A DNA stretch of 64,000 nucleotides, taken from assembly GCF_023256255.1 (NCBI RefSeq), contig NZ_JAGDXD010000043.1:1-64000 (forward strand), read 5' to 3'. Source of the stretch: Caldivirga sp. Its GTDB lineage: Archaea; Thermoproteota; Thermoprotei; Thermoproteales; Thermocladiaceae. Both the position numbers and the translations under genes were made by a program. The notes under the pieces were generated by a model. The model did no database searches and was not told the DNA's origin. It saw only the letters and a program-made list of their open reading frames with translations. Shown piece by piece: positions 1 to 64,000 of this stretch (its first letter is position 1; every line of letters begins with the position of its first letter).

Positions 1-557
1 CTCCCTAGCCGCCCAACCAGCCACCGCAGCCATGGCTGAGGATACGCCTATAATAGATGATAATATCGGCATTACTGAGTCATAGCCGAAGAGTAATCCA
101 ATCACGCCGTAGTTTATGGTATCGGCTATTCTTGAAATAATGGGCACCCCAACCATGTAGGTGAAGATTATCAGTAGGACCGCTATGAAGGCAACTATGC
201 CGAAGCCTATCATTGCGTAGTAGAATACGCTAACCATGGGGGCTAGGGGTTCAAGGGCTTCCACTGCGGCTTCACAATTCTGGGCCAGGGTTACGTTGGC
301 CATGGGACCTAGGTAGCTTAACATGGATGGGTCAAGCCTTGCGTAAAGTTGACCAAAGGTCGCGTTACCTAGGCTTAAGCATTCAGCCAGGTAATACTTG
401 AAGCCCGGTATTGCGTGGAATGGTTTCTATCATTGAGCACCTTATTAAGCACTGTGACTTATCCAGGGGCTCCATTACAGGGTCAAGGTCTGCTAACTTA
501 ACTAAGCCTAACTGCCCAATAGTATTTCCATAAGTTAGCTTAAATGAATACAAGCCC
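1..557 (-). pseudogene. Frameshifted, edge-truncated membrane protein
   Basis: Reading the minus strand, an open frame from about 426 down to the window edge encodes at least two hydrophobic helices, including stretches such as VSVFYYAMIGFGIVAFIAV and VIGLLFGYDSVMPIL. It has no usable start, because a TAG lies at 427-429 just upstream. A second frame, open from about 557 to 400, encodes a plausible soluble N-terminal part (for example GQLGLVKLADLDPVMEPLD) and runs into the first frame near 400-430. The simplest reading is one gene with a frameshift there, continuing beyond base 1. I do not recognise the family. It could also be two unrelated remnants. Its position in a stretch of broken genes supports decay. 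Confidence 0.4.
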
Positions 558-587
558 TTAAACTATTCCTTAAGGAATCTCTTACAC

Positions 588-1057
588 TTAATTCGAGGTC
601 TTTAACATACTCTTCAGTTTCCTTACTAAATTAACCACGGCCTCCCTATGTAATTGAAACTCTTCCCTCGACATGAAGTTATGGTAGAAGTTCGCATGTA
701 GGCCCTCGGCTAGTCGAAAACCAATGACAAGCTCCTTATCGTTACTCTCACTATAGAGTTTATCAGTAATCACGGAGTAGTCCCTATGGCTATAGTGTGG
801 AAGGCCCCTCTCCTCACCAATAGCGTTAAGCAATGCAGTAACGGCACCCCAATATTTTTCATTAGCCTGCATTAAGTCACCCTTATCGAAGAGTTCCTCA
901 GCCTCATTAAGGTACTTCTCGTGAAGCTTCAAGTAAACGTTAATCCTATCCCTTGGGTCAAGTTTTTGAGCTAATAAGTCAGCTAAAATAGTTCAATATC
1001 AACACCTCTCTTCTCAGTTTCCTCATTGATTAACCTAAGCAACTCCTCCACGAGCAT
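588..1057 (-). pseudogene. PaREP1-family protein gene with one frameshift
   Basis: The intact part (588-932, 114 residues from a TTG) carries the typical PaREP1 pattern: KYLNEAEELFDKGDLMQANEK, then WGAVTALLNAIGEERG and LHANFYHNF. PaREP1 proteins are small helical proteins of unknown function that are amplified in Pyrobaculum and relatives. The missing N-terminus is readable upstream: an ATG at 1055-1057 gives MLVEELLRLINEETEKRG, which ends in a TAG. The frame then resumes as LADLLAQKLDPRDRINVY and runs into the annotated part. Adding a single T to the four-T run at 985-988 (minus strand) joins both halves, so a one-base deletion is the most economical explanation. A sequencing error or slippage at the run remains possible. 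Confidence 0.75.
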
Positions 1058-1138
1058 GAACCATGATTATCCTAATAAGCGTTTCTAGCTTAATTAAAGT
1101 TGCCATAGGTGCGATTTTAACTAGCCTCCTCCCTTTAT

Positions 1139-1362
1139 AGGGTATTTATGGGGTATTGATTCACTTAGGAGCTACGCTGACTGGTTACAGATTATCCTAC
1201 TTGCCCTTATTGTCTTACTTGTTATAGTAATTCACCTTCATGCATTTAAGATCGTTTCATCAAAGGTGATGGGTCTTGTACTTGGTGCCTTAACCTCAGT
1301 CATTAGCCATCATCAAGCCTCGAGACAACCAGATACTACTCATCTACGAGTACTCTTAAGTT
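1139..1362 (+). other. Short open frame with one hydrophobic segment, no clear start
   Basis: On the plus strand a frame of roughly 70 codons contains a strongly hydrophobic stretch (LQIILLALIVLLVIVIHLHAF) and ends at a TGA near 1362. There is no convincing ATG, GTG or ribosome binding site. It lies between the broken PaREP1 gene and the acyl-CoA synthetase remnant, so it is more likely a gene fragment than an active small membrane protein. I do not recognise it. Confidence 0.2.
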
Positions 1363-1374
1363 GAGTGGCCTTGA

Positions 1375-1860
1375 TGTTTCTTCATCATCAAGTCCAAGGA
1401 AAAGGCAGGGTTGTAGTCTTTAAGAACTTGCTTTCCACTTTCAGGGGAGGGTCTATCCTATCAACAACAAGGCCGAGGACGTGGAGGGGATTAAGGCCTA
1501 CAAGTCGGTCAAGGGCGTCCCAGAGCCAGTCGATCTGACTGTAATAACCGTTCCAAGGGATTACGTCTATCAAGTCCTCGAGAAGGCAGGAGGGAAGGGG
1601 GTCAAGGTGGTAATAGTGATCACCACTGACTTCAGGAAGATCGAGGATGAGAAGCTTGAATAGGTGATAGTCTCCATAGCGAGGAAGCGCAGTATGAGGC
1701 TCTTGGGTCCTAACACGTTTGGGTGATCACCTTCTCGTTCAATTCCACCCTTGCATTCACTGAAGTAAATAAGGTGAACATAGTATTGGTCGTCTAGAGC
1801 AGCGGTTTAGGGGTCCACACTCTTTGTCCATGCTTGGGCACTCCACTGCTGGGCTTAGCA
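1375..1860 (+). pseudogene. Acyl-CoA synthetase (ADP-forming) remnant, CoA-binding domain
   Basis: Pieces in different plus frames follow the NDP-forming acyl-CoA synthetase CoA-binding domain in order. SSSSSPRK resembles the glycine-rich start. Next comes VVFKNLLSTFRG, then VYPINNKAEDVEGIKAY, then VPEPVDLTVITVPRDYV and KGVKVVIVITTDF. After an in-frame TAG (1661-1663) follow VIVSIARK and MRLLGPNTFG. After a TGA (1724-1726) another frame gives STLAFTEVNKVNIVLV, then a stop, then SSGLGV, matching the 'N-I-A-L-V-S-Q-S-G-G-L-G' part of the family. At least two frame changes and three stops show a dead gene. Nothing of the later domains is visible. Confidence 0.7.
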
Positions 1861-1990
1861 TATTAAAGCTTATTCATGCATGTACATGTTATTCTTTAAG
1901 GAATTAGGGCAAGTATTAATTATTTGGGTATTATGTATTGTGTTTGAGATCAAGGGGCAATACTTATCTATTTTATTTTCTCCTTAGTAG

Positions 1991-2404
1991 TTAAGATGCA
2001 TTAATTAGAACTCCAGCATCCTTAAGCAGCTTAGTAATATATTTTAATGTACCAGCTTCCTCAGATAACCTAAGTAATAGTGGTGTATTGATATGGGTTA
2101 AGTTAACTCTATTAATTAATCCCCAGTACTCAATACCGTTAAGCGGCAATGATGAGATAAAATCTTCTAGGCTTACATGCGGTAAGCCACTAATGTAGAT
2201 TGCCCTGTTGGAGAAGCCCACTACCCCAACTTTAAAGATTCTTAAGTTCCCCGGTACCTTACTAGTATCATTTACGTAGATGGCAATGTCGTCAGTGTCA
2301 CCAATACCCATTGTCCTTCTGAACATTGATAATGGGCCACAAGCCACCTCAACCCTGTTCCTCAATTCCCAATAGGCGTCTTCACAGTTCAGTTTAATCA
2401 CCAA
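1991..2404 (-). CDS. Hypothetical protein coupled to adenosine-specific kinase
   Basis: A 137-residue protein that I do not recognise. It has no membrane segment, no obvious signal peptide and no metal-binding cysteine cluster; two cysteines (about residues 7 and 22) are not in a motif. It directly abuts the upstream adenosine-specific kinase gene (one stops at 2405, the next starts at 2404), so the two are almost certainly translated from one transcript. A role connected with that enzyme is only an inference from the coupling. Confidence 0.6.
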   Translation of the reverse strand: MVIKLNCEDAYWELRNRVEVACGPLSMFRRTMGIGDTDDIAIYVNDTSKVPGNLRIFKVGVVGFSNRAIYISGLPHVSLEDFISSLPLNGIEYWGLINRVNLTHINTPLLLRLSEEAGTLKYITKLLKDAGVLINAS

Positions 2405-2914
2405 TTAGGGCATCATCTTGTAGCCGAATTTCCTAACTAATTCCTTACGCTCCTTAGCATCCTCAGGGCCTTCAACACCTAGGGGTGAGTAACCATCTAC
2501 AACACCAATCACACCTCTACGTTCAGGGGCAATCTCAGCAACTATTATGGAAAGGGGATTACCTGTAGCTGCCAGTACCCTGGTAACCTCCTTAACGTTC
2601 TTTATGGCATTAAGGACATTTATTGGGTAGGCATTCCTTATGAATATCACGAACACATGACCAGCAGCTATCCTTGAGCATAAATCTACCGCTGCTTTCC
2701 TCAACTCCTCATCATTCCCCTCATGCCTAATAAGCCTCTTACCACTGGCTTCACAGAAGGCTAAACCAAACCTAATGCCCGGTACAGAGGATACTAGGGC
2801 CTCGTAAAGATCCTCCACAGTCATTATGAAGTGAGAGTACCCTATTATAATGTTTGAATCGGATGGGTACTTAACATCTATTACATCAAACTTAATACTC
2901 ATACTACTCCTCAC
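2405..2914 (-). CDS. Adenosine-specific kinase (DUF355 family)
   Basis: The 169-residue sequence matches the archaeal adenosine-specific kinase family (PF04008) almost throughout. Conserved blocks are [69 protein letters not shown] and the C-terminal [17 protein letters not shown]. The family was named from a crystal structure and ligand work on a Pyrobaculum member; its physiological role is still vague. Translation may start at the fifth residue (MSIKF) rather than at MRSSM. It forms a two-gene unit with the downstream hypothetical gene. Confidence 0.85.
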
Positions 2915-3278
2915 TGAGTTAAGGAGATTTAAGCATTAGCGCTCATGTTCAGTATTTTACATTATCTAGTGTGCGTAAACGCATCGTCTACATAGTGAAA
3001 TTAATTATACAGCATTTTTAAGGAAGTATAAGATATGCGTTGACTCTGAGGAAACGTGGTTTTACGTCGCTTTTCCGGAGCTCCTCACTGGGGTGGTATT
3101 ATGTTTTTAGGTTCGCTTGTCAGCCTTTGGTAGAGCATGGTTCATAGCCCACTAGTTTCACTAAGCCTTAACACCTAAGGCATCACGACTAAACGGTTTA
3201 ATAAACCCTGCCATAAAAGGTGAGGCTTCTCAACCTCTTTGTGAGTAATTGTTGTATTATTGGAGAGGTGATTAATGG
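2915..3278. other. 364-bp intergenic stretch without a recognisable gene
   Basis: No frame on either strand gives a credible protein. A small inverted repeat, GGTTT-AAT-AAACC, lies at 3195-3207, about 70 bp past the stop of the DegT aminotransferase gene, and could help end its transcript. The part from 3030 to 3130 is richer in G and C than the flanks and contains short self-complementary pieces (for example GGAGCTCC), but I could not fold it into a known RNA family. Confidence 0.4.
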
Positions 3279-4463
3279 TTACTTTAACTCCATTAGTGTA
3301 TCCTTGATTACCCTGGCTGCGTATAAGGCATCATCTTCGGTGAAGTAAGGTGAAATAAGAATGCCAATCACCCTCTTGGTGGCTTCCTCAGTATTGGGTA
3401 ATGGTTCATAGTTTATTTTCTTGCCGTAGAATGGGCATGACCATGGGCAACCCTTACCATGACCAACCTTATTAGTGAATAACGGTGTCCTATAGAGTGG
3501 GATAGGGTAGGCTACTGTTACTGCCTCAATACCCTTAGCCTTAAGTTCCTCAACAACCTTATCCCGAGGCGCCTTAACCTTATCAGTGAGGAGCATTTGG
3601 TATATATGCCAGGCATGCCTAACATACGACTTAGGCCTAGGTAATATCAGTAGGTTATTATCCAGGCTGTTTAACTCCTCCGTGAGGGCATTGGCAAAAG
3701 TCTCCTTTCTTTTAATTATTTCCTCAATCCTAAGGAGTTGAGAGTAGGCTAATGCAGCCTGCAGCTCACCCATCCTGTAATTATAACCCAGCTCCTCATA
3801 GTAGTACTTACCGGTTTCCCCATGACTCCTAAGCAGCTTAGCCCTATTGGCCAATTCACTGGAGTTAGTGGATACCGCACCACCCTCACTGCTGGTTATG
3901 GTTTTAGTAGGGTAAAAACTGAATGTACCTAAGTCCCCTAAGGCACCAGCCTTAACACCCCTATATACTGCACCTAGGGCTTGGGCAGTATCCTCAATTA
4001 GGTATACGTTATGCTCCTTAGCTACCTTAATTAAGTCATCCATTTCAGCCGGCATACCAGCCATGTGAACCACTATTATTGCCTTAGTCCTATCGCTAAT
4101 CTTAGACTCAACACTGCTTGAGTCAAGGCCAAGGGTTTCAAGGGAAATATCAGCAAACACTGGCACTGCATTAGAGTGCAATACAGCCGATGCAGTGGCT
4201 AGGAAGGTGAAGGCTGGAACAATAACCTCATCCCCTGGCCCAACTCCAATAGCCTTTAATGCTAAGTGAAGTGCCGTTGTTCCACTTGAAACCGCTAATG
4301 CATGTTTAATATTCAAGTACTTGGCTAGTTCATCCTCAAGTAGCTTACCATACTTACCATATGGCGAAACTAAATTACCACTCATTAAGGCATCCACCAC
4401 AGCCTTAGCGTCGTCCTCCGTTATCCAGGGCTTGAACCTAAGAACCCTCTTAACCTCATGCAT
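3279..4463 (-). CDS. DegT/DnrJ/EryC1/StrS-family sugar aminotransferase
   Basis: A 394-residue PLP-dependent aminotransferase of the type that aminates nucleotide-linked keto-sugars. SSGTTALHLAL (about 59-69) binds the cofactor phosphate, EDTAQALGA (about 157-165) holds the Asp that contacts the pyridine nitrogen, and Lys187 in FSFYPTKTITSSEGG is the Schiff-base lysine. Length and motifs are normal for the family. A TATA-like CTTAAAAAC lies 20-25 nt before the ATG. It is divergent from a GT39-type glycosyltransferase gene, which fits a role in making an amino sugar for surface glycans. The exact sugar cannot be read from the sequence. Confidence 0.88.
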   Translation of the reverse strand: MHEVKRVLRFKPWITEDDAKAVVDALMSGNLVSPYGKYGKLLEDELAKYLNIKHALAVSSGTTALHLALKAIGVGPGDEVIVPAFTFLATASAVLHSNAVPVFADISLETLGLDSSSVESKISDRTKAIIVVHMAGMPAEMDDLIKVAKEHNVYLIEDTAQALGAVYRGVKAGALGDLGTFSFYPTKTITSSEGGAVSTNSSELANRAKLLRSHGETGKYYYEELGYNYRMGELQAALAYSQLLRIEEIIKRKETFANALTEELNSLDNNLLILPRPKSYVRHAWHIYQMLLTDKVKAPRDKVVEELKAKGIEAVTVAYPIPLYRTPLFTNKVGHGKGCPWSCPFYGKKINYEPLPNTEEATKRVIGILISPYFTEDDALYAARVIKDTLMELK

Positions 4464-4565
4464 GCGCTCTTATTTAGTATGGGTTTTTAAGTTAATAATG
4501 ATTTAAGCTAAGTTCATGGGTTCATTAGAAAAATAATTATTAAGTCTAGGCTTTAAACCTACGTT

Positions 4566-5912
4566 ATGGCGATGTTAAGCCTATTGAAGAGGTGGCTACC
4601 ACTAGCCATAGTGCTGGTGGTTTTCACGCTTTACCTAGTGGCTATTCAACCCCACTTAAACTCCTATACAAGTGACGAGATTTGGTATGTTTCCGCCGCC
4701 AGGAACTTCATAAATGAGGTTGGTTTAGGCAAGTACCTGATCAAGTATGGGGTGACCCTAGCCCCATCACCACCATGCAATGTGAGCGGTGCCTCACCGG
4801 TAATATACTATAAGGATTACCTCATGGCCTGGTACAGTAACGTTACCTACACTCAATTGAGAAATGTATTGGATAATTCAACCTGCATAGTTAGGTTTGG
4901 TTACTACTACCCCGATAAGCAAAGTATCGTAACCTACCTTAACCTTGAACACCCATGGTTAGGTAAACTCTTCATGGTGCTTTCAATGCTCCTGCTAGGC
5001 GATAAGCCAGTTAGCTGGAGGGTGCCATCAATGATCCTATCAGCCTTAATGCTCATACTAGTCTACTACATAGCCTTAAGAATAAGTGGTAACATTGCCT
5101 ACGCTTCCTTGGCATCAGTGGCATTACTAATGGACGCAACGTTTAGGGATATGGGTATAATAGCCCTTCTCGACGTCTACGTAGGCTTCTTCACGTTATT
5201 AACAGTATACATGTACTTCACTAAGAGGTATACTGCCTCAGCCATAACCAGTGGCCTAGCAGTGGCAAGTAAGTACCCAGGCGCCTTCACGGTCTTCGCT
5301 GGGGCTTACTTGGAGACTTATAGGAGGAACGGCATCTGGGGGTTAATTTACATTGCATTAGCCTTCATAGTATTCATAATACCCCAATTACCCCTAGTTT
5401 ACCTAGTTGGGGGTCTTCACAATTACGTATCAGACGTATTCTTCTATTTAAAGTGGTTTACTGAGCCAAGGCCCCCTGGTCCAGTGGCCTCTAATCCCCT
5501 CGACTGGCTAATAGGCATTGATTCCTTCGTTAACAATGTGACCCCACCATTATATGCAATGGGGCTGCCGGGCGCATACCTAGTTGCAGTGGCCTACTCA
5601 TTAGCCTTAATTGAACCCCACTTGAGGAGTAGGTTATTTAGTAAACTAAGTATAAATGAATTATCAATACCCGTCATGCTCTTAACCATTTGGTTGGGTT
5701 ACTGGCTAGTGTTCATACTTGGCGACACTACACTCTACAGTTACTACACAATGCAGTTTGCAGCCCTAGTACCCCTAGTCCTGGTGCTGGCCATGAGTAG
5801 GGCCAAGCCTAAGGCTAAGGTTTGGGTAATAATGGCTGCGTTAGCGGGAATTGCGTACGGTATTTCAGTGCAGTGGAGGATGCTTTACTCATTAATAACG
5901 GCAATAGCCTAG
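4566..5912 (+). CDS. GT39/PMT-like membrane glycosyltransferase
   Basis: A 448-residue polytopic membrane protein with about ten hydrophobic helices. After the first helix comes TSDEIWYV with the Asp37-Glu38 pair typical of dolichyl-phosphate-mannose protein mannosyltransferases and related lipid-dependent transferases. LEHPWLGK (about 128-134) resembles the HPPLGK motif, and ALLDVYVGFF matches the helix that follows. A large outside loop at residues 60-125 contains several N-x-S/T sequons. It probably transfers a sugar from a polyprenyl-phosphate donor at the outer face of the membrane. It is divergent from the DegT aminotransferase gene and ends 12 bp from the convergent trpG. Donor and acceptor are unknown. 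Confidence 0.75.
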   Translation: MAMLSLLKRWLPLAIVLVVFTLYLVAIQPHLNSYTSDEIWYVSAARNFINEVGLGKYLIKYGVTLAPSPPCNVSGASPVIYYKDYLMAWYSNVTYTQLRNVLDNSTCIVRFGYYYPDKQSIVTYLNLEHPWLGKLFMVLSMLLLGDKPVSWRVPSMILSALMLILVYYIALRISGNIAYASLASVALLMDATFRDMGIIALLDVYVGFFTLLTVYMYFTKRYTASAITSGLAVASKYPGAFTVFAGAYLETYRRNGIWGLIYIALAFIVFIIPQLPLVYLVGGLHNYVSDVFFYLKWFTEPRPPGPVASNPLDWLIGIDSFVNNVTPPLYAMGLPGAYLVAVAYSLALIEPHLRSRLFSKLSINELSIPVMLLTIWLGYWLVFILGDTTLYSYYTMQFAALVPLVLVLAMSRAKPKAKVWVIMAALAGIAYGISVQWRMLYSLITAIA

Positions 5913-5924
5913 TTAAGCCTTACT

Positions 5925-6518
5925 TTAAATTAAGTCAAGGAAGTTCTTAATTATCCTAGCACCAAACTGAGTGCCAACGCTCTCAGGGTGGAATTGAACA
6001 CCAATTACTGGGTGCTCAACGTGTTGAACACTCATGATTTCCCCATCATCCTTAGACACTGCGGTTACTATTAGGGAGTCTGATGGTTTATCAATAACTA
6101 GGCTATGGTACCTCATTCCCTCAAACTCATCAGGTAGGCCACTGTATATTGGTGATGAGGCAACCCTCCTAATTATGCTAGTTTTACCATGCTTAATAAC
6201 CCTAGCTCTCCTTATTGTTGAACCGAAGACGTACCCTATCAACTGATGGCCTAGGCATATGCCTAATATTGGTACTTTACCGGTGAAGTACCTAATAATA
6301 TTACCTGAAATCCCAACGTCCCTTGGGTTCATTGGATTACCAGGTCCTGGTGATATTATTATCCTATCAGGCTTAATCCTCTCAATAACCTTAACCGTGA
6401 CTTCATCATTCCTGAAGACCAATGGCCTACTGCCTAATTCCCCAACGTACTGAGCTATGTTGTATACGAAGGAGTCGTAGTTATCTATTATTACGGTTAA
6501 GTCACCCATGATGACCAC
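5925..6518 (-). CDS. trpG: Anthranilate synthase, glutamine amidotransferase subunit
   Basis: TrpG releases ammonia from glutamine for TrpE. The class I amidotransferase triad is present: Cys88 in GICLGHQ, and His and Glu in VQFHPES near residue 177. PGPGNPMNPRD gives the oxyanion region. The 197-residue length is normal. It is the last gene of the trp operon and overlaps the 3' end of trpE. Starting at the fourth residue (MGDLTVIIDNYDSF, 6509) would shorten that overlap and match homologues better. Confidence 0.95.
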   Translation of the reverse strand: MVIMGDLTVIIDNYDSFVYNIAQYVGELGSRPLVFRNDEVTVKVIERIKPDRIIISPGPGNPMNPRDVGISGNIIRYFTGKVPILGICLGHQLIGYVFGSTIRRARVIKHGKTSIIRRVASSPIYSGLPDEFEGMRYHSLVIDKPSDSLIVTAVSKDDGEIMSVQHVEHPVIGVQFHPESVGTQFGARIIKNFLDLI

Positions 6519-7755
6519 CCATAGCAGTCTTCAAACTACCCAACTTATGCTCAGTCTCCATAAGTTCAAGCTCTGGTTGGGAATCATAAACTATACCTGC
6601 CCCAGCCTGAATCCTAATAGTACCGCCAGTGGCGAATAGGCTCCTTATTATTATTGCGAATTCACCCCCACCTCCATGCATAATGCCTAATGCGCCAGCG
6701 TATGGTCCCCTTGGGGAATTCTCATACTTAGCTATAAGTTCCATTGCCCTTGGCTTGGGTGCACCACTAACCGTGCCTGCCGGGAATGTGGCCACTAACG
6801 CGTCGACTACATCATTCCCCTTAGCCAACGTGCCCTCAACCCTAGACACTAAATGCTGCACGCTCTGGTACTTCTCAATAGCGTATAGTTCCTTAACCTT
6901 AACACTCCCGTAAACGCAGACTTTACCTATATCGTTCCTGGCTAAGTCAACAAGCATTATGTGCTCAGCCCTATCCTTAATGCTTGACAGTAACTCCTCC
7001 TCAAGTCTAATGTCATCCCACGAGTCCCTCCCCCTAGGCCTGGTTCCAGCTATTGGGTGTGTTTCAACCCTAAGGCCATCAACCTTAACGAGTAGTTCAG
7101 GGCTTGTACCTATTATGTGCCTATTACCCATCTTCATGAAGTACATGTATGGGGATGGGTTAAGGTCAGCCAACCTCCCGTAGAGGGTCATTAAGTCTCC
7201 AGTGAACCCATACTCCTCATACCTTGATAGAACAACTTGAAACACTTCACCATTCTTAATATCCTCCAACGCCTCTGAAACCCACTTCATATACTCAACG
7301 GGGTCCGTAGCACCCATTAAGCTTGTTACGTTAAATTCACCCCCATCACTAGGCTTGCCCCTAGGTAACTCACCCTTAACGTAGGCTCTCCCTAGGAAGT
7401 AGTCGTAAATAACCACGTTCATAGGTATCGTGAACTCTGCCTGAGGCCAGTCACTAGTCTTAATTACATTAGCCAAGTGGGGTTCTATTGATGCTACTGC
7501 TTCATAGGACAAGTAACCCACGGCTATGTTACCGTCCTCAAACCTGCCGAGCTTCCGGTGAAGCGCCTTAAGTTCATCGTACAAGTCACCGTTAATGTTG
7601 ATTAAATCATTAGCACCCCAAGCCACTATGGTGAACCTAGCCCGCTCAGGGAAGCCTGGGCCACTTTCAAGTAGGGTGACGTAGTCTTCCCCATTCTCAA
7701 TAAGCATCCTAGCAAGTTCCCTAGGCCTAGGTAATTCCTCAAGGGGTACCTTCAC
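6502..7755 (-). CDS. trpE: Anthranilate synthase component I
   Basis: TrpE converts chorismate and ammonia to anthranilate. The chorismate-binding domain is complete: VFQVVLSRYEEYGF, GTSPELLVKV, THPIAGTRPRGRD, DLARNDIGKV, GTVSGAPKPRAMELI and IRIQAGAGIVYDSQPELE. At 417 residues it is one of the short archaeal forms with a reduced N-terminal domain. It overlaps trpF upstream by 17 nt and trpG downstream by 17 nt. The N-terminal LLESG motif (about 29-33), part of the tryptophan feedback site in other TrpE proteins, is present, so end-product inhibition is likely. Confidence 0.95.
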   Translation of the reverse strand: MKVPLEELPRPRELARMLIENGEDYVTLLESGPGFPERARFTIVAWGANDLININGDLYDELKALHRKLGRFEDGNIAVGYLSYEAVASIEPHLANVIKTSDWPQAEFTIPMNVVIYDYFLGRAYVKGELPRGKPSDGGEFNVTSLMGATDPVEYMKWVSEALEDIKNGEVFQVVLSRYEEYGFTGDLMTLYGRLADLNPSPYMYFMKMGNRHIIGTSPELLVKVDGLRVETHPIAGTRPRGRDSWDDIRLEEELLSSIKDRAEHIMLVDLARNDIGKVCVYGSVKVKELYAIEKYQSVQHLVSRVEGTLAKGNDVVDALVATFPAGTVSGAPKPRAMELIAKYENSPRGPYAGALGIMHGGGGEFAIIIRSLFATGGTIRIQAGAGIVYDSQPELELMETEHKLGSLKTAMGGHHG

Positions 7756-8365
7756 CCTTAATCACCTTAGCGACCCTTGTCACTTGCTCCCAATCCTTAA
7801 TACCGGGGCTTGATTCAACACCTGAATTCACATCAACTAGGTATGGGTTATACTTGATAATGAACTTAATATTGCCTGGTCCAATACCCCCAGCAACCCC
7901 AACTTTACCTAAACCCGCAACCTTCTCAACAATGCTTAAGGGTATCTTTAAGCCGTATTCAAATACCCTATACCCCATCTTTGGGGCATCGATAAGAATG
8001 TACTCTATCCCCTTAATCCCAGAGTACTCGTGAATAGCCTTAACCATTGAGGAATAGTCAGTGTACTCTATGACTGGTGCAAGATTAACGCCACCTTCAT
8101 AACCTTTAACTACACCATGGTACTGAAGAACCGGGAAATCAAACCTAGTTGCTAATTCTAGGGCATTACTTAACTCAAGCCCCCTAACCACAGCCACTGG
8201 CTTAGCCCTGGAGAGCACTGATGCCATATCCTTAGCTTCATGGGGATTCAGTAGCCTCGGTGTTTTAACATCTGAGTGTATTATGAAGCCTGCGTAGTCG
8301 GCGTACTTATCAATGAACTCCACGTCAATCCTCCTCGTTAACCCACATACCTTAAGCAGCGTCAC
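7739..8365 (-). CDS. trpF: Phosphoribosylanthranilate isomerase
   Basis: A 208-residue TIM barrel that rearranges phosphoribosylanthranilate to CdRP. The general-base cysteine is in KVCGLTRRIDV at the N-terminus, and the catalytic Asp is in DVNSGVESSPGIKD near the C-terminus. VAGGIGPGNI is the phosphate-binding loop. It overlaps trpD by 14 nt and trpE by 17 nt, in line with translational coupling. Confidence 0.94.
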   Translation of the reverse strand: MTLLKVCGLTRRIDVEFIDKYADYAGFIIHSDVKTPRLLNPHEAKDMASVLSRAKPVAVVRGLELSNALELATRFDFPVLQYHGVVKGYEGGVNLAPVIEYTDYSSMVKAIHEYSGIKGIEYILIDAPKMGYRVFEYGLKIPLSIVEKVAGLGKVGVAGGIGPGNIKFIIKYNPYLVDVNSGVESSPGIKDWEQVTRVAKVIKGEGTP

Positions 8366-9371
8366 GTTTACTCACTGCTGCAACATCATTAATGTAACTC
8401 CAGAAGTCACTTGAATTACCGGTAATCTGCCTAACAGCCTCAACACCATCCCTAGGATCCTTAACCCTACCTGCCACGTAAAGCGCCATAGCTGTGTTAA
8501 CTGCTATGAAGTCTAAGGCAGCCCTATCAACCCCCATTAATCCCCTCTTCACCTTCTCCACACTCTCCACTGGGCTTGATACAACCACATCCCTCAGTTC
8601 ATGAACCCCAAGGCCTAGGTCCCTGGGTTCAATAGTGTACTTATCCATTGAATCACCCTTAATCTCGTAGACTATTGTTTTACCGAAGACTGAGGCTTCA
8701 TCAATACCTGGTTCACCATGGACTAGGATTAGGTGATCGTAACCCAGTAGGACCGCTGCCTTAGCAATAATGTCCATTACCCTAGGTTCAGCAACACCAA
8801 GCACCTGCCTCCTCACTAGGCCTGGGTTAGCTAAGGGCCCTATCAGGTTGAATATTGTCCTTATGCCAAGTTTCTTCCTAATGGGCATTACATTCCTCAT
8901 GGCTGGATGATACATTGGGGCGAAGGCAAATGAGAACCTGTACTTATTCAACATGAGCAATGCAGTTTCAGGTTTCACACTTATGTTAAAGCCAAGTGCC
9001 TCCAGGAAGTCCGCACTACCTGAGGATGATGAAACACTCCTATTCCCATGCTTAAGAACCCTAGCGCCTAAGTAGGCTGCTAGTAATGCTGAAATAGTGG
9101 ACACATTCATGGTTCTTAACCCATCACCCCCTGTCCCAGCTGTGTCTATTACGTATGGGTCATTGACCGGTATCCTTAGGCAGGTTTCCCTAAGTGCCTT
9201 AGCGAAGCCAGCAACCTCAAAGGCACCCTCCCCCCTTACCCTAAGCCCCATGAGTAGGGCAGCAGTCTCAACTTCACTTGCCTCCATTTTAAGTATGGCT
9301 AAGGCAGCGCTGTATGCCTCCTCAAGGCTTAACTCAAGCCCCCTAGCTATCTTCTCTAGGAATGGCCTCAT
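8352..9371 (-). CDS. trpD: Anthranilate phosphoribosyltransferase
   Basis: A 339-residue enzyme that transfers phosphoribose from PRPP to anthranilate. It has the GTGGDG PRPP-binding loop, KHGNRSVSSSSGSADFLEALG with the anthranilate-binding part, and RTIFNLIGPLANP. Length is normal. Four bases are shared with the end of trpB and 14 with trpF. Confidence 0.95.
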   Translation of the reverse strand: MRPFLEKIARGLELSLEEAYSAALAILKMEASEVETAALLMGLRVRGEGAFEVAGFAKALRETCLRIPVNDPYVIDTAGTGGDGLRTMNVSTISALLAAYLGARVLKHGNRSVSSSSGSADFLEALGFNISVKPETALLMLNKYRFSFAFAPMYHPAMRNVMPIRKKLGIRTIFNLIGPLANPGLVRRQVLGVAEPRVMDIIAKAAVLLGYDHLILVHGEPGIDEASVFGKTIVYEIKGDSMDKYTIEPRDLGLGVHELRDVVVSSPVESVEKVKRGLMGVDRAALDFIAVNTAMALYVAGRVKDPRDGVEAVRQITGNSSDFWSYINDVAAVSKRDAA

Positions 9372-10618
9372 TGCACACTCACCCTCTCGTAGGCGTCTGG
9401 GTCCAGTAACCCATGCCCAGATAGGTTGAACAGTATTACACTACCCCTAGGCATTCTCTTAGCCTCATCAATAACAGCCCTTATTGCATGTGATGACTCA
9501 GGAGCTGGTATAATGCCCTCACTCCGTGCGAATAGGACTCCAGCCTCAAGGGCCTCCTCCTGGGCATATGCCCTAGTTTCAACAATGCCTTCCCTAACAA
9601 GTAGTGATAGGCTTGGGGCTGCTCCATGGTACCTTAACCCGGCGGCGTGGCTTGGTGGTGGTACGTAATTGTGCCCAAGGGTCAGCATCCTAATCATGGG
9701 TAGTAATCCCCCTGAGTCTGGGAAGTCATACTCATACTTACCTTGAGTTAGCTTTGGGGCTGCCTTGGATTCAACTGCAAGAAACCTAGTCTTGTCGAAG
9801 CCTTCACCCCTCAGTTTAGCGCCTATGAATGGGTATGTTAAGCCGGCGAAGTTACTTCCACCACCAACGCAGCCAACCACTAGGTCAGGTTCCTCCGGTA
9901 TTTGGCTGAGGGCCTCTTGCCCAATAACGGTCTGGTGCATTAGGACAAACTCAAGGACGCTACCTGGAATGTACCTCCGTCCCTCACCTTGAAGTACATA
10001 ATCTATTGCCTCACTTATTGCTAAACCTAAGCTACCTGGGTGATTTGGATTAGCCTTAACCGCATCAATACCGTACTTAGTGACCTCACTGGGGCTTGGG
10101 TAAACAGTGGCACCGTAGGTTCTCATGAACATGACCCTCTGTTTCTTACTCAAGTAGGAGCTCCTAGTCATGAAGACTACAGCCTTAATCCCAATTAACG
10201 CGGCGGCTATGGATACCGCTAAGCCCCATTGCCCAGCCCCAGTCTCAGTGGCGACTTCCTTGGCGCCATCCTTAAGGGCATAGTAAACCTGTGGTACGGC
10301 AGTGTTAAGCTTATGTGAACCACCTGGTAATGCACCCTCAAACTTATAATACACCTTAACGCCATTGCCTATTAACCTTTCCAACCCCCTAGCCCTCCTT
10401 AGTGGTGTGGGTCTACCAAGCCTCATGTATATTTCCTTAACCTCATCAGGAATAGGTACGTACATTAATGATGTGAACTCTTGGTGAAGAAGCTCACTTG
10501 GCATTATCCTATTAAGTAGCGCTATCCTGGATTCCCCCTCATATGGATCCATTGGTGGTGGAAGTGGTTTAGGTAGGTCAACTGCAATATTATACCAGTA
10601 GGCTGGGACATTAGTCAT
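9368..10618 (-). CDS. trpB: Tryptophan synthase beta chain, TrpB2 type
   Basis: This 416-residue PLP enzyme joins indole to serine (or phosphoserine). Lys103 in GGSHKLNTA holds PLP, and GCVGGGSNFAG binds its phosphate. The extended N-terminus, EGALPGGSHKLN and the form of the C-terminal part place it in the TrpB2 group rather than TrpB1. It overlaps trpA by 4 nt and is the only beta chain in the operon. Crenarchaeal TrpB2 enzymes encoded next to trpA (TrpB2a) are known to act with TrpA; this is family knowledge applied here. Confidence 0.9.
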   Translation of the reverse strand: MTNVPAYWYNIAVDLPKPLPPPMDPYEGESRIALLNRIMPSELLHQEFTSLMYVPIPDEVKEIYMRLGRPTPLRRARGLERLIGNGVKVYYKFEGALPGGSHKLNTAVPQVYYALKDGAKEVATETGAGQWGLAVSIAAALIGIKAVVFMTRSSYLSKKQRVMFMRTYGATVYPSPSEVTKYGIDAVKANPNHPGSLGLAISEAIDYVLQGEGRRYIPGSVLEFVLMHQTVIGQEALSQIPEEPDLVVGCVGGGSNFAGLTYPFIGAKLRGEGFDKTRFLAVESKAAPKLTQGKYEYDFPDSGGLLPMIRMLTLGHNYVPPPSHAAGLRYHGAAPSLSLLVREGIVETRAYAQEEALEAGVLFARSEGIIPAPESSHAIRAVIDEAKRMPRGSVILFNLSGHGLLDPDAYERVSVQ

Positions 10619-11343
10619 GGTAAACCACCCCTAAGACCCTTAAGGAAGTTTAAGGCATCATTAAGATCATTAATTCTTTGAATGAACGCTGAACCAACAA
10701 CAACACCATCAGCCCCAGCCTTAACTAATGACCTAACCATGTCAGGATTATTAACTGCGAAGCCAACAACTAGGAAGGTGTCGCCTAAAATACCCCTAAT
10801 AGTCACCACGTTCTGCTCAATGTAAATAGGTAACTTAATGCCGGTGGCAGCGTATAGGCCTAGGTATATGAATAATGGTTCCTGTTCACTCAGTCTCCTA
10901 ATTAACCTATAGGGGGTTTTACTTGATATGAAGAAGCTGGGTGTTAATCCACTGCTCCTCATTACTTCAATATATTTATCTATTAATTCAGGGTAGTCGA
11001 ATATTAGGTCAGGGAATAGCACTGTTACTGCTCCAACATCACTAGCAACTTTAGCCACATCATTAAGTGAATTATAGTAGTCACTAATGTAACCCATTAG
11101 CACTGGTACCTTACTGTACTTACTGTAATCATCAACAACCTTAATGGCCTCAAGCCCCATTAGTTCAGCGCCTTGATGAGCCATCCTAATAACTGGCCCA
11201 TCATACTTAGGGTCACGGGTTGGTATACCAATCTCCAGGAAGTCCACCAGGCCCTTTATCTTATCAAGGACTTCTATGAAGCGTCTACTGCTTGGGTATG
11301 TTGCAGTTAAATATAGGCCCAAGGCGGGCCTACTTATACCCAT
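10615..11343 (-). CDS. trpA: Tryptophan synthase alpha chain
   Basis: TrpA cleaves indole-3-glycerol phosphate to indole. Catalytic Glu37 is in DFLEIGIP and Asp48 in KYDGPVIR, matching Glu49 and Asp60 of the bacterial enzyme. VVGFAVNNPD and ADGVVVGSAF form the phosphate site. At 242 residues it is shorter than the usual 265 or so, as in other crenarchaeal TrpA proteins that pair with TrpB2. It is the first gene of the operon. A TATA-like box at 11381-11392 and a GAGG before the ATG suggest a short leader. Confidence 0.92.
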   Translation of the reverse strand: MGISRPALGLYLTATYPSSRRFIEVLDKIKGLVDFLEIGIPTRDPKYDGPVIRMAHQGAELMGLEAIKVVDDYSKYSKVPVLMGYISDYYNSLNDVAKVASDVGAVTVLFPDLIFDYPELIDKYIEVMRSSGLTPSFFISSKTPYRLIRRLSEQEPLFIYLGLYAATGIKLPIYIEQNVVTIRGILGDTFLVVGFAVNNPDMVRSLVKAGADGVVVGSAFIQRINDLNDALNFLKGLRGGLP

Positions 11344-11380
11344 TGGAGCTTACCGTCCCTCATAGGTGTAGTTCAGTTAA

Positions 11381-11392
11381 CTATTTTTAAGC
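11381..11392 (-). promoter_or_regulatory. TATA-like box of the trp operon
   Basis: GCTTAAAAATAG on the minus strand sits about 45 nt before the trpA ATG, allowing a leader of roughly 20 nt that contains GAGG. It is divergent from the aldo/keto reductase promoter 50 bp away. Confidence 0.5.
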
Positions 11393-11439
11393 ATTACTGC
11401 GCTATAAACGCTAAAGTGAACATTATTGGACATGAAATG

Positions 11440-11448
11440 TTTTAAAAA
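11440..11448 (+). promoter_or_regulatory. TATA-like box of the aldo/keto reductase gene
   Basis: TTTTAAAAA centred 26 nt before the ATG at 11470 fits a leaderless archaeal promoter. Confidence 0.5.
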
Positions 11449-11469
11449 CTAAGGCCCAGTAGCTGACTT

Positions 11470-12495
11470 ATGCAGTATGTTAAGCTTGGTTGGTCTGGGG
11501 TTAAGGTTTCGCAACTATGCTTAGGCACCTGGTACCTGCCTAGGCTTAATGAGAGGGATGAGTACGGTGTTCATAAGGTTGATGTTAATACAACCATTAA
11601 AATCATGAGGAGGGCTTATGATGAGGGAATCAACTGCATCGACACGGCTAACAGGTACCATGGGGCAATGGCGCCCGTCGACCTTAACCACGTGGGCAAC
11701 TCGGAGAAAGTCGTTGGTGAATTCCTGAAGACTGTGGACAGGGAGTCCATTGTATTAGCCACTAAGGTTAGGGGACAGATGGCTCCTTGGCCTAATGGTG
11801 AGGGGTTGTCTAGGAAGCACATTAGGTGGCAGATTAAGGAATCATTAAGGAGACTTGGCTTAGAGTACGTTGACCTATATCAAATACATGCCCCCGATCC
11901 TGATACTCCTAAGATTGAGACTCTTAGGACTCTTAACTACCTTGTTGAGGATGGTTTAGTCAACTACATTGGTGAAAGCAATCACCCAGCCCACGACATA
12001 GTAGAATTCATGGAACTAGCCGATAAGCATAACCTAGAGCCATTCACAACAATGCAGGAGGTTTACAATGTCCTCAGTAGGGATATTGAGAGAGACAAGA
12101 TACCTGTAGCCAAGAGGTACGGCATGGCAATACTAGCCTACTCACCCCTAGCCCAAGGAGTATTAACAGGCAAGTACGTTGACTTCAACACTAAGAAGTG
12201 GACCACACCCAGTGATTCAAGGGCAGCAATATCAAGTGGCCTACAAGGGTACTTCAATGATAGGAACCTTAAGATTCTCCTTGAGCTTAATGAAATAGCT
12301 AAGTCCAAGGGAGCTACCTTAAGTCAAGTCTCATTGGCATGGTTAATAAGCATGCAGGAGAGGTTCGGAGTCAATATAATACCCATCATAGGGGTAAGCA
12401 GAATGGAGCACCTTGAGGACAATTTAGGGGCATTAAACGTGAAGCTAAGCCAAGACGATTTAAAGAGAATTGATGAGGTCTTAAAGACTCAGTAG
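11470..12495 (+). CDS. Aldo/keto reductase
   Basis: A 341-residue NAD(P)H-dependent oxidoreductase of the AKR fold. The tetrad is visible: Asp and Tyr in CIDTANRYHG, Lys in IVLATKV, and His in DLYQIHAPD. The C-terminal IIPIIGVSRMEHLEDNLGAL is the cofactor phosphate-binding part. It resembles the YdbC/potassium-channel beta subunit-like branch. The substrate cannot be told. It is a single-gene unit, divergent from the trp operon. Confidence 0.88.
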   Translation: MQYVKLGWSGVKVSQLCLGTWYLPRLNERDEYGVHKVDVNTTIKIMRRAYDEGINCIDTANRYHGAMAPVDLNHVGNSEKVVGEFLKTVDRESIVLATKVRGQMAPWPNGEGLSRKHIRWQIKESLRRLGLEYVDLYQIHAPDPDTPKIETLRTLNYLVEDGLVNYIGESNHPAHDIVEFMELADKHNLEPFTTMQEVYNVLSRDIERDKIPVAKRYGMAILAYSPLAQGVLTGKYVDFNTKKWTTPSDSRAAISSGLQGYFNDRNLKILLELNEIAKSKGATLSQVSLAWLISMQERFGVNIIPIIGVSRMEHLEDNLGALNVKLSQDDLKRIDEVLKTQ

Positions 12496-12802
12496 CTAAA
12501 TAATTCACTACGGTCTAAGTTAATCATTATTCATGATTAATAGTTGAGATTAAAGGCCATGAATCTACTTTATCAATTTAATTCACACATAATGATTAAT
12601 CAAGCAATGAAGTAAATTAATGCACGTTAGAATCACTAAGTGGATTTTCGCAGAAATGTTCACGGAGTCAATTTAACCTTATAATGCTCATTAATGGAAC
12701 CTTATTCGTATAATCCGCTACGTTAAGATCTGGTTAAGAACCATAGATTAAGGTAATTACGATGTAATGCTTTTATAGGAATTAAATAGAGTTCATTAAT
12801 AT
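12496..12802. other. AT-rich intergenic stretch
   Basis: 307 bp with no credible gene. It is very rich in A and T and contains several near-copies of TTAATCATTA or ATGATTAAT (about 12520-12600). The only clear signal is the Rieske gene promoter at its right end. Confidence 0.4.
12771..12780 (+). promoter_or_regulatory. TATA-like box of the Rieske oxygenase gene
   Basis: TTTTATAGGA lies about 27 nt before the ATG at 12803, as expected for a leaderless transcript. Confidence 0.5.
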
Positions 12803-13768
12803 ATGTGGCTTGCAGTTCTTTCATCAAATGAATTAAGGAAGGGTAAACCCCTTGGTGTTAGAAGGCTTGGCCTTGACTTAGTGTTTTGGCGAGATGAGTC
12901 AGGTAAAGTTAATGCACTACTTGATAATTGCCCACATAGGCATGCCAAGTTATCTCTAGGTAAAGTGATTGACGGTAACATTCAGTGTCCATACCATGGA
13001 TTTGAATTCAATGGTTCAGGGAATGTTGTCAAGATCCCTGCCCTAGGTAGTGCATCGGAAATGCCTAAGTACTTAAAGGCTTTTCCTATTCCAGTGCATG
13101 AGGATTATGGCATCATTTGGATTTGGTATGGTGACGGTAATCCAAGTGATTCACCAAGGTTCTTTAACGATATGAGGGGATTAACCGTGTACTCTGAGAT
13201 AAGTGAGGTGTGGGGTGTATCTTTACCTAGGGCTGTTGAGAATCAGCTGGATGTTTTTCACTTGCCTTTCGTTCATTATAATACGATAGGTAGGGGAGGT
13301 AGGACGCTTGTGAATGGGCCATTAGTTAAAATTATCGATGAATACTCCTTCATTGTTTACCCATTTAATGAAGTAGATAGGGGTCAAAGACCCTTAAGGA
13401 GTAGTCAAATAGATGCAAGCTTGTTAAGGAATTACTTATGGTTCATTTACCCAAACCTTTGGGAGAACTACGTATCAGAGGGCATGAGAATAGTGGCATT
13501 CTTCGCACCTATTAATGCAACCAACACTAAAATATATGTACGCCTATACATGGATGTTACTGGGATTAAGATGATTGATAAGATACTAACTAAGTTACTA
13601 ATGCCCTTCAACGCATATGTACTTCATCAAGACCGTAGGGTAGTGCTTACTCAGGATAATGATGTGAAACGTGATAAATTGATTCATGCAGATTACCCGA
13701 TAGCACTATATAGGAGGATGCTCTTCAAGGATGTGGAGTTAAATAAGTTACTAAGCGCTTCGCGTTAA
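12803..13768 (+). CDS. Rieske non-heme iron oxygenase
   Basis: A 321-residue protein with both parts of an oxygenase alpha subunit. The [2Fe-2S] Rieske site is Cys43-x-His45 (DNCPHRHA) and Cys62-x2-His65 (QCPYHGFEF). The mononuclear iron site is NQLDVFHLPFVH with Asp150, His153 and His158. HQDRRVVLTQD near the C-terminus is also typical. Such enzymes insert oxygen into aromatic or lipid-like substrates, taking electrons from a separate reductase; none is encoded nearby. It stands alone in an AT-rich setting. Oxygen dependence is unexpected if the host is mainly anaerobic, so microaerobic use or recent acquisition should be considered. Confidence 0.85.
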   Translation: MWLAVLSSNELRKGKPLGVRRLGLDLVFWRDESGKVNALLDNCPHRHAKLSLGKVIDGNIQCPYHGFEFNGSGNVVKIPALGSASEMPKYLKAFPIPVHEDYGIIWIWYGDGNPSDSPRFFNDMRGLTVYSEISEVWGVSLPRAVENQLDVFHLPFVHYNTIGRGGRTLVNGPLVKIIDEYSFIVYPFNEVDRGQRPLRSSQIDASLLRNYLWFIYPNLWENYVSEGMRIVAFFAPINATNTKIYVRLYMDVTGIKMIDKILTKLLMPFNAYVLHQDRRVVLTQDNDVKRDKLIHADYPIALYRRMLFKDVELNKLLSASR

Positions 13769-13789
13769 CTAGGTTACTTGCTAATTAAT

Positions 13790-14749
13790 CTAACTAACTA
13801 GGGAGGTAATCCTCTTAATTAACCTAGAGTACACCTTCTCTGGTGGTAATTCACTGCTTGGTATTAGGGGCGCTAGCCTACCCATGACGGCATCAATGCT
13901 TATGTTTAACCCGTAGTTTGACTTGAAGTACCTTAGTATTATGTTGAGATCCCTCATGAGGATAGTCTTGGATCCCTTAACATTAGCGTACATCCATTGT
14001 GGCCAATCTATTATCGTTATCTTCTCGCTACTTGGGTTAACTAGTATATTGTACTCGTTTAAGTCACCGTGGATTACGTTTATCCTTAGGAGATCCTCGA
14101 TTGCTGAAATAATCTGCTCAAGAACGCTCTCTGGGTTACTTAACCTAATCTTAAACAGTTCAATGCCATTAATGTACTCCATAGCCACCAAGTGTCTCGT
14201 AATAGCCCTGGGTTTTGGTACAGGTACCTTAGCCCTATAGGCCTCAGTAAGGGCCATGTACTCCATGTGGGCTGATATCTTGGCTTCATAAAGCCAAGTA
14301 ATGTGCCTCCTCTCCCCAATCCAAACCCTATACTTTCTAGTATTCCTAAAGCTAACCCTACCAATCCTGTGAAACTTCAACGCATACTTATCTCCACTTG
14401 ATGACTCAGCGGCATAAACGTCTGATTCCTTACCAACCCCAAGAGGCGTAGGGGCTATAGCATCTATGACGCCTCTCTTAACCATAGTGTGGATTGACAA
14501 TATGTCGTATGCCGGGAAAGTTAACCTAACATTATCAGGACCCCTCCTAACCAGTAGTTTAAGCTTATTCATCTTGGAAATGGACTTATTAATAACCTCC
14601 TCACTTAAGTTCATGTATTTGACAATCCTCCTAACCGGGACATATTCATAATTCCTGTGAAGAACCTCAATTACCCTAAGAACCCTTAAATCAAGTTTAC
14701 TTAATTCATTATAGGACGCTACTACATTACTTATGCTCATGCACTTCAC
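13790..14749 (-). CDS. rio2: RIO2-type protein kinase
   Basis: A 319-residue atypical kinase needed for small-subunit ribosome maturation in archaea and eukaryotes. Residues 1-90 form the RIO2-specific winged helix. The kinase part has the ATP loop LGVGKESDVY, Lys125 in YALKFHRIGRVSF, the catalytic loop HGDLNEYN (Asp229) and the metal-binding Asp248 in IIDWPQ. Overlap with the upstream PUA gene is 23 nt if MKCMSISN is used; starting at the internal ATG (14740) reduces it to 14 nt. It is the last gene of an operon with the PUA protein and a small unknown protein. Confidence 0.93.
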   Translation of the reverse strand: MKCMSISNVVASYNELSKLDLRVLRVIEVLHRNYEYVPVRRIVKYMNLSEEVINKSISKMNKLKLLVRRGPDNVRLTFPAYDILSIHTMVKRGVIDAIAPTPLGVGKESDVYAAESSSGDKYALKFHRIGRVSFRNTRKYRVWIGERRHITWLYEAKISAHMEYMALTEAYRAKVPVPKPRAITRHLVAMEYINGIELFKIRLSNPESVLEQIISAIEDLLRINVIHGDLNEYNILVNPSSEKITIIDWPQWMYANVKGSKTILMRDLNIILRYFKSNYGLNISIDAVMGRLAPLIPSSELPPEKVYSRLIKRITSLVS

Positions 14750-15251
14750 TCATTAATCTCCAAACCTCATCATCAATGTGGTGAATATTCTTAAGCACCT
14801 TCCCCCTACTCATGTTAAGAACCTCATCACTATTGTATAAACTAACCGTAACAGCTATGATCCTTCCCCCAGGACTCTTAACTAAGACCACGTCACCGGT
14901 CTTAAAAGACCCAATTAATTCCCTTATTCCAGGTCTCATTACATCAGCCCCAGTGGCTATTGGCTTAACCGCCCCTTCATCAACTTGAACCACTGGGTAA
15001 TGCTTCACTAATGATGGGTACTTATTGGCTGCAAGCAGTGTTGGGTACATTAAGCTAACATTGGAGTTATTTACATTAACCATTGCCTTAACCAGCGCAG
15101 CATCATTCATAATCCTATATATTTCCAATACGTCACTAACCTTGATGACTTCAGCCTCATCAATGGTTCCATAAACCTCGCTTAACCATGGAACTTCATT
15201 AATGAGCTTCTTAATATCCTTCTTACTGAGCATGTGCCTATTAATAACCAT
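14727..15251 (-). CDS. PUA-domain RNA-binding protein
   Basis: The protein starts best at MVINRHMLSKKDIKKL (174 residues), because a start at 15296 would overlap the upstream gene and add an unconserved tail. The N-terminal RHMLSKKDIKKL part is the pre-PUA region seen in archaeal relatives of MCT-1/Tma20. The C-terminal half (about 85-165: IATGADVMRPGIREL, GDVVLVKSPGGRIIAV) is the PUA fold that binds structured RNA. Eukaryotic relatives act in translation and ribosome recycling. It is coupled to rio2, which fits a ribosome-related job. Confidence 0.82.
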   Translation of the reverse strand: MVINRHMLSKKDIKKLINEVPWLSEVYGTIDEAEVIKVSDVLEIYRIMNDAALVKAMVNVNNSNVSLMYPTLLAANKYPSLVKHYPVVQVDEGAVKPIATGADVMRPGIRELIGSFKTGDVVLVKSPGGRIIAVTVSLYNSDEVLNMSRGKVLKNIHHIDDEVWRLMSEVHEHK

Positions 15252-15261
15252 AAACCCCCCT

Positions 15262-15507
15262 CTAAACACATATTGAGTCAGTGAAGCGTTTAGCAATATC
15301 CCTAGCCTCCTCCAGACTATTAGTCACCTCAACGCATGCCTGCTCTTCATCAACCATGTAAACAAGGTACTTATCCCTAAGCCTAAATACCTTAGCCTGG
15401 GCGAAGCAGTTCTCCTCAATCATTGTCCTGTAGGTTTCAATTGGTTCATTGTACTCAGCATTAGCCTCCTTAAGTAATTCCTCAACCCTAGCCTTACCGC
15501 ACTCCAC
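15262..15507 (-). CDS. Small hypothetical protein, first gene of the PUA-rio2 operon
   Basis: An 81-residue, mostly alpha/beta protein that I do not recognise. It has four cysteines (about residues 3, 34, 58 and 80) that do not form a CxxC motif. The stop lies 10 nt before the chosen start of the PUA gene, so they share a transcript. Its coupling to two ribosome-linked genes is the only clue to function. Confidence 0.65.
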   Translation of the reverse strand: MECGKARVEELLKEANAEYNEPIETYRTMIEENCFAQAKVFRLRDKYLVYMVDEEQACVEVTNSLEEARDIAKRFTDSICV

Positions 15508-15575
15508 ACTGCAATAGGGTTGAGCAGGCTTTTAAACCATACACCTGAACTGTATGGTTAATGGTTTGAGCAGTA

Positions 15576-15755
15576 CTAAACGGGAACCAGTAGGTAAAGT
15601 AGTATGACTATTATTGGCACAGCTAACCCAATCATTATAGTTACTGTTGGCGGTATCTTAACCTTCTCAATCTCCTTAACATCCCTAAACATAAGTAAGC
15701 CCGCGCTCATTAAGGGTTGCATACCAGTATTCCTCCTCCTACGCCTAGTTGACAT
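15576..15755 (-). CDS. secG: Preprotein translocase subunit SecG (Sec61 beta)
   Basis: A 59-residue protein, short enough to be missed by length cut-offs. It starts MSTRRRRRNTGMQPLMSAGL, continues LMFRDVKEIEKVKIPP and ends with a single membrane helix (VTIMIGLAVPIIVILLYLL). This is the archaeal Sec61 beta layout: a basic N-terminus, the 'AGL-x-F' stretch with acidic residues and a C-terminal anchor. It is the small subunit of the SecYE translocon. A TATA-like box lies about 28 nt before the ATG (15777-15790). The plus-strand frame over the same bases is a shadow. Confidence 0.87.
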   Translation of the reverse strand: MSTRRRRRNTGMQPLMSAGLLMFRDVKEIEKVKIPPTVTIMIGLAVPIIVILLYLLVPV

Positions 15756-15776
15756 TAAACTCAGTTACTTAAACTG

Positions 15777-15790
15777 GTTTATTTAACTTT
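15777..15790 (-). promoter_or_regulatory. TATA-like box of secG
   Basis: AAAGTTAAATAAAC on the minus strand, centred about 28 nt before the secG ATG, fits a leaderless start. Confidence 0.45.
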
Positions 15791-16051
15791 CCGTTTGCTC
15801 CTGTATCCTCATTTTAACTTCCATTGACTATGCTTCACTGGTACATGGATTCACTAGTAGTTGCCGAGCTTAATGGCATGAGGCTCCACTAATCTAATAG
15901 GCCTAGGTGAGGCGTTCACTACCCAGGTGGGTTCTAAGCGGAGGATGTTCTTCAAAGCTTATGAAGCACCTTGAGGAAACTAAGAAAATACCCTAATACT
16001 TCATTATGCCAAGGCGTGAGCGTTTAAATTCTCTAGCACATAAGGCAAAGT

Positions 16052-17203
16052 ATGAGTGCTTTTCCTGAACCGCCGCGGGATGTGTATGATATGATTAGGA
16101 ATGGTGTAGCCATAGTTGCTCACCCACTTGCCTTAACTAGGGATAGGAGGATTGATGAATCTAGGCAGAGAGCCTTAACAATATACTACCTAGTTTCAGG
16201 GGCTGGGGGAGTGGCGATTGGTGTCCACACTACTCAGTTTAAGGTTCATGAGAATGGTATGTATGAACCCCTACTTAAGATTACTGCTGAGACTATTGAT
16301 CAATGCAGTGGGAGGGTTGGTAAGGTTGTTAAGGTGGCTGGCATTGTTGGTAATACACAGCAGGCAGTTAAGGAGGCTAGGTTAGCCTATGGGCTTGGTT
16401 ACCATGCTGGGTTAGTTAGCCTACATAGCCTAGCTGGGGAGCCTCAGGATAGGATTATTGAACATGTGAAGGCCGTAGCCAGGGAGATACCGGTCTTCGG
16501 TTTCTACCTTCAACCAGCAGTGGGTGGTGTTAGGCTTAGTTACGGCTTCTGGAGGAGACTTATTGAGGAGGTTGAGAACATGGTTGCCATTAAGGTCGCT
16601 CCCTTCAACCGGTACGCTACCATTGATGTTGCAAGGGCTGTGGCTGATGCTGGTAAGGTTGGGGAGGTTGCCTTATACACGGGTAATGATGATAATATAA
16701 TTATTGACCTATTAACCAAGTTCAAGTTCACTGATAGGCGTGGAGGCATTAATGAGGTTAAGGTAGTGGGTGGGTTACTTGGCCACTGGTCCTTCTGGAC
16801 TAAGAGATCCATGGAGATATTTAGGCTTGTTAAGTCAGTGGCTGAATCAGAGCATATACCTAAGGAATTACTAACCCTAAGCGCCCAAATTACTGATGTT
16901 AATGGTGCAGTGTTTGATGCTGCCAATGACTTCAAGGGAGTGATACCAGGTATTAATGAGGTTCTCAGGAGGAGTCGCCTACTTACTGGTAGGTGGACGC
17001 TTAACCAGGATGAGGACTTGTCCCCAGGGCAACTTGAGGAAATCAACAGGGTTTACTCATCTTACCCGCACCTTAGGGATGATGACTTCACTGTGAAGCA
17101 CGTTGATGAGTGGATTAGGGGTGAGTGCACTGGGTGGGGTGAATTAAGGGAGTTAAGCTTAAGTGATGTTAAGCTAATGTTAAGTGGTGCTTATGGTCGT
17201 TGA
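16052..17203 (+). CDS. Dihydrodipicolinate synthase-family lyase/aldolase
   Basis: A 383-residue TIM-barrel enzyme of the DapA/NAL class I aldolase superfamily, about 90 residues longer than DapA at the C-terminus. Lys181 in VAIKVAPFNRYAT is the Schiff-base lysine, and GFYLQPAVGG (about 150-159) takes the place of the YNxP motif. GAGGVAIGVHTTQF occupies the position of the GTTGE loop, which is changed, so it is unlikely to make dihydrodipicolinate. It overlaps the ceramidase-like gene by 20 nt. Together they may split and hydrolyse a carbonyl- or amide-containing substrate, which is not known. Confidence 0.8.
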   Translation: MSAFPEPPRDVYDMIRNGVAIVAHPLALTRDRRIDESRQRALTIYYLVSGAGGVAIGVHTTQFKVHENGMYEPLLKITAETIDQCSGRVGKVVKVAGIVGNTQQAVKEARLAYGLGYHAGLVSLHSLAGEPQDRIIEHVKAVAREIPVFGFYLQPAVGGVRLSYGFWRRLIEEVENMVAIKVAPFNRYATIDVARAVADAGKVGEVALYTGNDDNIIIDLLTKFKFTDRRGGINEVKVVGGLLGHWSFWTKRSMEIFRLVKSVAESEHIPKELLTLSAQITDVNGAVFDAANDFKGVIPGINEVLRRSRLLTGRWTLNQDEDLSPGQLEEINRVYSSYPHLRDDDFTVKHVDEWIRGECTGWGELRELSLSDVKLMLSGAYGR

Positions 17204-18473
17204 AGCCTCGTATAGTAAAGTAAGCATAACACCACCCATTGGGCTTAGGCTAGGGGGATATGCCCATAGGGTTGGTAAGCCATCAAGTAAGGTTCACGAT
17301 GACTTATACGCTAGGTTATTAATGATATCAAGTAGTGATGTGGAAATCATTCTGATTCAACTTGATCTACTTGGATTATACAGTAATGATGCTTCATTAA
17401 TTAGGAGGAGTGTAAGTAAGGTGACCGGGGTTAAGGAGGATAAGGTTATTGTCTTCTCAACACATACCCACTCAGCACCTGAAACAATAATACCAATGTG
17501 GCCTAACACCCTACCCTATAGTGAAAGGGAGAAGGCTGAGTACAATAACTGGTTCACCAGTGTTGTGGATAAGTTAACTGACGTGGCGCGTAAGCTTAAC
17601 AGTACGGAGAAGGCTGAGTTAAGGATAGGTTTAGGAAGGACTGAGGAATTATGCTTCAATAGGTCATTTAAGGGCGGTTTAGTGAGTAGTGAATTACCAA
17701 TACTAATGGTTAATTTAGGTAAAGGCAGAGTGGCCCTAGTTAATTACGCATGCCACCCAGTCTGCAACACTGACCTAGGCTTCTCAGCCGATTACCCTGG
17801 TGTAATGTATGAGTCACTCCTCAGTAATGGCATTGAATCAATGTTCTTAACTGGAGCAACAGGCGATATTGATCCACTTAGGAAGGGGAGGGGCTACATG
17901 AGTTACCTGGGGTATTCATTATCATCATCAGTGATTGAAGCCGTACGTTCCCTTAAGCCAACTGCTCCACTTATTGGCGTTCAGGAAGTTAAAGTTACCC
18001 TACCCCTCAGGACTATTAGCCATGAGGAGGCTAAGTCAAGGTATGAGGAGGCTTTTAGAAGAGTTATGACTAAGGGTGGGTTACCTAGTGAACCGACTGA
18101 GTCAATATGGGCTGATGAGGATTACTTAACCTTAATGTACAGTGATGAGGAGTATGAAGTATCTAAGGACAATAGTAGATTCACAGAGACTGAAGTTAAC
18201 TTAGTGAGGATTGGGGACCTGCTAATCGCCACCATACCTGGTGAGCCATTCATTGAGTCCGCAATGGCAATAAGTAATGTAGCAAGGAACATGGGGTTTA
18301 AGGTAATTATGGTGGCTGGTTACGTGAATGACTACGTAGGTTATATACCAATTAAGGCAGCGTTCATTAAGAGGACGTATGAGGCTAAGTTAGCTAGGTG
18401 GAGTAGGGTTACTGATGAGGCTGAGGGGCTCATTATTAAGGCTGTGGAGTCTAATTTACAGAAGATTAAGTAA
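17184..18473 (+). CDS. Neutral ceramidase-like hydrolase
   Basis: A 429-residue protein matching the N-terminal catalytic domain of neutral/alkaline non-lysosomal ceramidase. The zinc site motif FSTHTHSAPE (His94, His96) is clear. NYACHPVCNTD gives a further His, GATGDIDP matches the GGDxSP-like element, and IPGEPFIE follows. The immunoglobulin-like C-terminal domain of bacterial enzymes is missing. No secretion signal is seen. Archaea are not known to make ceramide, so the amide substrate must be something else. The start codon overlaps the DHDPS-like gene (20 nt), implying joint translation. Confidence 0.8.
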   Translation: MVLMVVEASYSKVSITPPIGLRLGGYAHRVGKPSSKVHDDLYARLLMISSSDVEIILIQLDLLGLYSNDASLIRRSVSKVTGVKEDKVIVFSTHTHSAPETIIPMWPNTLPYSEREKAEYNNWFTSVVDKLTDVARKLNSTEKAELRIGLGRTEELCFNRSFKGGLVSSELPILMVNLGKGRVALVNYACHPVCNTDLGFSADYPGVMYESLLSNGIESMFLTGATGDIDPLRKGRGYMSYLGYSLSSSVIEAVRSLKPTAPLIGVQEVKVTLPLRTISHEEAKSRYEEAFRRVMTKGGLPSEPTESIWADEDYLTLMYSDEEYEVSKDNSRFTETEVNLVRIGDLLIATIPGEPFIESAMAISNVARNMGFKVIMVAGYVNDYVGYIPIKAAFIKRTYEAKLARWSRVTDEAEGLIIKAVESNLQKIK

Positions 18474-18531
18474 CTAAAGTTAACTTAACTTGTAACGTTG
18501 AGGCTTACGGGTCTTTAACCATGTATAGCGC

Positions 18532-18553
18532 AAGCTAGGTTAATGCCTAGCTT
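18532..18553. repeat. Perfect 8-bp inverted repeat between convergent genes
   Basis: AAGCTAGG, a 6-nt loop and CCTAGCTT lie in the 96 bp between the ends of the ceramidase-like gene and the Zn/KH gene. It may fold into a hairpin in transcripts from either side and protect or end them. There is no T-run next to it. Confidence 0.4.
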
Positions 18554-18569
18554 AGCCTCCTCCACCTGA

Positions 18570-19106
18570 TTACGCGGTGTTTAACTGGTCGTGGCTAATT
18601 ACCTTCACTTTAACGTTCTTGTTAGTTATGGCACTCAGTAACCTAGCCATATCGGAGGGTCTAAGTCTAAGTCTCCTAGCATCCCTCCTCATTATCCTAA
18701 CCTCAGTTTCATTGGTTCCATCAGGTAGCCAGGTTGTTGCAACAGTTGGCCTAGCTGGGTAGGCTACTTGTGTTACTAATTCATTAATGTCTGCAGTGTA
18801 TTCAATTATCTTAACCCTCCTATTGAGGGCTTCAGAGAGCTTATCCTCAAGTTGCCTAACAACATTAATCGGCACTCGCCTAATACCCTTTAGAGCCACG
18901 AAGTATGAGTCATCAATCTCATAGGACTTATAATACTCTACATTACTCAGCATATTCTTAAGCTTCTGATCATTATCGGTTAACTTAAGTATTGCATCTA
19001 TGACATCTACGTCATACATCTCATACTGCCCACTGTTAAGCAGAGACTGGCACTTACTGCAAAACAGCCTCGTCTTCACGCAGAACTCGCAGAACGGAAT
19101 CCGCAT
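18570..19106 (-). CDS. Zinc-ribbon and KH-like RNA-binding protein
   Basis: A 178-residue protein with four cysteines at the N-terminus (CEFCVKTRLFCSKC, residues 6-19) that should bind zinc. The following alpha/beta part (about 85-150) has the look of KH-type RNA-binding proteins (RVPINVVRQLEDKLSEALNRRVKIIEY). Related archaeal proteins are annotated as NusA-like or predicted RNA-binding. A TATA-like GGATATATAAAAC (plus-strand text 19127-19139) lies about 27 nt before the ATG. The specific RNA target is unknown. Confidence 0.6.
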   Translation of the reverse strand: MRIPFCEFCVKTRLFCSKCQSLLNSGQYEMYDVDVIDAILKLTDNDQKLKNMLSNVEYYKSYEIDDSYFVALKGIRRVPINVVRQLEDKLSEALNRRVKIIEYTADINELVTQVAYPARPTVATTWLPDGTNETEVRIMRRDARRLRLRPSDMARLLSAITNKNVKVKVISHDQLNTA

Positions 19107-19126
19107 TAACCCCCTTATTTAGGTAA

Positions 19127-19139
19127 GGATATATAAAAC
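19127..19139 (-). promoter_or_regulatory. TATA-like box of the Zn/KH gene
   Basis: GTTTTATATATCC on the minus strand, centred about 27 nt before the ATG, is one of the strongest TATA matches in the window. Confidence 0.5.
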
Positions 19140-19339
19140 TTTCCTTCCTAGGCACAGAAATTAGGTAAGTATAATAAAGGTTGAAATATTAGGTACATTA
19201 TTTAAGAAATAGTGCTATTATTACTACGAAATTTAATCGCTATGTCTGTTAATTTTCATTAATTAATATAGCTTAAAACTAAGGGTTAATTCATCTTAAT
19301 TCCCCTATGGAAGGATAATCCTTAAAATTTAACCATAAC

Positions 19340-20626
19340 CTAATCCTTAGCTACTGAGTTATGGTGCTTTTTCTCAATTAAATTAAACTCCTCATGCAGT
19401 TCGTAAACTAGTATACCTACGATTAGCGTCATGGCCCCTATCTCAAGTGACTTATAGCCTAATGCACTGGTTACTAGTAGGGACAGTATTATCGCTAGTA
19501 TTTGCAGTATTGGGTACATGGGGGTCTTAAAGGATCCAGTTATCCCCCTCCTTCTAATTACTATAACAGCTATTGGTGTAGTTATGTATGAGAATACTAC
19601 ACCGAAATTAGCCACGAGCCCAAGGGTTTCAACGTTACCAAGCGCCAGTGAAATAAGCATTGCTATAGTGACTATTAACAGTGGCCTATTGCCCCTAGCA
19701 ACGCTCCTTGGTATTACGTTATCGTAGGCCATCTGTTCCATAGTTCTTACACCAGCTATAATCATTGAGAGGGTTACTGTGAATGTTGATAATAATGCAA
19801 CCGACGATACAGTAAGCCTAATAGCCATTGGTGCCCTAGCTTCCTCAAGGGCGAAGCTTAATGGATCAGGCCTAGTCCCATAGAGTTGCCATGGTGCTAT
19901 GTACAGCATTGTGAAGACCACAAGAATATATATTACTGTTGTTATGGCTAGTGACAGCATTATTGCCTTAGGTACATTCCTCTCACCCTCCTTCACTGAT
20001 GGCGTTAAGGTGGCTATAGTGTTGAAGCCTGAATACGCAAAGAAGGCTAGTGATGAGGATTCGATTAAACCGAATAAACCATGAGGTAGGAGGGGTTTAA
20101 AGTGACTTGTCTTAAGTGGACCAGAGTATATTAACCCAGCCACTATGAAAATTACTAAGCCGGCTATGTTTATTGAGGTTAAGTACTTCTCAAACTCAGA
20201 TGCAATCTTTAAGCCGGCCTTATATAGTATGGATAAAGCTACTATTAGGGTGATTGAGGTTGGGTAAATTAAGTAACGTGGCGCATCCAGTGAGGTTAAG
20301 TATCCTGAGAAGCCTAATGCAACAGCAGCCCCACCTATAATGTATGAAACTACCCTAAGTAGGCCAACTAGGAAACCAACTGAGTCACCTAAGGTTAACC
20401 TAGCAAAGGAGTAAACACCACCCTCAACACTTGGGAATGCTGAGGCCATTTCAGCACTATTTAACCCAACACTCATGGCCAGGAGGGCGGTTATTATGAA
20501 GGCTAGTAGAGCTCCAGGGCCCGCTAGGTTTATTGCTGAACCAGCCATAACGAATATTCCAGCGCCAATAATGTTACCTAAACCCACTGCGGTAGCTTCC
20601 CAAAGCGTTAACTTTCCCCTCCTCAT
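19340..20626 (-). CDS. APC-family amino acid permease
   Basis: A 428-residue membrane protein with about 12 hydrophobic helices. The N-terminal LTLWEATAVGLGNIIGAGIFVMAGSA (about 6-31) is the signature first helix of the amino acid-polyamine-organocation superfamily, and FFAYSGFNTIATL is the conserved helix 6. It takes up amino acids or related solutes by proton or sodium symport, or by exchange. It is a single gene; the neighbour on the left is 230 bp of AT-rich DNA. Substrate not predictable. Confidence 0.87.
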   Translation of the reverse strand: MRRGKLTLWEATAVGLGNIIGAGIFVMAGSAINLAGPGALLAFIITALLAMSVGLNSAEMASAFPSVEGGVYSFARLTLGDSVGFLVGLLRVVSYIIGGAAVALGFSGYLTSLDAPRYLIYPTSITLIVALSILYKAGLKIASEFEKYLTSINIAGLVIFIVAGLIYSGPLKTSHFKPLLPHGLFGLIESSSLAFFAYSGFNTIATLTPSVKEGERNVPKAIMLSLAITTVIYILVVFTMLYIAPWQLYGTRPDPLSFALEEARAPMAIRLTVSSVALLSTFTVTLSMIIAGVRTMEQMAYDNVIPRSVARGNRPLLIVTIAMLISLALGNVETLGLVANFGVVFSYITTPIAVIVIRRRGITGSFKTPMYPILQILAIILSLLVTSALGYKSLEIGAMTLIVGILVYELHEEFNLIEKKHHNSVAKD

Positions 20627-20736
20627 GATGCGGCTAATGTTGATTCATTTTTAAGTGTTTAAGCAATGCAACCGCAATGGTTAAGTAGGTTTAATGCGGG
20701 AAGATTTAATAAATTTAGCCTGGTTAATTCCCTGGA

Positions 20737-21315
20737 ATGGTAGTGGTTTTAACCACGTCCAGGGATGCGTCAATAAGGCTTAGGCAATTCGTGAATGAAC
20801 TTGAGTTAGCCATACCTAATGCGGTTAAGGTTAATAGGGGTAGAAGTGGATTAATAGATATTGCGTCCGTGGCCTTAGGCATTGGGGCTAATTACATAGT
20901 TATGTTTACATCATTTCACGGTAATCCATCATCAATTGTTCTATATAGGATCAGGGAGGACACATTAATTAGGCTACCTTACGTAATAACCCTGGGTGGA
21001 GTTAAGTTACTTAGGGACCTATTACCTTCCAGGCCTATTTTAAGTAAACCAGCTTCAATGGTTATTGTAACTCAACCTGGTGTTCAATTAGCCCTAATCC
21101 TATCGGAGGTTTTTGAGGTGTCATTATTCTACGGTAACCTTGATGATTACAGGAACTTTGAGTCAATAATGTACATTAAACCTGTGAGGGGTGAATGCTG
21201 TGAAGTAAGTTTCATAGATGGATTAACCTATGCGCCTAGGGGACCCATCATTAAGGTTAAGAGGTTTAAGGAGGTTAATGCACCTGGTTTAGTAGTTAAG
21301 AGGCTTAAGGCCTAG
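20737..21315 (+). CDS. Brix/Imp4-domain ribosome biogenesis protein
   Basis: A 192-residue archaeal Brix protein (Imp4/Mil type). It opens with VLTTSRDASIRLRQFVNEL, followed by IPNAVKVNRGRSGLIDIA and TSFHGNPSSIVLYRI, which match the Brix half-barrel. Eukaryotic relatives (Imp4, Rpf1, Rpf2, Ssf1) help fold pre-rRNA. Archaeal ones are thought to do the same. Its stop overlaps the stop of the convergent L30 gene by 4 nt. Confidence 0.88.
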   Translation: MVVVLTTSRDASIRLRQFVNELELAIPNAVKVNRGRSGLIDIASVALGIGANYIVMFTSFHGNPSSIVLYRIREDTLIRLPYVITLGGVKLLRDLLPSRPILSKPASMVIVTQPGVQLALILSEVFEVSLFYGNLDDYRNFESIMYIKPVRGECCEVSFIDGLTYAPRGPIIKVKRFKEVNAPGLVVKRLKA

Positions 21316-21869
21316 ATCATGCTTAGTATAAGCTCATTAATGCCTAAACCCCTATACCCCAATTCCCCTCCAGCACCGTAAGGCTTCTTAATACTCCCCT
21401 TGAATCCTCCCTTAGGTGGATGTAGTCTAAAGAATGGTTTAAGGCCAGGTATACAGGAGGCCTTACCGTTAATCATCTTTGGCCTCTCATTTCTCCTACA
21501 CCAGAGGCTCTTAACCTCACCCTTAAGGTAAGCATCAACAAGCTCCTCAACACTACCCCACCCATACTTCTTAAGGTACTCATCAGTCAGAGGTAAGTCA
21601 CCAACAAGCCTACCCCTTCTCCTAAGCAGTTGAATCAAGGTATCCCTATTTAACTCACCCCACGTAGCCCAACTTTCAACAGTCTTAAGCATCCCCCTGA
21701 TTGAATCCGATAACACGTATACGCTGCAGGTGAACCTACGCCTAAGCCTCAGTAGGTTAAGCGTATGCCTAACATCTGGTTCAGCATCAGCCAATCCCCT
21801 AATCCTAACTGCAGCTACAATAACCCTCCCATGACCCCTACCCTGCTCAGCCTCCTGGGTATTTTGCAT
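21312..21869 (-). CDS. rpl30: Large-subunit ribosomal protein uL30
   Basis: A 185-residue archaeal-type L30 (eukaryotic L7 relative). The N-terminal VIVAAVRIRGLADAEPDVRHTL is the L30 core, TLNLLRLRRRFTCSVY continues it, and the C-terminal RLHPPKGGFKG and PYGAGGELGYRG parts are typical of archaeal and eukaryotic forms. A TATA-like box lies about 26 nt before the ATG. In many archaea this gene sits in the spc-type ribosomal operon; here it is alone, convergent with the Brix gene. Confidence 0.93.
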   Translation of the reverse strand: MQNTQEAEQGRGHGRVIVAAVRIRGLADAEPDVRHTLNLLRLRRRFTCSVYVLSDSIRGMLKTVESWATWGELNRDTLIQLLRRRGRLVGDLPLTDEYLKKYGWGSVEELVDAYLKGEVKSLWCRRNERPKMINGKASCIPGLKPFFRLHPPKGGFKGSIKKPYGAGGELGYRGLGINELILSMI

Positions 21870-21890
21870 AATGACCCCTTGCCTAAGCCC

Positions 21891-21900
21891 CCTTTATAAC
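21891..21900 (-). promoter_or_regulatory. TATA-like box of rpl30
   Basis: GTTATAAAGG on the minus strand, centred 26-27 nt before the rpl30 ATG. Confidence 0.5.
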
Positions 21901-22100
21901 TGTACCTAGGAACCACCTCCTTAATAGCCTTAACTCAATTGAGTGAACACTCTTAAGAGTCCTGGCTTTTAGCCTCCTATTCCCTCGCTTAACTTGACTT
22001 TAAGTGTTATATGGACTATGTAGTGTAATGTGTGTTTAAGGATGTTAAGCCGGGAATAAGGGTCATTAAAGCATAATAATAGCCTTCCCTCTTCCCAAAT

Positions 22101-22694
22101 ATGGCCGAGTTTAAGCCTGATATTGTTGTACTTCCAGGTAGACTTGAGGCAAGTATTGAGGAGGGCTCCTACGTGGTGATGAGTGAACGTAATTTTAACG
22201 TGGTTTTCAATGACATTAACTTAACAGTAGTATCATCAATAGCTAAGGGCATCAGTAGGTTTAATGAATTACTTAAGGCAACATCAGTACCTAGGGGGCA
22301 GTTATCAAGGCACTTAAGGACTCTTATTAAGAGTGGATGGTTAATTAAAGGTTCCAGTGGCTATGGTTTCGCTGCATCAGTCTACGTAGTATCCACTGTA
22401 GAGGAGGTTAATGGCACAATCATAATCAGATTACTACCAAATAAGGGAGCCTTCGTGGATCCAGTTCATGGCCTTGTAATATTCAGGGATTCGGCAAGAG
22501 ACTACTGTTCAACATGCCCACTTAGAATGCTCTGCACTAGGAACGTTAAGGACATGGCTATTAAACACGGAATTAAGTTGCATTCACCAGAACCAGCTGA
22601 AGCATACATGGAGATTTTCAGGAACCTAATACTACTTAATCTAGTTAAAAGGTTCAAGACAGGTTCAGTCAACTTAAGGGTTCTGGGTAACTAG
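22101..22694 (+). CDS. HTH regulator with C-terminal cysteine cluster
   Basis: A 197-residue protein. Residues 50-100 form a winged helix: ELLKATSVPRGQLSRHLRTLIKSGWL is a clean helix-turn-helix with recognition helix. The part that follows ends in DYCSTCPLRMLCTR (about 137-150), a CxxCxxxxxC cluster that could bind an FeS cluster or zinc; a fourth cysteine is not present in the protein, so partner or incomplete coordination is possible. It is probably a DNA-binding sensor. The next genes (SRPBCC, GNAT) on the same strand may be targets. The family name is unknown to me. Confidence 0.6.
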   Translation: MAEFKPDIVVLPGRLEASIEEGSYVVMSERNFNVVFNDINLTVVSSIAKGISRFNELLKATSVPRGQLSRHLRTLIKSGWLIKGSSGYGFAASVYVVSTVEEVNGTIIIRLLPNKGAFVDPVHGLVIFRDSARDYCSTCPLRMLCTRNVKDMAIKHGIKLHSPEPAEAYMEIFRNLILLNLVKRFKTGSVNLRVLGN

Positions 22695-22758
22695 TCATTA
22701 TTCAGTGAACCTAAGGCATTAAGCGCGAAGGGATTATTAATAATTATGAATTAACCTA

Positions 22759-23184
22759 GTGATGATTCAATTCAAGGTTACTAAGAGGATCAACGTACCT
22801 AGGGACACCTTATGGAGCATCATCTCTATGATTGAAGAATACCCAAAGTATTGGCATGGCCATAGGGAAGTTAAAATAGTGGGAAATAGTGGAGGTAAAC
22901 TCCTAGTTAATGTAAAGTTCGCATTTAAGGGCCCACTAAACCATGGTATGGCATACGTGGAGTTGGGTGATTATACGGTTATCTTCAATTTCCTGAAGGG
23001 CCCATTTAAGGGTACTCATATCATTAAGGTTATGAATGGGGAATTAACCAGCGAATGGAACATTAAACTTCACCCACTCCTAATGCCAATGGGTAGGTGG
23101 ATAATTAGGCACTTTAAGCAGGGCTCTGAGCATGCATTGGAGAGAGTAATTAAGGACGCTGAATTAATCAAGGAGGCTCATTAA
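22759..23184 (+). CDS. SRPBCC (START/Bet v1-like) ligand-binding protein
   Basis: A 141-residue helix-grip protein. It starts IQFKVTKRINVPRDTLWSIISMIEEYPKYW, a pattern common to the polyketide cyclase/Coq10-like branch, and ends with the long C-terminal helix (HFKQGSEHALERVIKDAE). It would bind a hydrophobic ligand in its central cavity. GTG or ATG at 22759 and the next ATG are both possible starts. It is 64 bp downstream of the HTH gene and may share its transcript. Confidence 0.7.
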   Translation: MMIQFKVTKRINVPRDTLWSIISMIEEYPKYWHGHREVKIVGNSGGKLLVNVKFAFKGPLNHGMAYVELGDYTVIFNFLKGPFKGTHIIKVMNGELTSEWNIKLHPLLMPMGRWIIRHFKQGSEHALERVIKDAELIKEAH

Positions 23185-23294
23185 TTACGGAAACACACGC
23201 AGTGAAAACCACTATACTAATCATGATTAGTCCCGTTCTACGATTCCCAAGTTTCCCCAGTGAAATTTTTAACATCATCTAGTGTAAATAAACC

Positions 23295-23765
23295 ATGATT
23301 TCTATAAGAGAGTTCAGGGATGGGGATGAAGTCGAATGTTCAAGGGTTCTTAAAAGAGCATTTGAGTGGTATATGAAGCTACCTGGATCGCAGTGGCTTG
23401 AGAAGAAGTTATCGCCTGAGAATGTGAGGAAGAGCGCATTGGATGGTATAACAATGGTGGCTGTTGAGGGCGATTCAATAGTAGGGTGTGTTAACTTCAC
23501 TATAAGTGATTATAATGCTGCGTACGTATCAATAATTGGTGTTTTACCTGAATACTCAAGGCGAGGCATTGGATCCCTATTATTAGAGGAAACTGAAAGA
23601 TTATGCAGTGAACGTGGAGTTAGGAAAATATGGTTAATGGTATCGCACATAAATCACGCCGCAATATTATTCTACCTTAAACATAACTATGAGATAGCGG
23701 GATTCTTAAAAAATATGACGTTGAATGGTGTCCATGAAGTAATTATGGCTAAGGACTTAAGGTGA
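23295..23765 (+). CDS. GNAT-family N-acetyltransferase
   Basis: A 156-residue acetyltransferase. The acetyl-CoA binding motif A is ISIIGVLPEYSRRGIGSLLLEE-like (VSIIGVLPEYSRRGIG, about 81-96), followed by WLMVSHINHAAILFYLKHNYEIAG, where the usual Asn/Tyr end helix is present. It resembles RimI/ArgA-type single-domain GNATs, but the substrate (protein N-terminus or small amine) cannot be told. A hairpin with a T-run follows the gene. Confidence 0.82.
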   Translation: MISIREFRDGDEVECSRVLKRAFEWYMKLPGSQWLEKKLSPENVRKSALDGITMVAVEGDSIVGCVNFTISDYNAAYVSIIGVLPEYSRRGIGSLLLEETERLCSERGVRKIWLMVSHINHAAILFYLKHNYEIAGFLKNMTLNGVHEVIMAKDLR

Positions 23766-23908
23766 GTGATTAAAGGGTATTTAATCTAAAGTTAATAATT
23801 AAAAGCCACAACCTTTTAATGTTGGGTTAAGACTTATGTGTTTACTGACTCGCTTTTCCCATTCTACTTTAACTGCTTCTGAATTATTATTGATTATTAC
23901 GGAAAATC

Positions 23909-23935
23909 ATGAGTTACTCATCTTGATGATTTTTA
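23909..23935 (+). terminator. Palindrome followed by T-rich stretch
   Basis: The perfect palindrome ATGAGT-T-ACTCAT (23909-23921) is followed by TTGATGATTTTT. It lies between the convergent ends of the GNAT gene and the ABC ATPase gene. T-runs end transcription in archaea, so this is a fair terminator candidate for the GNAT transcript. Confidence 0.4.
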
Positions 23936-24658
23936 ATATAATGGAAATATTACATGCTCCTCGTTGTTTTCCTTAATGAGCCTTGCTCTTATGCCGTATA
24001 GTTGGGTTAGCTTCTCCTCCGTTAACACTTGGTTTGGTTCCCCCACACCTATTACGTAGCCGTCCTTCACCATGACTACTTGCTTTGCCGCCAAGGCTAT
24101 GTCTACATCGTGGGTTGCCACCATTACAGTGCCTTGTTTAGATAATCTTAGTATTAGTTCAATTATCCTACGCCTATTGCCTGGATCCAGGTTTGCAGTT
24201 GGTTCATCTATGAGTATCAGGTCAGCCCCACTCGCCATGGCCCTAGCTATCATGGTTAATCTCTTCTGACCCGTACTCAATTCACTTAACCTTAAGTTGG
24301 CTAGGTTAATAATGCCTATTTCCCTTAAGGCACGCTTAGCCTCCTCATCATTAACCCACCTATAACCCCTCCTAGCTGTCTTAACAGTCTCCAATACCGT
24401 TAAGTTAACTAAACCATCCAACTCCGCTGGGGCATAGGCCACTGAACCATTGACTATTAACTGGCCCTTAATCACCCTTGCTGAACCAAATATCGCCTTC
24501 ATTATGGTTGTCTTACCACTACCATTGGGGCCTAGGAGAACTGTTAAGCCACCCTCTTCAACGGTTAGACTCAGTCCCCTAACCACTATCCTTGATCCAT
24601 AACCTATGTGAGCCTCCTTAAACTCCACCAGTACCTTATGTTGATGCACCAAAACCAC
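23933..24658 (-). CDS. ABC transporter ATPase, metal-chelate/cobalamin type
   Basis: A 241-residue ATPase. The Walker A loop is GPNGSGKTTIMK, the signature is LSTGQKR, and Walker B is LILIDEPTANLDP, with the switch His in ATHDVD. These match the FecE/BtuD branch. It powers the FecCD-type permease encoded just upstream. The start codon overlaps the permease end by 23 nt; a GTG a few codons later would remove the overlap. It is the last gene of the three-gene operon. Confidence 0.92.
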   Translation of the reverse strand: MVLVHQHKVLVEFKEAHIGYGSRIVVRGLSLTVEEGGLTVLLGPNGSGKTTIMKAIFGSARVIKGQLIVNGSVAYAPAELDGLVNLTVLETVKTARRGYRWVNDEEAKRALREIGIINLANLRLSELSTGQKRLTMIARAMASGADLILIDEPTANLDPGNRRRIIELILRLSKQGTVMVATHDVDIALAAKQVVMVKDGYVIGVGEPNQVLTEEKLTQLYGIRARLIKENNEEHVIFPLY

Positions 24659-25649
24659 CCTTCGCTATCATCCACATTAGTAGTGGTATTCCCACTAATC
24701 CTGTTACAGCCGTTATGGGTATTACATACCCCTTAACCATTATCCTAGAGGCTAGGTAGGAGTAGGCTAGTATTAGGGATCCCATAATACCAGAGATTGG
24801 TATTGTAATACTACCTGAACCTCTTCCAGTCATCTGCCTAACCACATACGGTGCTATTATGCCTACAAACCCTATTACCCCAGTGAAGGCTAGGGATACG
24901 GCTAATGGTATTGAGACTAAGGTTACTAGGATCCTCCTAACAGCCACTGGGTTTACTCCACTGGCCTTGGCTACATCATCCCCAAGCATTAGTAAGTCCA
25001 CGTACCTCGACGAGTGAGCCAAGGCAAGCATTGTTGGTGCAGCTGAGGCTAGTATGATGTAGAATTGCCACCAAAGTATTCCACTTATGTTACCGTAAAG
25101 TAGGTAAAGGGGCTGCATTGAGGCTGTGGGGTTAATGGACTCAATGATGAGCATAAGTATCATTGATACTGCATAGGAGAGTAGAGTTATTAGAATACCC
25201 ATTAGTATTAGGCCAATCACCCCAAGTCTCGAACCCATCATAACCACCACCAGTGATGATGCTAAGGCCATTGCTAGGGCTAATAGGGGTATGGCTAGGG
25301 TTGCGTAGAGTCCAGTTAACTTACCGACAAGGACCATTAAGTATCCCAATAATCCACCTAAAACAGCCGCGCTAGCTATACCAGTGGTGAAGGGTTCAGC
25401 CAAGGGGTTCCTCAACATGCCCTGCATAACGGCACCTGAGGCACCGAGTATATAACCCACTAGTATTGATGCTAAAGTTGAGGGTAACCTAATGTAGTCT
25501 ATTATGATCCTGTACTTAACTTGACTGCAGTGTATTAGGCAACTATAGGGTACGTTAACTTCACCCAGTATTAGATTTAGAATGAAACCAGCTAATAGTA
25601 GGATTGGGACTAGAAGATACACTGCTTTTTTAACAAGTGAACTACTCAT
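24636..25649 (-). CDS. ABC transporter permease, FecCD/BtuC family
   Basis: A 337-residue inner-membrane permease with nine to ten hydrophobic helices. RLPSTLASILVGYILGASGAVMQGMLRNPLAEP (about 53-85) is the characteristic FecCD stretch, and GVIGFVGIIAPYVVRQ near residue 270 holds the ATPase-coupling region. It forms the channel for iron chelates, haem or vitamin B12. It lies between the genes for the binding protein (11 bp upstream) and the ATPase. Confidence 0.92.
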   Translation of the reverse strand: MSSSLVKKAVYLLVPILLLAGFILNLILGEVNVPYSCLIHCSQVKYRIIIDYIRLPSTLASILVGYILGASGAVMQGMLRNPLAEPFTTGIASAAVLGGLLGYLMVLVGKLTGLYATLAIPLLALAMALASSLVVVMMGSRLGVIGLILMGILITLLSYAVSMILMLIIESINPTASMQPLYLLYGNISGILWWQFYIILASAAPTMLALAHSSRYVDLLMLGDDVAKASGVNPVAVRRILVTLVSIPLAVSLAFTGVIGFVGIIAPYVVRQMTGRGSGSITIPISGIMGSLILAYSYLASRIMVKGYVIPITAVTGLVGIPLLMWMIAKGGFGAST

Positions 25650-25659
25650 TATGAGTCAC

Positions 25660-26817
25660 TTAGCCTTCCTGACTTGGGAAAGTTGGCCTTAGATTACTCA
25701 TCACCCATTCACTACTTATGCATTGGGGTACATTACTTATTCCAAAAGCCTCAGGATGCAGGATAGCGGCTATAACCTCAGCTCCATAAACTGATAATGG
25801 CCCTGGCTCCTCAACTAGGCTTGTAGCTAAGTTACCCAGTATGTAAACGTGCCTCTCCCTAACGGCCTTAGTGTAGTTTATCCCCGGGATCTGCATTATC
25901 GCCGCTAATGTTGATGAACAGTTACCCATGAAGTCACTGGCTATTATATAGTCTGAGTTGTAAGCCACTACTTGGCTTGGCGTTAACGTTGGCCATGGTA
26001 TAGTCGTGTTAACTATGTCTAGACCCCCTGCCACCGTTATTTCATAGCCTATGAAGGTTATGTTTGACGGTGAGTAGACCGGGTTATACCAATCCATGAA
26101 TATAACGGTGGGTTTAGGTAAGCCGGCCACCTTATCTTCAATAGACTTAACATTGTTAATTATCCAAGATGCCACCGTTAATCCCTTCTCAGGTACGCCA
26201 AGGGCCTTGGCCGTTAAGTAGACGTCTGCCGCAATCTGCTGGAATGTTTTATCAGCGGTTCCGTTTATTATTACTAACGGTATACCTATACTTGAGAAGG
26301 AGGCTAGGTTACTTGGTCCATAGAAGCCTAGGTCGTAGCATATTATCGTTGGGGATGCATTAACCACAGCCTCTATTGATGGTACAGGCCATATTGAGTT
26401 AAGCACTGTGACGTTTGATGGTATCGTTACGTTGAAGTAACTCAGTATTTGTTTTGAATAAACATCAAGTAGAATGACCTTATCACCTAGACCCAAGGAG
26501 AATAGTATTTGGGAGCAAGCTGGATCCAGGGATGCGATCCTGAGGGATTGAGCCGGAATGGTGGTTGTTGACGTAATGGTGGCCGTACTAGTTACTGTAG
26601 CCGTGGTTACAGTGGTGGTAACTGAGGTTGTTGTTACTGTATTAACTGAAGTGGTGGTTACTGTTGTTGCTGATGTAACAGTAGTGGTTACTACTGATGT
26701 CACAACCGATGTAGTTGTGGTGGGTTTAACTGGTTGATTAACCCTGTAGGCTAAGTAGCCCACAGCCGCAACCAGTATAACCACCAGCACCAGTGAGGTT
26801 ACTGTCCTTAGATCCAT
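25660..26817 (-). CDS. ABC transporter substrate-binding protein, metal-chelate/cobalamin type
   Basis: A 385-residue surface protein. The first 25 residues form a single hydrophobic anchor (VTSLVLVVILVAAVGYLAY). Residues 32-95 are a linker made almost only of Thr, Val and Ser, as in other crenarchaeal binding proteins, where it is often glycosylated. From about 97 on follows a helical-backbone binding domain (ASLDPACSQILFSLGLGDKVILLD; SIEAVVNASPTIICYD) of the BtuF/FecB class. The ligand is probably an iron chelate, haem or cobalamin. First gene of the operon, preceded by a palindrome and a TATA-like box. Confidence 0.87.
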   Translation of the reverse strand: MDLRTVTSLVLVVILVAAVGYLAYRVNQPVKPTTTTSVVTSVVTTTVTSATTVTTTSVNTVTTTSVTTTVTTATVTSTATITSTTTIPAQSLRIASLDPACSQILFSLGLGDKVILLDVYSKQILSYFNVTIPSNVTVLNSIWPVPSIEAVVNASPTIICYDLGFYGPSNLASFSSIGIPLVIINGTADKTFQQIAADVYLTAKALGVPEKGLTVASWIINNVKSIEDKVAGLPKPTVIFMDWYNPVYSPSNITFIGYEITVAGGLDIVNTTIPWPTLTPSQVVAYNSDYIIASDFMGNCSSTLAAIMQIPGINYTKAVRERHVYILGNLATSLVEEPGPLSVYGAEVIAAILHPEAFGISNVPQCISSEWVMSNLRPTFPSQEG

Positions 26818-26824
26818 AGTAGTG

Positions 26825-26836
26825 GGATAAATATCC
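26825..26836 (-). promoter_or_regulatory. Palindrome between TATA box and start of the ABC operon
   Basis: GGATA-AA-TATCC lies directly between the TATA-like box and the start codon of the binding-protein gene, where a bound repressor would block the polymerase. It may be an operator for a metal-responsive regulator; no such regulator is encoded next to it. Confidence 0.4.
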
Positions 26837-26847
26837 TATTTTTAAAC
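26837..26847 (-). promoter_or_regulatory. TATA-like box of the ABC importer operon
   Basis: GTTTAAAAATA on the minus strand, centred about 25 nt before the ATG at 26817. Confidence 0.5.
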
Positions 26848-26895
26848 TTTACCCATTGAAGAAAACAAATTAAGCAACCCAACACAGTAATAGCA

Positions 26896-27249
26896 ATGAA
26901 TAGTGAGGAGTTAGCTAGGTTAATGGAGGTCCTTGAGAATACAATTATAGTTAAGCTTAATGATGACTATGCGGTTAGGGTTATGGATTACGTTGGTCCT
27001 GGGGAACATGATTATACCATTGTCCCGATTCTATACCGTCTTAATAATATTAAGATACTTGAGGTTTGGATTGAGATTGATGCTAGGCAGTATAGGGCAG
27101 CCCTCATAAGTGAGGTTGATGAACACTTAAAGGCTGTTGGGGGGTGGTTAGCTAGGGGTGAGTTCCTAGTGTTGTTTAATGATGGATTAGTTAAGATAAG
27201 TATACCTAAGGATAGTGAACCCTTCAAGGGATTCATTAAACCTGGCTAA
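26896..27249 (+). CDS. Hypothetical protein
   Basis: A 117-residue acidic protein that I do not recognise. It lacks membrane segments and cysteines. The sequence alternates short beta-strand-like stretches (TIIVKL, YAVRVMDYV, IKILEVWIEI, FLVLFNDGLVKISI) with a single central helix. It is divergent from the ABC importer operon (78 bp apart) and 52 bp before the MFS gene, with which it may be co-transcribed. Confidence 0.6.
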   Translation: MNSEELARLMEVLENTIIVKLNDDYAVRVMDYVGPGEHDYTIVPILYRLNNIKILEVWIEIDARQYRAALISEVDEHLKAVGGWLARGEFLVLFNDGLVKISIPKDSEPFKGFIKPG

Positions 27250-27301
27250 TCATAGGCATGTGGTTTAAGGCTTAATAACGCTGGCCCTTAACGCGGATCC
27301 A

Positions 27302-28405
27302 ATGGTAAGTAAAGCAATAGCGGTAACCAACATAATGGTTGCCAGATTCATATACAGCATCTACTGGTACTACCTAGCGCCAGCCTTACCGTTAATTAGG
27401 CAGGAGTTCGCCGTACCAAATTATGAACTCGGCCTAGTCCCCCTCTTCTTCATAATAGGGGCTGGTTCATTCCAAATACCAGCAAGCATTGTAGCTAGGT
27501 ACATTGGTAATGTTAAAACTGCGGTAATTGGATTAACCCTATTATCAATAGCTGGAGTAGCTACGGCCTTCAGCGTGGGCTTCAATGAGATACTAATCCT
27601 AAGACTATTGGCTGGTATTGGTGCTGCACTATTCTTCTCCACAGCAGCCACAGTTGTGACTAACCTATACCCGGGTAGGGAGGGTTTAATGCTAGGTATA
27701 TATAATGCAGTGTTTAGCGCTGGGGCTGGGGTTGGGCTGGTTTATGGGGTTGTTTACACTATGGTTAACTGGAGGATTGCAGTACTTGCAATTAGCCTGG
27801 TAGGCTTACTGGAGTCTGTAATGCTTCTTAAGACTTGTTCACCACTTAATAGGCCTATTGATGCTGGTTTATCAATAAGCAAGGGTGCGGTACTGGTGGG
27901 TTTAGCGACTGCCGGATACTGGGGTGCCAATTACGCTACAGGTAACTTACTACCCACCTATGCGGTTAATCATGGGGTAGGCTTAGCTAATGCATCATTA
28001 ATAACGTCACTCCTCCTCTTCTCAAGCCTAATAGGTGGTTTATCGGGTAAGCTGGCTGATTTAACAAGTAGGAGGGAGCTCCTTGTCATTATACCAGCAG
28101 TGTTGGGCTCCTCATCCTTCCTACTCATAATAACACTTAATCCCTACGCCATGATTGCTTCAACACTAATAGTGGGTTACACCAGTGAGCTTATGATTAC
28201 CGCCTCCTACGCCCTAGTTGTTAATGACTTGAACCCAACCATGGGGCTTGCGACGGTTAATACCTTAAACATGATTGTCGGCATGTGGCTAAGCCCATTG
28301 TTCACCGCCGTTATGAGTGATTCATCATTACCGTGGATCATGATGATTATAGCCTCAGTAGTGCCATTACCCCTTCTACTTATGAGACGTAGATTTAGGC
28401 GTTAG
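27302..28405 (+). CDS. Major facilitator superfamily transporter
   Basis: A 367-residue permease with about 12 hydrophobic helices. Helix 1 is followed by YYLAPALPLIRQEF, and the loop between helices 2 and 3 is VARYIGNVKT, a reduced MFS motif A. GKLADLTSRRELL (second-half motif) is clear. Pattern and length suit a small-solute or drug carrier. Substrate is not predictable. Confidence 0.85.
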   Translation: MVSKAIAVTNIMVARFIYSIYWYYLAPALPLIRQEFAVPNYELGLVPLFFIIGAGSFQIPASIVARYIGNVKTAVIGLTLLSIAGVATAFSVGFNEILILRLLAGIGAALFFSTAATVVTNLYPGREGLMLGIYNAVFSAGAGVGLVYGVVYTMVNWRIAVLAISLVGLLESVMLLKTCSPLNRPIDAGLSISKGAVLVGLATAGYWGANYATGNLLPTYAVNHGVGLANASLITSLLLFSSLIGGLSGKLADLTSRRELLVIIPAVLGSSSFLLIITLNPYAMIASTLIVGYTSELMITASYALVVNDLNPTMGLATVNTLNMIVGMWLSPLFTAVMSDSSLPWIMMIIASVVPLPLLLMRRRFRR

Positions 28406-28484
28406 GGCTAGTAGGGTAATGTTAACCCCGCTTGTTACCACCCGTTACTTATTAAACTTAATAACACTAGCCTAAGTAGGTAAT

Positions 28485-28919
28485 ATGCCGCTTGGGCGTA
28501 GGGGGGTTAATTATGAGAGGGAGTTAGCTAACTGGCTATGGAGCCTTGGGTTCGCTGTAATTAGGGCGCCTGCAAGTGGGGGTGGGGTTAGGCGTAGGTT
28601 CGCCCCAGACTTGGTAGCAATGTTTAGGGGTAAGGTGATTATACTTGAGGTTAAGTATAGGGCTAAGCCAACTCCAATAAGCATACAGTGTGATAAGGTT
28701 AATAGGCTGCTTGAATTCGCAAGTAGGGCTGGTGGGGAGGCTTACGTGGTTATTAAGTACGCTAGGGAACCTTGGAGGATAATACCTGTTAAGCCATGCA
28801 ACGGGGACTCAGCCTTAACATACACGACCAGTGAGGTTAAGGAGGCAGGTAGGCTTGAGGATGCGGTTAGAAGCATGATTAACGTTAATATAATGAATAT
28901 ATTGAACAATGGTGATTAA
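28485..28919 (+). CDS. hjc: Holliday junction resolvase Hjc
   Basis: A 144-residue archaeal structure-specific nuclease that cuts four-way DNA junctions. The type II restriction-like active site is complete: Glu11 (RGVNYERELANWL), Asp42 in FAPDLVAMF, and Glu55-x-Lys57 in ILEVKYR. SGGGVRRRFAPD is the conserved loop. An AT-rich promoter with TTATTAAA lies upstream. It is a single-gene unit and would act with RadA, encoded at 60239-61312, in recombination. Confidence 0.93.
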   Translation: MPLGRRGVNYERELANWLWSLGFAVIRAPASGGGVRRRFAPDLVAMFRGKVIILEVKYRAKPTPISIQCDKVNRLLEFASRAGGEAYVVIKYAREPWRIIPVKPCNGDSALTYTTSEVKEAGRLEDAVRSMINVNIMNILNNGD

Positions 28920-28966
28920 GATTATTATGTAAAAACTCGGTTTAAAAACCCACAGCAACCTTAAGC

Positions 28967-30175
28967 TTAATCACCAACGCCTCCTCCAGCCACCACTACT
29001 GAGCCTACCTTCTCACTCAAGTACTTTAACCTATTCCTCTCATACTCCTCAACTGGAATTGACTTAAGCGTTGATAATATTTGGGGTAAGGTCGTGTACT
29101 CCATTTCTTCAGGCGGTAACCTATGTGGCATTATAGGCCCCATCCTCCTAATGTAGTCTGTTACGAAGGCCGCAATCTGCCTACTTAAGTCAAAGGCCGG
29201 ATCATCAAACATGTCCACTGGGCCCTCTAAGTAGCCATCATGCAGTTGGAAGCCTAATGCACCAACCTTGGGTGGTCCATCAAATCTAGTCATCTTAGGA
29301 CCCATGGCTATCTTATTAGCCTGATCAATACTTACGAACCTACCCGGCATTAATGGACCAGTGTGGCTACCCCTCATCCAGCCCTCCACTAGGTGGGGTA
29401 GGGCGAATGCCTCAAGTACCTCACCTACTGCTGGTAAACCATGCTGGGCCCTAACTATGGCTACCGGGTCATCCTTACCCACGTACCTGCCAGCTATTAG
29501 GTTAAGCCTCTCTACGCTGACTACAGCGGCCTGGGTTAGGTCACTCCTTCTGTAGACTCTCCTAATAATGTACCTTCCAGGTGTACCTATTAGGCCTAGT
29601 ATAGTGTATATGTGCTCAGGGGCGTCAAGCAGGTAAACCTTACCTTCATAAACATCTATTACCTCAAACCTAAATCCACCATGCATCTGCGGGTCAATAA
29701 CTAGGCCCGCGGTATTAAATGGATCAGCGAATATCTTATACATGGGTAAGTTGTACGCGCCTGGTTCAGTCTTATCGGCAGCGAATACTATTAATGGCTC
29801 ACTGGGTCTTTCCTCAAACTCCATCTCAGCCACCTGAGGCCCAAGCCCCCTTACGTTACCGCTGAAGCTCTCCTTAAGTAAGTCTTGTCCAGCCCCATAT
29901 AGTTTAAACTTCTTAGCGTAATTCTCGGTTGCATCCTTGAATATGCTCCACGCTAATCCATGTATCTCAGGGTTATCAATGCCCTTATCATGGGTCATTA
30001 ATAGGCTCATATCATCTCCAACATTAAACACGTAGTAGTCGATTAGTAACCCACTCTTAACAGCATCCTTGAGTCTACTGCTAGCGTACTCAAGTATCTT
30101 TGGGTGAACCCAAGCATGACCAGGTATTCCCCCAATATCAGCCTTTATTACTGATACTGTAGTTTTAGGTGACAT
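28967..30175 (-). CDS. fbp: Fructose-1,6-bisphosphate aldolase/phosphatase
   Basis: A 402-residue bifunctional enzyme that condenses triose phosphates and dephosphorylates the product to fructose 6-phosphate, fixing the direction of gluconeogenesis. The N-terminal VSVIKADIGGIPGH and NVGDDMSLLMTHDKG hold metal ligands. Tyr231 and Lys234 (RYVGKDDPVAIV) are the aldolase residues. RGSHTGPLMPGRF and RFDGPPKVGALGFQ complete the family pattern. It is the ancestral gluconeogenic enzyme of archaea. The promoter is strong and leaderless, in a 420-bp AT-rich region shared with a divergent regulator gene. Confidence 0.95.
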   Translation of the reverse strand: MSPKTTVSVIKADIGGIPGHAWVHPKILEYASSRLKDAVKSGLLIDYYVFNVGDDMSLLMTHDKGIDNPEIHGLAWSIFKDATENYAKKFKLYGAGQDLLKESFSGNVRGLGPQVAEMEFEERPSEPLIVFAADKTEPGAYNLPMYKIFADPFNTAGLVIDPQMHGGFRFEVIDVYEGKVYLLDAPEHIYTILGLIGTPGRYIIRRVYRRSDLTQAAVVSVERLNLIAGRYVGKDDPVAIVRAQHGLPAVGEVLEAFALPHLVEGWMRGSHTGPLMPGRFVSIDQANKIAMGPKMTRFDGPPKVGALGFQLHDGYLEGPVDMFDDPAFDLSRQIAAFVTDYIRRMGPIMPHRLPPEEMEYTTLPQILSTLKSIPVEEYERNRLKYLSEKVGSVVVAGGGVGD

Positions 30176-30595
30176 AATAATATATTACAATACATCCTTA
30201 TAAATTTTACGCTATAATATATTATATATAATATTGCTATATTAATTGAAACTACTTAAAAATAGGCAACCACGACTAACTCAAACAATCATCATGATTA
30301 ATATATTTTGGAAAATATTAGTACATAAATGAAATAGACTGTCAATTTCTTGACATTTAGATGATTATTACTGTAGTTATGTTAGTGACAATTACCTCTA
30401 AGTGCTTATATATAAGGTAACATAGATATTGTTAAATTAAAGGCTGACTCATGTAATACTAGCAATTTCAATTCTTTTTAATCATAGGAACCTCACGGTT
30501 TCTTCATGGTCCCTCATAGGTATATTGAGGTAAAACAGTAATGGAAGTAGTGGTAAATCTTCTGAAGGAAGACTAAAGGATGAATTGCCGTAGAT
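30176..30595. other. 420-bp AT-rich divergent regulatory region
   Basis: No credible gene on either strand. It is very AT-rich and contains runs such as ATATATTATATATAATAT (about 30224-30240). It lies between the gluconeogenic FBPA/ase gene and a COG1709-type regulator, so it probably carries control sites for both. No longer inverted repeat stands out. Confidence 0.4.
30196..30205 (-). promoter_or_regulatory. TATA-like box of the FBPA/ase gene
   Basis: ATTTATAAGG on the minus strand, centred about 26 nt before the ATG, a near-consensus archaeal TATA box for a leaderless mRNA. Confidence 0.55.
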
Positions 30596-31414
30596 TTGTT
30601 AGTAAAACCATTTTTAGACTGTTTGTCTTGCTCATGTCTAATTAAGCGAAAAGGTATTAAAGAGCTTGGTCTCATAGAAACCGTGGAGGAAACTATTGAA
30701 AATACGGTAGTGGATAAAGTCGCTACATTAATAGCGGGTTCAATAGTGATGGCTGATTCACCAGGTAAGGAGCTAAAACGCTGGAGGGAGTACTTTAACA
30801 TACCTCAGACTGAATTAGCCATAAAATTATCAACCACCCCTAGCGTAATCAGTGATTATGAATCAGGTAGGAGAAAGTCACCTGGGTCATACTTCATTAA
30901 GAAATTCGTCAGAGCCTTAATAGATATTGAGCTTGAGAAGGGTGGTTCAAGGCTTCAATTACTTATCAAACAACTATCCGTTGGTGATAAGTACACTTTA
31001 GCCATAATTGACATGAAGGATTACGTTAATCCAATAAGTCTTGAAACATTTCTAAAGGCCATAAACGCATCCCTTGTAGTGCCTCCAGCAGTAAGAATGG
31101 ATATTCACGGATACACCATGGTTGACAGTATTAAATTACTGTTAGATGTGCCATCATACGAGTACCTTAAACTGTATGGTTCAACAACCCAAAGAGCCGC
31201 AATATTCATTAATACTAGGTACGGTAGGTCACCTTTAGTAGCTATAAAGGCTATGATGGCTTTCGTTGACTTTAAGCCATCTATAGTAGTGCTTCATGGC
31301 TTAGATAAGCCAGATTACTTAGGCATTGAGGTTGCAAGGAGGGAGAAGATACCTTTAGCGATGAGTAACATGGATGTTGATGAGATGGTTAGAGTACTTA
31401 GATCACTTGGTTAA
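30596..31414 (+). CDS. XRE-type HTH transcriptional regulator (COG1709-like)
   Basis: A 272-residue regulator. Residues 57-110 form an XRE helix-turn-helix: LKRWREYFNIPQTELAIKLS, then TTPSVISDYESGRRKSPGS. The C-terminal part (about 115-270) is a conserved alpha/beta domain of archaeal regulators of the COG1709 group (LAIIDMKDYVNPIS; SIKLLLDVPSYEYLKLYGST; KAMMAFVDFKPSIVVLHGLD). The TTG used as start is uncertain; the frame opens at ATT five codons earlier. CLSCSC near residues 9-14 is odd and may bind metal. Divergent from fbp, which it might control. Confidence 0.75.
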   Translation: MLVKPFLDCLSCSCLIKRKGIKELGLIETVEETIENTVVDKVATLIAGSIVMADSPGKELKRWREYFNIPQTELAIKLSTTPSVISDYESGRRKSPGSYFIKKFVRALIDIELEKGGSRLQLLIKQLSVGDKYTLAIIDMKDYVNPISLETFLKAINASLVVPPAVRMDIHGYTMVDSIKLLLDVPSYEYLKLYGSTTQRAAIFINTRYGRSPLVAIKAMMAFVDFKPSIVVLHGLDKPDYLGIEVARREKIPLAMSNMDVDEMVRVLRSLG

Positions 31415-31456
31415 GTAGCGAATTCTCTTGAATTATATCCTGAAGCGAACAATTAA

Positions 31457-31466
31457 GTTTTAAACC
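31457..31466 (+). promoter_or_regulatory. TATA-like box of thyX
   Basis: GTTTTAAACC centred about 25 nt before the GTG at 31486. Confidence 0.5.
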
Positions 31467-31485
31467 TAAGCGAATATAATTTAAC

Positions 31486-32283
31486 GTGGCTTACTCCTTA
31501 ATTAAGCCATCCGTGACCCTGCTAACCACCTGGGGTAGTGAGGATATTACTGCAGCTATGGCTGACGTAATATACAGGGGTTACTCAATTGATAAGGCAT
31601 TGGAGAGAGTTAGGACTGATCAAAGTATTGTTAGAAGGAGGATACTGAGCTTCCTTAAGGATGGGCATTCAAGCGTATTCGAATTCATGGGCGCACAATG
31701 GCTTATTGAAGGTAGTAGAGCTTTAACCCACGAGTTAATTAGGCATAGGATAGCCTCCTATTGGCAGGAGAGCCAGAGGTACGTGGATTACGTTAAGGGT
31801 CAATTAAGATTCATTATACCACCTGACGCATTAAACCTAATGAGTAACGTAATTGACTCTGCAGCTAAGGGCTACGTTAATTTAAGGGGAAGCCAAGCAC
31901 CGGAGGATGCTAGGTATGTTTTACCTAATGCCATGGCTAGTAGGATTTGGGTTCAAATGAACGCTAGGGAATTCTTCCTAAACTTCATACCCCTTAGAAC
32001 AGGGCTTGGGGCATTCCATGAAATTAGGTTAATAGCTTGGTTAATGTTCACTACCGTCATGGATAAGTTCCCGGTGACATCCAGGTGGATTTGGGTTAAT
32101 TTAACTAAACTCCACCCTGATTACTGCAGGGGTGTTGAAAAGCTTAGTGAAACTTACGGAACCAGTGACTGCAGGGTAATAAGCATTAGGCAAGCCTTCG
32201 AGAAGTGGGGATTAAGCATACCCACCAGTCTAAGTGAATTAATGAATAGTGGAAGTAAGGAGCAGAGTAGGATTAATGCTTAA
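31486..32283 (+). CDS. thyX: FAD-dependent thymidylate synthase
   Basis: A 265-residue flavoenzyme making dTMP from dUMP with methylene-tetrahydrofolate and reduced FAD. The ThyX signature [14 protein letters not shown] (86-99) is exact for RHRx2Sx4SxRY, and [14 protein letters not shown] and the ENL-like [14 protein letters not shown] region follow. It starts at a GTG placed 20 nt after a TATA-like box. The 3' end overlaps the convergent rpl40e by 11 nt. Confidence 0.95.
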
Positions 32284-32428
32284 ACCTCTTTGGTCTTAAA
32301 TCCTTACTACCACACCTCCTACATTTCTCAGCCCCAATAGGGTTCCGTGCCCCGCATCTCCTGCATATCCAGTAACCAAACCTGTGTTCAACAGCTATCC
32401 TAAGCTTCTCAGGGTCACTTATAGGCAT
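32273..32428 (-). CDS. rpl40e: Large-subunit ribosomal protein eL40
   Basis: A 51-residue zinc-ribbon ribosomal protein. It starts [20 protein letters not shown] and has two CxxC pairs: [10 protein letters not shown] and [12 protein letters not shown]. This is the normal length and layout for archaeal L40e, which binds near the GTPase centre of the large subunit. A TATA-like box lies 27 nt before the ATG (32451-32460). Its last codons overlap the end of thyX on the other strand. Confidence 0.93.
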
Positions 32429-32450
32429 AAGGCATCGCTAATACCCACTA

Positions 32451-32460
32451 CTTTAAAACA
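32451..32460 (-). promoter_or_regulatory. TATA-like box of rpl40e
   Basis: TGTTTTAAAG on the minus strand, centred 27 nt before the rpl40e ATG. Confidence 0.5.
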
Positions 32461-32609
32461 TTACGCCTCAACTCAGCTGATTAGAAATATCTCATTTAAG
32501 GTTTTTTAACATGTTTAATGTAAATTAAGCATCAGTTAAGATATTTTGAAACCTAGTTTAACGCCTTCAGCTTAAATACTTAAAAGATGTTTACTGAGGT
32601 GAGTGTGCA

Positions 32610-33506
32610 GTGAATGTGGTTAAATTAAAGGCGTTAGCTAAGGTTATTAATGAGGATGTAATTAAGGAGGCCTTCATAGGTAAGATCGTTACGCTAGGTT
32701 ATGTTGAACCCCTTCTCCCCCAGGAGGTGTTTAAGTATTACCCATTAAATGAGTATGATTATAGGCTTGATTCAGGCATAATAGAGTACGTAGTCACTAA
32801 TGTAGAGGATTTAATGAATAATTTAGAACCAGGAATAAGCATCAATAAGGTTTCCACTGAGCATTTTAATGAATGCGTTCAGTTGACTAGTAGTGAGTAT
32901 GAGTTAATCACGATGTGTAAGAGGAATGAGGAATGGATAGTGTACCACATGAATAAGAGAGCCTTAATGAAGTACTTCATCCTAAACGTCTCACTTGAGG
33001 GGGGTAAATTAGACGTGAAGGCTAAGAGGGATGTAACCCCATCCTACAATGCTAAGTTAAAGATTGCGTACATACTTGGCTGCGATGTGCCAGTTGATTT
33101 CATAATTGACATATACTCCAATGTTTATGTCGAATACTTCAGTGAATATAAGTTTAAGTTACCTGAACCTGCTGATGTAGTTAGTGCTCTTATGAATAAC
33201 CTAGCTAAGTACAGGAACTTCCTTAAACTCTATACCACGGATTACTACATTTACGAATTAACAACGGTTGGCTACTTAATTGAACTGGAGAATGAGGGGC
33301 AAAGAGTAAGGGTTAATGTTAACGGTGAGACGGTGTTAACTGGGAATCAAATAAAGGGTGGTAATCTTTATGAGATAACGGATATGATGCTGGATAAGTT
33401 AAATGAGCTCAAGATAGGGCTTGACATGATTGAATTATATTCATGTAGTCTTGATGAATTACTCAGAAAAGCCATAAGTGGCTTAAGGGAGTCAATAAGG
33501 CTCTAG
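32610..33506 (+). CDS. Hypothetical protein
   Basis: A 298-residue soluble protein that I do not recognise. It is rich in Tyr, Leu and acidic residues, with an even mix of strands and helices and scattered cysteines (about residues 90, 103, 156 and 281) but no metal motif. GAGGTGAG upstream of the start (around 32596) could serve as a ribosome binding site, and ACTTAAAAG (about 32577-32585) as a TATA box. It ends 53 bp from the convergent isomerase gene. No function can be suggested. Confidence 0.6.
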   Translation: MNVVKLKALAKVINEDVIKEAFIGKIVTLGYVEPLLPQEVFKYYPLNEYDYRLDSGIIEYVVTNVEDLMNNLEPGISINKVSTEHFNECVQLTSSEYELITMCKRNEEWIVYHMNKRALMKYFILNVSLEGGKLDVKAKRDVTPSYNAKLKIAYILGCDVPVDFIIDIYSNVYVEYFSEYKFKLPEPADVVSALMNNLAKYRNFLKLYTTDYYIYELTTVGYLIELENEGQRVRVNVNGETVLTGNQIKGGNLYEITDMMLDKLNELKIGLDMIELYSCSLDELLRKAISGLRESIRL

Positions 33507-33559
33507 TTACCAGCTTTACTCACATTTAATTCGTGGATGAAGTATCCTCAGTGTTTAAT

Positions 33560-34684
33560 TCACTCATTAATTAAGTTACTTATTAGGACGCTGGCTATTG
33601 GCTTTAAAGTATCATATATGCTCATGGTTAACTTACACCTAACCCCCCTTTGAATAAGCCATAGGAGTATGGGTAAGCTTGCTACAACCGGTGCCTTCTT
33701 AAGATCATTCACCTTTCTCGAGCCTGTCAGGAACATTGCTGCCTTAAACTCCCACATTACCTTATTAATGGTTTCCTTAACCGAATCATAACCCTTAAGC
33801 GCTGAAAGAAGCATGGGCCTTGACATTGAGAAGGCATCAGCACCAACGGCTATTGCCTTAGCTCCATCCAACCCATTCCTAACTCCCCCTGAGGCGAATA
33901 TTAAACCATCGTAAACACTGCTGACTTCGCATATTGATAGAAGTGTTGGTATACCCCAATTCCTGAACACGTCAGCTTCAGTAGTGTCCCCCCTTCTAAT
34001 GGACTCAATCTTAATGAATGATGTTCCTCCAAGACCAGCCACATCGATTGCATCCGGTGGAATATCCGCAAGTACTCTAGCAACCTCCATGGATATGCCA
34101 TTACCAACCTCCTTAACTATCAGGGGTCTGTTAGTAACCCTCCTAATTAGCTTCAGTTTACTTAACACGCCCTTAAACCATGGTTCACCCTCAGGTTGAA
34201 ACAATTCTTGGGCTGGATTAAGGTGAATTGCCACAGCATCAGCGTTAATCATGTCTACAGCTTCATTAACCCAGTCAATTAATTCCCTGTCGCTTAGTCT
34301 TGAAACCTGAGGCGCACCTAGGTTAGCTATCTTTAAGGCGCTTGGGGCGTTCTCCTTAACAACCTTAAAGCTTCCTGCAGTCTCAGGCTTCATTATAGCA
34401 ACCCTCTGGGACCCAACGTACATTCCTACGTTTAACTCCTCAGCAGCTTTAGCTAAGGTTGCATTAACCCTCTCTGCAGTTTCAGTGCCACCTGTTAAGG
34501 CCCCTATTATGAAGGGGAAGCTAAGTCTCTTACTGAAGATTGTGGTTCCTGGTTCAACGTCATCAAAATCCATTTCAGGTAGGGCATTATGAATCAATTG
34601 AACTTCATCAAAAAGTGAACTACCCTCCTCAACATTACTCGTTGCGGCAATCCTAAGATGCTCATCCTTCCGGTTCTCTATCAT
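33560..34684 (-). CDS. fni: Isopentenyl-diphosphate delta-isomerase, type 2
   Basis: A 374-residue FMN- and NADPH-dependent TIM barrel that interconverts IPP and DMAPP for archaeal isoprenoid lipids. Typical parts are the N-terminal RKDEHLRIA, PFIIGALTGGTETAERVN, VGSQRVAIMKPE, AIHLNPAQELFQPEGE, PLIVKEVGNGISMEVA, VAGLGGTSFIKIE and the FMN-phosphate loop FASGGVRNGLDGAKAIAVGA. The protein is complete. It is a single-gene unit. Confidence 0.95.
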   Translation of the reverse strand: MIENRKDEHLRIAATSNVEEGSSLFDEVQLIHNALPEMDFDDVEPGTTIFSKRLSFPFIIGALTGGTETAERVNATLAKAAEELNVGMYVGSQRVAIMKPETAGSFKVVKENAPSALKIANLGAPQVSRLSDRELIDWVNEAVDMINADAVAIHLNPAQELFQPEGEPWFKGVLSKLKLIRRVTNRPLIVKEVGNGISMEVARVLADIPPDAIDVAGLGGTSFIKIESIRRGDTTEADVFRNWGIPTLLSICEVSSVYDGLIFASGGVRNGLDGAKAIAVGADAFSMSRPMLLSALKGYDSVKETINKVMWEFKAAMFLTGSRKVNDLKKAPVVASLPILLWLIQRGVRCKLTMSIYDTLKPIASVLISNLINE

Positions 34685-34818
34685 TTAATTTAGGCTTGGT
34701 AGCACATATAAATAAAGCTTCCCTCCATAATCTCACCTAAGGCATAATTAACCCTAATAAGATTCAGAATTGGAATTAACAAATATAGGTTAAGTCTAAT
34801 TTAATTTGAAGCCGATGG

Positions 34819-35979
34819 TTATTTACTTGGTGGATTCATGCTGATCACCTCCTTTAACCGCTTAATAACTATCTTAACCTCATCCTCCCTTAAAGTATGA
34901 GTGTTAATGCATAAGTTACCGTCGCATTCACATGCATAAATCGGTGGATTCCCCTCCTTCAGTAGCCTAATGTATAGTTTCGTGTAATTTTCCGGTAACT
35001 TAACCTCAACCTTAGGTACAGTCACCGGCCTTATCCTCTCCCCAGGATGATTCACCCTCTTCTCAATTTTAAGACTTGGGAATGCTGCCGTTAATTCACT
35101 TAATATTTCATCAGCCATCTTATTCATTAAACTTAACCTCTCCTCATGGTTAATGCTTATGTACCTCTCCAGTGCTGCAATGAAAGCCGCAATATCCTCC
35201 TTACTAATTTTCATAACCCTACCTATAAATACTCTGGTCTGGCCATTAACACTAATATAGCTGAATGGGCTCATTAACCTGCATGCATTGAGTAGTTTAA
35301 GGTTATTTGCCAGGATTAAGCCTGTATCACCAGGTGCCCCAATATCCTTACCCCCACTGAAGACTACTAGGTCAGCCCCCATTCTAATAAACCTCGTTAA
35401 GTTAATTAATGGAGGTAGTTCAGCTGCAGCATCCACTATAACCGGTATGTTAAATTCACGCGCAATCTCAATAACCTTACTTAAAGTTACTTCACCCTCC
35501 TGTGGTTCGTATTGGAAATGTAGAATTGCGGCGGTTTTATCATTTAAGGCACCCCTAATGTCACTCTCACTAACCCCCCTTGGGGAGCCAGTAATCCTTA
35601 ATTTACCGCCTGGGATATTAATGAAGTAGACATATGGGTTACCTACAGTATGCGGATACTGCACCACCACTTCATTCCTTAAACCATCGGTGAACGGTAA
35701 CCTACTCATCTTATTAATGTCGCCTTCAGTAATTGCAGCTGCAATAGCCAGTACTAAGCCGGATCCAGCACCACTTGTTATTAAGGCTCCAGGAACGTTC
35801 AGCAACCTAGCAATATAATCCCCTGACTTAACTAAGAGTTCATTCATGTCTACGAAGGAATCCGCAACCTCCTTCATTGCACCTAAAATCTCTGAATCAA
35901 CCCTATTACTACCAAGCACTGTAAGTGTGCCACAGGCATTAATAACCTTACGTACACCCAGTCTATCTAAAATACCCAT
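34819..35979 (-). CDS. SelA-like PLP-dependent enzyme
   Basis: A 386-residue fold type I PLP enzyme related to bacterial SelA and to D-glucosaminate-6-phosphate ammonia-lyase. VINACGTLTVLGSNRVDSEI at the N-terminus is shared by this group, Asp183 in PVIVDAAAELPP contacts PLP, and Lys211 in VVFSGGKDIGAPGDTG is the Schiff-base lysine. The basic N-terminal tRNA-binding domain of true SelA is missing, so selenocysteyl-tRNA synthesis is unlikely; an amino-sugar acid or other ammonia-lyase reaction is more likely. Single gene, with an MFS gene upstream on the same strand. Confidence 0.82.
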   Translation of the reverse strand: MGILDRLGVRKVINACGTLTVLGSNRVDSEILGAMKEVADSFVDMNELLVKSGDYIARLLNVPGALITSGAGSGLVLAIAAAITEGDINKMSRLPFTDGLRNEVVVQYPHTVGNPYVYFINIPGGKLRITGSPRGVSESDIRGALNDKTAAILHFQYEPQEGEVTLSKVIEIAREFNIPVIVDAAAELPPLINLTRFIRMGADLVVFSGGKDIGAPGDTGLILANNLKLLNACRLMSPFSYISVNGQTRVFIGRVMKISKEDIAAFIAALERYISINHEERLSLMNKMADEILSELTAAFPSLKIEKRVNHPGERIRPVTVPKVEVKLPENYTKLYIRLLKEGNPPIYACECDGNLCINTHTLREDEVKIVIKRLKEVISMNPPSK

Positions 35980-36071
35980 GTCTACCTATTAAAGCTAGGG
36001 TTGTATTAATTTAAGCTGTAGAATTTTTCACCAATTGCTAAAGGTTCTGCGGTGCCTTAATTAATGTGAGG

Positions 36072-37271
36072 TCACCTAACTGCGGTTACCTTACTCATCT
36101 TCTCAACATCCTTAAGTAGAACGTAGAATAAGATCACTGCAATTGCGTATAATAGTGATGTTATGTATAGTGGTAAGTCTAAGTAGCCTGAATCTATTAA
36201 GTAACCCCCTATTCCAGGACCTAGGGCACGTGGTATCGATGATATCATGTTCCATACACCGAAAACCCTCCCTCTTTCCTCCCTAGGTACCAGGTCATTG
36301 ATTAATGATGTTAGTAGAGGGTTCGCCATGTTCATTAATGTGTTTCTAACTATGAAAAGGAACAGTAATGCAGGTAGATTAACTATAATTGGCATTAAAG
36401 CCAGTATGCCTGTTGCTGAGCCTTCAAGTAATATTACTGATGTAACCCTACTTTTCAGTACCCTTGAAACTACAGGTGCTGTTAATGTGCCTAAGGCTAA
36501 TGTTGCATTTGACGCAGCATATACTATGCCTAGGTTACTGAGACTAACGTGAAACTTTAAGTAAAACCATAGGCTAAAGAGCGGTATTATAACACCAGCA
36601 CCAAGCCCTATTAAGGATTCAGGTAGGAGTCTCTTAAGTAGCCACGATGACTTTAACTCCCTCAACTCCCTTAAACTAACCCCACTGATCTTAACTTCAG
36701 ACATGTTAATGCCTATTCTTTTAACAACCTTGAGCATTATTGGAATTGATAGGTACACTGATAATGCCTCAATAATGAAGATCAGGTCATACCCAATCCT
36801 ACCCATGTAGCTGGGTAATACCGCTATTGAAGACCCAATTACGCTAAAGACTACGCTAAGTGATGATGATAAACTGAAGAATTCACTAGATACCCCCCTT
36901 CGCTTAGCGTATTCACCAACAATGGCAATTGAGATCACGTTACGGTTAAGTAACGCCATGAGTGAATATGCAACAGCTATTACAGGTGGTAATCCAGTCA
37001 TTAGTAGCAGTATTAGTAAACCACTTGCTAATGAGAATGCGGTGAATAGGTTTAGTTTATTAATGAAGTCTGAAAGATAACCGGTAATTAATGACCCTAG
37101 AGCATTCATGAGTGAGAAAACACCAAGAACAGTACCTATTATCGCCGGCTTCATGCCCGTGTTAAGCATATATATCGATAATACGACTGAATTAGCACCC
37201 CATATAATACCGGTTATGGAGTTAGCTACGGCCAGTAAAACTCCCTCACGTCCAATAATCCTAAACGACAT
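36072..37271 (-). CDS. Major facilitator superfamily transporter
   Basis: A 399-residue permease with about 12 hydrophobic helices. The loop SLITGYLSDFINKLNLF corresponds to MFS motif A, and VPREERGRVFGVWNMISSIPRALGPGIGGYL resembles the conserved part of multidrug or sugar carriers. It lies 92 bp upstream of the SelA-like gene on the same strand, so the two may serve the same solute. Substrate unknown. Confidence 0.85.
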   Translation of the reverse strand: MSFRIIGREGVLLAVANSITGIIWGANSVVLSIYMLNTGMKPAIIGTVLGVFSLMNALGSLITGYLSDFINKLNLFTAFSLASGLLILLLMTGLPPVIAVAYSLMALLNRNVISIAIVGEYAKRRGVSSEFFSLSSSLSVVFSVIGSSIAVLPSYMGRIGYDLIFIIEALSVYLSIPIMLKVVKRIGINMSEVKISGVSLRELRELKSSWLLKRLLPESLIGLGAGVIIPLFSLWFYLKFHVSLSNLGIVYAASNATLALGTLTAPVVSRVLKSRVTSVILLEGSATGILALMPIIVNLPALLFLFIVRNTLMNMANPLLTSLINDLVPREERGRVFGVWNMISSIPRALGPGIGGYLIDSGYLDLPLYITSLLYAIAVILFYVLLKDVEKMSKVTAVR

Positions 37272-37310
37272 TAAGACCTTGGTTACTGAAGCTAATTAAG
37301 TGGTTTTTAA

Positions 37311-37679
37311 CTAACGCCGCTTACCTGCACTGGGTTTTCTATGGGGTTTAGCTTGCGGGCTATTGGTTCTTTTAGCTTCACTTAAATTAACTCTACTTAT
37401 GTGGTTGCTTATTATCTCAAGGGCCCTGTGAGGCTCAGTAACGCCATGTAACTTATTGGCTAGTTCATCTTCACCAATATACCTGAGCCACTGGGTAATA
37501 TGCCCTTCCCTTAAGTGGTAACTTAAGGCCTCCTCATTGGAGGTTAATAGACGTTTAAACTCGCTGGCTAGTTCAGAGACATTATGAGCGGTTCCTATTA
37601 TCTTATCAAACGACTTAAAGTAGAATGGTTCCTTACTGGAGTTCACCTTATTTTCACTGCTCATATTGAAATAGCCCAA
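37311..37679 (-). CDS. DUF5752-like small protein
   Basis: A 122-residue soluble protein. The central part EPFYFKSFDKIIGTAHNVSELASEF, with ALSYHLREGHITQWLRYIGEDELA, matches the DUF5752 pattern (an N-terminal aromatic 'F-Y-F' strand, then 'S-x-x-YHL-x-x-G-x-x-x-W'). DUF5752 domains often sit beside sugar or glycogen enzymes, but their role is not known. The C-terminal 25 residues are basic and low-complexity (KPHRKPSAGKRR). The start may be the internal ATG (MSSENK). Confidence 0.6.
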   Translation of the reverse strand: MGYFNMSSENKVNSSKEPFYFKSFDKIIGTAHNVSELASEFKRLLTSNEEALSYHLREGHITQWLRYIGEDELANKLHGVTEPHRALEIISNHISRVNLSEAKRTNSPQAKPHRKPSAGKRR

Positions 37680-37806
37680 GCATTAGTATTTAAATGTTGT
37701 GCATTAGATATTATTCAAATATTCCTTAATTCAATGCTTAACTTTAATGTTAAATATTTAAGTAAACACTTCAATAGTTATATTCAGTTCTTAATGTATA
37801 CGGAAA

Positions 37807-37816
37807 AGTATAAAAC
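37807..37816 (+). promoter_or_regulatory. TATA-like box of the sugar-acid operon
   Basis: AGTATAAAAC centred about 25 nt before the ATG at 37837; leaderless. Confidence 0.5.
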
Positions 37817-37836
37817 TCTACAGTTAACCGCCTATT

Positions 37837-38139
37837 ATGGCTAAATTCGCAATACATAATAGGGAGGATAACGTGGGTGTGGCTATAGAGGATATTAAGG
37901 CTGGGGATGAGGCTCAAGGTATATACATTGAGGATAAGTCCAATGGACCAGTAATTAAGGCTATGGAAGATATTCCACTTGGTCACAAGATAGCCCTAAG
38001 GGACATTAAGGCTGGTGAAAGGGTTATTAAGTATGGTAGGGTGATTGGGGTTGCGGTGAAGGACATTAAGGTGGGGGAGCATGTTCATATACATAATTTA
38101 AAATCACTAAGATGGAGTAATTTAGGTAAAAAGAGGTGA
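37837..38139 (+). CDS. UxaA-type SAF-domain subunit
   Basis: A 100-residue SAF-domain protein matching the N-terminal part of altronate/galactarate dehydratases (UxaA, GarD): FAIHNREDNVGVAIEDIKAGDEA, then DIPLGHKIALRDIKAGERVIKYG and ending EHVHIHNLKS. Bacterial UxaA proteins have this domain fused to the catalytic core; here it is a separate gene directly before the core gene. It would form the small subunit of a metal-dependent hydroxy-acid dehydratase. Confidence 0.87.
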   Translation: MAKFAIHNREDNVGVAIEDIKAGDEAQGIYIEDKSNGPVIKAMEDIPLGHKIALRDIKAGERVIKYGRVIGVAVKDIKVGEHVHIHNLKSLRWSNLGKKR

Positions 38140-38140
38140 T
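38133..38140 (+). promoter_or_regulatory. Strong Shine-Dalgarno site of the UxaA core gene
   Basis: GAGGTGAT is complementary to the 3' end of archaeal 16S rRNA and lies 4 nt before the ATG at 38145. It makes that ATG a better start than the upstream GTG at 38136, which is part of the site itself. Confidence 0.6.
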
Positions 38141-38144
38141 CGCA

Positions 38145-39311
38145 ATGGCAAACAAGTACCCAACCATTAAGGCTTACGTTAGGCCCGATGGAAGCGTAGG
38201 GGTAAGAAACCACGTAGCCGTAATACCCATTGATGACTTATCAAACACCGCAGCCTTAGGTGTAGCTAAGTTAATTAGGGGTACCGTAGCCATACCACAC
38301 CCATACGGTAGGTTACAGTTTGGTAGGGACCTGGACCTACTGTTTCATGTACTATCTGGTACAGGGGCTAACCCTAACGTCTATGGCGCCATAGTTATTG
38401 GTATTGAGGATAGTTGGGCCAATAAGGTTGCGGATGCGATAGCTAAGACGGGTAAACCAGTGTACGTGTTTGGTATTGAGGGTAACGGTGACTTAAGGAC
38501 TATTGAGATGGCTGCTAGGAAGGCTAAGGAGCTTGTGCAGGATGCTGGGGAAGTACAGAGGACTGAGGTTGACTTAACAAGCATCATGTTTAGCATTAAG
38601 TGCGGTGAGTCGGACACTACATCCGGCCTAGCCTCAAACCCAGCATTAGGGTATACTGTAGATAAGTTAGTGGACCTAGGTAACACCGTAATGTTTGGTG
38701 AAACGTCAGAATTAACCGGTGCAGAGGATATTGTTGCCGGCCGTATAAAGGATCCTAAATTAAGGGAAAAATTCATGAGAATCTACAACGAGTACATTGA
38801 GGTTATTGAGAGGGAAGGAGTTGACCTACTTGGTTCACAGCCAACTGAAGGTAACATTAAGGGTGGCTTATCGACAATAGAGGAGAAGGCACTTGGTAAC
38901 ATACAGAAGTTGGGCACTAGGCCAATTACATGCGTTGCGGACTACCTTGATCCAGTACCAAGGAATGCGGGCCTATGCTTCGTTAATACGTCATCAGCCG
39001 CAGCCGAGGCTGTAACACTATTCGCCGCTAAGGGTTCCGTGCTGCACTTCTTCACCACTGGTCAAGGTAATGTCGTGGGTCATCCAATAATACCGGTGGT
39101 TAAAATTTCAGCTAACCCGAAGACTATCATGGCGATGGGTGAACACATTGATGTTGATGTTTCCGACCTACTGAAGCTTAAGGTAAGCCTTCAGGAGGCT
39201 GGAGACAGGATACTAAACTATGCGTTAAGGGTAATGAATGGTAGGTTAACTGCAGCTGAGACCCTGCAGCATGATGAATTCTCACCCATTAAACTATACG
39301 TGAGTGCGTGA
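38145..39311 (+). CDS. UxaA family dehydratase, catalytic subunit
   Basis: About 388 residues from the chosen ATG (MANKYPTIKAYVRPDGSVGV). It matches the second part of altronate/D-galactarate dehydratase-type proteins: VRPDGSVGVRNHVAVIPIDD, GTVAIPHPYGRL, SIMFSIKCGESDTTSGLASNP, TVMFGETSELTGAEDI, EGNIKGGLSTIEEKALGNIQK, and HFFTTGQGNVVGHPIIPVVKI. It removes water from a sugar acid or related hydroxy acid with a metal cofactor. Which acid is not known; UxaA relatives include altronate, galactarate and sulfolactate enzymes. It follows the SAF gene and precedes an enolase-superfamily gene by 6 nt. Confidence 0.87.
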   Translation: MANKYPTIKAYVRPDGSVGVRNHVAVIPIDDLSNTAALGVAKLIRGTVAIPHPYGRLQFGRDLDLLFHVLSGTGANPNVYGAIVIGIEDSWANKVADAIAKTGKPVYVFGIEGNGDLRTIEMAARKAKELVQDAGEVQRTEVDLTSIMFSIKCGESDTTSGLASNPALGYTVDKLVDLGNTVMFGETSELTGAEDIVAGRIKDPKLREKFMRIYNEYIEVIEREGVDLLGSQPTEGNIKGGLSTIEEKALGNIQKLGTRPITCVADYLDPVPRNAGLCFVNTSSAAAEAVTLFAAKGSVLHFFTTGQGNVVGHPIIPVVKISANPKTIMAMGEHIDVDVSDLLKLKVSLQEAGDRILNYALRVMNGRLTAAETLQHDEFSPIKLYVSA

Positions 39312-39317
39312 ATTGAA

Positions 39318-40460
39318 ATGCCTAAGTTAACCACAGTTAAACCAATACCCATCTCAATACAGTACATTGATGATCCACCCACCGTATTTCAGGAAGCCTG
39401 GGGTCGTCAATTATACGTTAAGGTTGAGTTGGGCGATGTTGTTGGCTGGGGTGAGGTACTGGTTTACGGTAGTGGTATCGTTGATTCATACGTTGGGGTA
39501 TTTAATGATGTTGTAACCCCAGCGGTTACCGGTGAATTAATTGAAAATGCAAGCGATATATACAGGTTAATTAGTAGACTTGAGAAGCTCCTGTTTACAG
39601 CGGGTCTATGTGGTGTTGTGACGGGTACCATTGGGGGTCTTGAAATGGCCCTATGGGATGCCCTAGGTAAGTACCTTAATAAGCCGGTTAGTGACTTACT
39701 AGGCCCCAGGGTTAGAGATAGGTTGCCGGTTTACGCCAGTTTCCCCAGGTACTCAATAGTTGACTACGTTGTTAAGGCTGTTAATAAGGCATTAAATAGC
39801 GGGTTTAACACTGTTAAGCTTCATCAACATGTTAACGATGCCCTTGAGTCCATTAAGGCAATTAGAGAGAACATTGGTTATGGTATTAGCGTTGCATTAG
39901 ACTTAAACGCCGCCTTCGATAAGCCTGAGAAGGCGTTAGACTTCCTGAATAAGGTGCATAGGTATGAACCTTACTGGGTTGAGGAACCAACATGGCCTCC
40001 AAATGACTATGAACTACTCGCTTACGTAGCTAATAAGTCGCCAGTGCCAATAGCGGCTGGTGAGAATGAGTACTATATTCATGGGTTCAGGGAATTGGCA
40101 CATATTGGGTTAACTTATGTTCAACCAGACATATCTAAGGTGGGGGGTTTAATTAAGTTCGTTGACGTTGTTAAGGCAATTGCAGCATTAGGTAAACCAG
40201 TGGCCCCTCACCATAGGCCTCATAAGTCAATACTAGCTCACTTATACACACTTCACGCGGCTTCAGTAATGAGTAGCATAGCTATTGTTGAATGGCCACT
40301 GACTTGGGTGAAAGACATATATGATATAGATGTAGAGGTTAAGGATGGGGAAGTAAGCTTAACAGGACTTAAGGGTAGTGGGGTTGGGGTTAACGTGGAT
40401 GAGTGGGCCTTAGGCAAGTACCCATACGTAAGTAAGTATGCGCCGTTAATGTTCCACTGA
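39318..40460 (+). CDS. Enolase-superfamily sugar-acid dehydratase (MR/MLE)
   Basis: A 380-residue mandelate racemase/muconate lactonizing enzyme-family protein. Lys167-x-His169 is in TVKLHQHV on strand 2. Metal ligands are Asp195 (VALDLNAAFD), Glu222 or 223 (WVEEPTWPP) and Glu249 (IAAGENEYY), with Asp271 and His298 (VAPHHRPHK) as further catalytic residues. The KxH and late His resemble gluconate/galactonate-type dehydratases, which produce 2-keto-3-deoxy acids. Co-transcribed with the UxaA pair, so the operon probably degrades one or two sugar acids. Confidence 0.88.
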   Translation: MPKLTTVKPIPISIQYIDDPPTVFQEAWGRQLYVKVELGDVVGWGEVLVYGSGIVDSYVGVFNDVVTPAVTGELIENASDIYRLISRLEKLLFTAGLCGVVTGTIGGLEMALWDALGKYLNKPVSDLLGPRVRDRLPVYASFPRYSIVDYVVKAVNKALNSGFNTVKLHQHVNDALESIKAIRENIGYGISVALDLNAAFDKPEKALDFLNKVHRYEPYWVEEPTWPPNDYELLAYVANKSPVPIAAGENEYYIHGFRELAHIGLTYVQPDISKVGGLIKFVDVVKAIAALGKPVAPHHRPHKSILAHLYTLHAASVMSSIAIVEWPLTWVKDIYDIDVEVKDGEVSLTGLKGSGVGVNVDEWALGKYPYVSKYAPLMFH

Positions 40461-40534
40461 ACCACTGGTTATGGGCCTCGACTTTAATGAGGTTCATTCA
40501 ATGTTTAAAAGTTAAGCCAACCTAAGCTTAGGTA

Positions 40535-41143
40535 ATGATTGACGCCGTGTATGAGTACCTACTTGGCTTAGCCCTAGGCTTATCTCTGGCTGTACCACCA
40601 GGTCCCATGAATGCGTTAATAGCTGCTGAGGCCCTGAAGACTCCTCTTCACGGTACTGCAGTGGGGGCTGGGGCAATGTCAGCTGACGCAACCCTAATGG
40701 TGTTAACCTACTTCCTGTATAGGCTTGTGAAGCCCTACGTATCATATGTGTACTTCATCGGTGGCGGCGTAATGATATACTTAGCAGTGTTAATGTTAAG
40801 GTCCTCTAACATTACTACTAGTGTTCATGGCTTAGGCAGTGTAATTAGGAATTACACTAAAGGGTACGCCATGGGCATCACGAATCCTTACCAAATAGGC
40901 TGGTGGTTATCAGCCGGGTTAACGTTAATATCAATAATGGGTGTATTCAGTATTGCAGGCTTATTCACAGGTATTTTAATGTGGATAGTCACGTATCCAC
41001 TGGCAGTATACACTGGGAAGAAGTACCTTGGGGGTAAGTATGAAGTTATTGTTAGGGTGATTTCGGGAATTGCAATAATGGGTTTTGCAGTCTACTTCAT
41101 ATACGTTGGTTTAACACTACTTTTGAGGAGCATACTGCCTTAG
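40535..41143 (+). CDS. LysE-family exporter
   Basis: A 202-residue membrane protein with six hydrophobic helices. The N-terminal GLALGLSLAVPPGPMNALIAAEAL holds the PPGP motif of LysE/RhtB exporters, and YAMGITNPYQIGWW matches the second half. The family exports amino acids or other small polar compounds. It is 74 bp after the dehydratase gene on the same strand. Its last 27 bp overlap the end of the convergent aldehyde:ferredoxin oxidoreductase gene. Confidence 0.85.
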   Translation: MIDAVYEYLLGLALGLSLAVPPGPMNALIAAEALKTPLHGTAVGAGAMSADATLMVLTYFLYRLVKPYVSYVYFIGGGVMIYLAVLMLRSSNITTSVHGLGSVIRNYTKGYAMGITNPYQIGWWLSAGLTLISIMGVFSIAGLFTGILMWIVTYPLAVYTGKKYLGGKYEVIVRVISGIAIMGFAVYFIYVGLTLLLRSILP

Positions 41144-42964
41144 AACCCTCTCAGCCTCATCCCTATACGGTATCATCCAATCAATACCAAGTTGCTTCAA
41201 ATACTCATGGGTTGGTAAACCAGTTTCAGGATCCCAACCCCTCAGCCTATAGAATTCCTTAACAGCCTCCTCAATTTCCTCACGCTTAAACTTCGGTCCC
41301 TGCTCATCAACAATCATCTTCCTTGGTACTTGACTCCACACATCCACGTAACCTAACAGTATATGCCATATCCTAGCTATCGTATCTATCCTAGTGCTTA
41401 CCCTTAGTGCGTATTCACCATTAATGTTCTTACCAGTTGCTAAGTTATACAACTTAACCATATCATCCACTGAGTATGGGTTAAACACGCAGAGTCCCAT
41501 CGCATCCATTACAACTTTCCTATCCCTATCATTTATCATTGACTCCACAGTATTCTTAAGTGGCGTATCTGGATCATGCATCTGTGGCCAGCCCCTAAGG
41601 TGGCTTCCACCAACGTCTGCCGTTAAGTATGATATCACCAGTCCCCTTAATGGGCCATTAGGGTACCAGGCCGGTAAGGCTATCTTCTTAAAGTGAACAG
41701 CGTACTCTGCCCCTTTACCAAGCAATTCGGCGGCGTCTGCAACACCCTGTGCTAATACCTTCCCTAACCCTCTTTGATAGGCTATGTCCTCAATCATCTT
41801 AACTAGGGCTTCACCATTACCAAACCTTAACTCAACATTACCAGTATCCTCCCTTGTTAGTAAGCCCTTCTCGTAAAGCTCCATGGCCCACCCAATAACG
41901 TTACCAACACCTATTGCATCCAAGCCGAGGTCATTAGCTAACCTATTAGCCTTGAGGAAGTATCTCTCATCAAAGACCCCTGTGGCTGAGCCTATTAGGC
42001 CCAGTGTCTCGTATTCAGGCTTAACGTAATCCTCTTCACCAGGTATCCTAAACCACCTTGAGCATTTAATTGGGCATAATGCACCAATTATCTTAATGGG
42101 CTTCTGTGGGAAGTTAACCTCAAGGCCGATTTCTTTGAAATGTGCACCAGTGAGTTTGCGTGCAAGTTCCTCCTCAAGCCTTGGCCTACCGTAGTTGAAG
42201 GCTGGCGCTGTCCCTATTGAGCCACTGTACATTAAACCATTGGTTGTGCCGAACTCCCTAGACTCTGAGGTATTAGGTGATGTTTGGAACCTCCTGTATA
42301 TGTCGAGGGCTGCCTTCAGGAACCCATCAGGGTCAGCAACCTTAATGTCTGGTACACCGTGAGCTGCAATTGCCTTAAGCTTCTTACTACCGAATACTGC
42401 CCCAAGACCACCCCTACCTCCGGCTCTCTCACCCTCAACCATTATGTTAGATATTTTAACTAAGTTCTCCCCAGCTGGTCCAATAACCATTACTGAAGCA
42501 GCCCTGTTAGTCTCCTCCCTAACAGCCCTAGTGGCCTCCCTAGTGGTCATTCCCCAAATCCTTGAGGCATCCCTAATCTCCACCTTGCCCTTATTCACCC
42601 ATAGGTACACTGGTTCATTGGATGCACCTTCAATTATTAATGCATCGAAACCAGCTCCCCTAAGCATGTATGAGAACCATTCTCCAACGCTAGTGTCGTG
42701 AATTAAGTTGCTTAGTGGGCTTACTGCACCCACTATAGTTTTCGCTGACGCTGGGGCTAATCCAGCTAATGCGCCAGCAGCTATAACAATCTTATTATCG
42801 CTTGATAACGGGTTAGTGCCAGGCTTAACCTCCCTGGATAGTATACCGTAGACGAAACCCTTACCACCTATAAAGGTGTCTATTAGCCACCCAGGCGTTT
42901 CCTCAATTGAAACCTTACCAATGCTTAAATTAACCCTCGCAATCCTATTCGTATAACCTAGCAT
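41117..42964 (-). CDS. Tungsten-type aldehyde:ferredoxin oxidoreductase
   Basis: A 615-residue AOR-family enzyme that oxidises aldehydes to acids with ferredoxin. The pterin-binding N-terminus (GGKGFVYGILSREVKPGTNP; ERAGGRGGLGAVFGSKKLKA) is complete. In the FeS region Cys297 and Cys301 (GALCPIKCSRW) and Cys492 (AMGLCVFNP) are present, but the first expected ligand (position 294 of C-x2-C-x3-C) is Gly. The normal enzyme has four Cys for its [4Fe-4S] cluster. It may use another ligand or a three-cysteine cluster. It is divergent from rpo7. Confidence 0.9.
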   Translation of the reverse strand: MLGYTNRIARVNLSIGKVSIEETPGWLIDTFIGGKGFVYGILSREVKPGTNPLSSDNKIVIAAGALAGLAPASAKTIVGAVSPLSNLIHDTSVGEWFSYMLRGAGFDALIIEGASNEPVYLWVNKGKVEIRDASRIWGMTTREATRAVREETNRAASVMVIGPAGENLVKISNIMVEGERAGGRGGLGAVFGSKKLKAIAAHGVPDIKVADPDGFLKAALDIYRRFQTSPNTSESREFGTTNGLMYSGSIGTAPAFNYGRPRLEEELARKLTGAHFKEIGLEVNFPQKPIKIIGALCPIKCSRWFRIPGEEDYVKPEYETLGLIGSATGVFDERYFLKANRLANDLGLDAIGVGNVIGWAMELYEKGLLTREDTGNVELRFGNGEALVKMIEDIAYQRGLGKVLAQGVADAAELLGKGAEYAVHFKKIALPAWYPNGPLRGLVISYLTADVGGSHLRGWPQMHDPDTPLKNTVESMINDRDRKVVMDAMGLCVFNPYSVDDMVKLYNLATGKNINGEYALRVSTRIDTIARIWHILLGYVDVWSQVPRKMIVDEQGPKFKREEIEEAVKEFYRLRGWDPETGLPTHEYLKQLGIDWMIPYRDEAERVLRQYAPQK

Positions 42965-43057
42965 AAGAGTTCACTACTAAGTTATGTGTTAATAAACATT
43001 TCTTTACTGTTAAGTCTTATTTAAGGTTTATTTCCCTATGCAGGCCTTATGGTGCAA

Positions 43058-43068
43058 GGTTTAAATAA
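43058..43068 (+). promoter_or_regulatory. TATA-like box supporting the rpo7 GTG start
   Basis: GGTTTAAATAA is centred 25 nt before the GTG at 43088, so that GTG fits a leaderless start better than the ATG at 43049, which lies upstream of this box. Confidence 0.5.
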
Positions 43069-43087
43069 GCCTAATCCATGTAGGGGT

Positions 43088-43675
43088 GTGTTTAGGGTAA
43101 TAACAGTAGAGGACTACATTAGGGTTCCCCCCTCAGTGTTTAATGAGCCTATTGATAAGATTGCCTACGAGCAATTAAGGGCTAATTATGAGGGTAGGGT
43201 GGATAGGGAGTTAGGAGTCTTCGTAGCAGTCTTCGACGTTAAGGTTGATAAGAGGGGTGTGATAGTTTATGGTGACGGTGCAACCTACCACAAGGTCTCA
43301 TTTAAGGCCCTTGTCTTTGTTCCACTAATTAATGAGATTGTTGAAGGGGATGTAGTGGATGTTAAGGAGTATGGTGCTCACGTTAGGCTTGGTGCCCTGA
43401 CAGCCTTTGTACATAGATCTCAAGTAATGGATGAAAACGTTGTTCTCTTTGATAGGCAAAGCGGTGTTTTCATGGGGGAGAAGAATAGGCAGAAGAAGGT
43501 TGGGAGAGGGGATGTGGTAAGAGCAAGGATAGTGGGGGTTAGTTACGTATCAACTGCCAATGGGGTTAGGTTGAATGTATCAATGACGATGAGGCAACCC
43601 TTCCTAGGGAAGATAGAGTGGATAGAGGAGGCTACTAAGGCTAAGAAGAAGCCTCAAAGTAAGCCAGGGCAATGA
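43088..43675 (+). CDS. rpo7: RNA polymerase subunit Rpo7 (E')
   Basis: About 195 residues from a GTG giving VFRVITVEDYIRVPP, which is how archaeal Rpo7/Rpb7 proteins begin; the longer frame from 43049 adds 13 unconserved residues. The RNP-like N-terminal domain is followed by an S1/OB domain (GDVVDVKEYGAHVRLGALTAFVHRSQV and GRGDVVRARIVGVSY). Rpo7 pairs with Rpo4 to form the polymerase stalk that binds the transcript and helps initiation. The last 20 residues are Lys-rich. No Spt4 gene follows, unlike in many archaea. Confidence 0.93.
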   Translation: MFRVITVEDYIRVPPSVFNEPIDKIAYEQLRANYEGRVDRELGVFVAVFDVKVDKRGVIVYGDGATYHKVSFKALVFVPLINEIVEGDVVDVKEYGAHVRLGALTAFVHRSQVMDENVVLFDRQSGVFMGEKNRQKKVGRGDVVRARIVGVSYVSTANGVRLNVSMTMRQPFLGKIEWIEEATKAKKKPQSKPGQ

Positions 43676-43729
43676 TTTTCAAAGGATTATGCCAATGGGA
43701 GTAACTCAGAAAATAATACAGTGACTTAA

Positions 43730-44062
43730 TCACAATCTTAAGTACAGCCAGCCATCAGCCATCTTCCTCACAATTTCCCCTACCCCAGCATTAACGGTTA
43801 CAACACCATTAATTAATTCCCCCTCATTAATGTTACTTAGCCTCATTGCATTTCTACACGCTACAATCAGAACACCCATTCTAATAAGCTCATTAATATC
43901 ATCCTCATATTCACTACCCTTAACTAATGCCTTAACGGCGGTTTGGTTAAAAACAACCTCAAGCTGTACATCACTTACATCATTAAGCAGGTTCCTACAT
44001 GATATCAACGCCGCCTTAACCTTCTCTAAGTCTGATACGTGTGCAACAACCTTATGAACCAT
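43730..44062 (-). CDS. DsrE/DsrF-like protein
   Basis: A 110-residue protein with the DsrE fold pattern: KVVAHVSDLEKVKAALISCRNLLND at the start, VQLEVVFNQTAVKALVKGS, and GVLIVACRNAMRLSNI, where the Cys (about 68) is the position used for sulfur transfer in active family members. It may carry sulfur in relay reactions, like TusE/DsrE proteins, though many archaeal relatives are uncharacterised. It is a single-gene unit, convergent with rpo7. Confidence 0.75.
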   Translation of the reverse strand: MVHKVVAHVSDLEKVKAALISCRNLLNDVSDVQLEVVFNQTAVKALVKGSEYEDDINELIRMGVLIVACRNAMRLSNINEGELINGVVTVNAGVGEIVRKMADGWLYLRL

Positions 44063-44396
44063 AATTATCAGTGGGCATTAGTACATTAATAATAAATCCT
44101 TTATTTCACATAGTCGTCTTCACCTATGCTGCATATAGGTTACGGGCTCATAAAATCTAATGAGAAGTTTCGCTTTTTAGTGGTGGGGTATGGTTTATTA
44201 GGCGTTTTGCGAGCATTATGTTTAAGTTAGTGCGCTGTGGGTCTGGCAGGTGTGATGCCACGCCTGTGAGGGGTGCTTGAGCCATGAGGGACGCCCTAAT
44301 GAGTATAGAACCCCACCCTTCAAGACAGGGAGCCGTCAGCTAAGAGAAGATGCCTTAAAAGGCAAGGGTTTAGATTACTATAATTGGGTGATTAAC
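44063..44396. other. Intergenic stretch with mobile-element remains
   Basis: 334 bp between DsrE and the chosen DUF72 start. The right part carries the IS200/IS605-like end described separately, plus the palindrome TGCCTT-AA-AAGGCA (44351-44364) just upstream of the DUF72 start. The left 150 bp show nothing that I recognise. Confidence 0.4.
44225..44345 (+). mobile_element. Probable IS200/IS605-type right-end remnant
   Basis: The stretch ending GAACCCCACCCTTCAAGAC, AGGGAGCCGTCAGC (about 44306-44339) resembles the conserved 3' end of archaeal TnpB-bearing elements, where AACCCC-CCCTT, a GC hairpin, GGG and GTCAGC follow the tnpB stop and form the end of the guide RNA scaffold. Upstream GC-rich self-complementary DNA (GGCAGGTGTGATGCC; CACGCCTGTGAGGGG) would be the part that codes the end of tnpB, but no tnpB frame is intact. 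It would be an orphan scaffold or a decayed element. This is pattern recognition without a database match. Confidence 0.4.
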
Positions 44397-45092
44397 GTGG
44401 AAATTTACGTAGGTACTTCAGGTTGGTTATACAATTGGAATAGGGGTCGTTCCCTAGATTGGTATGTTAAGTATAGTGGGTTGAATGCAGTTGAGTTGAA
44501 TTCATCATTCTATAGGTTACCTAAACCTAAAGTTGTTAACTCATGGGTTAATAAGGCTTCGGCACTAAGATGGTCAATTAAGGCCTATAGGTACATTAGC
44601 CATGTAGCTAAACTCAGTGGTAATGCCCTTAAGGAGTGGCGTAAGATGATTGAATTGTTTAAACCACTTAATAATAGTATTGACTTCTACCTAATTCAAT
44701 TACCCCCATCTTTCAAGTACACTGATGATAACCTAAATAGGCTTCATGACTTTATAAGTGAAATAGGAGGTGGTGAAAAGGTTGCGATTGAGTTTAGGGA
44801 ACGCGGCTGGTTCAATAATAATGTAGTTAACACTATTAATGAAATCGGAGTCACCGTGGTGTCTGTAGACTCCCCGGATATTAAATGGGTAGGGTCTAAT
44901 AATGGAGTAGTTTACCTAAGGATGCATGGAAGAAGTAACTGGTACTTCCACAATTATAGTGATGGTGAATTACGTGAAGTCGCTAATGAAATAATGGCCC
45001 TTAACCCAGTTAAGGTATATATCTTCTTCAATAATGACCACTGGATGTTGGAGAACGCTAAGACTATGCTAAGTATCTTAAGGAACCTTTAA
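44397..45092 (+). CDS. DUF72 family protein
   Basis: 231 residues from the GTG giving VEIYVGTSGWLYNWNRG, the usual N-terminus of DUF72 (YecE-like) TIM-barrel proteins. The longer frame from 44277 adds 40 residues read from the mobile-element remnant and should not be used. Conserved parts are NAVELNSSFYRLPK, FYLIQLPPSFKY, VAIEFRERGWF, GVTVVSVDSPD, VYLRMHGRSNWY and YIFFNNDHWM. Function of the family is not firmly established. It is convergent with dph2, 37 bp apart. Confidence 0.85.
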   Translation: MEIYVGTSGWLYNWNRGRSLDWYVKYSGLNAVELNSSFYRLPKPKVVNSWVNKASALRWSIKAYRYISHVAKLSGNALKEWRKMIELFKPLNNSIDFYLIQLPPSFKYTDDNLNRLHDFISEIGGGEKVAIEFRERGWFNNNVVNTINEIGVTVVSVDSPDIKWVGSNNGVVYLRMHGRSNWYFHNYSDGELREVANEIMALNPVKVYIFFNNDHWMLENAKTMLSILRNL

Positions 45093-45129
45093 TAATGAAT
45101 CAAGTAATATATGAGCGGAGGACTTTAAA

Positions 45130-46143
45130 CTATTGCCCATCATTAAGTGGTATTAGGGTTACTGCCGCCGCCTTATATTCACTTATCTTACCGTTAATAA
45201 TGTACCTTACCTCAAGTGGTGCTATAAGTGGTTTATTAACCCTATCCAAGTCATCTAATGATATCCTAGGGCAAGCCTCAATAACAATTGCGTCAGCATC
45301 AATATTGTTTATAGTTTCGGATGAAACCTCGTCAACGTAAAGTATGAAGGCGTCTTTTCCATTCTGCCGCAGCCTGCGTTTAACACTTAATGCGTGGTTA
45401 ATGTTACCTTGACCTGGCTTACTAGTTAATACTATGGCTATCCTCCTCGCCTCCATGGCCTTAAGCAGGGAATTAACCTTCAAACTAATGTACTTCCTGT
45501 AAACAGGTTCAATATCCTCCACAATAACTCTATGTGGATCAGCCACCATTACTCTTGAACTTGGGTTAATTAACTTAGCAGTCAATGCGTAGAAGTAACC
45601 ACCTGAAACAACCACAACCTTATCAGCCTTAACGGGCATGAAGCATCCGGTGAATGGCCCCAATGCGGTACCATGTATCCTCTTAGCCAGAGATTCCGCG
45701 TAAAGCTTGTAAAGAATTGGGTAAAGGACGAATGAACCCTCATACTTTCCTAGGTTCCTAGCCAATGCCTCAACAACATCATCATCAGGTACATAGTAGG
45801 CTGGTAAAATATATGCTTTAAACCCCTTACCAGTAATCACTGTCTTCACACCATTCTTCTCGGCAACGTAACCATTCATCCTCATTAATGAAGCAATATT
45901 TGGGGGTAATGCGTGGCCAATGTGTATAAGATCAAAACCAGGTGGGGGAGCAATTATGTCGCATGCCCCCCAAGCATTCCTACCACTTACAATAACCTCC
46001 TTAACACCATACTTCTCAGTGATTATTCTCGATAATGCCACAGCAACCTTATTAAGGCCTATTGGAGCTTCAATCATGACTTTATCCTTAATTAATCCCA
46101 TCACCTCATCAATACCCTCCACTAAAACACCCTCAATCATCAT
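45130..46143 (-). CDS. dph2: Diphthamide synthase radical enzyme Dph2
   Basis: A 337-residue non-classical radical SAM enzyme that starts diphthamide synthesis on elongation factor 2. The three cluster cysteines are present at the expected places: Cys61 (WGACD), Cys167 (GPFTGCF) and Cys291 (IEACPRISLDD). Archaeal Dph2 is a homodimer with one [4Fe-4S] cluster per subunit. The start may be the first or second Met. It faces the membrane kinase gene across about 50 bp and may share one symmetric TATA box with it. Confidence 0.93.
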   Translation of the reverse strand: MMIEGVLVEGIDEVMGLIKDKVMIEAPIGLNKVAVALSRIITEKYGVKEVIVSGRNAWGACDIIAPPPGFDLIHIGHALPPNIASLMRMNGYVAEKNGVKTVITGKGFKAYILPAYYVPDDDVVEALARNLGKYEGSFVLYPILYKLYAESLAKRIHGTALGPFTGCFMPVKADKVVVVSGGYFYALTAKLINPSSRVMVADPHRVIVEDIEPVYRKYISLKVNSLLKAMEARRIAIVLTSKPGQGNINHALSVKRRLRQNGKDAFILYVDEVSSETINNIDADAIVIEACPRISLDDLDRVNKPLIAPLEVRYIINGKISEYKAAAVTLIPLNDGQ

Positions 46144-46163
46144 TACTTTTTCATTAGGCTCTA

Positions 46164-46175
46164 GGTTAATAAACC
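46164..46175. promoter_or_regulatory. Symmetric TATA box for dph2 and the kinase gene
   Basis: GGTTAATAAACC reads GGTTTATTAACC on the other strand. Its centre is about 28 nt before the kinase ATG at 46198 and 26-29 nt before the two possible dph2 starts, so it can place leaderless transcripts in both directions. No other AT-rich box fits either gene in this gap. Confidence 0.5.
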
Positions 46176-46197
46176 CTACATGGGGTGCTTAGCTGAA

Positions 46198-47784
46198 ATG
46201 CGCAGTGAATTAAGGTATAGTTACTATGATTTAATTGAGAGGATTGCGGAGACTTCAGCCTTAGCAGTATTAACGACGGCCATTGGGATAACCTTTAATG
46301 AAGGTATGGTTATGATAATAGTAACCACGTTAACAATGCTCCCTGTGCTTCTATTTCCCTTCGCTAAGAATTACGCAACAATAAGTGCACTATACTTGGC
46401 CTTAGCCTTAATAACCTATAGCAACATTAATTCACTAGGGTTCGTAAATGAGTTAATAGTCATGGTAGGCGTTTCAATGGCTGTTTTACTAACAATCATT
46501 CAACTACCAGTATGGTTACGTTACCTTCTACTTGGTGCTTATTATGTGCTCGTGGTCACTTCAACAGCTAACACGTACTCCTTAATATACATTATATTCA
46601 GTTTCCTACTATTAATGTATATGGCAGTGAGGGCATCCAGTGGTCCCCTTCAATCAACCTACAAGTACCCACCTTGGGTGATGTATGTTCTCTCAATATC
46701 CCCCCTAGTGCTAATTCTCCTTAGCCAAAGATTAAATGCCAACGTATCTCAAGCTGCACCAAGCATACTGGCTAGCTTTGTATTAACAATACCGCTGATT
46801 AAGTCAAGTAGGCTTAAGCGGGCTTTAGCTGTTGCATTATCATCGATTCCACTCGTCTTCATACCGCAAGCATCTTTTCTCCTAATCCCAGCATTAGCAA
46901 CGTTCAGGAGGGTGAGGTTCCATAAGGGTGTGCCACCGCCTGAAACATGGGTTGATGCATGGATTGGTGGTCGCTACTACATTGAGAAGGTTATTGATAT
47001 TGGAGGCTTCAGTTACGTATTACTGGGTCGTTACGGTAATGAGAAGTACGCTATTAAGGTTCTTAGGTACACTAGTCCTAGTAATACTCCATTGGCCAGT
47101 GACTTAAAGGTTGTTCAATCGTTTAAGAGGGAGATGACTAGCTACCTACTGGTTAACAGTGATAGGGTGGTTAAGGTATATGAAATACACATAAATGAGG
47201 ATAAACTACCCTACAGGAACCTTGAGTCCTACCTGGAGGATCCACCTTACATAGTCATGGATTACATGGAGTATGGTTCATTAAGACGTTACCTTAGGGA
47301 GAAAGGTAAGTTAGATGTAGCTGAGGCCGTTAGGATAACTTACGAGATAGCTGTTGCCTTAAAGGAACTACATAGCATGGGTATGCTTCACCTTGATCTT
47401 AAGCCGGAGAACGTTTTATTTAAGGATAAGAATAGGAGAGTTGTTAAGCTTGGTGACTTGGGGGCTTCAAGAGTTTATGCAGGGCAGAGGGTTGAAATAT
47501 CCCAATTCTCACTGGCGTATTCAGCCCCCGAGGTTCTTATGAATAAGGCAGCCACAGATAAGGCTGACGTATACTCCCTGGGTTTAATAATGTACGAGAT
47601 GCTCATGGGCTTCAACCCGCAGCAGTATACCCTAAGGGGCATTACGCCACCCATGGATCCACGTATACCTCCACCGATTGCCAGTATCATACTAAGAAGC
47701 CTAAGTGTGGATCCTCAAATGCGTCCAAGCATTGATGAGATTATTGCGGTGCTCAGCGTTTTCACGGCCCCTCCATCACCTTAA
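46198..47784 (+). CDS. Membrane Ser/Thr protein kinase
   Basis: About 528 residues from the ATG giving MRSELRYSYYDLIERI. The first 240 hold about eight hydrophobic helices, then a cytoplasmic eukaryotic-type kinase domain. Numbered from an ATG six codons upstream: glycine-poor ATP loop GGFSYVLLG (275-283), Lys293 (YAIKVL), Glu318, catalytic Asp406 and Asn411 (HLDLKPENVL), metal Asp426 (GDLGAS, DFG equivalent) and SAPEV. The set looks active. Serine- and threonine-rich targets could be the FHA proteins encoded convergently. The sensor is apparently the membrane part, since no outside domain is seen. Confidence 0.88.
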   Translation: MRSELRYSYYDLIERIAETSALAVLTTAIGITFNEGMVMIIVTTLTMLPVLLFPFAKNYATISALYLALALITYSNINSLGFVNELIVMVGVSMAVLLTIIQLPVWLRYLLLGAYYVLVVTSTANTYSLIYIIFSFLLLMYMAVRASSGPLQSTYKYPPWVMYVLSISPLVLILLSQRLNANVSQAAPSILASFVLTIPLIKSSRLKRALAVALSSIPLVFIPQASFLLIPALATFRRVRFHKGVPPPETWVDAWIGGRYYIEKVIDIGGFSYVLLGRYGNEKYAIKVLRYTSPSNTPLASDLKVVQSFKREMTSYLLVNSDRVVKVYEIHINEDKLPYRNLESYLEDPPYIVMDYMEYGSLRRYLREKGKLDVAEAVRITYEIAVALKELHSMGMLHLDLKPENVLFKDKNRRVVKLGDLGASRVYAGQRVEISQFSLAYSAPEVLMNKAATDKADVYSLGLIMYEMLMGFNPQQYTLRGITPPMDPRIPPPIASIILRSLSVDPQMRPSIDEIIAVLSVFTAPPSP

Positions 47785-47893
47785 CCAGTGGATTAGCTTA
47801 ATCAAGGGTCTTAATGATTAATGAAGCTGCGGTTAGATGCAGTGTGGGTTCAAACTAATGAGGATACGTAACTAATGCTTGACCATAGTTAAA

Positions 47894-48322
47894 TTAGCCT
47901 TGAATTAGATTTATCTTTAATATAGTGTATATTCCTAACCTTACCACTATCCCATCCCTTAATTCAACTTTATTAACGCGTTCGAAAACACCATTATTGT
48001 ACACGTATGTGCCGTTCTTACTGTTTAAGTCAACTAGTACTATTGAGCCGCTGGGATCCTTGGATATCATTGCGTGCTTCCTTGAGACTGTTATATCCGG
48101 TACAACCACTATGTTGTCTGGTGCCCTCCCTATAGTTATTGAATCGAAGTAAACCACGTCAAGGTCTACTGCAGTGTTCTTAAGTGAGTCAACCGTTGAT
48201 TCTATGAAAGTTATCCTAATTCTCTTAACAGGCTTTTGCTCCACATGCCTAGTGGTTTCTGTCCCCAGGTCCTTAACATTAAGTGTTGTATTACCCTTAT
48301 TATTCTGCATTGCGGCATTCAA
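47894..48322 (-). CDS. FHA-domain protein
   Basis: A 142-residue soluble protein with a complete forkhead-associated domain at about 60-140: SITIGRAPDNIVV, VSRKHAMISK and VDLNSKNGTYVYN carry the conserved GR, S-R-x-H and N-G-T of phosphothreonine-binding FHA domains. The N-terminal 45 residues are polar and contain Thr residues (NKGNTTLNVKD, GTETTRH) that could be phosphorylated. It lies 54 bp after the membrane FHA-like gene and converges on the kinase, whose end is 109 bp away. A phospho-signalling partner of that kinase is likely by context. Confidence 0.87.
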   Translation of the reverse strand: MNAAMQNNKGNTTLNVKDLGTETTRHVEQKPVKRIRITFIESTVDSLKNTAVDLDVVYFDSITIGRAPDNIVVVPDITVSRKHAMISKDPSGSIVLVDLNSKNGTYVYNNGVFERVNKVELRDGIVVRLGIYTILKINLIQG

Positions 48323-48376
48323 TCTAATAGGTGTTTATATGCTTTTATACGCATCCCTACGCATATTGACGGAGGC

Positions 48377-49078
48377 TTAACTTAAGCGAGTTATCCTAAC
48401 TCTAATGTTGTTAATCCAAATTACGTAAGATTCACTTGGTTCCACCACTATAGAGTCAACGCCTTTAAGCTTACCCTTATCCTCAATCATTAACCCCTTA
48501 CCCGTAACAGTAACCTTACCCTTATCGTTAGTTATTATGATGGATAGGTCCGTTACCTTAACTGGCAGAATAATATCACTGCCTTTACCGCTCCCCACTG
48601 TAACTCTATTCCTCACTAGGATTATCTTATTGAACTCGAGTTGCGGATCAATTAAACTAATCCTAATGCTTGGTATCCTTTGGCATATTGATACATCAAC
48701 TAGGATTGTCATATACATTCCGAAGCCTAACGCAATACCCATTAGTATGGATGTAGCCATGGCGTAGAATGATTGATAGGTTAATGCTGAGTATATTGAA
48801 ATATACAATAGTGCAGTGATACCGCCCACTAATCCATTAGCGCTTTTACAAGTTATGATCCTTTCCCTGACGTACACCCTAGTGAGTAGAACCATTGCTG
48901 ATGAAACCAGTAGAAGGAATAGTAGTATTGATAATGAGGTACCCACACCTATCGGCATCTTGAACATGTACCTAACTAGGATATCGTAAAGCATAACTAA
49001 AAGTATTAGAAGTGCTATGGCTGGTGCATTACGAAGTATCAATGTTTCCACTTCAGACGTTAGCTTTATCTTAACCAT
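48377..49078 (-). CDS. Membrane protein with degenerate FHA-like domain
   Basis: About 233 residues from the ATG that overlaps the nre stop by 8 nt; the longer frame from 49159 overlaps nre by 89 nt and is less likely. Five hydrophobic helices (to about residue 140) are followed by a beta-rich cytoplasmic domain that resembles FHA in spacing (NRVTVGSGKGSDIILP; VTDLSIIITNDKG; LMIEDKGKLKG) but lacks the Arg after Gly and the S-x-x-H pair. It should not bind phosphothreonine in the usual way. It is between nre and the canonical FHA gene in one operon. Confidence 0.72.
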   Translation of the reverse strand: MVKIKLTSEVETLILRNAPAIALLILLVMLYDILVRYMFKMPIGVGTSLSILLFLLLVSSAMVLLTRVYVRERIITCKSANGLVGGITALLYISIYSALTYQSFYAMATSILMGIALGFGMYMTILVDVSICQRIPSIRISLIDPQLEFNKIILVRNRVTVGSGKGSDIILPVKVTDLSIIITNDKGKVTVTGKGLMIEDKGKLKGVDSIVVEPSESYVIWINNIRVRITRLS

Positions 49079-50285
49079 AATTAACACCCATGTAATCAGT
49101 AATGCGGCTATGCCTACTAGGCATAAGTTTAATGACATCCTTACTTTTAAGTAATTCAACTAGGGCCGCGTAAACTTCATTACCTCTCCTAATTGGTCCA
49201 TTTTCAAGCGCCCTCTTAACAGTCTCCCTTATATGCCAATTACCTACAGTTACGAAGTATTCAGGTAAAACCTCCCTAAATATGATCACTTCGGCTGATC
49301 TACCAATACTATTAAGGTACTCTAAGGCAGATAACCTAGCAGCGTAAAAGCCCCCATCCATATCGCTGACTTTTCCCCTGTGATTCTCGTCAACAACATG
49401 CACCGCAGTTTCATTACTTAAGACTAAGGCTGAGGATGGGTACCACACTTCAATCCACCTAGCCCTATATGCACCAGGCCTAAGCACTATCATGAATCTG
49501 TTACCAAGGTACTCACCGTAGAAGAGTAAGTCCTCACTTAACTCAGGCATTAAAGTAACCCTGCTCCTTAACTTGTCACCTATTATTGAGTCCACTGCGG
49601 TAATAGCCCACCTAGTGGGCACTAGTTTCCTACTTCTTCTCCTACCCAACATGCCTACTGATAATGCCCTTACCAGTGGGTAAACCCCTATACCCGCTCT
49701 ATAGGCTTCCCAAACTGCATCACCGGCCTCAACATCATCGTTAATTAACATCTCAATAGGCTTAGGTACCCTGGGGTTATTGTTAATCCTTATCCTTAAA
49801 GCCCTCGCGGAGGGAGGCGTGGGTGCCAGTAATTCATTAATGCTGAATCCAGTTAACTTACCCTTGAGTAGAGCCTCCATATCCACTGGTTTCTCTGAAA
49901 CTGACGCCAATGATAATTCATTATCATAAAGCTTACTGACTTCATTAACCTTAACGGTGGTTGAGGCCGCAACCATAGATGACCTAAGCCTAATAATGTC
50001 AAATAGGCTTAATTTACCCCACCATTCACTTGGATTATCGTAACTAGAGGCTGCATCACCATGCACACCAGGCGGTATACTAACCATAACTCTCACTGAT
50101 GGGTACCCATGCTCACCGATTATTACTGATGGTGGTGAGGAGCCATCGACATTGCCGTTAATATACCTTTCAATTCGACTTAGCGTAATCTTTCTCTCCA
50201 ACAGTGGGCACTTGGGTAATCCACATAGGTTCCTGTATCCCTTACACGCTAAGCATAGCTCTGGCCTTATCCTAATTCCGGTCAC
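49071..50285 (-). CDS. nreA: Nre-family DNA repair protein
   Basis: A 404-residue archaeal Nre protein. An N-terminal zinc site is CLACKGYRNLCGLPKCP. PSVIIGEHGYPSVRVMVS, SYDNPSEWWGKLSLFDIIRLRSSMV, and RSRKLVPTRWAITAVDS are family blocks. In Haloferax, Nre proteins act in repair of mitomycin-type damage and bind PCNA through a C-terminal QxxLxxFF motif; the C-terminus here (SRHSRITDYMGVNYG) has no clear such motif. It is the first gene of the operon with the FHA proteins. A role with PCNA is family knowledge, not shown here. Confidence 0.85.
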   Translation of the reverse strand: MTGIRIRPELCLACKGYRNLCGLPKCPLLERKITLSRIERYINGNVDGSSPPSVIIGEHGYPSVRVMVSIPPGVHGDAASSYDNPSEWWGKLSLFDIIRLRSSMVAASTTVKVNEVSKLYDNELSLASVSEKPVDMEALLKGKLTGFSINELLAPTPPSARALRIRINNNPRVPKPIEMLINDDVEAGDAVWEAYRAGIGVYPLVRALSVGMLGRRRSRKLVPTRWAITAVDSIIGDKLRSRVTLMPELSEDLLFYGEYLGNRFMIVLRPGAYRARWIEVWYPSSALVLSNETAVHVVDENHRGKVSDMDGGFYAARLSALEYLNSIGRSAEVIIFREVLPEYFVTVGNWHIRETVKRALENGPIRRGNEVYAALVELLKSKDVIKLMPSRHSRITDYMGVNYG

Positions 50286-50325
50286 TGCGACCTAAGCTAT
50301 AGTAGTTAAGGGTATTTAAAACGTT

Positions 50326-51135
50326 TCAAGTAGGAATCCTAGTTACCTTTATTGTGAATGAGAATTCCCTAGTCTCATTGGGCTTAATGGTTATGAGACC
50401 CATTCCATTATGATATGCGTCAGGTGCTCCGCTCATGGGTTCAACAGCTACTGCATTAGGAATACCAGTGTAGACTTGGAGGTACTTCATGTTAACTCTA
50501 GTTATGGTTATTCCTGAGTATGATGAGGTTAATTCAATTGGGTCATCAACAATGAAGCAGTCATCCCACTCACCCTTACTTAATTCACGCCTTATTAACC
50601 TACCTGTAGGTATCTTATCCACTGCCTCACATTGATATGATTCCCCACCAGTCCTTATGTTCCAGTCACTGGAAACTAGGAAGTAAGGGTGAGCCCCAAC
50701 TGTGAGTGGCGCATCTGAGGATCCGATGTTCCTTATTGTGAAACTCACCTTTAATGAATCACCACCGAGTTCATACTTGACCAGGATATCTAGTATTGAT
50801 GGGTATCCACTATGCCTAAGCACGTAGTTAAGTAAGGCGGAGTTAACGGTTGATTCCTTCACTATGAAATCCTTATCAAGGACCAGACCATGGATTGCAT
50901 GGTCCTCCCTAGGTGGCCACCACTTAACAGGCAACGTATACTTAACTCCATTAAACACGTATTCAGCTCCTTTAACCCTATTGGCGTACGGTATTAATAT
51001 AGCCATACCTCCCCTAGTTGGTGCATCAAGATTACCCTTTAGGATCACATCCCTTCCCCCAATACTCCATGAATATAGGTAAGCCCCCTTCTCATAAATA
51101 ATAGCCTCAGAGCTACCTTCCCTAAGCCTAATCAT
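50326..51135 (-). CDS. Aldose 1-epimerase family protein
   Basis: A 269-residue beta-sandwich protein. The general acid and base positions are His in HAIHGLV (about 91), His in VGAHPYFL (about 164) and Glu in AVEPMSGAPD (about 237), as in galactose mutarotases. It interconverts anomers of a sugar or sugar phosphate. It is alone between nre and tusA. Confidence 0.85.
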   Translation of the reverse strand: MIRLREGSSEAIIYEKGAYLYSWSIGGRDVILKGNLDAPTRGGMAILIPYANRVKGAEYVFNGVKYTLPVKWWPPREDHAIHGLVLDKDFIVKESTVNSALLNYVLRHSGYPSILDILVKYELGGDSLKVSFTIRNIGSSDAPLTVGAHPYFLVSSDWNIRTGGESYQCEAVDKIPTGRLIRRELSKGEWDDCFIVDDPIELTSSYSGITITRVNMKYLQVYTGIPNAVAVEPMSGAPDAYHNGMGLITIKPNETREFSFTIKVTRIPT

Positions 51136-51220
51136 ATCCTCCAGATCAAGCTGCGTAGTTAAAAGTATACCGTCATTAAATTAATGATATTAATCACGGC
51201 ATTTCCACCGAGTCTCTACA

Positions 51221-51451
51221 CTAAGAGTTCCTAATTGCTACGATTATGTAAGCGTTATCATGCTCAACATTACTTTCAATGGACTCACCCAGTATTTTCA
51301 AGAATCTTAGAAGCATCATGTAGCACACGTAGTCATCAGTCTTTATTACGAACCTTGATCCAATAGGCACTTTAACTAATTCTCTTGCTACTATATTCAA
51401 TGGCGTGGGGCAACTCATACCACTAACGTTTATCTCATACTGCGTATTCAT
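51221..51451 (-). CDS. tusA: TusA-family sulfur carrier
   Basis: A 76-residue SirA/TusA fold protein: INVSGMSCPTPLNIVARELVKV, with the CPxP motif (Cys at about 14) that carries persulfide sulfur, and GSRFVIKTDDYVC. In other prokaryotes TusA feeds sulfur to tRNA thiolation, molybdenum cofactor or energy metabolism. It is divergent from a SelD-like/acylphosphatase fusion gene (88 bp between), which hints at shared regulation. Confidence 0.88.
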   Translation of the reverse strand: MNTQYEINVSGMSCPTPLNIVARELVKVPIGSRFVIKTDDYVCYMMLLRFLKILGESIESNVEHDNAYIIVAIRNS

Positions 51452-51539
51452 AGTAGGGGTTTAAGTTGATTTCTTTTTAGATGTGAAATAATTAGGCATA
51501 AAATGCAGCATAATCATTACTTTAAATTCAATTCAAGTA

Positions 51540-53291
51540 GTGGTGATGCTAATGAAAGTAAGCAAGGAGGAGAGGATTAGCAGGTTCCTGAACCACGTTG
51601 GCAAATATGCCTCAATAGGGGTTAACTTAGCGTCACTTGCATTAGGGTGTTCTGTTAAGGTTGACCTTTATAATGTACTGTATCCAGCGTTATCTATTGT
51701 TAAAAGGGAATTAGGTGAATTAAACATTAAGATAGCCCCACGTGAGGATGTGGCCGTTCTCAAGGGAAGTGAACTGGAGGTAATGAGAATTATAACTAGT
51801 GTTGATTCACCGAAGTTACCAATCAATAGCATTAATGATTTTAACCCAGATTCATTAATACTGCTTGTTGAGGCGTTTCAAGGCAATGCCAGTGACCCAG
51901 ACTCATTCGCCAACGTTATGATAAAGTTGTTCAGGGAGTTAGCTAAGATAAATAGAGAAATAGTGATAGGTAAGGGACACAGCATAGTGAGTACGCAACC
52001 TAATGCAAGCGTTCATGTACTGGACTTCATTAAGACGAAGATTAAGGATGATGCATATACATTAGTTAATAATGATACAATACAAGTCATAGACCCTATG
52101 GATGAAATAGCATCCCGTAGGCAAGTCTCAGTGGCGTTAAATAACGCCCTTAATGACTTATTCTCTAAGGGTGCGTTTAAAGACCTTGAGTTTTACCCAA
52201 TCTATGATGCACCAGGTGAGTATAATCATAAGTTATTTAATGAGGTGAAGACTTATGTTAATGAGTTAGGTGGGAAACTGCATGAAGTTGAGCAGCCTAA
52301 TTTAGGCTACTTATTGATAGGCTCCACAGTGGCCAGTAGGCTTGATAGGGAACCACCCATGTTTTACAGTGAGGTTAAGGAGGGGTTTAAGATTGTTGTG
52401 ACAAGGCCATTCGGTGAATTAAGCATTATAGGGACTTACGTTGCCCTTCACGTTGACGAAGAGTTATATGATAAGTTTGAGAAGGAGATTATGAGTGTTG
52501 ATGAGCTTGAGGAGATTAAGGAATACGCGCTAAGCCAAATGGCTAAGCCGAATATTGATGTTGCCAAGGTAATATACGGGCACTTACCTGAAATTGGGCG
52601 GAAATTCAACAGTGATGCACACATAGCGGCAACAATAGACATCAGTGGACCAGGGATATTTGTGTTTAAGGAGCTTGCGGAAACCGCCAATGTGAAAATT
52701 AGGCTAAGTAACATACCGTTAATAAGCCCTGAGGTGGCTGAGTTTGCGGCATCGAACTACGTTATTGCAGACGCTACGGCAGGCACTAATGGAGCAGTTG
52801 CCCTAGTGGTCTCCAGTGAGCTAGTTGATGATGTGCTTACTGAACTAGGAAGAATACCGGGTTTAAAACCCATGGTCATAGGCGAAGTTATTGGAAGAGG
52901 TGAGGGTGCTTTAATTGTCCCAGACTATGTGTCTAAGTACATTAAGGATAAGGCAATGCTTGCTAAGCTCACCATGGCGTCCAACATTCTTCAGGGTGTT
53001 GCTAGGCGGCATCCCGCATTAAGGCTTGCAAGGGCTGAAATAGTGGTTATGGGGAAAGTTCAGGGTGTTGGCTTTAGGCCATTGGTTAGGAGGAATGCGA
53101 AATCCCTTGGATTAACTGGTATTGCTAAGAATAATGAGGATGGTTCAGTCTCCATAATTGCGGAGGGTGAGGAGGGTAATATTAGGGCTTTCGTAGAGTC
53201 ATTGAGGAACATTAATGTTGTGGAGATTAAGGAATTAAACATTAAGTGGAGTAACTATAAGGGTGAGTTCACGGACTTCACAATAGAATAA
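51540..53291 (+). CDS. SelD/PurM-like protein fused to acylphosphatase
   Basis: A 583-residue fusion. Residues 1-490 resemble the SelD/PurM (AIR synthase-like) family; the second half (SDAHIAATIDISGPGIFVFKELAET and VRLSN-IPLISPE) matches the SelD 'DVTG-G' region, but the N-terminal catalytic Cys/Sec and Gly-rich loop of selenophosphate synthetase are not evident. Residues 502-583 are a full acylphosphatase: GKVQGVGFRPLVRR with catalytic Arg513 and Asn531 in IAKNNEDGSV. The joined enzyme may make or hydrolyse an acyl phosphate or phosphoro-sulfur compound. The start may be 51552 (MKVSKEER), behind GGTGAT. Confidence 0.78.
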   Translation: MVMLMKVSKEERISRFLNHVGKYASIGVNLASLALGCSVKVDLYNVLYPALSIVKRELGELNIKIAPREDVAVLKGSELEVMRIITSVDSPKLPINSINDFNPDSLILLVEAFQGNASDPDSFANVMIKLFRELAKINREIVIGKGHSIVSTQPNASVHVLDFIKTKIKDDAYTLVNNDTIQVIDPMDEIASRRQVSVALNNALNDLFSKGAFKDLEFYPIYDAPGEYNHKLFNEVKTYVNELGGKLHEVEQPNLGYLLIGSTVASRLDREPPMFYSEVKEGFKIVVTRPFGELSIIGTYVALHVDEELYDKFEKEIMSVDELEEIKEYALSQMAKPNIDVAKVIYGHLPEIGRKFNSDAHIAATIDISGPGIFVFKELAETANVKIRLSNIPLISPEVAEFAASNYVIADATAGTNGAVALVVSSELVDDVLTELGRIPGLKPMVIGEVIGRGEGALIVPDYVSKYIKDKAMLAKLTMASNILQGVARRHPALRLARAEIVVMGKVQGVGFRPLVRRNAKSLGLTGIAKNNEDGSVSIIAEGEEGNIRAFVESLRNINVVEIKELNIKWSNYKGEFTDFTIE

Positions 53292-53379
53292 TACTTAATA
53301 TCACATTAAGGGGCTCCATGCGGTTGTGAATTCAGTAACCTAACGTAAGGTTAATTAATATCTATTACTTAGAGAAAAC

Positions 53380-55191
53380 GTGGAGTCGGACCTGGAGTTT
53401 TCCAACATTGTATCAGTACTTAAGCTAGTGGAGGCTACAACGCAAAGGACCGTTATGGCTAAGGCTCTTTCAAGCCTACTTACTAAGACTCCCCCGCAAG
53501 TAATTGATAAGGTCATATACTTCCTATTAGGTAGCCTTAGACCTGATTGGGAAGGCGTGGAGCTAGGGTTAGCCGAGAGGCTTACGCTTAAGGCAATATC
53601 AATGGCCACAGGCTTACCAATGAGGCAGGTTGAGGAATTATACAAGAAGCTTGGTGACGCTGGTGAGGTGGCTAAGAGGGCTATTGAAATTAAGAAGAGT
53701 AAGGGTGTTGGTGGAACAATATTCGACTTCATTGGTACTGGCGTTAGGAAAACATTAACGATTAGTAAGGTTTACGACACCCTAATGGCCATAGCTAAGG
53801 CATCTGGGGAGGGTGCACAGGATACTAAGGTTAAGTTACTATCAAGTCTACTAACTGACGCTGAACCAGATGAGGCTAAGTACATTACTAGGTTCGTGAT
53901 AGGGAGACTGAGGTTAGGGGTAGCTGACATGACAATCCTAGACGCCTTATCAGACGCCTTCGATGTGAATAGGGATTTACTGGAGAAGGCTTATCACGTT
54001 TACCCGGATCTCGGTAAGATAGCCAAGACCCTGGCTGAGGGGGGTGAGGATGCTGTTAAGGCAATTAGGGTTACACCAGGTGTACCAATACAACCAATGC
54101 TGGCTGAGAGGCTGAGTAGCCCTAAGGAGATTTTGAACAAGTTGGGTGGGGTTGCGATGTGTGAATTTAAGTATGATGGGGAAAGGATGCAGATACATAA
54201 GCTTAAGGATGGTACAGTTAAGATATTCAGTAGGAGGATGGAGGACATAACGAACCAATACCCTGATGTAGCTGAATACGCCCGTGAGGCGATTAACGCA
54301 GAGGAATTCATAGTTGAGGGTGAAGGCGTCGCTGTTGATCCATACACTGGTGAGTTTAAGCCATTTCAAGAGTTAATGCATAGGAAGAGGAAGCACAATA
54401 TTAAGGAGGCTATTGAGGAGTATCCCATTAACCTATACTTATTTGACGTAATGTACGTTAATGGACAGGACTTAACAGACCTACCCTTACCAGATAGGAA
54501 GAAAGTGCTGTTCTCAATAATTAAGCCTCATGATCACGTATACCACGCTGAGTGGATAATAACTGATGACGCTGACTTACTTGAGAAATTCTTCCTTGAC
54601 GCAATATCATCAGGCTGTGAGGGCGTTATGTGTAAGTCAATTAAAATAGGCTCAGTCTACGAGATGGGGGCTAGGGGTTGGTTATGGATTAAGTATAAGA
54701 GGGATTATAAGAGTGAACTATCAGACACAATGGACCTAGTTGTAGTTGGCGCATTCTGGGGACGTGGCAAGAGGGCTGGAGCCTACGGTGCACTCCTCCT
54801 AGCTGCATACGACCCTGACTCAGACCAATTCTACACGGTCTGTAAGGTTGGAAGCGGCTTCACCGACGAGGATCTTAAGAAGCTACCGCAGATGCTTGAG
54901 CCATATAAAATACCCCATAGGCACCCCAGGGTTGTGTCTAAGATGGAACCCGACGTGTGGTTTACACCAGGTCTAGTGCTAGAGATAACCGGCGCCGAGA
55001 TAACAATGTCCCCTCTCCACACCTGCTGCTCAACAATGCTTAAGGGTGATGTTGGGTTAGCGATAAGGTTCCCAAGGTTCACTGGTAGGTATAGGACTGA
55101 TAAGAGACCTGAGGACGCAACCACTGTTAAGGAGATATTTGAAATGTATGGAAGCCAGAAGAAGGTAAAGGTAACTGACCAAACACCCTGA
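53380..55191 (+). CDS. lig: ATP-dependent DNA ligase
   Basis: A 603-residue replicative ligase from a GTG. The N-terminal DNA-binding domain spans 1-235, and the nucleotidyltransferase domain follows, with adenylated Lys264 in [22 protein letters not shown] (motif IV) and [10 protein letters not shown] (motif V). The OB domain ends with [25 protein letters not shown]. Length and order are those of crenarchaeal LigI-like enzymes. TATA-like GGTTAATTAATA lies about 25 nt before the start, so the mRNA is probably leaderless. Confidence 0.95.
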
Positions 55192-55231
55192 TTCGAGTTA
55201 GTTATTAAAACCCGCTTTACCGCATTTAAAG

Positions 55232-55305
55232 TGGGGCGTATGAGGGTGGGTCACTTAGGCGGCTACCCACCTGACACCCCCTTAGCCGTAACTCCTCCAC
55301 ATTTC
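55232..55305 (+). ncRNA. Possible structured small RNA or terminator between convergent genes
   Basis: This GC-rich stretch holds two alternative stems: GGTGGGT (55245-55251) with ACCCACC (55265-55271), and CGGCTA (55260-55265) with TAGCCG (55283-55288). They overlap at the CTA, so only one can form at a time. TTATTAAAAC (55202-55211) is placed as a TATA box for a transcript starting near 55232, and CCACA near the 3' end would suit an H/ACA-like box. It could equally be a termination structure. No family match is claimed. Confidence 0.3.
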
Positions 55306-56654
55306 TAGTACTTCCCCCTTGAAAGAACCCTGGCAGCAACTATTAATCCATGCCACACTGGCGCAGTTGGTGGTGAGTATGATAGGTCTGCGAAGAAGAA
55401 GTCATCGACAGTAGCCCCCTTGCCTATTAAGGCTGCTGCCGCGTCAATGTAGCCGGCAACAAGCCTATCCGTACCAATTACCTGAGCTCCAATAACTCTA
55501 CCAGAATCCTCATCTGCAGTAAGCCTTATCGTAGCACTGCCCCCCTCTGGATAATAGTGGGCAGTTGTCTTAACCTTAACAGTCGCTGAATAGGGCTTAA
55601 ACCCCCACTCCCTCGCCTGTCTCTCGGTTAAGCCGGTTCTGGCAACGTAAAGGTTGAACACCTTAGTTATTGCTGTTCCAAGCACTCCAGGAAACTTAAG
55701 GAACCTACCCTTAACCGCATTGGCACCTGCCACTTGCCCCATTTTATTGGCTGGAGGTGCGAGGGCAACATACATTCTCCTCCCGTTTATCATACTCCAC
55801 GTTTCAGCCACATCACCCGCAGCGTAAATGCCTGGAACACTGGTCTCCATGTACTCATTAACGTAGACTGCCTTAGTTTCACCAAGCTTAACACCAGCCT
55901 TTAGGGCTAAGTCCACGTCAGGCTTAACCCCAACACCCATGAATACTTTATCAACCTCATACTCACCCTTTTCCGTTAAGATACCTTTAACCTCATCATC
56001 CCCCTTAAAGCCCACTACCCTTTCACCAAGGTGTAGTTCAACACCATTCCTAGTTAACTCCTCGTGTATTATCTTAGCCATATCCTCATCGAATGTTGTC
56101 GGTAATACGTGAGGCATCATTTCAAACAGCATCACCCTCTTACCCAAAGCCCTTAAAGCCTCAGCTAACTCAAGGCCTATGTAACCACCCCCAACCACAG
56201 CCACCTTACCAGCCCTCAGAGCCTCCTCCCTAAGCCTAGGCGCCTCATGGGGGAGTCTTAGGGTTAAAATACCCTTTAGGTCACTTCCCTCAATTGGGGG
56301 TATTATTGGCTTAGCCCCAGTGGCTATTATTAATGCGTCCCACTCATACTTAACCACATCATTACCCTCCCTAGTAAGCACTAAGTGCCTCGTTGAGTCA
56401 ATGTCAATAGCCTCAGCATTAACCCTAACGTTAATCCTCCTCTCCCTAGCAAACTCCTCTGGACTATATATGGCTAATTCACCCGCATCCTTAACAACAC
56501 CACCTATGTAGTATGGTATTCCACAGGGTGCATGGCTAATTAACGGTCCCTTTTCAATGAGAGTCACCTCAGCCTCAGGGTCAAGCCTCCTAGCCCTAGC
56601 CGCCGCTGATGCACCTGCAGCCCCAGCCCCTATTACAACTACTTTCCTAGCCAT
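55305..56654 (-). CDS. CoA-disulfide reductase/NADH oxidase-like flavoprotein
   Basis: A 449-residue pyridine nucleotide-disulfide oxidoreductase. FAD binds at VVIGAGAAGASAAARARR; the single redox cysteine is Cys44 in SHAPCGIPYYIGG, as in CoA-disulfide reductases and NADH oxidases. NAD(P)H binds at VAVVGGGYIGLELAEAL, and IYAAGDVAE is the second FAD motif. The C-terminal dimer domain is complete. In archaea such enzymes reduce CoA disulfide or polysulfide. It is divergent from a glycosyltransferase gene and convergent with lig. Confidence 0.9.
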   Translation of the reverse strand: MARKVVVIGAGAAGASAAARARRLDPEAEVTLIEKGPLISHAPCGIPYYIGGVVKDAGELAIYSPEEFARERRINVRVNAEAIDIDSTRHLVLTREGNDVVKYEWDALIIATGAKPIIPPIEGSDLKGILTLRLPHEAPRLREEALRAGKVAVVGGGYIGLELAEALRALGKRVMLFEMMPHVLPTTFDEDMAKIIHEELTRNGVELHLGERVVGFKGDDEVKGILTEKGEYEVDKVFMGVGVKPDVDLALKAGVKLGETKAVYVNEYMETSVPGIYAAGDVAETWSMINGRRMYVALAPPANKMGQVAGANAVKGRFLKFPGVLGTAITKVFNLYVARTGLTERQAREWGFKPYSATVKVKTTAHYYPEGGSATIRLTADEDSGRVIGAQVIGTDRLVAGYIDAAAALIGKGATVDDFFFADLSYSPPTAPVWHGLIVAARVLSRGKY

Positions 56655-56765
56655 GGGGGTTAGGTTCCTTTACCTATATATGCATTATTCACCTGGGAAG
56701 CAGTGCACGTGAGTTAACTTTAAGTTGACGCGTGTTCACGGAAATATTAATAAAATAGGCCCGCA

Positions 56766-58019
56766 ATGGTTCATGAGATGCAGGTAGCGTTATTCACAAT
56801 ATTATCCTCACTAACTGGGGGGCATGTGAGGATACTGGAAGCGTCCTCCAGGTACCCTAGGAGACCTACTTTCCTAATACCTAAGAATTACTACGTTAAG
56901 CTCCTTAACATGCTTGATGTTTACTTTGAGGGTAGGTTCAGGGACTTCGTAATCAATAATACCGTGGAGTTACCACCCATGGAGATAACCCACTTCTACG
57001 CTTACCCAAAGTACATTTATGATGCTGTAAGTAACATTAAGAGGGATTTACAGTACTTTGACTTATTCTATGTTCCACACGAGCATGTGGGCATGATGAT
57101 GCTGCTTAAGAGCATTGGCATTAAGTGGACTGCCCTACTACAGTTAACCCCAGTAATTGGGGCTATTGACATTGATTTACCAATGAACCCAATAAGGTTA
57201 ATGTCTCTGAACCTGAGGCTAAACGGCATGGGTTACATTGGGGATAAGTTATTCGAATACCTAATAGCTAAGGCAGTGTTATCTGGGGAGACTGTGCTTT
57301 CAGTATCTAAGTCAATACCCTATGAAATGAAGCTAATGGGTTTAAGCGCCAAGGTTAAGGTACTTGATCCAGGTGTGGGTATTGATGAGTCATGTTGGAG
57401 GTGCGGTGATAAGGACATTGACCTAGTGTTCTTCGGTAGGTTAAAGCGGGAGAAGGGTGTTTTTGACTTTATTAGAGTCCTAAACATTATGCATAGGAGG
57501 ATGGGGCTTAAGCCTAAGGCAGTGATAATGGGTGCTGCTGATGATGATACACCAAGGGTAGTTAAGGCAAGGTTAAGGAAACTGGGGTTAAGTGAATTCA
57601 CTGAAGTTAGGGTTAACTTAACGAGACGGGAACTGTTGAGTTACTTAGCTAGGGCAAGGGTATTCATATATCCGACTAGGTTAGATTCAATAGGCTTAGT
57701 TATTATTGAGGCTTTAGCCCATGGTGTGCCGGTGATTACTTATGACATACCTGCAATTAGGTTTAACTACAGGACTAGGGCAGTATTAAGGGTACCATTT
57801 AGGGATATTAACTCCATGGCTCTTGTTGCAGCTAAGTTACTTAACGATGAGGAGTATAGGGAGCAGTTAGCTAATGATGGCTTAATGTTCATTAGGAGAT
57901 TCGACTGGACTAACGTTGCCCTTAATGAGTGGGAGATGCTGGGTAGAATAGCGTATGAGGAGGCTGAGGAGACTAGCGTTAAGGCACCTAAGGTAACTAA
58001 CGCAATCCGTGTCATTTAG
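56766..58019 (+). CDS. GT4-family glycosyltransferase
   Basis: A 417-residue GT-B glycosyltransferase. The C-terminal donor domain has DLVFFGRLKREKGVFDFIRVL, RELLSYLARARVFIYPTRLDSIGLVIIEALAHGVPVI-type blocks (Glu in SIGLVIIEALAHGVPV) and DNS-like DINSMALVAAKLL. The N-terminal acceptor domain is less conserved. It likely adds a nucleotide sugar to a lipid, glycan or compatible solute. TATA-like AATATTAATAAAAT precedes the ATG. HemC follows 46 bp later. Confidence 0.87.
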   Translation: MVHEMQVALFTILSSLTGGHVRILEASSRYPRRPTFLIPKNYYVKLLNMLDVYFEGRFRDFVINNTVELPPMEITHFYAYPKYIYDAVSNIKRDLQYFDLFYVPHEHVGMMMLLKSIGIKWTALLQLTPVIGAIDIDLPMNPIRLMSLNLRLNGMGYIGDKLFEYLIAKAVLSGETVLSVSKSIPYEMKLMGLSAKVKVLDPGVGIDESCWRCGDKDIDLVFFGRLKREKGVFDFIRVLNIMHRRMGLKPKAVIMGAADDDTPRVVKARLRKLGLSEFTEVRVNLTRRELLSYLARARVFIYPTRLDSIGLVIIEALAHGVPVITYDIPAIRFNYRTRAVLRVPFRDINSMALVAAKLLNDEEYREQLANDGLMFIRRFDWTNVALNEWEMLGRIAYEEAEETSVKAPKVTNAIRVI

Positions 58020-58065
58020 GTTTATGGGGCAAAGGTTTATCAGTAAGCCATGAGCAACGTTACTG

Positions 58066-58983
58066 ATGATTATTAGGATTGCCACAAGGGGTTCAGCATT
58101 ATCCATTAAGCAAGCTAGAATAGTGATGGATCGAATACTTGAGTTTAATAAGGATGTTGAGTTTAAGCTCATTATAGTTAAGACTACTGGTGATGTTAAT
58201 TTAAGTAAGCCGCTTTACGAAATTGGGGTTAAGGGGATCTTCGAGAGGGAGGTTAACCATGCGGTTCTCAGGGGGGAGGCTGACGTGGCTGTACATAGCT
58301 TAAAGGACATGCCGGCGCAGATAAGTAATGATCTAGTGCTTGCGATGACGCCTCCAAGGGATGATCCAAGGGATGCCTTAGTATCCCTCAGGCAGTATAA
58401 CGTGGATACGTTGCCCTCTAACTCCACAGTAGGTACATCAAGTCTCAGGAGGAGGGGATTCTTACTTTCACTGAGGCGCGACATCAACGTGAAGCCAATT
58501 AGGGGTAACGTTGATACAAGGATTAGGAAGCTTAAGGATAATGAATACGATGCATTAATTATGGCTATTGCAGGTCTGGAGAGGCTTAGCATTAGTGTTA
58601 ATGTGAGTGAAATAAGCCCTGAGTTAATGCCACCAGCCCCTGGGCAAGGTATAATCGGTGTTGTTGCTAGAAGGGACAGGGAGGATTTAATTAAAGTGCT
58701 GAGACGCAGTAATGATGAGGAAACCTTCAAGGAAGCTGCAGCTGAGCGCGCCTTTCTAAGTAGAATAGGGGCAGGCTGCCACGTACCTTTAGGGGGTTTA
58801 GCGTTACTTGATGGCGAGCGCATTAACTTCACTTATGGGATAGTGGATCCTGATGGCTTTGAGAAGTTCATTAACTCAATTAGACTTAATGCGGTAGACC
58901 CGGAGGAGGCTGGTAAATTAGCTGCTGAGGATTTACTTAGGAATGCACGTGGATTAGTGACTAGGTTGCTTAAGCATACCTAG
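58066..58983 (+). CDS. hemC: Hydroxymethylbilane synthase
   Basis: A 305-residue porphobilinogen deaminase, joining four porphobilinogens. Asp81 in [12 protein letters not shown] is catalytic; Cys238 in [10 protein letters not shown] carries the dipyrromethane cofactor; [15 protein letters not shown] and [11 protein letters not shown] bind the growing chain. Other tetrapyrrole genes are not in the window. Its last 30 bp overlap the end of the convergent zinc-finger gene. Confidence 0.95.
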
Positions 58984-59226
58984 TTCCTTAGCGCAATTTA
59001 AGCAATACCTAACTAACCCAACCCTAATACTATGTACCCTACAGATTGGTTTACCACACCTTGCGCATAAGGATACGGCAAGCCTCTCACCACATATGTA
59101 GCATAGTGTACTACTGCATATTGAGCAAACACCCTTATCTTCATCGTAATCATCAAGGCAAACATGCCTACCGCATATCCTGCAGACCCTTGACGCCTCA
59201 TTGATTAGGCATATTTCACATTTCAT
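58954..59226 (-). CDS. Multi-zinc-finger small protein
   Basis: A 90-residue protein made of repeated CxxC/CxxxH modules: [53 protein letters not shown] and [10 protein letters not shown]. This is a B-box/HIT-like layout able to bind three or more zincs. It begins at the stop of the CBS regulator (1-nt overlap), so both are translated from one mRNA. It may help that regulator or bind RNA or protein; no family function is known to me. Confidence 0.72.
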
Positions 59227-60113
59227 TAACTTAAGGGTGCTAAGTACCTTAATATGTCTGTCCTAGTCACTATGCCCACGGGCTTCTGCTCCTGATTAAT
59301 CACTATTAATCTACCAATGTTGTAACTCATCATTAACCTCATGGCATCGTAAATATCTCTGTCCCAACTTATTATGGGAACTTCATGCCTCATGTAATCC
59401 TTGACTAATGCCGTGAAGGCTCCATCACTAAAGGCCTTAGCAATATCTGAGCTTGTTATTAAACCCATTAATTCACCATTATTGTTCACAACGGGTAATG
59501 CCCTAATCTTCCTATCTGCTATTACCTTAGCAACGCTTGTCAAGGGTTCATCATGCTTAACAACGGCTAATTCCTTCGTCATAACGTCAAGCACCTTAAT
59601 CTTCGGTATTGCGAGAAGTTTCTTAATCACTATTACTAATTCCTTAGATAATGGATTATCCTCCAATACAATACCCTCGACGATTATCCTAGCATTTATA
59701 GTTGGCCCAATCCTAACATTATCACCTGGGTGAATCGTCTTAACGTTTCCAAGGATCTTTATTATAGCCTTACTCATGTATGGATTAAATACGTTAACTA
59801 ACTCAATGCCTGTGGCGTAGACGTTAAGTGGCTTGCCATTAACGTATATTTGAGCAATATCATTAACTGGGTTAATCACCATTGGTGATTTAACGAATTC
59901 AACCGCCTTCTGTGATGGTATGAATCCACCATATGGCCCCGTCTTACTGTCCACAAGGTTCATTGCCTTTAAGGCAACCATAATGTTCCTTATAGTACCC
60001 TCATTCATCCCTAACCTATCTGCAATCTCCTTACTTTTTATCGGCCTTTTATGCATGTTATATAGTTCCAGCAGCGTCTCCACTACCCTCATGTATGTTG
60101 GTGGGAAGCTCAT
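59226..60113 (-). CDS. HTH regulator with paired CBS domains
   Basis: A 295-residue protein. The N-terminal winged helix is IKSKEIADRLGMNEGTIRNIMVALKAMNLV (about 25-54). The middle (about 75-165) is a beta-rich part. The C-terminus has two CBS domains: VMTKELAVVKHDEPLTSVAKVIADRKIRALPVV and YMRHEVPIISWDRDIYDAMRLMMSYNIGRLIVI, a unit that senses adenine nucleotides or SAM-like ligands. It likely adjusts transcription to energy state. The zinc-finger gene follows directly. Confidence 0.85.
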   Translation of the reverse strand: MSFPPTYMRVVETLLELYNMHKRPIKSKEIADRLGMNEGTIRNIMVALKAMNLVDSKTGPYGGFIPSQKAVEFVKSPMVINPVNDIAQIYVNGKPLNVYATGIELVNVFNPYMSKAIIKILGNVKTIHPGDNVRIGPTINARIIVEGIVLEDNPLSKELVIVIKKLLAIPKIKVLDVMTKELAVVKHDEPLTSVAKVIADRKIRALPVVNNNGELMGLITSSDIAKAFSDGAFTALVKDYMRHEVPIISWDRDIYDAMRLMMSYNIGRLIVINQEQKPVGIVTRTDILRYLAPLS

Positions 60114-60238
60114 TCATAACAATAGTCAATAACTGGTTTATAAAATTATCTGACTATTAACATAACAGTAGAATCCACTGCCTAAACTGTTTACTACAAT
60201 TAACGAATTAATAATGCTACGGATGCAACGCTAATTCG

Positions 60239-61312
60239 CTACTGTTGTTCACCATCAATAAGCCCTTCCTCGGTTATTTTGAATGTTGCCTCACTTTCAG
60301 GGTGCATTGGTGAATCAAGAATCCTGGCTACCCTAATGTTCTCCTTACCCTTCCTAAGCCAAATCCTGTACGTGGCTCCATGAGCTATAACATTGCCTCC
60401 AGCTGGCTTCAATGGATTCCCAAAGAACATGTCGGGCTGTGCTATTACTTGGTTAGTGACTACCACTGCAACATTGTATATGTCGGCTAATTTAAGTAAT
60501 TGAGCAATATGGTGGTTAAGCTTCTGCTGCCTCTCAGCAAGGTTCTCCCTACCTGGGTACTCTGACCTAAAGTGTGCAACTAATGAGTCAACTATTATTA
60601 ACCTAATGTTCTCCTTGGAAATTATCTTCTTAGCCTCATCAACTATAAGCATTTGGTGATCACTATTGTATGCCCTCGCGTAGAAAATGTTCTTTAAGGC
60701 TTCCTTAGGATCAAGTCCCCTGTATTTGGCTATTTGAACAATGCGTTCAGGCCTAAACGTATTCTCAGTGTCAATAAATAGAGCCCTACCATTTAAACCA
60801 CCCTTATCCTCAGGGAGCTGAACCATTACTGATAACTGATGGCAGAAGTTAGTCTTACCTGACCCGAATTCACCCGCAAGCTCAGTTATAGCCCTAGTCT
60901 CAATCCCTCCACCAAGTAATTCATCAAGAGCCTTAACACCAGTTGAAATGTATTGAACATTCCTCTTCCGCTCATATACCTCAAGGGCAGTCACGAAGTT
61001 GTTTAAGCCAACAAGCCTCTGGGCAGCAGCTATGATTTGCCTAGCCCTATCCTCACTACCAAGAACATCTGCAAGCTCCTTAACCCCAGCGTAGGCTACG
61101 TCTAGGGCTGTATTGTAGCCTGACTCCCTAAGCTTCTGGGCTGTAACCCTACCTACACCCTCAATTTCCTCAACATCGTATGATTGCGATTGAGACTGAG
61201 GTACAGTAACCACTGGTGGTTTAGCAACCACCTCAGTATCCTCCTCATTATCAATAGGCTCCTCCACCTCATCAGCCTTCTCCCTCCTTCTTACCTGCGG
61301 CATACTACTCAA
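60239..61312 (-). CDS. radA: RadA recombinase
   Basis: A 357-residue RadA/Rad51-type strand-exchange ATPase. The first 45 residues are a polar, acidic and Gln/Ser-rich extension (about 40 longer than some RadA proteins). HhH motif [19 protein letters not shown] follows, then the polymerisation motif, Walker [11 protein letters not shown] (147-154) and Walker B LIIVDSL, with DNA-binding loops [14 protein letters not shown] and NPLKPAGGN. It would act with Hjc (28485-28919). Transcribed alone, with its own leader. Confidence 0.94.
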
Positions 61313-61370
61313 ACTAGAGATGATGGTAATGCTTAAAAACCTAACTCTAATGATTACCTCCCCTTAATCC

Positions 61371-61916
61371 TCACTTAAGCCTAATGGTTAACAGATCCTC
61401 GTATATAGGCCCCCTTGGGGTTAAGGTACTCTTCTTAAGCGTAACTGAATCCACAGTCTGCCATCCAAAGTCGAAGTCCCTCCATTGGTTAATCAACTTA
61501 CCTAACACACTAGCCCTACCTCTAACCCTAGCCACAGTTATGTGGGGCGTGAATTCCCTCTCATCACTAACCCCATACTTACCCACTAATTCCTCAACAG
61601 CATCATGAAGAGCCCTAAGCTGATCCTCACCTTCCTCAACACCAACCCAAATAACCCTTGGAGATGATATTGAAGGGAAGGCCCCAGTACCCTTCACATG
61701 CATTCTGAAGCTGTTGAAGCTTAAGTTACTTAAGTTATGTTTAAGTTCAGTAAGCAAATCATCCCTAACTTCACCTAGGAAGCGTAAAGTTATGTGAAGA
61801 TTCTCATCCTCAACAGGCTTAACGTCAGCACCACTATTGGATACTGCATCCCTAAATGCAATTACCTTACTCCTCACCTCACTTGATAAGTCTACGGCTA
61901 TGAATAACCTAACCAT
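61371..61916 (-). CDS. thpR: RNA 2',3'-cyclic phosphodiesterase ThpR
   Basis: About 181 residues from the internal ATG giving MVRLFIAVDLSSEVRS, which is the conserved beginning of LigT/ThpR; the longer frame from 61952 is not conserved. The two HxT motifs HITLRFLGEV (N-half) and HITVARVRG (C-half) define the 2H phosphoesterase active site. It hydrolyses 2',3'-cyclic ends, perhaps after tRNA intron cleavage. It lies 59 bp from radA on the same strand. Confidence 0.9.
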   Translation of the reverse strand: MVRLFIAVDLSSEVRSKVIAFRDAVSNSGADVKPVEDENLHITLRFLGEVRDDLLTELKHNLSNLSFNSFRMHVKGTGAFPSISSPRVIWVGVEEGEDQLRALHDAVEELVGKYGVSDEREFTPHITVARVRGRASVLGKLINQWRDFDFGWQTVDSVTLKKSTLTPRGPIYEDLLTIRLK

Positions 61917-62095
61917 AGTTAATTTATCACCACAGGGAGTGATTAAAAGCATTACATCATTTTGTCTAAAGCCGTTTCACAACGTGCACTATGCTTCTTA
62001 TTAAATTTTAGAGAATTAAGATTCCCCCAAAGGATTCAATGACTTAATACTCCAGTGAAGGATTAACACCTAATAGTGAATGGTTCTGGAAATTG

Positions 62096-62977
62096 TTAAA
62101 CTAGGTCACTTATCTTCGCGTCTGAAACAGGGAACTTAATGTTCTTCCTTCTATTAACAATACCTGGATTAGCTAATTCCAGGAAGCCTAATCTTTCGAG
62201 GACTTTAAGTGCCCTCTGAACTAGATCAGGATTAATGCCTCTTGCAGTATCCTCAATTAGCCTAATTAACCCAACGCTCCAGTACCTGTTTAAGTACTGT
62301 CCAATTGATGAAACTAACCTAGTGGCTTCTTCAACACTTATCTTTAGTTCCGACGCAACTAACTGAGATAATTGTGATAGGGTTAATTGAGATGGATCAA
62401 TAGTCTCATTACCAGTACTTTGGGCTTGCTCCTGAATCATAGGCTGATTAACAGCAACATTAGTAGGCGTGGTTTGTTCAAGCTGCTTAACGGATGCAGA
62501 CTCGCCTTGCTTCTCCTGACCCTCAACAGTTGCTTCAGCGCCCTGGGTCTGTTCATTAATAGGTTCCTTAGTCTCATTGATTGCTGCTTGCCTTAACTCC
62601 TGCCCTCTTTCAGCGGCTTCCTCATTATTTAGAATATCCAGGAGGGTCTTCTGTCCCCTAATGCGTTTACGTTGGCTAACCTTAACATTCTCCTTCCTTC
62701 TAGACTTATCCTGCAGAATAATCTCACTGGGTAACTTAAGGTTAAGCACCTTACCCAGTAGCTCTACGTTACTATTAATCAAGGGTTCAGGAGGACCTAG
62801 TACTAAGTCCTTTTGTCTTTCCTGAATAAGCTTACTTAAGGATAAGTAAAGGGTGAGTAAACCTACATTGTTCTCTAGGGCCCACTGCCTTAATTCACTT
62901 AACTTAACTGCACGCTTCCTCTGAATGTATGCTAGTATTGTTCTTTTAACGTTATCTAGGTCCTCCATTTCTAACAC
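62096..62977 (-). CDS. Hypothetical protein with HTH-like N-terminus and Gln/Glu-rich linker
   Basis: A 293-residue protein that I do not recognise. Residues 8-60 form a winged-helix-like part (VKLSELRQWALENNVG; LYLSLSKLIQERQK). Residues 110-200 are a low-complexity linker rich in Gln, Glu, Thr and Asn (for example QTQGAEATVEGQEKQGES). The C-terminal 90 residues are helical (LTLSQLSQLVASELKISVEEATRL; LVQRALKVLERLGFLEL). It may be a chromatin or transcription-associated factor. Divergent from a membrane HTH gene across about 75 bp. Confidence 0.65.
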   Translation of the reverse strand: MLEMEDLDNVKRTILAYIQRKRAVKLSELRQWALENNVGLLTLYLSLSKLIQERQKDLVLGPPEPLINSNVELLGKVLNLKLPSEIILQDKSRRKENVKVSQRKRIRGQKTLLDILNNEEAAERGQELRQAAINETKEPINEQTQGAEATVEGQEKQGESASVKQLEQTTPTNVAVNQPMIQEQAQSTGNETIDPSQLTLSQLSQLVASELKISVEEATRLVSSIGQYLNRYWSVGLIRLIEDTARGINPDLVQRALKVLERLGFLELANPGIVNRRKNIKFPVSDAKISDLV

Positions 62978-63053
62978 TTCTGTTGACTGTAATGTACTTA
63001 ATAAAACTTACTTAAACGGTAATTGTTTAAAGTTAGCTCAAGCCCAGTTATGT

Positions 63054-63857
63054 GTGGCTGAGGATTTAGCTAGCTTAGTGTCAACGCCTAGGAGGATTTC
63101 ACTGCTTGCCTTACTTGAGGATGGGCCTAAGAGTGTTCAGGAGATTACTAGGCTTGTTCCCCACATGCCATTATCTATAATAGTTTATGATCTTGAGCAG
63201 ATGAGGGCTAGGGGTATTGTTGTTAAGAGGAATGGAAAGTACTTCATAACGGATAAGGGTTCTGAATTACTTAGGAATATTCCAAGTGAGTTTAATGACA
63301 TGCTGCGTGGCTTATCAACATTCTATAAGATGCTTAACGTAATCTCCCTGAGATCAGCCTGGGTTTACCTATACTACATTAACCCATTAATACTACTAGC
63401 AATATCAACACCACTGGTTCTACTAGGTGTATTAATGTCATGGATTGCTAACGTTAAGTTAGTTCTCCTATTTCCTTACGCTGGCTCAGCATTACCATGG
63501 TATGTTAGTGTAATTTCCTTAGCAATATACATAATGGTGGATTACATTGTTTCATATAGGTTAAAACCCATGATTACCCACCTTAGGGAATTAGCCAACG
63601 TAATGGTTTCCCTAGTCCCAATATCAGTGTCAGTAAGCCTAATGAGTCTACTCTACTACTTCACTACCCATGTAACGGAGCAGGTCCTAGTACCATTCTA
63701 CATTATAAGTTATTTAGCGCCAATAATGTCATTAACCATACTAGCCACATTAACGGCACTAGATACTGGCGTTCCATTCGAGCACACTGCTATAACATAC
63801 TTAGCAATATTATACATACCCTCAAGTATAGTGTACCTAACTGTAGCCAGCCTATAG
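63054..63857 (+). CDS. Membrane-bound winged-helix protein
   Basis: About 268 residues from the GTG giving VAEDLASLVSTPRRISLLALLEDG; the longer frame from 62925 runs into the divergent gene. TATA-like GTTTAAAG lies 25 nt before this GTG. The first 85 residues are a winged helix (SVQEITRLVPHMPLSIIVYDLEQMRARGIVVKRNGKYFITDKG). Four or five hydrophobic helices follow to the end. It could be a one-component regulator that senses the membrane. Its target is unknown; the next gene starts 74 bp later. Confidence 0.75.
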   Translation: MAEDLASLVSTPRRISLLALLEDGPKSVQEITRLVPHMPLSIIVYDLEQMRARGIVVKRNGKYFITDKGSELLRNIPSEFNDMLRGLSTFYKMLNVISLRSAWVYLYYINPLILLAISTPLVLLGVLMSWIANVKLVLLFPYAGSALPWYVSVISLAIYIMVDYIVSYRLKPMITHLRELANVMVSLVPISVSVSLMSLLYYFTTHVTEQVLVPFYIISYLAPIMSLTILATLTALDTGVPFEHTAITYLAILYIPSSIVYLTVASL

Positions 63858-63897
63858 TGACCATAGCTTGATCAATGCCTTATACTTACTGAGTAAG

Positions 63898-63907
63898 TTT
63901 TTTAAAG
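63898..63907 (+). promoter_or_regulatory. TATA-like box of the last gene
   Basis: TTTTTTAAAG is centred about 29 nt before the ATG at 63932. Confidence 0.45.
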
Positions 63908-63908
63908 T

Positions 63909-63925
63909 ATTCGGGACGCCCGAAT
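63909..63925 (+). promoter_or_regulatory. Perfect 7-bp palindrome, operator candidate
   Basis: ATTCGGG-ACG-CCCGAAT sits between the TATA-like box and the start codon of the last gene. Such a site would let a dimeric regulator block transcription. Its GC-rich core stands out from the surrounding DNA. Confidence 0.5.
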
Positions 63926-63931
63926 AAATTC

Positions 63932-64000
63932 ATGAGCACTAGTAGATCAATAAGTAGAGGTGGTACAATACTTGGCTTAACTGCGTTAGGTCACTTTATA
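63932..64000 (+). CDS. Start of a gene cut by the window edge, perhaps a transporter
   Basis: From the ATG at 63932 the visible 23 codons read MSTSRSISRGGTILGLTALGHFI. A basic N-terminus followed by a hydrophobic, glycine-containing stretch resembles the start of major facilitator transporters, but 23 residues are too few to be sure. A palindrome overlaps its promoter. Confidence 0.45.
   Translation, partial: MSTSRSISRGGTILGLTALGHFI

Follow-up and report, generated by a model that had tools for sequence, protein, structure and literature searches.

SelD makes selenophosphate. HypF, which contains an acylphosphatase domain, and HypE, an enzyme of the AIRS fold, bring these two kinds of activity into one pathway, as is the case at the locus described here. 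A third comparable system is the bacterial YedE-YedF-SelD module (PMC5322559), in which a transporter, a TusA-domain protein and a SelD relative stand together, as they do in many archaeal relatives of our locus.

The closest description is that of Li et al. 2014 (BMC Genomics 15:908, PMC4210487). According to the main text of that study, which was based on 215 archaeal genomes, a SelD-like family occurs in Sulfolobales and Thermoproteales, its gene being present in all Sulfolobales and in most Thermoproteales then sequenced. The same text reports that the residues of SelD are conserved in the family, citing the Cys17-x-x-Lys20 catalytic loop of SelD, that an acylphosphatase-like domain is fused to the protein in all Thermoproteales carrying the gene, and that SirA-like (= TusA) and COG2210/DsrE genes lie nearby. 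Li et al. proposed two models involving thiophosphate and argued for sulfur rather than selenium. In the literature after 2014 we found no experimental or biochemical work on the SelD-like family; later reviews repeat the hypothesis, and a 2026 review (PMC13188914) cites the family from Li et al. 2014 alone, as speculation.

The association of a SelD-like enzyme, an acylphosphatase and TusA was thus already published in 2014 and is not new. What we add, as far as the main text of Li et al. 2014 shows, is the range of the family beyond the two reported orders and a four-gene operon with a transporter; we found no mention of the acylphosphatase operon or of the transporter in that main text. We also report separate adjacent acylphosphatase genes outside Thermoproteales, a single origin of the fusion, the lack of a true SelD in the carrier genomes searched, and the exclusion of molybdenum hydroxylases as a general explanation.

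The fusion protein and its TusA neighbour

In the window (the whole stretch of 64,000 nucleotides of Caldivirga sp. DNA that was analysed), positions 51540..53291 of the + strand encode a protein of 583 residues; the listed start is GTG, and an ATG further downstream in the same frame is possible too. A sequence-only reading of this DNA had described one protein carrying a SelD-like part and an intact acylphosphatase, 88 bp from a divergent TusA gene, and both observations were borne out by profile searches and ORF coordinates. Indeed, residues 15-478 (51582..52973, + strand) match the profile NF038049, SelD_rel_HyperS, with 666 bits (E = 2e-200, cut-off 250) over model positions 2-464 of 465. 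NF038049 is an NCBIfam equivalog named 'SelD-related putative sulfur metabolism protein', and the protein is therefore a member of a known SelD-like family; like its relatives in other Thermoproteales, it carries a fused acylphosphatase. The earlier reading had left room for the N-terminal part being some other known enzyme with an assigned role: the part does belong to a named family, but that family has no assigned biochemical role. It is the family described by Li et al. 2014, with the same acylphosphatase fusion, TusA/SirA neighbour and conserved residues; judging by their main text nothing essential differs, except that the adjacent TusA of Caldivirga is divergent and of another class than the overlapping TusA of Vulcanisaeta and Pyrobaculum.

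Near the N-terminus, the loop Cys37-Ser-Val-Lys40 (51648..51659, + strand) corresponds to the catalytic loop Cys17-x-x-Lys20 in SelD of E. coli. We aligned 27 relatives and observed that Cys37, Asp162 and Asp185 are invariant, while Lys40, Asn202, Asp206 and Asp367 are at least 90% conserved, the exceptions including distant copies (f49). A profile-profile comparison by hhalign aligned Asn202, Asp206 and Asp367 with Asn87, Asp91 and Asp227 of SelD, at 97.8-98.4% when six SelD sequences were used and 61% with the single sequence of E. coli SelD. This match begins downstream of the Cys loop, and the pairing of Cys17 and Lys20 with Cys37 and Lys40 was made from the motif, its N-terminal position, order and conservation; that of Asp51 and Asp68 of SelD with Asp162 and Asp185, outside the hhalign match, was likewise made from motif, order and conservation.

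An AlphaFold2 model built with the 27 relatives reached a mean pLDDT of 89.3. Selenophosphate synthetases (SelD) account for every one of the 14 best PDB matches to this model, HypE and ThiL coming next. In a profile search of the PDB, profile A1 found SelD and the unfused profile A2 found nothing. SelD is thus the nearest known enzyme by profile and by fold, sharing the AIRS fold, the catalytic Cys-x-x-Lys loop and the Mg/ATP-binding Asp and Asn residues. However, the SelD-like part has an insertion of about 100 residues that separates its Cys loop from the ATP-binding core, is only about 15-20% identical to SelD, is fused to an acylphosphatase, and belongs to a host in which no selenium-utilising genes were found; its score is far below the SelD cut-offs, the fusion protein reaching 38.5 bits against the equivalog cut-off of 291 for PRK14105. 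More distant relatives, scoring 236-267 bits (L071 and L072, from G227 and G215; also G283), retain the Cys of the Cys-x-x-Lys loop but not its Lys and have also lost the NNDT motif, and these probably have a different function.

The C-terminal part, residues 500-582 (53037..53285, + strand), matches the acylphosphatase profile PF00708 with 79.8 bits (E = 1.9e-22, cut-off 22.5). Both catalytic residues, Arg513 and Asn531, are present, 18 residues apart, which is the spacing of known acylphosphatases. The modelled domain superposes on the S. solfataricus acylphosphatase (TM 0.94, 1.0 Å), to which it is about 42% identical with Arg and Asn conserved; the difference is that here the domain is fused to a SelD-like enzyme. 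The catalytic loops with Arg and Asn are conserved in the aligned fused and operon-adjacent acylphosphatases of relatives. The genome from which the window comes also keeps a separate, free acylphosphatase copy.

The TusA-family sulfur carrier, of 76 residues, is encoded on the - strand at 51221..51451 and separated from the SelD-like ORF by the divergent intergenic region of 88 bp (51452..51539). It scores 48.7 bits with PF01206 (cut-off 28.6) and keeps the CPxP cysteine in a CPTP motif (Cys14-Pro-Thr-Pro). Since the fusion and its TusA neighbour are conserved across Thermoproteales, the arrangement is not a matter of chance. Elsewhere in the window, positions 46180-49159 hold a gene cluster: one product, of 534 aa, has a protein-kinase domain and is hydrophobic in its N-terminal half, another, of 142 aa, has an FHA domain, and a third, of 260 aa, is hydrophobic and matches no Pfam family. 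This cluster, which ends beside an Nre DNA-repair gene, is conserved in part in Caldivirga relatives.

Distribution, gene order and origin of the fusion

The SelD-like family exceeds the NF038049 cut-off in 40 of 300 sampled genomes of the phylum, and a scan with an alignment as query, one genome per species, gave 64 loci; a single-protein query of the same kind gave no relatives. Fused copies were found in Caldivirga, Vulcanisaeta, Thermocladium, Pyrobaculum and Thermoproteus, all 23 fused loci belonging to Thermoproteales, in line with the trait reported in 2014. Unfused copies occur in Sulfolobales, Acidilobaceae/Caldisphaera, Pyrodictiaceae, Thermofilaceae, Ignisphaera, Geothermarchaeota, Baldrarchaeota and Nitrososphaeria, and further in two Euryarchaeota MAGs and in Bipolaricaulota/Acetothermia MAGs. 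The family is therefore not confined to Sulfolobales and Thermoproteales. Some Nitrososphaeria carriers are MAGs named, it seems, after ocean and groundwater samples and, judging by these sample names, the family is not confined to hyperthermophiles either, nor to those that reduce sulfur. One 'Marinimicrobia' record shares its neighbours with Nitrososphaeria and may be a binning error. A true SelD above the TIGR00476 cut-off was found in none of 39 carrier genomes.

Gene order was counted over 92 non-identical SelD-like loci. The acylphosphatase is fused in 23 of them and encoded by a separate gene on the same strand, immediately downstream, in 28, with gaps usually of -41 to +27 bp; two of these 28 are probably frameshifted fusions. 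TusA lies less than 400 bp from the SelD-like gene in 65 of the 92 loci, from many phyla, so that the co-occurrence in related genomes on which the sequence-only reading had staked its proposal does hold. In 48 loci TusA is on the same strand and within 60 bp, its start or stop codon often overlaps the SelD-like gene, and a 4-bp stop/start overlap is found in many Thermoproteales. The neighbouring TusA of Caldivirga and Thermocladium is divergent and falls into the class that in Vulcanisaeta lies downstream of the SelD-like gene. As for the start-overlapping class, its member in the window genome is a divergent copy elsewhere (C23), an assignment made from a short and poorly resolved alignment.

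A Sulf_transp (PF04143, YedE-like) transporter is encoded within 3 kb in 23 of the 92 loci, often directly upstream of TusA, which results in the gene order YedE-TusA-SelD-like-acylphosphatase. In raw counts, related genomes included, PF04143 is present in 31 of the 40 genomes with a SelD-like gene and in 30 of the 260 others. The window genome has no PF04143 match, showing that the transporter is not essential.

A tree built from 76 sequences places all fused proteins in a single group (SH-aLRT 99), so that the fusion arose once, at the base of Thermoproteales, next to lineages whose genes are separate. Operon-adjacent acylphosphatase genes are spread through much of the remaining tree, which suggests that the separate adjacent genes are older than the fusion, although the tree is rooted with a distant outgroup. 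Copies from Nitrososphaeria, Sulfolobales and bacteria are mostly without an adjacent acylphosphatase.

Several neighbourhoods contain other genes. In four Pyrodictiaceae-type loci (L109, L111, L113, L114) a gene for a DSP-type phosphatase comes directly after that of the acylphosphatase. In Nitrososphaeria and Bipolaricaulota (L121, L124, L125, L126, L129, L138, and also L134, L136, L137) the SelD-like gene adjoins an exported beta-propeller-like family (cluster 8), whose member in L121 has a TAT signal; the marine-type loci also hold a second propeller, YedE, two TusA genes and a double rhodanese. In Sulfolobales (L033-L038, L040), divergent rhodanese genes and genes for a glyceraldehyde-dehydrogenase-type molybdenum hydroxylase flank the SelD-like gene.

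Sulfur or selenium as the substrate

The reading that we prefer, though tentatively, is a sulfur route in which TusA feeds thiophosphate formation by the SelD-like enzyme and the acylphosphatase hydrolyses a phospho-compound of the reaction. TusA would receive sulfane sulfur; in other lineages a YedE-type transporter may bring it in, or rhodanese or DsrE proteins may supply it. The carrier would then transfer this sulfur, in persulfide form, to Cys37 in the SelD-like enzyme, whose natural donor we infer to be TusA. The AIR-synthase-type active site would phosphorylate the sulfur with the gamma-phosphate of ATP, giving thiophosphate for a presumed downstream use, as SelD gives selenophosphate. 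The acylphosphatase domain would act on a labile phospho-compound, which is probably the activated product itself or a by-product of this reaction, and its hydrolysis would release the compound or stop it from accumulating. The conservation of the acylphosphatase, fused or adjacent, together with the DSP phosphatase of the four Pyrodictiaceae-type loci, argues for phosphoryl chemistry in the pathway. On the other hand, the acylphosphatase would be left without a clear role by a simple thiophosphate product, a point that Li et al. 2014 (main text) make about their second model, and the copies from Nitrososphaeria, Sulfolobales and bacteria that mostly have no acylphosphatase gene beside them also count against our main model.

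The earlier proposal of an 'activation of sulfur or selenium' agrees with the hypothesis of Li et al. 2014, as their main text gives it, and with the operon context, the chemistry itself being inferred. As to the element, no true SelD was found in the 39 carrier genomes, and the window genome, in which we found no SelU and no XDH-family molybdenum hydroxylase (PF02738, absent from three congeners too) and whose SelA-like gene is of the DgaE type, has AprA and five TusA genes; sulfur is therefore favoured over selenium, as Li et al. argued. Their main text also reports an exclusive correlation with AprA, which does not hold fully, since AprA is present in four Thermoproteales genomes without a SelD-like gene (G254, G260, G270, G189), three of them only 87-88% complete. 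Two further genes had been offered as weak support by the sequence-only reading, and neither serves. The 'SelA-like' enzyme (34819-35979, - strand) gave 213 bits, below cut-off, with TIGR01437/DgaE-type PLP ammonia-lyases and 37 bits with SelA; it was rejected as SelA and is a DgaE-type relative. The DsrE-family protein (43730-44062, - strand) is a weak match of 25.7 bits without NCBIfam match, 7 kb away and with no link to the SelD-like gene. TusA beside DsrE-like genes is a typical sulfur-trafficking arrangement, and in the window genome it is seen at three TusA genes out of five (C66, C39, C50; L073, L075, L074).

The resemblance to YedE and YedF speaks for selenium. The operon transporters score 155 and 147 bits with NF033796, selen_YedE_FdhT (cut-off 350), and 116 and 110 with TsuA, and the start-overlapping TusA is best matched by YedF PRK11018 (58.7 bits, cut-off 79), so that the transporter and its TusA are closer to the selenium-related YedE/YedF than to the thiosulfate proteins TsuA/TsuB, all scores being below cut-off. 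One may thus imagine a true selenium pathway, with YedE-type uptake, a YedF-like TusA and a divergent SelD making selenophosphate for an archaeal 'orphan SelD' trait. Such a pathway would fit the catalytic residues of SelD in the protein and the parallel with the bacterial YedE-YedF-SelD module (PMC5322559), and in L148 a bacterial selD is directly followed by yedE. We nevertheless consider it unlikely. Unlike the bacterial module, the archaeal loci have YedE and YedF scores under the curated cut-offs and an extra acylphosphatase, and the window genome is without the transporter; the low PRK14105 score, the lack of SelU in this genome, a SelA-like gene that is not SelA and the absence of molybdenum hydroxylases from it and three congeners point the same way.

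Other readings and meaning of the operon

The pairing of HypF and HypE inspires another reading, already raised as an alternative from the sequence: the acylphosphatase would free carbamate or an acid from a carbamoyl- or acyl-phosphate, and the AIRS-fold domain would re-phosphorylate it and pass it to a thiol. HypE is indeed the next fold match after SelD, and TIGR00143 hypF matches the domain weakly (36.6 bits). However, the domain is closer to the stand-alone acylphosphatases (PRK14449, 71.9 bits), and profile searches of the protein gave SelD-like and acylphosphatase domains only: unlike the HypF/HypE system, it has no YrdC/Sua5-type or carbamoyltransferase domain, nor was one recognised among the recurrent neighbour families scanned, and it has instead the conserved SelD-type N-terminal Cys-x-x-Lys loop. 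The positive evidence comes down to the presence of the acylphosphatase itself, and we regard this chemistry as quite improbable.

That the gene order is conserved without any joint sulfur function is very unlikely. Li et al. 2014 (PMC4210487, main text) also leave a joint function open, but the start/stop overlaps, the gene fusion and the repeated association of TusA, acylphosphatase and transporter across distant lineages, in different arrangements, speak against it. Lastly, a supply of the sulfido ligand to molybdenum hydroxylases, by analogy with the SelD-YqeB-YqeC selenium cofactor system, would fit the aldehyde-oxidase-type (CoxL/M/S-type) genes that adjoin the SelD-like gene in several Sulfolobales and the raw co-occurrence of PF02738 (29 of 40 SelD-like genomes, 57 of 260 others), but as a general role it is refuted by the absence of PF02738 from 11 of the 40 carriers, including the window genome, three congeners and four Acidilobales-type genomes (f20), and we give it almost no credence.

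Returning to the sulfur route, it is possible, and here we are a shade more cautious still, that a YedE-type transporter, TusA, the SelD-like enzyme and the acylphosphatase form a widespread and ancient chalcogen-activation pathway, whose free thiophosphate (or selenophosphate, although its users are not known) would serve metabolism as sulfur donor, in hyperthermophiles, marine Nitrososphaeria and Bipolaricaulota MAGs. If the sulfur route is true, a SelD relative would be producing free thiophosphate, an activated form of sulfur new to biology, and this would explain the role of a gene that has been in question since 2014. With the wider operon, a vague neighbourhood hypothesis becomes a defined system of four proteins (transporter, carrier, SelD-like enzyme, phosphatase), and this context makes the function of the SelD-like enzyme testable.
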